IMG/VR virus record: IMGVR_UViG_3300021961_000603
Location: 1 to 24,730 of that record
Length of the DNA: 24,730 nucleotides
Strand: one strand, 5' to 3'
Origin: a virus
A program made the translations under genes and the position numbers. Below the pieces are notes generated by a model. It did no database searches. It saw only the letters and a program-made list of their open reading frames with translations, and was not told where the DNA came from. Positions 1 through 24,730 of the stretch are shown here, one piece after another (the first letter of the stretch is position 1; each line of letters begins with the position of its first letter).

Positions 1-3000
1 TGAGCGGGCGCTCGTTCTTCTTGACGCGCTCCTTCGTGAATCCGTCGTTGCCCTTGGCTACCTGTTGGCGGAAGTCACCGTCAAGAACATCGATTTCCTC
101 GAACACCATCGCATCCGGCACCAGCCACGAATCCATTTTCGCCGGCACATAGCCGCCACGGTACGTGACCGTCTGCCCATCGGGGAACGTGATGGTAAAC
201 GGCTCGGCCTTCACCTCCTTCATTCGGTAGCCGTTGCGGTCGTAGTGCATTTCCTGAATCAGCGGCAACAGCTCGTCGTACAGGTCCCACAACTTCTGCA
301 ACGCGTCAAAGTGCGCTTTGGTCGCCACCTCGTCGCGCACCATGCGGTTGACGAAACGCCACCAACCCGAGGTGTCCACCGTGCCGTCCGGGTTGACGGC
401 GGCTATCCCGCGCCCCACAAGGTTGTTGCGCAGGTTCTGCGAGTTGCCCATGTGCTGGAAGGAGCCCATGAGCTCGGCAATGCCGATGCCCCCGTTGCCG
501 TTGCCGTACGTGTAGGTGAACTCGGTCTCGGGATCGGCCTTGATCTTGCCCTTCTTCATGGGCACCGCGACCATGATGTCGCGCACCTTCGTGAGGTACG
601 TGACCCGCTTGTTCTTGTACACGTCCCACGCCTCGCGGACAGGACGGTAGATGTAGCGCGTGAACGGGCCGTCCTCGGCGCCGTCCATGGCGCGAGCCCA
701 CGCTCCAATGCGCCGCAACAACCCGCGCCCAACCATGAGCTGACGCATCGCGCGCTGCATGGTGCTCGGCGCCATCGATTCGCCCGGCGCTTCGCCCGGG
801 GCCGGCACGCCAAGCTCCTGCATGCGCGCGTTCAGCGGCTCGAGCGCGGTGGCAACATCGGCCAGCTTGCCCTCGACACGGATTTGCTTCTTGCGCTTGG
901 CCATGTTCCAGAGCGCTGTGACCGCGTCGTTGAGTCCGTCAAAGTCTTCGAGGGTGAGGTCCTTGTAGTTGACGGGGTTCTCCTGCGCGCGCACGAACAG
1001 CGGCAGCATCTCGTTGAGCGTGCTCCGGCTGTACTTCGCCATGAGCTCGAGGTACTGCGCCGGCTCCTGCTTCGCGCGCTCAAACCCGTGTGCGGCGAGC
1101 AAGCTGCGCGCCACGTCCACGAGGTCCATCATCCGCGTCTTCGCGATCTTCTTGTCGGGGCGGAACATCTTCGCCCACTTCTTCTTCGCGGCCTCCACGC
1201 GCCTGCGAATCTCGACGGCCTGCTTCGCCATCTCGTGGTACAGCAGCTCGCGGCGCTTCGCCACGATCGCGGCTTGAGCATCGCCTCGCTTCCATGCGCG
1301 AATGGCCTCGCGGCGGGCATCGGCCTCAAGCGCCTTGAACTCGCGCGGCTTGATCTCGCGGATCTTCTTGCCGGCGAGGATCTGGCGTGCCGCCTCGCGC
1401 GCCACCTCGATGTGCTCCATCGCAGTGCGGGCAGCTTTGTCCAGCCAGCGCAGCTCGCTCGCGATGAACCTCGTGCGGGCCTTGTTGTTCAGGACCTGCA
1501 CGAGTGCGTTCTCCATGGCCTCGGGGGTGAACAGCTCCCCGTACTCTTCCTTCGCCCTGCGGTCGGTCTCAACCTCAATGGCCTCGTCCAGATCGGGCGC
1601 TCTGATGATGGCAAACACCATCTGTTCGCCAGACTCGAAGCCAAACAGCTCCGCGGCATCGTCCGGGTGCATGCCGTCGCGACGCAGCATTCCGCCACGC
1701 CCGACGCCCATGCGTTGCAACGCCTCGGCCTGTTGCTTCTGCCCCATCTGTTTCGGGAACAGCGCGCGCACGAGCTCGAGGCTCAGCTTGACGTTTGCAG
1801 TCGCCGGCTGCGTCGTGCCATCCGGCTGGATCAGCTCGCCCGTGCGCAGGTAGTGCATCAGCCGGTAGATCGGCTGCCGGCGCATGCGCTGCGCCACCTC
1901 TGCGTAGATGCCGGCGCGGACCTCGCGCGCCAGCCGGTGCACCTCCGCGAGCGCGCGCCCGGGGGCCCGGCGCAGGAGGCGCATCTCGTTGAGACGGATC
2001 TTGTCCATCTCGGTGATGGCCTCCTCGGTGGCCTCGCGGTCCAACGCTTGGTACTCCGCGAGCTGCTCCGCGGTCATCGGGGCGCCCTCGAGCGAGGTGA
2101 ACATGGGCACCATGTCGTTGGCCCACTGCGCCTGCTGAATCTGCTCCTCGGTCGCGAGCATGCGGTCGAAGAACCCGCGCACCTCGGGCGTAAGGCCCGG
2201 GAGGTCCTTCTTGAACAAGTTGCGGTACGTGTTGTTCAGGACCGTCGAGATCTGCTTGTACATCGTGCGCACCCAGTTGCGCACCGACTGGAACACGCGC
2301 TCGAGCTCGGTCGTGGGCGCCTTGCCCGTGGCCACGTACACTTCGCTGTTGTAGGCAAGCTGCTCCCAGTACGGCTTCTGGCCGGCAAAGCCCAGCGCGT
2401 CCCACTGTTGCAGGCGCTCGGCCATGGTCTGCTGCGCGGTCCCGATGTTGAACCAGTTGAGCAGCGTCGTGACCTGCTCGAGCACCCACGGCGACGCGTT
2501 CGGGTCGCGTGCCATCTCGAACAGCATCTGCTGGTAGCCGTGCGTCAGCTCGTGGAACCACGCGGTGACGTTGGCCTCGGGGTCAAGCGTGATCCTGTAC
2601 GTGTCGAGGTTGATCTTTGCGCGCGGCCTGCGCGGCTCGCCGGCGCCTTCCGCGAACAGCACGGGCTGCTCGTCGGTGTGCGTTTCCTTCGCAACATCGG
2701 CAATCAGCCGAGCCCGCGTAGCGGTGTCTCCCTTGTTGTAGATCTTGATTGGCAAGCCAGCGCGCTGCACTTGCTCAACAAGCTCGGCTTCCGCGTTGGA
2801 AGGCAACACAACAGCGGCGACTTCGTCCAGCTTGACGATGCGTGGCGTCTTGGATTCCCAGTACGGCTGGGTGTCCGTCATCAACACATTGATGATGTCG
2901 GTGAGCTGCTTGCTGATGGACTCAAGAAGTGCAGGCTGCTCCTTCTTGATGTCGAAGGCTGCTTTCTCAAGCACGTCCATGAGCGGCTTGACGCTAACCT

Positions 3001-6000
3001 TCTTGAGTTGCCGCACGTCAAACTTGCGCCCGATGTCGCCAGACTCCTGCATGGCAACAATCTGGTCGCGCACGTTGTCTATGATGTCTCTGGATAGCTT
3101 GCGAATAGCACGATACTCCATCAGCGCCACACTCTCGGGATGCTTGTTGGCCATGTGCTGCGCCAACTCCATCAAACTGTCTCGCAGATTTGCGGTTTGA
3201 CCCGACAGTCGCATCCACTTGTCGTCGGATTGCGTGCTGATAATGTTTCCGCCACGCAAACGCGTGCGTTGGCGCTGCATCTCGGCCAACGACTGAAACT
3301 GGCGAGCCAGCTCTGCACGCACGATTGTATTCTCTGTTGCGCGGATTTCCGGGTAGAACTCAACCATCGCAGCCAGCACGTTTTCTGGCGTAGCTTCAAC
3401 TTGCTTGCCACCGACGGTGACGAGCCTCTCAGTATCGGCAATCCCGTACTCTTGAATGCGCGCAGTGGCAAACGCCTTGAAGGATGCTTGCGCATCTTCG
3501 GCGCTCATACCGAGATCCGTCTCGACGCGATCCATAGCGTCCGCGATTTCTTTCGCATACTGCCTACTTGAATCCGACAGCTTTGTCAGCACCCCCAACT
3601 TCTTCAGCCACAAAGCCCTCAAGCCTGTGGTGGCTGAGTGTATCAAGCCCTTGCGCGTCAACTCATTTGTGCTGCGAAGCAATGCCAACAAGGTTTTTTC
3701 GTCGGGGATTTGCCATTGAGTCAAGTACACAAACTCGCGAGCTTTTCCCCTGCCAAAATCAGAGGTCCCGACCCCCATCATTTTTGTGATTTCTTGCGCA
3801 TCATTGGCCATGTACATCACGGCCTGATTGATCTCCTCGTCCGTCATCGACCGCATCTGCAGGGTCGGGTACACCGCAGAGAAGATGTCAAAGTCGAACG
3901 TGGCAGCGCCTTTGATTGGATCGACAACGTCACGACGCATCACCAGCGACACGTCGCCAAACTCTGCTACCATCTCCTGACCGGTTCTGATCACGGCCAC
4001 GCTGGGCATCGGCAGCTTTCCGGTCTTGAGTAGTGCCGGCAGGAACTGCTCATGGATTGCATGCACGGCAACCATGTCCATGACGTTGCCGTCCTCGTCG
4101 AGCATCTCCGCGTTGAGCTCGCGCTGCTCGGGCGTCTCCAGTGCGCGCAGTTGCTCGAGCGTTGCGGGAGGTCCCTCGAGGTTCAGCACCTCGGCGCCCG
4201 GGAGCACGGCCAACGCGGCATCGATCTCCGGGTTGCCCGTGGTGATGAACTCGATGGGCAACAGGTCTGCCTTTTGATCGGCAAAGCCACGATCCACCAG
4301 CGGCTTGCCCTCGACACCCGGGCGGAAGTTGACCCACGAGTTCTGGCCGCGCGTCTCGGTCGTGAGCGCCCAACGAGCCCACGGGCTGCGGGTCATCTCC
4401 ATGTGGTTGCGCCACGCGGCCTCCTCGCCCAGCGGGCCGAACCCGACCGTGGTCAGCGAGTGTGCGTAGTAGTCGTGCACCGCGCGCAGCAGGTCGTTCA
4501 TCAGCAGCGGACGGCCGTTCATGTCCGTGCGCCCGCTATCCGCGAGCAACGGGTGCCCGGTGTAGTCCACGCCCGGCTTGCCGAACTGGTCAGGAATGGT
4601 GGCGTAGATCCACATGTGGTTCTCGCTCAGCACGTCCTGCCGCATCTCCATCGACATCTTCTTGCTGGGGTACGGCTCGCCCTTCTTGGCAAACACGTAC
4701 AGGCGCACCTCGCCTTGCGCCGGCATGCCCTGCACCGGCTCCGCGGTCGCCTTCAAGGCTTTGCGCAGCTTGGCCACGTTGCGGTTGAACGCGGCCTTGT
4801 GCTTGGCCGCGGCCTGCGGATCCATCGGGCCCTCGAGGCCTTCGGTCCACAGGTCTGCCGGCGCACGGTACTCAACCTCGACGCCGCCCGAGTGCACCTT
4901 GACCGGGATGCCGAGAGCCTTCGCGGCTTCCTGCACCTGCTCCACGGTCGTCCCTGCCGGGAGCCCGTACACGTCTGCAAACGCTTCGACGCGGATGGGC
5001 AGCGCGTCAAACTGCTCGAGCAGCTCGGTGGCCAACTCCTCGTACGCGCGGCGCACGTGCGGGTCGTCAAGCGCGTTGAGGCGCATGGCCTCGTACGCGT
5101 CTGCGATGCGGCGCTGCCACTCGCGCTGGTCTTGCGTGATCATCGGCGCCTGCGGGCTGCCCATGACCTCGCGGCCGGCAAGGCGCGTGGCTACGCGTTG
5201 CGCGGCGCGGCTGGCTACGTCGTCTCGGGGCGGTGAAAACTTGCCCGGAATCGCGTCGTATCCGGCGGTTGCTCCGGGGCCTGAACCGTAAGCCCAAAGG
5301 CGCTGTACACTTTCCTCAACCCCTCCTCGAACTCCTTGAGCTCCTCGTCTGATAGCTCCTGCGTCTCGGAGGGAACGGATTGCTTTGAAGGTTGCATCGG
5401 TGAACTCCTGTCGTTTGGCTGCGTCCTTGGGATCGCCAACGAAGTATACCTCGAGCGAAGTGCCATCGGTCGTGAAACCGGAAAGCCCGGATTCGCGTGC
5501 CAGCTTTTCCACCTCCGCCCGTGGCATGGGCTTGTTGAGGTGGATCTTGACGACCTTCGTGTTGTAGCTGCCGTCTGGATTCTTTGTACCGAAACGGCCT
5601 TCGCTCGCCTGCCGCAGGTGGATCTGCTGCTGGTCGAACATGCGGGCAAACTGCCGCAGGGCCACGAGCGCCGCCGGCCGGTCCGCGTTCGTGAACGAAA
5701 GCGAAAGACCCAGCGAAGGCTCGAGGCCGCCGGCATGCAGGCCCGTCGTGCGCGCGACCGTGATCTGCGCGCTCTCGACCCCGTGCAACAGGTACTTCAG
5801 CGACTCGTTTGCAATCTCCTGCAGCAGCACCTGCGACTCTAGGTTGCCGGCGTTGGCTTCCTTCGTCAGCTTGTCGAGGCCCGGGATGTTGGGCGTCGAG
5901 CTCGAGATGTTGACCAGCACGTCGCTGCGCGCGGCCAGCCACTTGCGGTGCTCGCGCAGCGCATCGAGACGCTTGGCAGCGCGGCGCATGTGCTCGAGTT

Positions 6001-9000
6001 CCTCGGGCGTGCCCACGTACACCGAGCCGGTGAGCGCGGTCTCCTGCCGCTTGGCGACCTCGACCGCGAGCCCGTTGAGCACCGTGCCGTAGGCTTCCTC
6101 GTCAAAGAACTGACGGTAGGTCGGGTCCACGAACAGCTTCTCGAAGTCGGGCGTGGCTGCGATGTCCTCGTGCAGCAGGCCCCCGCTGGTGATCAGCGAC
6201 TCCGCGGTCACGTCCTGACCAGCCTTCTGCAGGTCCGAGACCTTCTCGTACAAGGCCTTGGAAAAGCTCCACACGGTCTCCTGAATCTCGCGGCCCTCCC
6301 ACTCGAGTTGGCGAGCGGCGCGACGCGACTGCAGGCTCATCGCAAGGTAGCCAACGCCCTTGCCGGGCATGCCGGCGCCCTTGTCGGCACCGAACTCCTC
6401 CTGCGCGATTCCGCTGTAGTTCGACATCCACGCGTCGTTCGTCACCTCCTCGGTGTACGCCGCGACATCGTCCAGCAGGTTGAGCATGAACGAGTTGACC
6501 TTCGGGCCCGAGAGCACGATGCGCTCCGGGTTCTCCATGATCAGCGCTCGGTACGCGTTGTTCTTCCATGCGCCGAGCACGGACTTCTCGCCCTTATCGC
6601 CCTGCACGTTCTCGCCCATGATCTTGAGGATCTGGCGCGCATTCGTCGGGCGGCCGGCCTTGGTCCATGCCCGCCACACGCGCAGAGTGTTGGCAAGGTT
6701 GGCCTCGACGCTGGTCTGCGGGCTCAGTGCCGCAAGCAACGCTGCAAACCTGCGGGCGTCGGCGCCGAACACGCGCGTGATCGCAGCGGCGCTGAGCTTG
6801 TACCAGCCCTTCTTGGCGATGCCGGCCTTGGCGACCGCGGCCATCTCCTGCGCGGTTGGCATGGCCTCCATGAGCTTGCGCAACTGCTCGGCGCGATTGG
6901 CTGCGTCATCACCACCGGAACGCACCAGTGCGGCGAGCTCGTCCTCGCGCAGGTTCTCCACCATCGCCTTCATCTTCGGGTCGCCCTTGACCATCACGGC
7001 CAGCGCTTCCCGCTGCCCCGGGGTCATCTTGACCATCTCGGGCGGCACGGTGGAGCCGTACTGCTTGCGGTCCTTCTCGAACACGTCGGTGTCGTCGTCT
7101 ACCTCGGTGTCCCCGTCGTAGTCCTGCGTGGCCTTCAGATGCGATGGCACCTTCGGGATCTTGGGCGCCTCGAGCTCGCGCTCGGCAACGGCACGACGCT
7201 GCGCCAGCACCTGACGCTCGGCCAGATCGGCCATGCGCGCCTCGACGTTCAGCTTCTTGGCGTCGTACTCGTCACGGATCTCCTGCGTCGCATCAGGCGC
7301 CTCTGCCTGCGCACGAAGGGGCTCGAGCGCATCGATCTCTGAGAGCAGCCCGTCCTGCTCTTCGGCAAGGATCTGCAACTCCTCGACCGCGGTGGGATAC
7401 GGCTGCTTGCCGTCTGCCGGCGGCGCGACCACGACATCGAGGCGGCCCCACTTACTGTTGCGGAACGCCTGCATGGGCGTCGTGGGCTTGCCGGCCTTGC
7501 TCTCGTTCGCGGCCATCGTGACCATCATGGCCTGCAGGAGCTGCGCGCCCTGCTTGCGCTCCGCGTCGTTGCCGAACGCCTTGGCTGCGCGCATGCGCTC
7601 GAGCACCGTGTCGTAGACCTGCTGCGATTCCTCGGCCCACGTGTCCCGGTCGGTCTTGCGCTCCTGCAGTGCGGCCTTGGCCTGCTCGATGAGCTTCTGC
7701 TTCTCGCGCTCGTAGGCCTGCGACTCCGCGGCCGACATCATGCTTGGGTCGAACTTGAGGTGCGGGCGGATCACGTCCCCGATGGGGAGCGCGTTCAGGT
7801 ACGTGTAGTACTGGCTCGTCGAGATCTTGACGTGCGACTCCACGGGCGGACCAACACGCGTTGCGGTCTCGATCGCGTTGGCCACCTCGGGCGCGCGCTT
7901 CCGAATCTCCTGCAGCATGCTCGCGGACACGCGCTCACGGTCGGGCAGGATCTCGGCCGTGCCTTCGGCAGCCGCGCGACCCTTCTCCATGGTCAGATTG
8001 ACCAGACGATCCCACGCGCCGGCGAGCTGCTCGACGTTGATGTACAGGCTTTCGGCGCCGGTTCCCTGCGTGACCGCGTCCATGTACTGGGCGAACAGCT
8101 CAGGGTTGCGCAGGCGCACCTGCTCGCGCACGGTCTTGTCGTGCAGGTCTTCGATAAGCTGGCCGGCGTCGGCGCCTCGAGCTGCACGCCGCATATTGCG
8201 GAACAACTGAACGCTGGGCCCGACCGGAGTCATCCACGCGCTGACCATCGCGCTCTGCTTCACCGTCTCGACCAACTGATCCACCAACTGCTCGCGCGAG
8301 AGCTGCGTCTTCGTGTCCGCAAGTTCCATGAAGAACGTGCTGGTCACGTCCTGCGCGACCTCCTGCACCGTCTCGAACGCGGTGTCCTTTCCCCACGTCC
8401 ACAGGAACTCGCGCGCGGCTCGACCCGAGGTCATCGGGGTAACCATCTCCCGAACAATGCGCTCGATGGCTTCCTTGCCGACGTTGCGCATCAACTCGCG
8501 GCGAATCTGGCCGCCCGCGACCGGCGCTGCAGTGTCTAGTGCGGCCTGCAAGGAACCGCTGACGGGTGCCCAGAAGCGCGCGTCCTCAACCGGAATCCCG
8601 CGTTTCACCATCTCCGCGAGGTCGGTGCGGGTGTACTGCTCGAACAGGGCCTTGGTCATCTCGACCGTGCCCATGGTTACGAAAGCACCCATGGCGGTGA
8701 ATGGAGCTGCTGGAGCAGTGACGCCCGCGGCGGCAGTCACAGCGGCAGTCGCCACGGCTGCGCCACTGCCTACAACCGCACCGCGAAACATCGGCTGCGA
8801 CAAGAACGCTGCAGAAAGCGCCGCCTGCGCGAAGCTGCTTACCGGCCCAAGCGCTTCAGCGTCTTTCTCAAGCTGATGCAGCCGGGCAATCTGTTCGGGC
8901 CGCACGTCTCCCGTTTGCCAGAGATAGCCAATCTGCTGCTTCTCGAGCTCGATGTCGTAGAGCTGCATGGCTTTCGTCCAGCCCTCACCGAAGTAGCCTT

Positions 9001-9607
9001 CCTCGGTGAACATGCGTGCCAGCTCCTGCGCGCGCGCGGGAATGCGGCTGGGGCGCAGCCAGAACGGCTCGAGGCCTTCCCACCACTTCACCGACTCCTC
9101 GATCTTGGACAGGCTCTCAAGGCGATCCTTGGCGATGCGTGCAAAGGGCGGCGAGTCGGAGATGGTCTGGGCCAGCTTGGGGTACTCCTTGGCCAGCTCC
9201 AGCTTCTCGGCTTGGCGCTTCTGGTAGATGCGCTTCGCCACCTCTGGGTTGCGGAGAACCGTCTCCTCGGGCAGGTTCAGCTCCTTGCCAAGTCGTTGCG
9301 CCTCACCGATAACGTCCGCGGAATCCGGGCCGCGAAGCGCTGCATCCCACACGCGCATGAACGCGTCCTCGGGCTCGCGCTGGCGCTCCAGCCGGCGCTG
9401 CCGCATGGCCTCGAGAAACGGGTCCTGTTTCTCGGGATCCTGCGGGGCAGCCAACCCCACGGGCGCCACCATGGGCTCTTGCACCTGCTCCTGCGGCTCG
9501 GCAGCCATCGGGGCCGGCGGCTTGGCCACGAGCAACCCGTCCTGCTGGGGCTCCTGCGGCTGGGGCTGGATCGGGTCGAGAGTCGGGTCAAGTTCTTCGG
9601 GTTGCAC
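1..9607 (-). CDS. Giant polyvalent inner-virion protein with zincin metallopeptidase domain (3' end outside window)
   Basis: Open from GTG 9607 to the left edge: at least 3202 codons with no stop. The GTG follows AAGGA by 6 nt, and an in-frame TAA lies 12 nt upstream. Domains by residue: Pro/Gln-rich tail 1-45; helical region; Ala/Val-rich hydrophobic segment about 253-322; charged coiled coil about 610-820; a conserved block about 905-1120 with ALSPQTSVE (960-968), LSGPKVNSF and TNDAWMSN; a block near 1293 (GLEPSLGLSLSF); a block 1585-1780 with RGQNSWVNF (1753-1761); zincin HELTH 2352-2356; long helical region 2450-2990; C-terminal block with GNGNGG (3035-3040) and RGGYVPA. These blocks recur in the large polyvalent proteins of phages and conjugative elements, some annotated as PLxRFG-domain proteins. 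Its place after the gp14/gp15-like genes suggests an ejected core protein of T7 gp16 type (inference). It probably protects incoming DNA or modifies the host, but no specific activity is shown. Confidence 0.9.
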   Translation of the reverse strand, partial: MQPEELDPTLDPIQPQPQEPQQDGLLVAKPPAPMAAEPQEQVQEPMVAPVGLAAPQDPEKQDPFLEAMRQRRLERQREPEDAFMRVWDAALRGPDSADVIGEAQRLGKELNLPEETVLRNPEVAKRIYQKRQAEKLELAKEYPKLAQTISDSPPFARIAKDRLESLSKIEESVKWWEGLEPFWLRPSRIPARAQELARMFTEEGYFGEGWTKAMQLYDIELEKQQIGYLWQTGDVRPEQIARLHQLEKDAEALGPVSSFAQAALSAAFLSQPMFRGAVVGSGAAVATAAVTAAAGVTAPAAPFTAMGAFVTMGTVEMTKALFEQYTRTDLAEMVKRGIPVEDARFWAPVSGSLQAALDTAAPVAGGQIRRELMRNVGKEAIERIVREMVTPMTSGRAAREFLWTWGKDTAFETVQEVAQDVTSTFFMELADTKTQLSREQLVDQLVETVKQSAMVSAWMTPVGPSVQLFRNMRRAARGADAGQLIEDLHDKTVREQVRLRNPELFAQYMDAVTQGTGAESLYINVEQLAGAWDRLVNLTMEKGRAAAEGTAEILPDRERVSASMLQEIRKRAPEVANAIETATRVGPPVESHVKISTSQYYTYLNALPIGDVIRPHLKFDPSMMSAAESQAYEREKQKLIEQAKAALQERKTDRDTWAEESQQVYDTVLERMRAAKAFGNDAERKQGAQLLQAMMVTMAANESKAGKPTTPMQAFRNSKWGRLDVVVAPPADGKQPYPTAVEELQILAEEQDGLLSEIDALEPLRAQAEAPDATQEIRDEYDAKKLNVEARMADLAERQVLAQRRAVAERELEAPKIPKVPSHLKATQDYDGDTEVDDDTDVFEKDRKQYGSTVPPEMVKMTPGQREALAVMVKGDPKMKAMVENLREDELAALVRSGGDDAANRAEQLRKLMEAMPTAQEMAAVAKAGIAKKGWYKLSAAAITRVFGADARRFAALLAALSPQTSVEANLANTLRVWRAWTKAGRPTNARQILKIMGENVQGDKGEKSVLGAWKNNAYRALIMENPERIVLSGPKVNSFMLNLLDDVAAYTEEVTNDAWMSNYSGIAQEEFGADKGAGMPGKGVGYLAMSLQSRRAARQLEWEGREIQETVWSFSKALYEKVSDLQKAGQDVTAESLITSGGLLHEDIAATPDFEKLFVDPTYRQFFDEEAYGTVLNGLAVEVAKRQETALTGSVYVGTPEELEHMRRAAKRLDALREHRKWLAARSDVLVNISSSTPNIPGLDKLTKEANAGNLESQVLLQEIANESLKYLLHGVESAQITVARTTGLHAGGLEPSLGLSLSFTNADRPAALVALRQFARMFDQQQIHLRQASEGRFGTKNPDGSYNTKVVKIHLNKPMPRAEVEKLARESGLSGFTTDGTSLEVYFVGDPKDAAKRQEFTDATFKAIRSLRDAGAIRRGAQGVRGGVEESVQRLWAYGSGPGATAGYDAIPGKFSPPRDDVASRAAQRVATRLAGREVMGSPQAPMITQDQREWQRRIADAYEAMRLNALDDPHVRRAYEELATELLEQFDALPIRVEAFADVYGLPAGTTVEQVQEAAKALGIPVKVHSGGVEVEYRAPADLWTEGLEGPMDPQAAAKHKAAFNRNVAKLRKALKATAEPVQGMPAQGEVRLYVFAKKGEPYPSKKMSMEMRQDVLSENHMWIYATIPDQFGKPGVDYTGHPLLADSGRTDMNGRPLLMNDLLRAVHDYYAHSLTTVGFGPLGEEAAWRNHMEMTRSPWARWALTTETRGQNSWVNFRPGVEGKPLVDRGFADQKADLLPIEFITTGNPEIDAALAVLPGAEVLNLEGPPATLEQLRALETPEQRELNAEMLDEDGNVMDMVAVHAIHEQFLPALLKTGKLPMPSVAVIRTGQEMVAEFGDVSLVMRRDVVDPIKGAATFDFDIFSAVYPTLQMRSMTDEEINQAVMYMANDAQEITKMMGVGTSDFGRGKAREFVYLTQWQIPDEKTLLALLRSTNELTRKGLIHSATTGLRALWLKKLGVLTKLSDSSRQYAKEIADAMDRVETDLGMSAEDAQASFKAFATARIQEYGIADTERLVTVGGKQVEATPENVLAAMVEFYPEIRATENTIVRAELARQFQSLAEMQRQRTRLRGGNIISTQSDDKWMRLSGQTANLRDSLMELAQHMANKHPESVALMEYRAIRKLSRDIIDNVRDQIVAMQESGDIGRKFDVRQLKKVSVKPLMDVLEKAAFDIKKEQPALLESISKQLTDIINVLMTDTQPYWESKTPRIVKLDEVAAVVLPSNAEAELVEQVQRAGLPIKIYNKGDTATRARLIADVAKETHTDEQPVLFAEGAGEPRRPRAKINLDTYRITLDPEANVTAWFHELTHGYQQMLFEMARDPNASPWVLEQVTTLLNWFNIGTAQQTMAERLQQWDALGFAGQKPYWEQLAYNSEVYVATGKAPTTELERVFQSVRNWVRTMYKQISTVLNNTYRNLFKKDLPGLTPEVRGFFDRMLATEEQIQQAQWANDMVPMFTSLEGAPMTAEQLAEYQALDREATEEAITEMDKIRLNEMRLLRRAPGRALAEVHRLAREVRAGIYAEVAQRMRRQPIYRLMHYLRTGELIQPDGTTQPATANVKLSLELVRALFPKQMGQKQQAEALQRMGVGRGGMLRRDGMHPDDAAELFGFESGEQMVFAIIRAPDLDEAIEVETDRRAKEEYGELFTPEAMENALVQVLNNKARTRFIASELRWLDKAARTAMEHIEVAREAARQILAGKKIREIKPREFKALEADARREAIRAWKRGDAQAAIVAKRRELLYHEMAKQAVEIRRRVEAAKKKWAKMFRPDKKIAKTRMMDLVDVARSLLAAHGFERAKQEPAQYLELMAKYSRSTLNEMLPLFVRAQENPVNYKDLTLEDFDGLNDAVTALWNMAKRKKQIRVEGKLADVATALEPLNARMQELGVPAPGEAPGESMAPSTMQRAMRQLMVGRGLLRRIGAWARAMDGAEDGPFTRYIYRPVREAWDVYKNKRVTYLTKVRDIMVAVPMKKGKIKADPETEFTYTYGNGNGGIGIAELMGSFQHMGNSQNLRNNLVGRGIAAVNPDGTVDTSGWWRFVNRMVRDEVATKAHFDALQKLWDLYDELLPLIQEMHYDRNGYRMKEVKAEPFTITFPDGQTVTYRGGYVPAKMDSWLVPDAMVFEEIDVLDGDFRQQVAKGNDGFTKERVKKNERPL
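2300..2640 (-). other. Zincin metallopeptidase domain within the giant protein
   Basis: The HExxH zinc motif is read as WFHELTHGYQQ, with the histidines at residues 2352 and 2356 and the catalytic glutamate at 2353 (codons at 2554-2540). About 60 residues on, the segment WEQLAYNSEVYVATGKAP contains E2415 and E2422. In phage polyvalent zincins the third zinc ligand is a glutamate in this position before a conserved GKAP, so E2422 is the likely ligand. All key residues are intact, so an active protease is expected. It could process the giant protein itself or a host target; the sequence does not say which. Confidence 0.85.
2700..3950 (-). other. AT-richer segment inside the giant gene (possible exchanged module)
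   Basis: Residues about 1886-2303 of the giant protein are encoded by DNA with visibly more A and T than its flanks. The row 3661-3720 counts 28 G+C of 60, against 44 of 60 for row 6001-6060. Codons such as TTG, ACA, AAA and GCA become common. The reading frame stays open and protein-like: helical, with motifs such as EVLTKL-type and RLRGGN segments but no family recognised. It lies directly before the zincin domain. A module acquired later than the rest of the gene is the simplest reading. Confidence 0.5.
5215..5397 (-). CDS. Candidate overprinted small protein (60 aa) nested in the giant gene
   Basis: ATG at 5397 and TAG at 5217-5215, in a different frame from the giant gene. AGGAG lies 7 nt before the ATG. 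The product is acidic near its N-terminus, with a likely helix at ELSDEELKEFEEGLRKVY, and has no membrane segment or recognised family. Third codon positions are G or C in 43 of 60 codons here, against 27 of 60 for the giant frame over the same bases (only 4 of 20 in its second and third blocks of ten, with AGA and many CGA codons). The first 20 giant-frame codons after the stop return to 17 of 20. This is the pattern expected if the small frame is the one under codon selection. Alternatives: the giant frame has a relaxed linker here and the small ORF is chance, or there is a frameshift or sequence error at this point. Confidence 0.5.
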   Translation of the reverse strand: MQPSKQSVPSETQELSDEELKEFEEGLRKVYSAFGLTVQAPEQPPDTTRFRASFHRPETT

Positions 9608-9619
9608 GTAGGTTCCTTA

Positions 9620-11572
9620 TCAGAAGCCGCCGGGACGCATCGTAGACCAGCCGCCAGCACCACGCTCGAACTCCGTACGCAGGTCTCGCGGAGGCGTTGC
9701 CGGCATGGGCGTGGGCTTGGTCTGCATCTGGCCCGTGATGCGCATGTACTCCTCGAGCCATCCCTTTGGCGAGTCCTCGAGCGGCGTGCCTTGGCCAGTC
9801 AGGCGCACGATGGTGTTGTGCCGCATGATGTCCTGCCTGATAAGCGCAAGCCTGTCTTCCGGTATCGTCGAGAGCGGTACGAAACTCTCCACGCCCGAGG
9901 CATCCTTCACGTAGGCGCCAACATTTGGGTCGCTGAACTCGGCCGCATCCATGGTGTAGACCTTCTGCTTGCCAGAAGCCCAACGAAACCCGGTCCAGCT
10001 TTGCGTCTCGACCTCGCGCAGTGCGACCGTTTCGATGACTTGCTGCATCTCCTTGGCATCGAGGTCGCGTTTGCTGCCAAGCACGTCCCTGCGGTACATG
10101 TCGTACTCCTGCTCGACCGCGCGGCGGAACTGGGTGCGTTCGTTCTTCGGAATGCGCGCTTCCTCGATGTACGCGCTCATTCGATCGGACAACGAGATGA
10201 TGGATTTCTGTTCCTTCGTCGCGTCTCCGCGGATGTTGGCATTGAGCGCCAGAACCACGTTGAGGTCCTTGTCGCTCAAGCTGCCGCGATAACGCAGCAC
10301 GATCTCGGACGGGGTCATGGCCCCCAGCTTTTCGGCCGGCATCTCCGTGATCGAGGAGAACACGCGCTCGTCAGTCTTCCACGTGTTGTTGTTGTTTTTG
10401 TACTGCTGCAGCAGCGTGCTCATGCCCGTCTGTTCTAGCGTTGCCGTAAGGATGGGAGGCATATCCGTCAGCGGCTTGTTGGGGTTGGCCTCGATCCATT
10501 GCATGCCTTCGTTCATCGAGCCGACCGCGTACGACATCGCGCGCTCGCGGGTTTCCTTGCTGCGAGCTTCCACGCGGTTCGTGGCTAGCCACTTCTGGTT
10601 GGCCGTCAGGCTGTCGTCGTCTGCGATGCGCTGCTTCTGTTCCTCGATTGGCATCACGACGAACTTCATGTCGTCGGTGTACTTGCGCACCGTAACGCTG
10701 TCCGCGGCGGCGCGGCCGATCTTCATGTAGCTGTCATGCTTGCGCGGATCGATTGCGTCCTTGTTGGCCTCGAACCACTTCATCGCGGCAGCCGTGGACT
10801 CATCGGTCTGCGGCGCCATGAGGTTGCTAAGCACCTGCTCGTGGATGCGCGTGCTCACCTCGAGGTCCTTCAGAGCTCGCTGTTGCTTGCGCTCCTCGGG
10901 CGTGCCCATCGCGTTCATGCGCTCCCACGTGTCGTTCTCGCGGAGCGCGCTCTCGTACGCGACTCGGAACCCCTCGGTCGCTACTGGGTACGTGCCGTCC
11001 GGTCTCTGCTCAAGCACGACCTTGTTGGGCGTCGCGGTGTCCTTGATGAACCCTTCCTGCCTTGCCTGCGCCACCGTGGCGTCGCGCACGTCGCGCTGGC
11101 GTGCCCCCCACTCCCTCACGTCCATGCGCGCGCCCGAGACGCGCGAGTTCGCAGACTGCGAAAACGCCTCGCGCTGGCGGTCGTTGCGCAGCCCCTCGTA
11201 CAGCTTGCGGCGCTTCTCCTCGATGCGCTGCATCGTGGGGTCCTGCTGCTCGTAGGCTTCGCCGCCCACAAGCTGCCGGTGGCTAAACAGCTCCTCGCGC
11301 ACGACATCACCGAACGTCGCGTCGGCTTCCTTGACCGCGGCCACGTCGTCTCGGTACGCGTCCTCGAGCGCGCGCTGCGCCTCGATCTGCTCCTGCTTGC
11401 CTTGATAGTACGAGGTGCGCACCCCGGCCTCGCCTAGGGCCCCCATGGCCTCGCCAATGGCCTTGATCTCGGGGCCCGCGACATCCCCTAGGGGTTGCAC
11501 CTGCGGCGCCTGCAAGGGCACGGCACGGGGCGTCTGGAGGTCAACAGAGGTGAACCGAGGAACCTGAACCAT
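9620..11572 (-). CDS. Inner-virion (core) protein, T7 gp15-like by position
   Basis: A 650-residue, charged, mostly helical protein with long Ala/Glu/Arg/Gln stretches and no signal peptide or clear catalytic motif. It follows the gp14-like gene and precedes the giant gene, which is the position of the gp15 core protein in T7-type podoviruses. The role assignment rests on this order and on its size and composition, not on a recognised motif. The preferred start is ATG 11572, overlapping the upstream TGA as TGATG with GGAGG 4 nt before it. GTG 11575 is also in frame but would leave only 1 nt after the SD. It ends in TGA at 9622-9620, with the SD of the giant gene immediately after. Expected role: part of the core that is ejected to form a channel through the envelope. 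Confidence 0.7.
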   Translation of the reverse strand: MVQVPRFTSVDLQTPRAVPLQAPQVQPLGDVAGPEIKAIGEAMGALGEAGVRTSYYQGKQEQIEAQRALEDAYRDDVAAVKEADATFGDVVREELFSHRQLVGGEAYEQQDPTMQRIEEKRRKLYEGLRNDRQREAFSQSANSRVSGARMDVREWGARQRDVRDATVAQARQEGFIKDTATPNKVVLEQRPDGTYPVATEGFRVAYESALRENDTWERMNAMGTPEERKQQRALKDLEVSTRIHEQVLSNLMAPQTDESTAAAMKWFEANKDAIDPRKHDSYMKIGRAAADSVTVRKYTDDMKFVVMPIEEQKQRIADDDSLTANQKWLATNRVEARSKETRERAMSYAVGSMNEGMQWIEANPNKPLTDMPPILTATLEQTGMSTLLQQYKNNNNTWKTDERVFSSITEMPAEKLGAMTPSEIVLRYRGSLSDKDLNVVLALNANIRGDATKEQKSIISLSDRMSAYIEEARIPKNERTQFRRAVEQEYDMYRRDVLGSKRDLDAKEMQQVIETVALREVETQSWTGFRWASGKQKVYTMDAAEFSDPNVGAYVKDASGVESFVPLSTIPEDRLALIRQDIMRHNTIVRLTGQGTPLEDSPKGWLEEYMRITGQMQTKPTPMPATPPRDLRTEFERGAGGWSTMRPGGF

Positions 11573-12282
11573 CACGCCTCCATAAAGTCAGAGCCGAACA
11601 ACCCACGCGACTTCATCACGGCCCACGAGCTCGCAACCTGCCCGGCGCCCGAGAGCAGGCTGGTGCCGGCCATCAGGCCCGGCCGTATTGCACCACGGGT
11701 CACCCCGAGGTTGCGGGCGCTGACGCCGGCAGCCATGGCCTGAATGCGCGCCTGCGTAGCCTGCGCGCGCTGCGCCTCGGCTGCGTAGACCGTGTTCGCG
11801 TTGATGGTCATGGCATCAATCTGCTTGACCGTTTCTGCGGTAGCCATCACCTCGGCCGTGCTGCCCACGCCGGCCTCGACGCCTCGAGCTGCAAAGGACG
11901 CCTTGCCGGCAGCCTTCTGGGCGCCGGCGCGCATCGTGTACTGCCCGACCTGCCGCTGGCCGGCGAGCATCGTGCCCTGCGCCTCGGTCTCGAAGCGGCG
12001 AGCGTTCATGTTGCTCACCGTCTGCTGGAACTCGAGGGCGAGCTGCTGCGACTTGAGCTGGTAGCGCTCGTTCTTGGCCGCGTAGAAGGACCCGATCGCG
12101 TTGTTCAGGACCCCCGCGACCGAGAGGATGACGCCCGCGTTGGCGAGCTCCTGCGTGCTGAAGTAGCCGCCGCCGCCGCCGGCTTCGCCTAGCCCAGTCA
12201 CGTCCCCGACGTTCTGGGGCACTCCGGCATCGAGCGAGATCGGCTGACCGTAAGGGTCAAACCCTGTGTCCATGCCACTCAT
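11572..12282 (-). CDS. Inner-virion protein, T7 gp14-like
   Basis: A 236-residue Ala/Gln-rich protein. A Gly-rich run (GEAGGGGGYFS) near residue 35 is followed by a hydrophobic segment about 48-68 (ANAGVILSVAGVLNNAIGSF), then a long helix with many Gln and Ala. This pattern, a short hydrophobic helix then an amphipathic helical region, is typical of gp14-type core proteins of podoviruses, which are ejected and localise to the outer membrane in T7. The start ATG 12282 overlaps the TGA of the nozzle gene as TGATG and has GGAGG 6 nt upstream, so translation is probably coupled. Family assignment is by architecture and gene order. Confidence 0.75.
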   Translation of the reverse strand: MSGMDTGFDPYGQPISLDAGVPQNVGDVTGLGEAGGGGGYFSTQELANAGVILSVAGVLNNAIGSFYAAKNERYQLKSQQLALEFQQTVSNMNARRFETEAQGTMLAGQRQVGQYTMRAGAQKAAGKASFAARGVEAGVGSTAEVMATAETVKQIDAMTINANTVYAAEAQRAQATQARIQAMAAGVSARNLGVTRGAIRPGLMAGTSLLSGAGQVASSWAVMKSRGLFGSDFMEA

Positions 12283-15200
12283 CAGCTTCCTCCAATCACG
12301 GCTTCGTAGCAGATGCTGGTGATCGTCAGCGGCAGCGGGTCAGCCTGCCGCACGTACGTTTGGCCAGTCCAGTTCCAGCGCGGCTGCACGACCACGTCCA
12401 CGTCCGTGCTGTCGAACCCGGGGCTCGCAGCGTACGGGTCGCTCTTCACCAGCAGCGCCGCATTCGGCCCAACGTAGAACGTGCTCGACTGGAAGGTCGA
12501 GATGACCACCTTGTTGATGTTCTTGAATACGCCCTTGCCGAACGCCTCGGCTTGGAAGGTTACCGGCACCGTCTGCAGGTCCGACTCGTACGGCAGGCCA
12601 ACGTGCACGAGGCTGTAGGGCGCGCCCAGAGCGATCGCGCCGCTTTGCACCTTCTTGCCCGTGAGAACCGCGCCATCGGCCAGCACGGCCACGTTCATGC
12701 CCTCGAGATGGCTCAAGCCCGAGACGGTGTCGCGCGCGAACGCGTAGTCGCTCGTGGCCACGTTGCGCAGCGCTGCCGGCAAAGCCTTGTCGAGCTTGCC
12801 CTGCACCACGGTGGCGGAGGTGTACTGGGTGATCAGCACCTTGTACTTGGTCCCGTCCGCACCACTCACCACGATCGCGTCGCCCACGTCCGTCGATCCG
12901 GTGAAGATCCCGGGCGCCGATGCGGTGACGGTCACCAGCTCGTTGGCAACCCACTGGCTGCCCCCTGAAAGGGTGACGGTCTTGGCGGGGTCAGTGTTGG
13001 CGCCGTTGAACGTGCGCCCACTGTCCACAAAGAACGACGCCTCGAGGCTCGAAAAGTTGCGCGTGCTCATGCGCTCGACGTAGCGCTTGACCACATTGTT
13101 CGGCAACACACGGCGCACGATCACGTACAGCGAATCCTCGTCGCCCTCGGGGATGGATGCGCAGCTCTCGAACGTGCCGTCCGTGTCGTGCTGGTGCCAC
13201 GCGCCCACCTGCTCCTCGGGGATGTAGGTCAGGCCCAGCAGCTTGCCGGTTGAGCTGACAAACCACAGCAGCGGCTTCGGCGCCTTGCCGTAGGTCATGT
13301 CGCTGATGGTGTAGCCATCAAACAAGTGCGCCGCGCGCAGGCTCAGGTCGCCGGTGATGTACCCGTTGCTCTGCCACGAATAGCCCATCTCGCGCACGTG
13401 TCCGCCTCGAGCCGCGCAGTACACCATCGAGGTGTTGATGATGCTCGGCTGCACGTTGTTCGCCCCGATGTACGACTGCGGCCGCACCGAGAGCGAGAAC
13501 GGGGTGAGCGCGTCGTTGTTAACCGAGGTCACGCGCCATTCGGCTGAGTTCGTGAGCAGCACGAGCTGCTGCAGCGGAACCATGTGTCGGATGGTGTTGG
13601 CCTCGCGCGCGGCGATGCGAAACGCGATGCGGTCCGTGTCCTGCGTCGGGATGCTGTAGCTCAGGTCCGACTCGGTCGCGCTACGCGTCATCCACACGCC
13701 CTGTGGCGCGTTGACCGTGCCTCCGAAGGAGCGGCGCTGTTCGTAGTACGTAACTGCGGCAGGGAAGTTGCCGACTCCATCGAGGCCCGTGTCGTAGATC
13801 GGCGGCGTCACGCCCATGTCGGGCGCGATGTTGTCGTCCACGAATGTGGCAGCGGTTGGCGGCACCGTCGTGGGAGGCTGCACAGTCTGACCGATGAACC
13901 CGTACAAGCCCGACTGCTTCTTGTAGACGTTGTAGCGCGTGGCCCCGGGCACCGCCGTCCACGAGATGGTGTTGTACGCACCCGACACAAGCAGGTTGTT
14001 CTCGCACGCAGCCTCGGTGCTTTGCGGCGACTCCTCGAGCCTGTCGTTGATCGCGGTCACGACGTAGCGCTGGTTCGTGTCGCTGATGCGCGCCCAGTAG
14101 GTGCACTTGCCGTAGGGCGTCGTGTAACCGGTAGCCGCAAGGCGCAGCGTTTCCCCGGTTGCGTAGTCCTTCGCTGTGAAGGTCAAGCCGGCTCCAGCAA
14201 TGGGGACCGTTGCCACCACAAAGAAACCTCCCGAAATCGCGGCGCCGCCTGTGCCCACCTTGATCTTGTTCTGCATGCCCGTCAGGTAGACGGGATCCCC
14301 GGCCAGCAGATTGTGCGTGCCAATAGTGCGAAATGTGACAATCGCATTGAGGGATGTCGTGCCGAGGTCGTCGATCTGGTTGTACGACCCCAGCGTCGGC
14401 GCGGCCGTCACGCTTGTCGGCGTTGGCAGCAGGGTGCCCATGACCACAGGAGTCATGGTCCACTTGGTCGCGCCAAGCCTGCGCAGCTCCATCGGCTGAC
14501 GCTGCGGGTGCACAAGCGTGAGCACGTCGTTGCTCTGCACGTAGTGGATGTCGAACAGGTGCTGCTCTGTGTAGAAGTCGCTCGACGCGTAGTTGGTTGG
14601 GATTTCGTACTCGCCCGTGCTCGGTTGCAAGTACCACTCGCTGTTGTTGGAAGGCGGCGAAGTCGCAGGGTCGCCTACAGTTCCGATTCCCGCATACGAG
14701 CTGCGCGGGTTTCTGTAGTAGTACACACGCAGCGGAGATCCTGCCTTGATCAGGTCGCCCTGATCGTACGCGTAGAAGCCCGTCACATAGTTTGGCGCAG
14801 ACGTTCCGCTGACGTTGATGACGCTCCCGCTTGGCGTCTCCGAAAGCTGGAACGTGTCGGTTGTCTTGTTGCGCACGTAGTAGAGCTTCAAGGCAACCAA
14901 CTCTGCCGGCAGGTTTGGTGCGGTAAAAGCCACGAGCTCGCCGTCCTCGAGATCATGCGCCGTCCAGTTGACCACGTGGCTAGGCGAGCCAGTGAACAAC
15001 ACCTGCGTGCTTTTGCGGAACCCTTTCAAGGCGCTCAAATCAGGCGGCACCAGCGTGCCTCCCTGCGTGTGGAAGCGCATGTAGCTTTGCGTGTTGATGT
15101 CGTTCACGCCTAGTTCGATGACAAGCGTCTGGTCGGTGCTGTACGTGAACGGAATCAGCCTTGACTTGCGCGAGCTGGTCTTGGTCTCGCGCACGTACTG

Positions 15201-15359
15201 AAACCCGGGCCGGTTCTCAAGCGGCCCTTGCGGCGTCGCAATCATGTTCCGCAGGAGCGCTGCACCCGTCTGGTACTTCACGTCGTCGATGCGACCAAAC
15301 ATCTCCTGCGAGATCTCCCCGCCGGCGAACGAGCGCTGGTAGAGCTTGATGTTCGGCAT
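12282..15359 (-). CDS. Tail nozzle / tail tubular protein B-like (T7 gp12-like)
   Basis: 1025 residues. The N-terminus has the block usual in podoviral nozzle proteins (SFAGGEISQEMFGRID, then YQTGAALLRNMIATPQGPL and NRPGF, residues about 10-55). The C-terminal half has the matching nozzle blocks (RHMVPLQQLVLLTNSAEW near 590-610). It is longer than T7 gp12 (about 794 aa), and visible insertions account for this: beta module 1 at 132-190, beta module 2 at about 345-410, and a fibronectin-III-like domain at about 415-515 (YVVTAINDRLEESPQS, TISWTAVPGATRYNVYK). It should cap the tail tube as the nozzle, below the adaptor ring. ATG 15359 has GGAGG 6 nt upstream, and this SD overlaps the stop of the preceding gene only 3 nt away. 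The insertions may be exposed on the tail surface (inference). Confidence 0.9.
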   Translation of the reverse strand: MPNIKLYQRSFAGGEISQEMFGRIDDVKYQTGAALLRNMIATPQGPLENRPGFQYVRETKTSSRKSRLIPFTYSTDQTLVIELGVNDINTQSYMRFHTQGGTLVPPDLSALKGFRKSTQVLFTGSPSHVVNWTAHDLEDGELVAFTAPNLPAELVALKLYYVRNKTTDTFQLSETPSGSVINVSGTSAPNYVTGFYAYDQGDLIKAGSPLRVYYYRNPRSSYAGIGTVGDPATSPPSNNSEWYLQPSTGEYEIPTNYASSDFYTEQHLFDIHYVQSNDVLTLVHPQRQPMELRRLGATKWTMTPVVMGTLLPTPTSVTAAPTLGSYNQIDDLGTTSLNAIVTFRTIGTHNLLAGDPVYLTGMQNKIKVGTGGAAISGGFFVVATVPIAGAGLTFTAKDYATGETLRLAATGYTTPYGKCTYWARISDTNQRYVVTAINDRLEESPQSTEAACENNLLVSGAYNTISWTAVPGATRYNVYKKQSGLYGFIGQTVQPPTTVPPTAATFVDDNIAPDMGVTPPIYDTGLDGVGNFPAAVTYYEQRRSFGGTVNAPQGVWMTRSATESDLSYSIPTQDTDRIAFRIAAREANTIRHMVPLQQLVLLTNSAEWRVTSVNNDALTPFSLSVRPQSYIGANNVQPSIINTSMVYCAARGGHVREMGYSWQSNGYITGDLSLRAAHLFDGYTISDMTYGKAPKPLLWFVSSTGKLLGLTYIPEEQVGAWHQHDTDGTFESCASIPEGDEDSLYVIVRRVLPNNVVKRYVERMSTRNFSSLEASFFVDSGRTFNGANTDPAKTVTLSGGSQWVANELVTVTASAPGIFTGSTDVGDAIVVSGADGTKYKVLITQYTSATVVQGKLDKALPAALRNVATSDYAFARDTVSGLSHLEGMNVAVLADGAVLTGKKVQSGAIALGAPYSLVHVGLPYESDLQTVPVTFQAEAFGKGVFKNINKVVISTFQSSTFYVGPNAALLVKSDPYAASPGFDSTDVDVVVQPRWNWTGQTYVRQADPLPLTITSICYEAVIGGS

Positions 15360-15362
15360 GGG

Positions 15363-16049
15363 TTACCTCCCCGACATCCACGGGGTGATCTGCTCGGGCC
15401 GGATGCTGCGCTGGCTCGAGTCCTGCTGGTCCGCGCGGCTCAGGAACGTGCTCATCATCTGCGCGCAGCGCTTGGCCTCGGCGGCGCCCACGTCGCCCTT
15501 GATGATCGGGCCGGCCAGCATGCTCGCGAGGTGCCACGAAAGCGCCAGCGTGAACAGCGGCGTGAACTGCGACGTGTCGGTGATCAGCGCGTTGTACCGC
15601 AGCACCGCGTCCTTCTGGTCCGTGTACAGCACCCGGTAGCCGTTGTCGTCGATCTCGATCGTGTACGGCTGCGGGTTGTAGTTGCCCGCGGCCACAACCG
15701 GCGCGGTGTAGTACTGCGAGTTCGGTGGCGCGAACTGCGTGCTGTAGTCGTCGCTCGCGTCGGGCGGCAGGACCGCGAGCACGTTATTCACGTCGCAGGG
15801 CAGCGCGTACGCGTAGTCCCACTCGGTCCACGTGTTCGAGACCTCGACGAGCTGCTTGCGCTTGCTGGTGAACGACCAGCTCCGCATCTCAAGGAGCGAG
15901 TCGCGCGCGCTCGGGTAGAACTGCGCGCAGAGCTGCGCCTGCACGCTGCCGTCCGGCGGGTCGATCGAGGTGATCGCGGAGTACTCGCCAAGGTGCGACA
16001 ACGCCAAGCGGCAGATCTCGAGGATCTTGTCCTTGCCCACGTGGTTCAT
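15363..16049 (-). other. Tail-tube adaptor domain (T7 gp11 / TtpA-like) at the C-terminus of the esterase fusion
   Basis: Residues 959-1186 of the fusion. They match the usual length of a stand-alone adaptor and begin with an ATG (16049) at the domain boundary. The only nearby purine-rich stretch, GAGG, is 14 nt upstream of that ATG, too far for efficient initiation, so expression as the fusion is favoured. A second, shorter product from this ATG remains possible and would let the ring be built from both forms. Confidence 0.75.
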
Positions 16050-18923
16050 CGCGCAGTTGGCCACCTCGATGAAGGCCTCGGCCGTGAGCTCGCCGTTGCG
16101 GGCCTCGCCGTATCCGTTGAAGTGCAGGGGGTCGCTGCCGATCAACGATTGAACGTAGGCGCTGCTGTCCGGGAACAGGCGCTTGCTGGCGTTGGTATCG
16201 ATCGTGGCCGCGTAGCCATCCTTGGCCGCGAAGTCCGCGATCGCCGCGTTCACGAGGCCCTCGGTGTCGCCCACAATCGTCTGCCCGTAGAACGTGCCCG
16301 TGAGCTCCCACGGGTTGCTCGGCAGGCTTGCGTGCACGACCGGGATCCTCGAGGCGTTGCTGTAGTAGCTGAGCCCCGCAGCCTGCACCGTGCTGCGCAG
16401 CCACTGGTAGAAGGTGTTCAGCGTCTTGCTGTACATCTCGCGACCGGCCTCGACGATCGCGTCGCCCTCGCCCTGAAACCCGACGATGCCGAGGATCTTG
16501 AGGGGCTTCGAGTTGTTCTCGGCCTGCAGCGCTGCCGGCGCCATCGTGGTGATGACGTTCTTGAGGCGCACCGCGTTGCCGTCTGGGTCGCTGGGGGTCC
16601 AGTCGAGGTACTTCTGGTAGTCCCACCAGCCAATCTGCCCGGGGTAGCTGAAGTAGTTAGGCGAGTTGCGGAAGATCTGCGCGCTCGAGTTGATCCCAAG
16701 ATGGATGATGTTGATGCGCTTGCCGATCATGTTCGACAGGCGCCACGCGAACTCGACTAGCGCACCGAATCGGTGGTGCGGCACGTTCTTGATGCGCGAG
16801 ACCGCGGCCGTTCCGTGGTCGGTGCCGTGCATGCGCAGCCTCGTGATGCTGGCCGTGGTGGGCGCCGATTGAGTCGAGAGCACCTTGACGTTGCCGTACA
16901 CGTCGCGCACCTCGACCTGCGTGCCGCCGTGGATCTTGTCGATGTAGTAGGTCTCGCCTGCAATAAGGCCGCCGATGCTACCGGCGAGCACGAACGCATC
17001 GCCCACCTGCAGGTCTACCGTGTCGTCCAGCGTGACGCGGTTGGTGCCCGAGGTCGTGTCGGTGACCTTGCGCACGGTCATGTTGGTCAGCACGCGCATC
17101 TTCGTGCCCGCGGGCGCCGTGCCGGTGGTGGTGATGTTTACGTTGACCCCGTTGTACTGGAGCTGGATCTGGTTGGTGAGGATCGTCGGCACCAACGAAT
17201 AGATGCGGTAGGGCACGATCCCATCGAATGCGGTGTCGAACTCAACCAGCATCCCGGGGAGCAGGCCGGCGAGGTCGCTCAGCGTGATGGTTTCTGCGCT
17301 GCCGTCGTAGGAAACCACGTCCTTGGTCACGCCAGCCGCGATCGTGTACGCGGGCGTCGTGTTGCCGCCGAACGTCGTGGCGCCAAGGATCGCAATGCTG
17401 CCGCTTGCCGGCACGGCCGAAGGGACGTAGCTCTGCACGCGCCAGAACCCGTTGGGCTGGAACTCGTTGGTCGATGCCTGAAAGCCCGTGAGGCGCGTCA
17501 CGTAGTTCTCGCGCAGGAACACCTCAAACTGGAAGCCTGCCGCAGGGCTCTGCGTCATCGTGTTGCGCAGAACCGATAGGCGCCAAGCGCTGCCGTCCCA
17601 GTACCACTGCGTGCGGAACGGGCCGGAGGTTGTAGCCGTGCCCGTGGAGCTGAACGCGAGGTTGAGGTTTGCCGGCTCGAGCGCGGGGATCTTGTAGCTG
17701 TAGTTGCTCTGCAGCGCGGGGCGGTTGTAGACCTTGCCCGTGGCTCCGGTGCCACCGGGCATCATGTCGTTGTTGGGGTAGCGGAAGCCGGTGCCGGGCG
17801 TGGCCCAGTTGGGGTTGCTGCGCCAGTGCGGCAGCGCGATCTCGCACGTGCCGGTGGCGGACTGGGTCGGGACCGTCGGGGTCCAGTCGAGACTAGCCTT
17901 CAACACCTTCGCCGAGGTGTTGCTGATGATGGTCCCGATGTAGACCTGCCCGTTGCCGGCATCGACGAAACGGATGCGCGCACCGACGTAGATGTCAGGC
18001 AAGCCGATGTCGGCGCCGGCAAGCGTGAGGGTCACGTCGCTGCCACCCACTGCGGTAATCGTAACCGTGTCGGTGCGGCCAAAGCCTTCGACGCCCTCGT
18101 CCCACGCGAACGGCAGGAATACGCCGGCGTTCTCGTAGCTGGTGATGCTCGAGGGGAAGTTGTAGCCAGCCACCTTGGGCGCGCCGGCAGGGTACGCCCC
18201 GGGGGCCTCGGGCTGGTACGGGGTCAAGACGCGGATGTTCGCGTAGCCCTTCCACTTTTCTTGGTTGTGAGCGTACCCGCTGTACTTCCACACAATCGGG
18301 TTGACCGAGCTCGTGCGGAACCAGCAGTCACCGTCTGCGTTGATCGCGCCCGTGTTCAGCGTGAACGTATTGGTGGTTGCGGTCGCCACCGTGTATTCGA
18401 TGTTGATATCAGGGAACGTGATGGCAGAGGCGCGCTCGATGAACTTGACCTTGTCGCCCGGAAGCAGCCCGTGGTTGGCCAAGGTGAACGTGTTGGCAGG
18501 GGTTGTGGCTGTCGCGACGCACTTGCGCGTGATGCCCTTGGTCCAACGCACGACAAAGTAGTTGCCCAGCACCGATGTGCCGTTGCCGATGATCGTGCCC
18601 ACAGCGGGCACCAGCGAGCTGTAGAACGGGTCCTGCGGCTCGGCATGAACAAGGCGCAGCTCGCCGCCCACGTAGTGGTTGGGGACGATCTGCTCGGCCA
18701 CGTAGATCGTGCTCGTCGAGTTGTCGTACCCGTGGGCGCTGCCCACCGGGAACCCCTCGATGCGGTTGATCGTGAGGTCGTCACCCGCCGGCGCCAGCTT
18801 TAGGTGCGGGCTCGCGGCGTACCCCTCGAGGTCGCGGTCGCCCCACGGTCGGGAGTTGCTCTGCCCCCACCAGATGATTCCGTACTCGTAATCGTTGGAC
18901 AGGTCGCCGGAGAACTTCAGCAT
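15363..18923 (-). CDS. Fusion of sialate O-acetylesterase-like (SASA/SGNH) hydrolase and tail tubular protein A-like adaptor
   Basis: 1186 residues. The N-terminus has a SASA nucleophile motif, WWGQSNSRPWG (Ser22). The other SGNH blocks appear only much later: HLGIN near 741, GFQGEGDA at 815-822 and DPLHFNGYG at 931-939 (Asp931, His934 as the triad pair). Between them lie about 600 residues of beta-rich sequence with repeated modules near 136-200, 540-600 and 620-690. From about 959 to the end the sequence is a gp11-type tail adaptor (DKILEICRLALSHLGE, then QLCAQFYPSARDSLLEMRSWSF, followed by the usual C-terminal half), about 228 residues and so a full domain. The enzyme probably deacetylates surface polysaccharide during adsorption, anchored by the adaptor ring (inference). 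ATG 18923 has AGAGG 6 nt upstream. Met959 could be an internal start, but its SD is poor. Confidence 0.85.
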   Translation of the reverse strand: MLKFSGDLSNDYEYGIIWWGQSNSRPWGDRDLEGYAASPHLKLAPAGDDLTINRIEGFPVGSAHGYDNSTSTIYVAEQIVPNHYVGGELRLVHAEPQDPFYSSLVPAVGTIIGNGTSVLGNYFVVRWTKGITRKCVATATTPANTFTLANHGLLPGDKVKFIERASAITFPDINIEYTVATATTNTFTLNTGAINADGDCWFRTSSVNPIVWKYSGYAHNQEKWKGYANIRVLTPYQPEAPGAYPAGAPKVAGYNFPSSITSYENAGVFLPFAWDEGVEGFGRTDTVTITAVGGSDVTLTLAGADIGLPDIYVGARIRFVDAGNGQVYIGTIISNTSAKVLKASLDWTPTVPTQSATGTCEIALPHWRSNPNWATPGTGFRYPNNDMMPGGTGATGKVYNRPALQSNYSYKIPALEPANLNLAFSSTGTATTSGPFRTQWYWDGSAWRLSVLRNTMTQSPAAGFQFEVFLRENYVTRLTGFQASTNEFQPNGFWRVQSYVPSAVPASGSIAILGATTFGGNTTPAYTIAAGVTKDVVSYDGSAETITLSDLAGLLPGMLVEFDTAFDGIVPYRIYSLVPTILTNQIQLQYNGVNVNITTTGTAPAGTKMRVLTNMTVRKVTDTTSGTNRVTLDDTVDLQVGDAFVLAGSIGGLIAGETYYIDKIHGGTQVEVRDVYGNVKVLSTQSAPTTASITRLRMHGTDHGTAAVSRIKNVPHHRFGALVEFAWRLSNMIGKRINIIHLGINSSAQIFRNSPNYFSYPGQIGWWDYQKYLDWTPSDPDGNAVRLKNVITTMAPAALQAENNSKPLKILGIVGFQGEGDAIVEAGREMYSKTLNTFYQWLRSTVQAAGLSYYSNASRIPVVHASLPSNPWELTGTFYGQTIVGDTEGLVNAAIADFAAKDGYAATIDTNASKRLFPDSSAYVQSLIGSDPLHFNGYGEARNGELTAEAFIEVANCAMNHVGKDKILEICRLALSHLGEYSAITSIDPPDGSVQAQLCAQFYPSARDSLLEMRSWSFTSKRKQLVEVSNTWTEWDYAYALPCDVNNVLAVLPPDASDDYSTQFAPPNSQYYTAPVVAAGNYNPQPYTIEIDDNGYRVLYTDQKDAVLRYNALITDTSQFTPLFTLALSWHLASMLAGPIIKGDVGAAEAKRCAQMMSTFLSRADQQDSSQRSIRPEQITPWMSGR

Positions 18924-18940
18924 GGGAGGCCTCTGGAGAA

Positions 18941-18963
18941 AGGGGCCGCACTAGGCGACCCCT
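18941..18963 (-). terminator. Hairpin between the 73-aa gene and the esterase-adaptor gene (weak terminator or processing site)
   Basis: On the minus strand AGGGGTCGC, loop CTAGT, GCGGCCCCT forms a 9-bp stem with one U-G pair, followed by TTCTCC. The U tract is short, so full termination is doubtful. It sits in a 70-nt gap (18924-18993), one of the two largest gaps in the window, just before the SD of the tail gene. It could lower expression of tail genes relative to capsid genes, or be an RNA processing site. Confidence 0.45.
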
Positions 18964-18993
18964 CGAGCACGGACATCGAACGAACGGAGAGGG

Positions 18994-19215
18994 TCAGACG
19001 GTGCCAGCATCCGCCGGCTTGATGGCCCGGCGGATGATGCGCTTCACCGGTCGAGGCTGTTGGGTTGCCACATGCTCACCCACCGGAGCCGGCGCCGCGG
19101 GTCTGTCGAGCGCCTCGAGGTACGGATAGCTGGGGCCCTCGTAGTCGAAGACCTCGCCCTCCTCGCGGAGACGGTTGTCAACAAAGCAGCGAACGGTGGC
19201 TCGGTAGCGTGGCAT
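18994..19215 (-). CDS. Small conserved phage protein of unknown function (73 aa)
   Basis: The N-terminal half has the pattern RYRATVRCFVDNRLREEGEV followed by FDYEGP, a layout seen in many short proteins encoded near capsid genes of phages. The C-terminus is basic (VKRIIRRAIKP). No catalytic motif and no membrane segment. ATG 19215 has AAAGG 5 nt upstream, and the gene starts 9 nt after the stop of the cement-protein gene. A minor head or head-completion role is possible from position only. Confidence 0.75.
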   Translation of the reverse strand: MPRYRATVRCFVDNRLREEGEVFDYEGPSYPYLEALDRPAAPAPVGEHVATQQPRPVKRIIRRAIKPADAGTV

Positions 19216-19224
19216 GTGGACCTT

Positions 19225-19719
19225 TCAGATGACGGTGTAGCTCTTGCTGTAGTACGTGCGGCCATTCACAACCTGCGGGTCGAGCACCAGCTCGGCGCGG
19301 ACCTTGCCGGCGTCAAAGGTGTTGACCACGGTGTAAATGGCAGACATGTAGCGCTGGCCGTTTGCACCGATGCTCGCGTTCAGCGCGCTGATGAGGCCCG
19401 GAACCGGCACCAGAATCTGCGTTGCAGGAGTCATGGTGGCCGGGTCGTAGGCAACAAGCTGGGAAGCGTTGTAGGGCGCGCTGTTGACGAGATACGCGGG
19501 GCTGCCCATGGCAGACGTTGCGCTCACAGCCAAGCCAAACTGCACATTCCCAGTGGTCGAACTAGCGAACGTGGTCGTGACGGTGATCAGCAAGTGCAGC
19601 TTCTCGCCGTCACCGATGTCGCGGATCATGGATAGATCCAAGACGTTGTCGGAGAACGTGAGGCCTGCGCTTGCGATTGCCTTGTCGGTGTCGAACAGGA
19701 GTGTCGCGTCAGTAATCAT
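19225..19719 (-). CDS. Bbp16-like capsid cement/decoration protein, copy 2
   Basis: 164 residues, beta-rich. The start (ITDATLLFDTDKAI), the motif MIRDIGDGEKLHLLITVT near residue 31 and the end (YYSKSYTVI) follow the layout of the Bbp16 cement protein of BPP-1, which stabilises the capsid at its outer surface. GQRYMSAIYTVV in the C-terminal half is the counterpart of the conserved xRYLxxxY segment. ATG 19719 has a strong SD (AAAGGAGG, 6 nt). The preceding gene is a longer paralogue with the same RDIGxG and GQRY blocks, so the two probably arose by duplication. Confidence 0.75.
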   Translation of the reverse strand: MITDATLLFDTDKAIASAGLTFSDNVLDLSMIRDIGDGEKLHLLITVTTTFASSTTGNVQFGLAVSATSAMGSPAYLVNSAPYNASQLVAYDPATMTPATQILVPVPGLISALNASIGANGQRYMSAIYTVVNTFDAGKVRAELVLDPQVVNGRTYYSKSYTVI

Positions 19720-19742
19720 GGGAAGCCTCCTTTGGCTTCAGG

Positions 19743-20477
19743 TCAGACGACCGTGAAGCCAGAGGTGTAGGCCTTGCGGCCGTCCTGCACGTCGGTGACG
19801 AAGAGGCCAGTCACCTTGTGGCCCGTGAACGCGCCCGACGCCGCGACGTAGCGCATGCCCAGATAGCGCTGGCCAAGGTCGCCCTGCGAAGCAGTGGCTT
19901 CCGTGTTGCCAGACACCAACGGGTTGAGCTTGATCGCGAAGGTCTGGCCCTGCTTCTGGCCCGTGGCATCAGCGCAAGCGGAACCGATGATGGTGTCGCT
20001 CTGGCCGATGACGCGCTCGCCGGCGTTGATCTTGCCGTTGCCATCCACGCCCGTGCCGATGATGGCCTGAACGTACATGCTTCCCGGATACGCGATCAGG
20101 GTAGCCGTGGCGTCAGCCGTAATCGGCTCAGCGCTTCCGCCCGCGGTCAACGACACTTGGAAGTCGTTCGCGTTGCGGTTGACCACGTAGTACGTGGTCG
20201 TGGTGAGCAGACCACAAGATGCCGAGAACGAGACGAACCGGATGATGGAGCCGTTGGCCAAACCATGCGCGGTCTTGGTGATGAGATCACCCGTGTTCGC
20301 AAGGCTGAACCCGGTCACCACAGGCGTGTCGGTGATGTTCGCGACCGCGTAGAGGGTCTTGCCCTCGCCGATGTCGCGATTCTGGATCAGGTCAACCGAG
20401 TTGCTCGAGACGACCACGGTAGTGTTGGTCGTCAGAGTGTCGTCGGTGCCTGCATTGAGGAACTGGTCGGTGTACAT
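19743..20477 (-). CDS. Bbp16-like capsid cement/decoration protein with inserted beta module, copy 1
   Basis: 244 residues. The core matches copy 2: RDIGEGKTLYAVANI near 34-48, then GDLGQRYLGMRYV at 199-211 and KAYTSGFTVV at the end. Between the halves, residues about 54-128 hold an extra module (TAHGLANGSIIRF, then TTYYVVN and NDFQVSLTAGG), which is absent from copy 2 and resembles modules in the nozzle and esterase proteins. Removing it leaves a protein close to the usual cement length. ATG 20477 has AGGAGG 6 nt upstream. The gene lies 26 nt after the major capsid gene, the usual place for a cement protein. The insertion probably projects from the capsid surface (inference). Confidence 0.75.
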   Translation of the reverse strand: MYTDQFLNAGTDDTLTTNTTVVVSSNSVDLIQNRDIGEGKTLYAVANITDTPVVTGFSLANTGDLITKTAHGLANGSIIRFVSFSASCGLLTTTTYYVVNRNANDFQVSLTAGGSAEPITADATATLIAYPGSMYVQAIIGTGVDGNGKINAGERVIGQSDTIIGSACADATGQKQGQTFAIKLNPLVSGNTEATASQGDLGQRYLGMRYVAASGAFTGHKVTGLFVTDVQDGRKAYTSGFTVV

Positions 20478-20503
20478 GTGATGCCTCCTAGTTGGTCAGT
20501 GGA

Positions 20504-21556
20504 TCAGGCGAAGGTGATCGCGCTCTCGGAGTTGAGAATGGTGTCCACGCAACGGAGCGGGACGCCAAGGAACGAGAGCCACGAGTGCGGCGTGCCGAAC
20601 TGCGAAAGGCCTTCGTTCACCTTGAGCACGTACTGGCTCTTGTCCATGGCGGCGATCGAGAGACCGCTGTGGACCGTGCGGTTCATGTAGAACGCCGGCC
20701 TGCCCATCGACATGTTGGGGATCCTGTACAGCGCGCGCGCCATGAGCTTGATCAGCGCGGTCGAGTCGCCGGTTTCCTGCGTGCCGCTCTGGCCCAGCAG
20801 GTCGTTGACGTTGATGTTGCAGATTCGAACCACGTAGCGCCAATCCTTGACGACGAGGCCGTTCTTCCACTGGTAGCGCGTCACAAGCGCCTGCATGCGG
20901 TCCGAGGACGAGGCCGTCGAGGCGCCGGCAGCGCTGGCGGTGTAGACGGTCTGCTCGCCAAGGTCCTCGTGCATCAGGCCGGCCTTGCTGCCCTTCGGGA
21001 ACGGGCAGTACACGGTCTGGTCACCCCAGACGACGAGGTAGACCGAGGTCAGGTTGCCAGTCGTGCCGCCGGCATTCAGCAGGTTCTGGGCGTTGGCGGC
21101 GGTGCTGCTCGAGTACCGCGGCGCGAGGCCGAGGAACTGCTTCGGGTCGGCAGACGGGTTGCCATAGAACAGCGTCGTGGACATCGTCTGGTTCATGGCC
21201 TCGAGGAACGCGGTGTCCTCGCTGAGCCTGAACTGGGCGGTGTTGCCGTTCAGCATCGCGAGGTCCTTGTCCACCTCGCTGCGAGCCTCGAGGATGCCGC
21301 AGGCCTCATCGACCTGAGCAGTCGTGCTCTTGCTGGACGGGATGCCCTGATTCAGGGCGCGCCAGTACACGGTCGGGAGACCGGTGCGGATCACGACGCG
21401 CTCGCCGGTGGGCAGATTGCCCTCGCGGAAAACGCAGTCGGTCAGGATCTCGTTGGTCTGCGAGAGCAGCTCGGCAACGACGGGAACGCGACCCTCGGGG
21501 TCGGTACGCTTGGCCCAATCAGCCAGCGTGAGATTGGAAGAGTTCAGAACGGCCAT
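20504..21556 (-). CDS. Major capsid protein (BPP-1/HK97-type)
   Basis: 350 residues, a normal length for podoviral capsid proteins without a large insertion. The N-terminus, LTLADWAKRTDPEGRV followed by VVAELLSQTNEIL and PTGERVVIRTGLPTVYWR, is characteristic of the BPP-1-type major capsid family. So are the middle VYLVVWGDQTVYCPFPKGS and the C-terminal RCVDTILNSESAI. It forms the icosahedral shell. It follows the scaffold gene by 6 nt. The SD AAGGA overlaps the scaffold stop and lies 9 nt before ATG 21556. Confidence 0.92.
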   Translation of the reverse strand: MAVLNSSNLTLADWAKRTDPEGRVPVVAELLSQTNEILTDCVFREGNLPTGERVVIRTGLPTVYWRALNQGIPSSKSTTAQVDEACGILEARSEVDKDLAMLNGNTAQFRLSEDTAFLEAMNQTMSTTLFYGNPSADPKQFLGLAPRYSSSTAANAQNLLNAGGTTGNLTSVYLVVWGDQTVYCPFPKGSKAGLMHEDLGEQTVYTASAAGASTASSSDRMQALVTRYQWKNGLVVKDWRYVVRICNINVNDLLGQSGTQETGDSTALIKLMARALYRIPNMSMGRPAFYMNRTVHSGLSIAAMDKSQYVLKVNEGLSQFGTPHSWLSFLGVPLRCVDTILNSESAITFA

Positions 21557-21562
21557 CGGTCA

Positions 21563-22219
21563 TCATCCTTGCGGGTTGGTGTACAGAGCCGTGGCAAGGT
21601 CATTGAATGTCTTGGGTGCGGCACCCTTGCCGCCCTGCGACCCAGCCACGAACCTGTCCTCACTGATTGCGGCACCGGCGCGGAACATGAACCGGATGAG
21701 CTCCGGGTGGTTCCCTAGACCGGACTCGTTCAGCAGCGTGCGCAGCTCGGGGGTGCCAAACGCGTCGAGGGCCTTCTTGGCCACTGCCAGATTCGCGTTG
21801 AGCTTTTCTCCACCGAACTCCTTGTCCGCGCGGGCGCCCTCGGCCCACTCGTTGCGGATCGCTTGGAGCTGCTCGAGCTGCCTCTCCTGCATGCGAGGGG
21901 CAACCTTGTCGAGCAACTTCTGCGCGGCCTCCTGCGACAGGTTGAGCTCTCGAGCGACTTCGCTGTACGAGTCGAGCACCCCGGGGTCGAACTCCTGACC
22001 CTCGGGCGCCTTGAACTCGTACTTCTCGGGAGCCCCGGTGGGCTTGCCGGCGTCGTTCGCCTTCTGCTGTGCAGCAGCCTCGCCCTGTGGCTTGGCCTGC
22101 TGTTCCTGCGTCGGAGCCTGCTGCTGGGTCACCAGCGTCTCCTGCGAGGGAGCTGCCGGTGCCTGTGGTGCTGCTGAGCCTTCAGTTGGATTCGCGGCTG
22201 TCGCTAGCGTCTGTTGCAT
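21563..22219 (-). CDS. Capsid assembly scaffolding protein
   Basis: 218 residues. The first about 75 are low-complexity Ala/Gln/Pro/Thr. The rest is a charged helical domain (DSYSEVARELNLSQEAAQKLLDKV, NEWAEGARADKEFGGEKL, ALDAFGTPELRTLLNESGLGNHPELIRF). This disordered N-terminus plus helical C-terminus directly before the capsid gene is the standard scaffold layout. The protein should guide procapsid assembly and leave before DNA packaging. ATG 22219 lies inside the Bbp19-like gene (38-nt overlap, different frame) and has only a weak purine-rich SD, so its translation may depend on ribosomes finishing the upstream gene. Some relatives are annotated as proteases, but no protease motif was seen. 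Confidence 0.85.
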   Translation of the reverse strand: MQQTLATAANPTEGSAAPQAPAAPSQETLVTQQQAPTQEQQAKPQGEAAAQQKANDAGKPTGAPEKYEFKAPEGQEFDPGVLDSYSEVARELNLSQEAAQKLLDKVAPRMQERQLEQLQAIRNEWAEGARADKEFGGEKLNANLAVAKKALDAFGTPELRTLLNESGLGNHPELIRFMFRAGAAISEDRFVAGSQGGKGAAPKTFNDLATALYTNPQG

Positions 22220-22517
22220 TCTCTCGAACCATCGTTGGGTACAGTTCGGGGCACAGCGAATGGATCAGCGCGAGCATGTGTAGACCGTAGTTGCGAGTCC
22301 CCTCCGCGAATGCCATCTGCAACGCGTTCGGGTTGAACGAGAGTCGGAACACGCCGGCTTGATCCAGAAGACGCCACACGATGCGGCGCCCTCGCTTGGA
22401 CCCCATGAGCCAACGCACGTCGCCCTCCTCGTTCTCGCGGCCTAGTTTGTCGCGCACGGCTTTGTCCGCCTGCACGCGCTCTTGACCGCGAAGGTCGAGA
22501 GGGTCGTAGTTGCTCAC
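22182..22517 (-). CDS. Bbp19-like head-region protein
   Basis: 111 residues, mostly helical and basic, with VRWLMGSKRGRRIVWRLLDQAG near residues 34-55 and FAEGTRNYGLHMLALIH near 70-86. This is the pattern of the Bbp19 family, found between portal and scaffold in BPP-1-like phages; its function is not established. The start is GTG 22517 with a weak AGGT 7 nt upstream. The C-terminus overlaps the scaffold start by 38 nt. Confidence 0.8.
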   Translation of the reverse strand: MSNYDPLDLRGQERVQADKAVRDKLGRENEEGDVRWLMGSKRGRRIVWRLLDQAGVFRLSFNPNALQMAFAEGTRNYGLHMLALIHSLCPELYPTMVRENATDASDSRESN

Positions 22518-22577
22518 CGTGGCAACCTATGCAACGGCCCGCGCGCTATCGGTACAGGCGCTGCAGGCAGGTCAACA
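22518..22577 (-). other. 60-nt gap before the Bbp19-like gene
   Basis: Holds the weak SD of the Bbp19-like gene and a TTGACC hexamer at 22575-22570 that resembles a -35 box. No convincing -10 box lies 16-18 nt further on, so no promoter is called. Confidence 0.3.
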
Positions 22578-22988
22578 CTAGGGCTCGCCGGCTTGGACGA
22601 GCTGCAGGCCCATGCGCTGGAGAGCCTCCGCAGGCTCCTGCGTGGTTACGTCCGAGTGGTTGAACAAGTCGGCGATCTGCTGCTGCGTCACCTGCACGCC
22701 GTATTGCACGCAAGCGTCGTAGAGCGCCTGCGGCTGGCCCATGTATACGTCAGTCAGCACCCAGTCGCCGTTCTCGTCGCGGGTCCACGACTGGAGGGGC
22801 ATCAACACCTCCCACTCGGGGCCGATGTAGCCGGTTGAGATGTAGTGCGTGGCCGGATCGCTGCCCGTAGCCGACAGCGGCGTGATCCACATGTTCGCGC
22901 CTGCGACGGGGCTGATGCCGACCGCAATGGTCTGCGCCACGGGCGCGTCGGCTGCGGTCACAATCATGTTGCGGTAGACATCGGTCAC
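22578..22988 (-). CDS. Phage protein of unknown function (136 aa), coupled to the LamG-type gene
   Basis: The sequence begins TDVYRNMIVTAADAPVAQTI, has a Gly/Ala-rich stretch at residues 23-45, a segment with HYISTGYIGPEWE near 48-60, and a C-terminal helix (QQIADLFNHSDVT). I recall similar proteins in tailed phages of GC-rich hosts, usually next to tail-fibre or appendage genes, without a known role. GTG 22988 overlaps the TGA of the LamG-type gene as GTGA (4 nt), with GGGGGTG as the SD. The close coupling suggests that it works with the appendage protein, perhaps as a chaperone or attachment partner (inference). Confidence 0.75.
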   Translation of the reverse strand: MTDVYRNMIVTAADAPVAQTIAVGISPVAGANMWITPLSATGSDPATHYISTGYIGPEWEVLMPLQSWTRDENGDWVLTDVYMGQPQALYDACVQYGVQVTQQQIADLFNHSDVTTQEPAEALQRMGLQLVQAGEP

Positions 22989-24730
22989 AGCGTCACCCCC
23001 GACTTTGAGGCCATGTAGCGTCTTGCGCTTCCACGATCAGCCGCAGATGGCAGCGTGCCCTTGCGGATGATCATGCCATACAAGTTCATGTTGGCTTGAT
23101 AGCCTGTTCCATACGAGTTCAAGCCAATGGTAGCTGGGTTTGTGTTACTTCCGGTTCCACTCAAAGTAATGTTTGCCGTTTGCTCAACTGCGTTGATTGC
23201 ATAGAAAACTTGCGATGCGGCAGCATTGACTCCCCATTCCATTACTTGAGGACGCCTTTTTGTAATCGTCGGGCCCGTTTGATAAGACTGACCGTCAGTT
23301 CCCCAAAAAATCATCAACTGGTTGGCAGAACTTACAAACAATCGAATGTTGTCTCCGGCGGGTAGAGACTTGCCCCAGATCACGTTGTAATCAGAAGCAC
23401 CCAAAGACTCTAAACCAGCCTGCATCCAGAAACTACCTTGCCCAAAGTTCATTCCATCCGTATCTGCGATAGTTAGCTTGTCATCCGCACCATCGAACGC
23501 GAGATACGGCCTGAACGGCTGCCCCGTGATCGTGCTCGTCGTGGCGTAGTCCGTCGCGGCGGCGATCCGCTGGTAGTCGCCTGCCGAGGTGCCGACGCGG
23601 AGGTCTGCGCCCCAGATGTAGATGCCGCTAGTGCCGTCCGTAGTGTAAGACGCAGCGTTCGGAACGGTTATTTGCGTCGGGGTTGCGTAAAAAGAAAATG
23701 TGGCTGGGTCTAGATTTGCACCAGTAGCAACGAACGATAGGTATGCGCGATACCAACCATTGCCAACGGAAGTCACGCCATATATTGCAGGTGGCGCGGT
23801 TCCGCCAACAACAAAGGATCCGTTGGACAAATCTACAGCCAAATGCGAAGAAGCTCCAGATCCTGAGTTGCTAAAAACAAAGGTCACAAAGCCGTATTCA
23901 GCAGCTTTGCAATACGCAGAAGCCGTATAAGTAGCCCCCACAGTTGCGGGGATGGCGTTGTTGTAATATGTGCGGCGCAACGACACACCCGAAGCTGCGT
24001 CTGGAATGATCTTGTCCGCTGTTTGCGTCGAGTCTGGAGCGACTGCAACATTTGTGCTGACGCTTGTGCCTTGCTTATTCCAAGCCCCATTATCAAACTG
24101 CTCACTATACGTCAGCAGGTTATACCGCGCCCGCAGCACCGGACGGGCTGCACTGCCTGTCTGGTAGGCGTGGTTGCCGTCGGGTGTAATGCTTGCTGTT
24201 GCTCCTGATGCCGTCCAAGTTTCGCCCGTTGCAGCCACAAATGTGGAACCGTTTGCATATAGCGTCGGATTGAAATCCACTTGCAACGTTGTTCCTGCGT
24301 AAACCTGTGCGCGATAGATGCGCCCGATGCAAGGCTCTGTAAACGCATTGCCAGTCCCAACAATGAGCTGCTGCGTGCTTGCGTATATATTGCCAGCAGC
24401 GGTGGAAACTGCTGCGCCTAACTGCGCCCAAGTTGTGCCGTTTGCGGAGGTGTAAAAAATAACCTCGCCCGTAGTGGCGTTGCGCGTTACGCGAATCCAG
24501 TTCAGTGAGCCTGCTGCGAAACCTGTTGCGGCGGTAGCAGTAGCTGTGGCAAACGTCGTAGACGAAGTGCCAAAAATAAGACTCAACTCTCCGGTAGTGT
24601 TGACCCGAAGCGCATATGCCATGTTCGAGCCGCCAGAATCACGCTTTGTGACCATGGACTGCGTGGCACCAGATGCCCAACTTTGCAGTGCCGCTTGTGC
24701 TCGAATGTCAATGTCGCCCGTGATTTGGTT
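22985..24730 (-). CDS. LamG/concanavalin-like appendage or receptor-binding protein (5' end outside window)
   Basis: Open from the right edge, so the ATG at 24655 is probably internal: upstream in-frame sequence (ITGDIDIRAQAAL, then SWASGATQ) continues the first domain. Order: LamG-like domain (AYALRVNTTGELSLIFG, IGRIYRAQVYAG) to about 150 codons; a carbohydrate-binding-like beta domain starting NLLTYSEQFDNGAWNK with YTASAYCKAAEYGFVTF; then a second LamG-like domain (YLAFDGADDKLTIADTDG, MNFGQGSFWMQAGL, LYGMIIRKGTLP). Such proteins bind surface glycans. Base composition is lower in GC than neighbouring genes (row 23161-23220: 26 of 60 G+C), which fits a host-range module acquired by recombination. 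It ends in TGA overlapping the next gene. Confidence 0.85.
   Translation of the reverse strand, partial: NQITGDIDIRAQAALQSWASGATQSMVTKRDSGGSNMAYALRVNTTGELSLIFGTSSTTFATATATAATGFAAGSLNWIRVTRNATTGEVIFYTSANGTTWAQLGAAVSTAAGNIYASTQQLIVGTGNAFTEPCIGRIYRAQVYAGTTLQVDFNPTLYANGSTFVAATGETWTASGATASITPDGNHAYQTGSAARPVLRARYNLLTYSEQFDNGAWNKQGTSVSTNVAVAPDSTQTADKIIPDAASGVSLRRTYYNNAIPATVGATYTASAYCKAAEYGFVTFVFSNSGSGASSHLAVDLSNGSFVVGGTAPPAIYGVTSVGNGWYRAYLSFVATGANLDPATFSFYATPTQITVPNAASYTTDGTSGIYIWGADLRVGTSAGDYQRIAAATDYATTSTITGQPFRPYLAFDGADDKLTIADTDGMNFGQGSFWMQAGLESLGASDYNVIWGKSLPAGDNIRLFVSSANQLMIFWGTDGQSYQTGPTITKRRPQVMEWGVNAAASQVFYAINAVEQTANITLSGTGSNTNPATIGLNSYGTGYQANMNLYGMIIRKGTLPSAADRGSARRYMASKSGVTL

Follow-up and report, generated by a model that had tools for sequence, protein, structure and literature searches.

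A conserved hidden gene very likely lies in the +1 frame of a giant virion-protein gene of tailed phages

Introduction

Genes contained in the +1 frame of another gene are already known in phages, as with Rz1 in Rz, the spanin genes, whose products are both needed by the phage (PMC5295617, PMC6139136), and overprinting in viruses in general has been reviewed (PMC8227390). Genes B, E and K of phiX174 are likewise overprinted in an alternative frame of an existing gene. The gene described here resembles Rz1 of phage lambda in being on the same strand as its host gene, in another frame, wholly contained and equipped with its own Shine-Dalgarno (SD) sequence and start. It differs from Rz/Rz1 in that it is not in a lysis locus, its host is a giant virion gene and there is no sequence relation. 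The spanin criterion (lipoprotein, signal peptide, lipobox) is not met by its 60-aa product, in which inspection of the sequence found no hydrophobic N-terminus, Cys, lipobox or export signal. Unlike phiX174, which has a small single-stranded genome, the phages considered here are double-stranded tailed phages, and their nested genes lie at domain ends or in the gaps separating domains of a 2000-3800 aa protein, often several per gene.

The host gene belongs with the polyvalent proteins of phages and conjugative elements (PMC5512222): LPD22, PBECR5 and DUF7178 occur in one giant open reading frame (ORF), all above curated cut-offs, and the polyvalent-protein criterion is met. In a text search, PMC5512222 did not mention overlapping or nested genes within polyvalent ORFs. 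Another close known system is Bordetella phage BPP-1, which has the same virion-protein gene order and whose bbp10 is homologous to the giant over its C-terminal 900 residues (about 30% identity). No similarity was found between bbp10 and the DUF7178-D2 region of the giant, and no nested gene was detected in bbp10 at the thresholds used. In the open literature that we searched, which omits many journals and preprints, we found neither the nested families reported here nor their host gene, nor their repeated use inside a single giant gene. In the annotated phage records examined, only the giant coding sequence is given and the nested gene is unlisted.

Results

A short reading frame with its own start signals inside the giant gene

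The stretch of DNA analysed, hereafter the window, comprises the 24,730 nucleotides of the virus record IMGVR_UViG_3300021961_000603, and most features discussed below are listed in Table 1. The giant gene is a mosaic with an abrupt change of codon pattern; its C-terminus links the window to BPP-1 Bbp10 and to the giants of many phages, and the other genes of the window form a podovirus virion block (major head protein, tail proteins, internal virion protein). No promoter, terminator or Rfam match was found. Two further stretches of the window were recorded in passing. Between 3000 and 4000 (giant residues about 1870-2200), in and past the PBECR5 nuclease-like domain, G+C is lower (55%), and the stretch looks like a more recent insertion in the giant. 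At 23836-23865, in the ORF 22985..24655 (-), an A+T-rich segment has both alternative frames outscoring the gene frame and is too short and ambiguous to call.

Table 1 Positions of the giant gene, its domains and the nested reading frames
Feature	Position	Strand	Description
Giant polyvalent/internal-virion-type protein	2..9607	-	3202 aa, incomplete at the contig end; relative of Bbp10 of Bordetella phage BPP-1
DUF7178 domain of the giant	6266..6823	-	Residues 929-1114; Pfam PF23802, E = 1.3e-9
D2 domain of the giant	5285..5929	-	Residues about 1227-1441; alpha/beta fold predicted by AlphaFold2 from alignment A6
SD-like AGGAG	5405..5409	-	7 nt 5' of the nested ATG; within the giant's CAG GAG (Gln-Glu) codons
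Nested overlapping gene	5215..5397	-	ATG (at 5397) to TAG (ending at 5215), 60 codons, 60 aa; in the giant's +1 frame; belongs to a conserved nested family
10-codon giant insertion AIRRGAQGVR	5327..5356	-	Relative to L106/L108; loop between the last D2 helix and the last strand
Giant motif RLWAYG	5285..5302	-	Last D2 strand, conserved in relatives; nested-frame reading AFGLTV
Nested A and nested B	Giant codons about 1271-1342 and 1554-1616 in L023		+1 frame
Tandem nested ORFs of L002	Giant codons 1538-1606 and 1608-1669		+1 frame

The nested ORF meets the criterion of lying wholly inside another coding sequence on the same strand and in a different frame, and has its own ribosome-binding site and start codon, which are retained in relatives. 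Since the nested frame in the window is open back to 5736, it is the ATG and not a stop that defines its start. In the AlphaFold2 model of D2, for which pLDDT is mostly 80-94 in this region, the nested gene begins in the last helix (model 237-256) and spans the last strand (271-282); the 10-codon insertion of the giant encodes the acidic start of the nested helix. A fold search with the D2 model returned low TM-scores only and named no family.

The nested product (MQPSKQSVPSETQELSDEELKEFEEGLRKVYSAFGLTVQAPEQPPDTTRFRASFHRPETT; calculated pI 4.8, 6.9 kDa) has one predicted amphipathic helix (residues 17-33, mean pLDDT 71), the remainder being without predicted structure. Database family and fold searches gave no match identifying it. 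A search of a defence library also returned no match, which is weak evidence as the library covers defence and not counter-defence.

Codon usage singles out the nested frame

G or C occupied the third position (GC3) in 43 of the 60 nested codons and in 27 of the 60 overlapped giant codons, with 17 of 20 in the giant frame immediately past the nested stop. The 60 overlapped giant codons contain one AGA and four CGA, in a gene with 4 AGA and 13 CGA among its 245 Arg codons. These values, together with the ORF coordinates and the spacing of AGGAG, reproduced everything measured in the sequence-only reading of this locus, which had inferred codon selection on the nested frame. That inference was right in outcome; the low GC3 of the giant arises because its third position falls on position 2 of the nested codons, which is normally G+C-poor.

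The signal was then set against chance by resampling the synonymous codons of giants and counting ORFs of 55-90 aa preceded by an SD and starting with ATG. Such ORFs arose 0.355 times per resampled giant and 31% of resampled giants had one, and this frequency led us to discard the combination of SD, ATG and ORF as evidence by itself. The codon content was far outside this baseline: the nested minus giant codon log-odds difference was +19.6, against -25.9 for the best of 355 chance ORFs, and the local +1 segment scored 26.2, whereas 200 resampled giants gave no more than 10.5. Nested-frame codon usage resembles that of real genes, the signal, which has no equal elsewhere in the giant, is strongest from ~5385 to 5255, within the nested ORF, and the minimum of giant GC3 along the whole gene is at the nested ORF site.

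The nested gene is conserved in diverged phages

No close relative of the window came up in the collections searched when the nested protein or the giant's middle part served directly as the query; weak tblastn matches of the nested protein were chance-like and were dropped. The giants collected first, by way of the conserved C-terminus, shared no sequence with residues 700-1550 of the window giant and therefore offered no direct test of the window ORF; other nested families emerged from them instead. Relatives of the region were reached via the conserved downstream module and then the region itself (35-57% giant identity), and were aligned on the giant motif RLWxYG.

In these diverged relatives, whose G+C ranges from 35% to over 60%, an ORF of 65-76 codons with an ATG start occupies the same place in the +1 frame, beginning 31-45 codons before RLWxYG and ending 22-45 codons after it. 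Examples are 68 codons long in L190 (giant G+C 35%), 76 in L186 and 69 in L108. The encoded proteins can be aligned (A5) and share a polar start, a helix, SGLTV and then an F-x-P-like tail, although this alignment is too little conserved for a family-wide search. They are 19-31% identical to the window protein, which fits the family in both features (Met, polar N-terminus, helix, the SGLTV-like AFGLTV and an F-x-P-like tail, SFHRP) and position (in the +1 frame across the last D2 helix, the RLWxYG strand and the following linker). L186, the closest relative, has an intact nested ORF, yet the codon-bias scan gave no signal there. The only relative with an in-frame nested stop is L209, whose giant is broken too; this locus (L209:5481-5870) comes from an alphaproteobacterial MAG and is what is left of a decayed prophage, with the nested frame still discernible.

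The start signals are conserved as well. In the relatives an AGGAG or GGAG lies 6-9 nt 5' of the nested ATG, usually in the giant's Y-x-G-D-P(N) codons, and the SD is weak in the L202 group. This usual site is absent in the window (GGC GAT ... AAG), where a new AGGAG and ATG are found about 10 aligned codons downstream. The new start adjoins the 10-codon insertion, so the length of the nested ORF is preserved in the window, and the retention of SD and ATG despite the relocated start suggests that initiation is what selection has preserved. A stop in the nested frame is found no more than about four codons 5' of the ATG in L187, L190, L192 and L106 and closes entry from further upstream in that frame.

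Both frames are under selection in the relatives

Because the window has no close relative, selection was measured in the relatives (35-57% giant identity) and not on the window ORF. As similarity of the nested proteins is by itself no proof where the giant frame is also conserved, we used a codon permutation in which the proteins of 11 diverged giants were held fixed and synonymous codons were redrawn 1000 times from each gene's own usage. Over 42 codons in each of the 11 giants no nested-frame stop was observed, against 14.0 ± 2.9 expected and a minimum of 5 in 1000 permutations; the +2 frame of the same stretch has 32 stops. The mean pair score of the nested alignment exceeded the permuted one with z = 14, and an ATG with an SD and 35 open codons was present in 10 of the 11 giants (expected 0.3, maximum 2). 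The permutation treats sequences as independent, and L192 and L106 are fairly close. Conserved giant residues (RLWxYG, F) force part of the nested similarity, for which the permutation corrects.

Third positions of the giant were also suppressed over the nested ORF. Between L192 and L106 their change was 0.17 over the nested ORF and 0.41 in the flanks (p = 1.3e-4), and between L202 and L205 it was 0.08 and 0.33, respectively (p = 1.7e-5). Purifying selection on the nested frame, with simultaneous constraint on the giant frame, is thus shown from sequence in the relatives. The earlier reading had proposed this comparison of synonymous sites and had held that homologues with nested stops or a lost start, in a conserved giant frame, would refute the gene. 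The opposite was found, with no stop in 11 giants, the ATG kept and the SD present in 10 of 11, and its suggestion that the nested frame may be a real overprinted gene is supported by the homologues.

Further nested families in related giants

A scan of 95 giants gave 56 ORFs with an SD, a start and a nested codon advantage, all of them in the +1 frame, and none in 475 shuffled giants. Across 153 giants, 95 SD- and ATG-bearing nested ORFs lay in the +1 frame where 24 were expected; in other long ORFs the count was 14 against 10 expected, and several of these 14 are truncated giants. The counts across giants include related sequences.

L003, L007-L030, L043 and L050 each carry two other nested +1 genes, A (MNAQDEHDYKMSKRR...MAEKFGF) and B (MENPQSLPNQEPEQAA...), which have an SD, are conserved and show suppressed third positions; both are present in the cultivated Limnohabitans phage DC33 (PQ492659.1), where nested A, of 71 aa, spans about 27781-27566 of the record. 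Among 26 close relatives, third positions were variable at 14 of 70 codons in nested A and 19 of 61 in nested B, compared with 125 of 207 between them and most positions elsewhere. A+T-rich giants (32-39% G+C; L034-L083, giant codons about 1297-1430) hold nested +1 ORFs of ~124-135 codons (MSYQYNPRSNQETHNEMMED...LESLEDLF). In 18 of these giants there was no nested stop over about 125-135 codons, where 7-11 were expected each, and third bases were identical in 87% of comparisons over the nested frame versus 69-74% elsewhere. For the L034 member there is a weak phrog_1371 match (E = 1.7e-4); none of the tested members of the nested families has a convincing family match.

Back-to-back pairs of nested +1 ORFs, each with its own SD and ATG in an operon-like arrangement, occur in L002, L135, L144, L172, L174 and L177. 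A basic nested family (PETEQDGIRAEALRRLRVRR...) lies directly before the IAxAYEAM module, and other strong +1 coding-like segments were noted at giant codons 2603-2635 of L108 and 1779-1820 of L186 (scores 26 and 24, respectively).

Profile searches placed 25 of 26, 45 of 45, 3 of 3 and 70 of 70 nested-family matches inside giant ORFs, the exception being the decayed remnant L209, and no stand-alone copy of these families was found among about 200 loci. A match of another nested protein to a Bradyrhizobium phage sits in an annotated peptidase T and was dropped.

Discussion

The nested gene is almost certainly real, because phages that are only distantly related have conserved it. We consider it very likely that 5397..5215 (-) is a gene with an internal start inside the giant; there are no expression data, and translation from that AUG is inferred. 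Ribosomes would start at the nested SD and AUG within the giant mRNA, and this internal initiation would yield a protein of about 60 aa. This small protein may work together with the giant protein, which is translated from the same message, as an assembly or ejection partner or as an inhibitor of an adjacent enzymatic domain. Confinement to the giant gene suggests such a partner, made in step with the giant. This role is inferred from location alone, since no database family or fold identifies the product, and we put it forward tentatively, as a proposal with clearly less than an even chance of being right.

A variant of function that is compatible with a real gene remains possible, namely that the product does not act on the giant and serves as a late protein in its own right, for instance one directed against host defence. 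That the protein is small and diverges rapidly (19-31% identity to the window protein among the relatives) would fit. Against it stand the strict confinement to the giant gene without stand-alone copies and, weakly, the absence of a match in the defence library, which omits counter-defence.

Programmed +1 frameshifting is very unlikely. Ribosomes translating the giant would slip into the nested frame and stop, giving a shortened giant with a new C-terminus, and the SD would act as the stimulator. SD-like sequences can stimulate frameshifting, the nested frame is indeed the +1 frame, and in the window it is open upstream of the ATG. In diverged homologues, however, the ATG shortly past the SD is kept, and in the window, which has lost the old site, an ATG is again present together with a new SD; several homologues have a nested-frame stop just upstream of the ATG. 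One frameshift would also leave unexplained the tandem nested ORFs, each with SD and ATG, of L002, L135, L172 and L177. Retention of the ATG, replacement of the start site as a unit and separate starts of tandem ORFs therefore make this explanation less likely.

It is also very unlikely that the constraint is on RNA (structure, packaging or regulation) with the nested ORF as a by-product. Suppressed synonymous change alone cannot separate RNA from protein constraint, and the missing promoter, terminator and Rfam matches neither help nor exclude this explanation. Nevertheless, the frame stays open, with the ATG and stop at its ends retained, in phages whose G+C spans 35% to over 60%, conservation of the nested amino acids exceeds that under codon permutation, and nested codon usage is gene-like.

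The other suggestion of the sequence-only reading, an old junction of two formerly separate genes now read through, with the nested frame as a relic, was not supported: the mosaic giant with its abrupt codon-pattern change would agree with it, but the giant frame is conserved (RLWxYG.G.GA) and continuous in intact relatives, a relic would not retain zero stops and suppressed synonymous change, and the conserved giant residues, with a helix and strand belonging to one confidently predicted domain, all but exclude a junction and show true dual coding.

For the nested gene with an internal start, a bolder reading extends to the wider group of phages. In many tailed phages, giant polyvalent virion genes may each hide between one and three +1 cistrons, which in some cases directly adjoin one another. 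Each cistron would belong to a specific domain boundary and code for a dedicated partner (e.g. a chaperone or inhibitor) of the domain next to it, the two being synthesised in step from one message. We regard this as speculative, the balance being narrowly against it at present.

In tailed phages, lysis loci are the best-known place for contained genes; the present case is a whole class of giant virion genes with conserved hidden genes that annotation has missed. If expressed, these would add unrecognised virion or assembly proteins to BPP-1-related phages and to many marine and freshwater phages, and they would show that the long stretches between domains of polyvalent proteins need not be idle linkers and can be moulded by a second protein.
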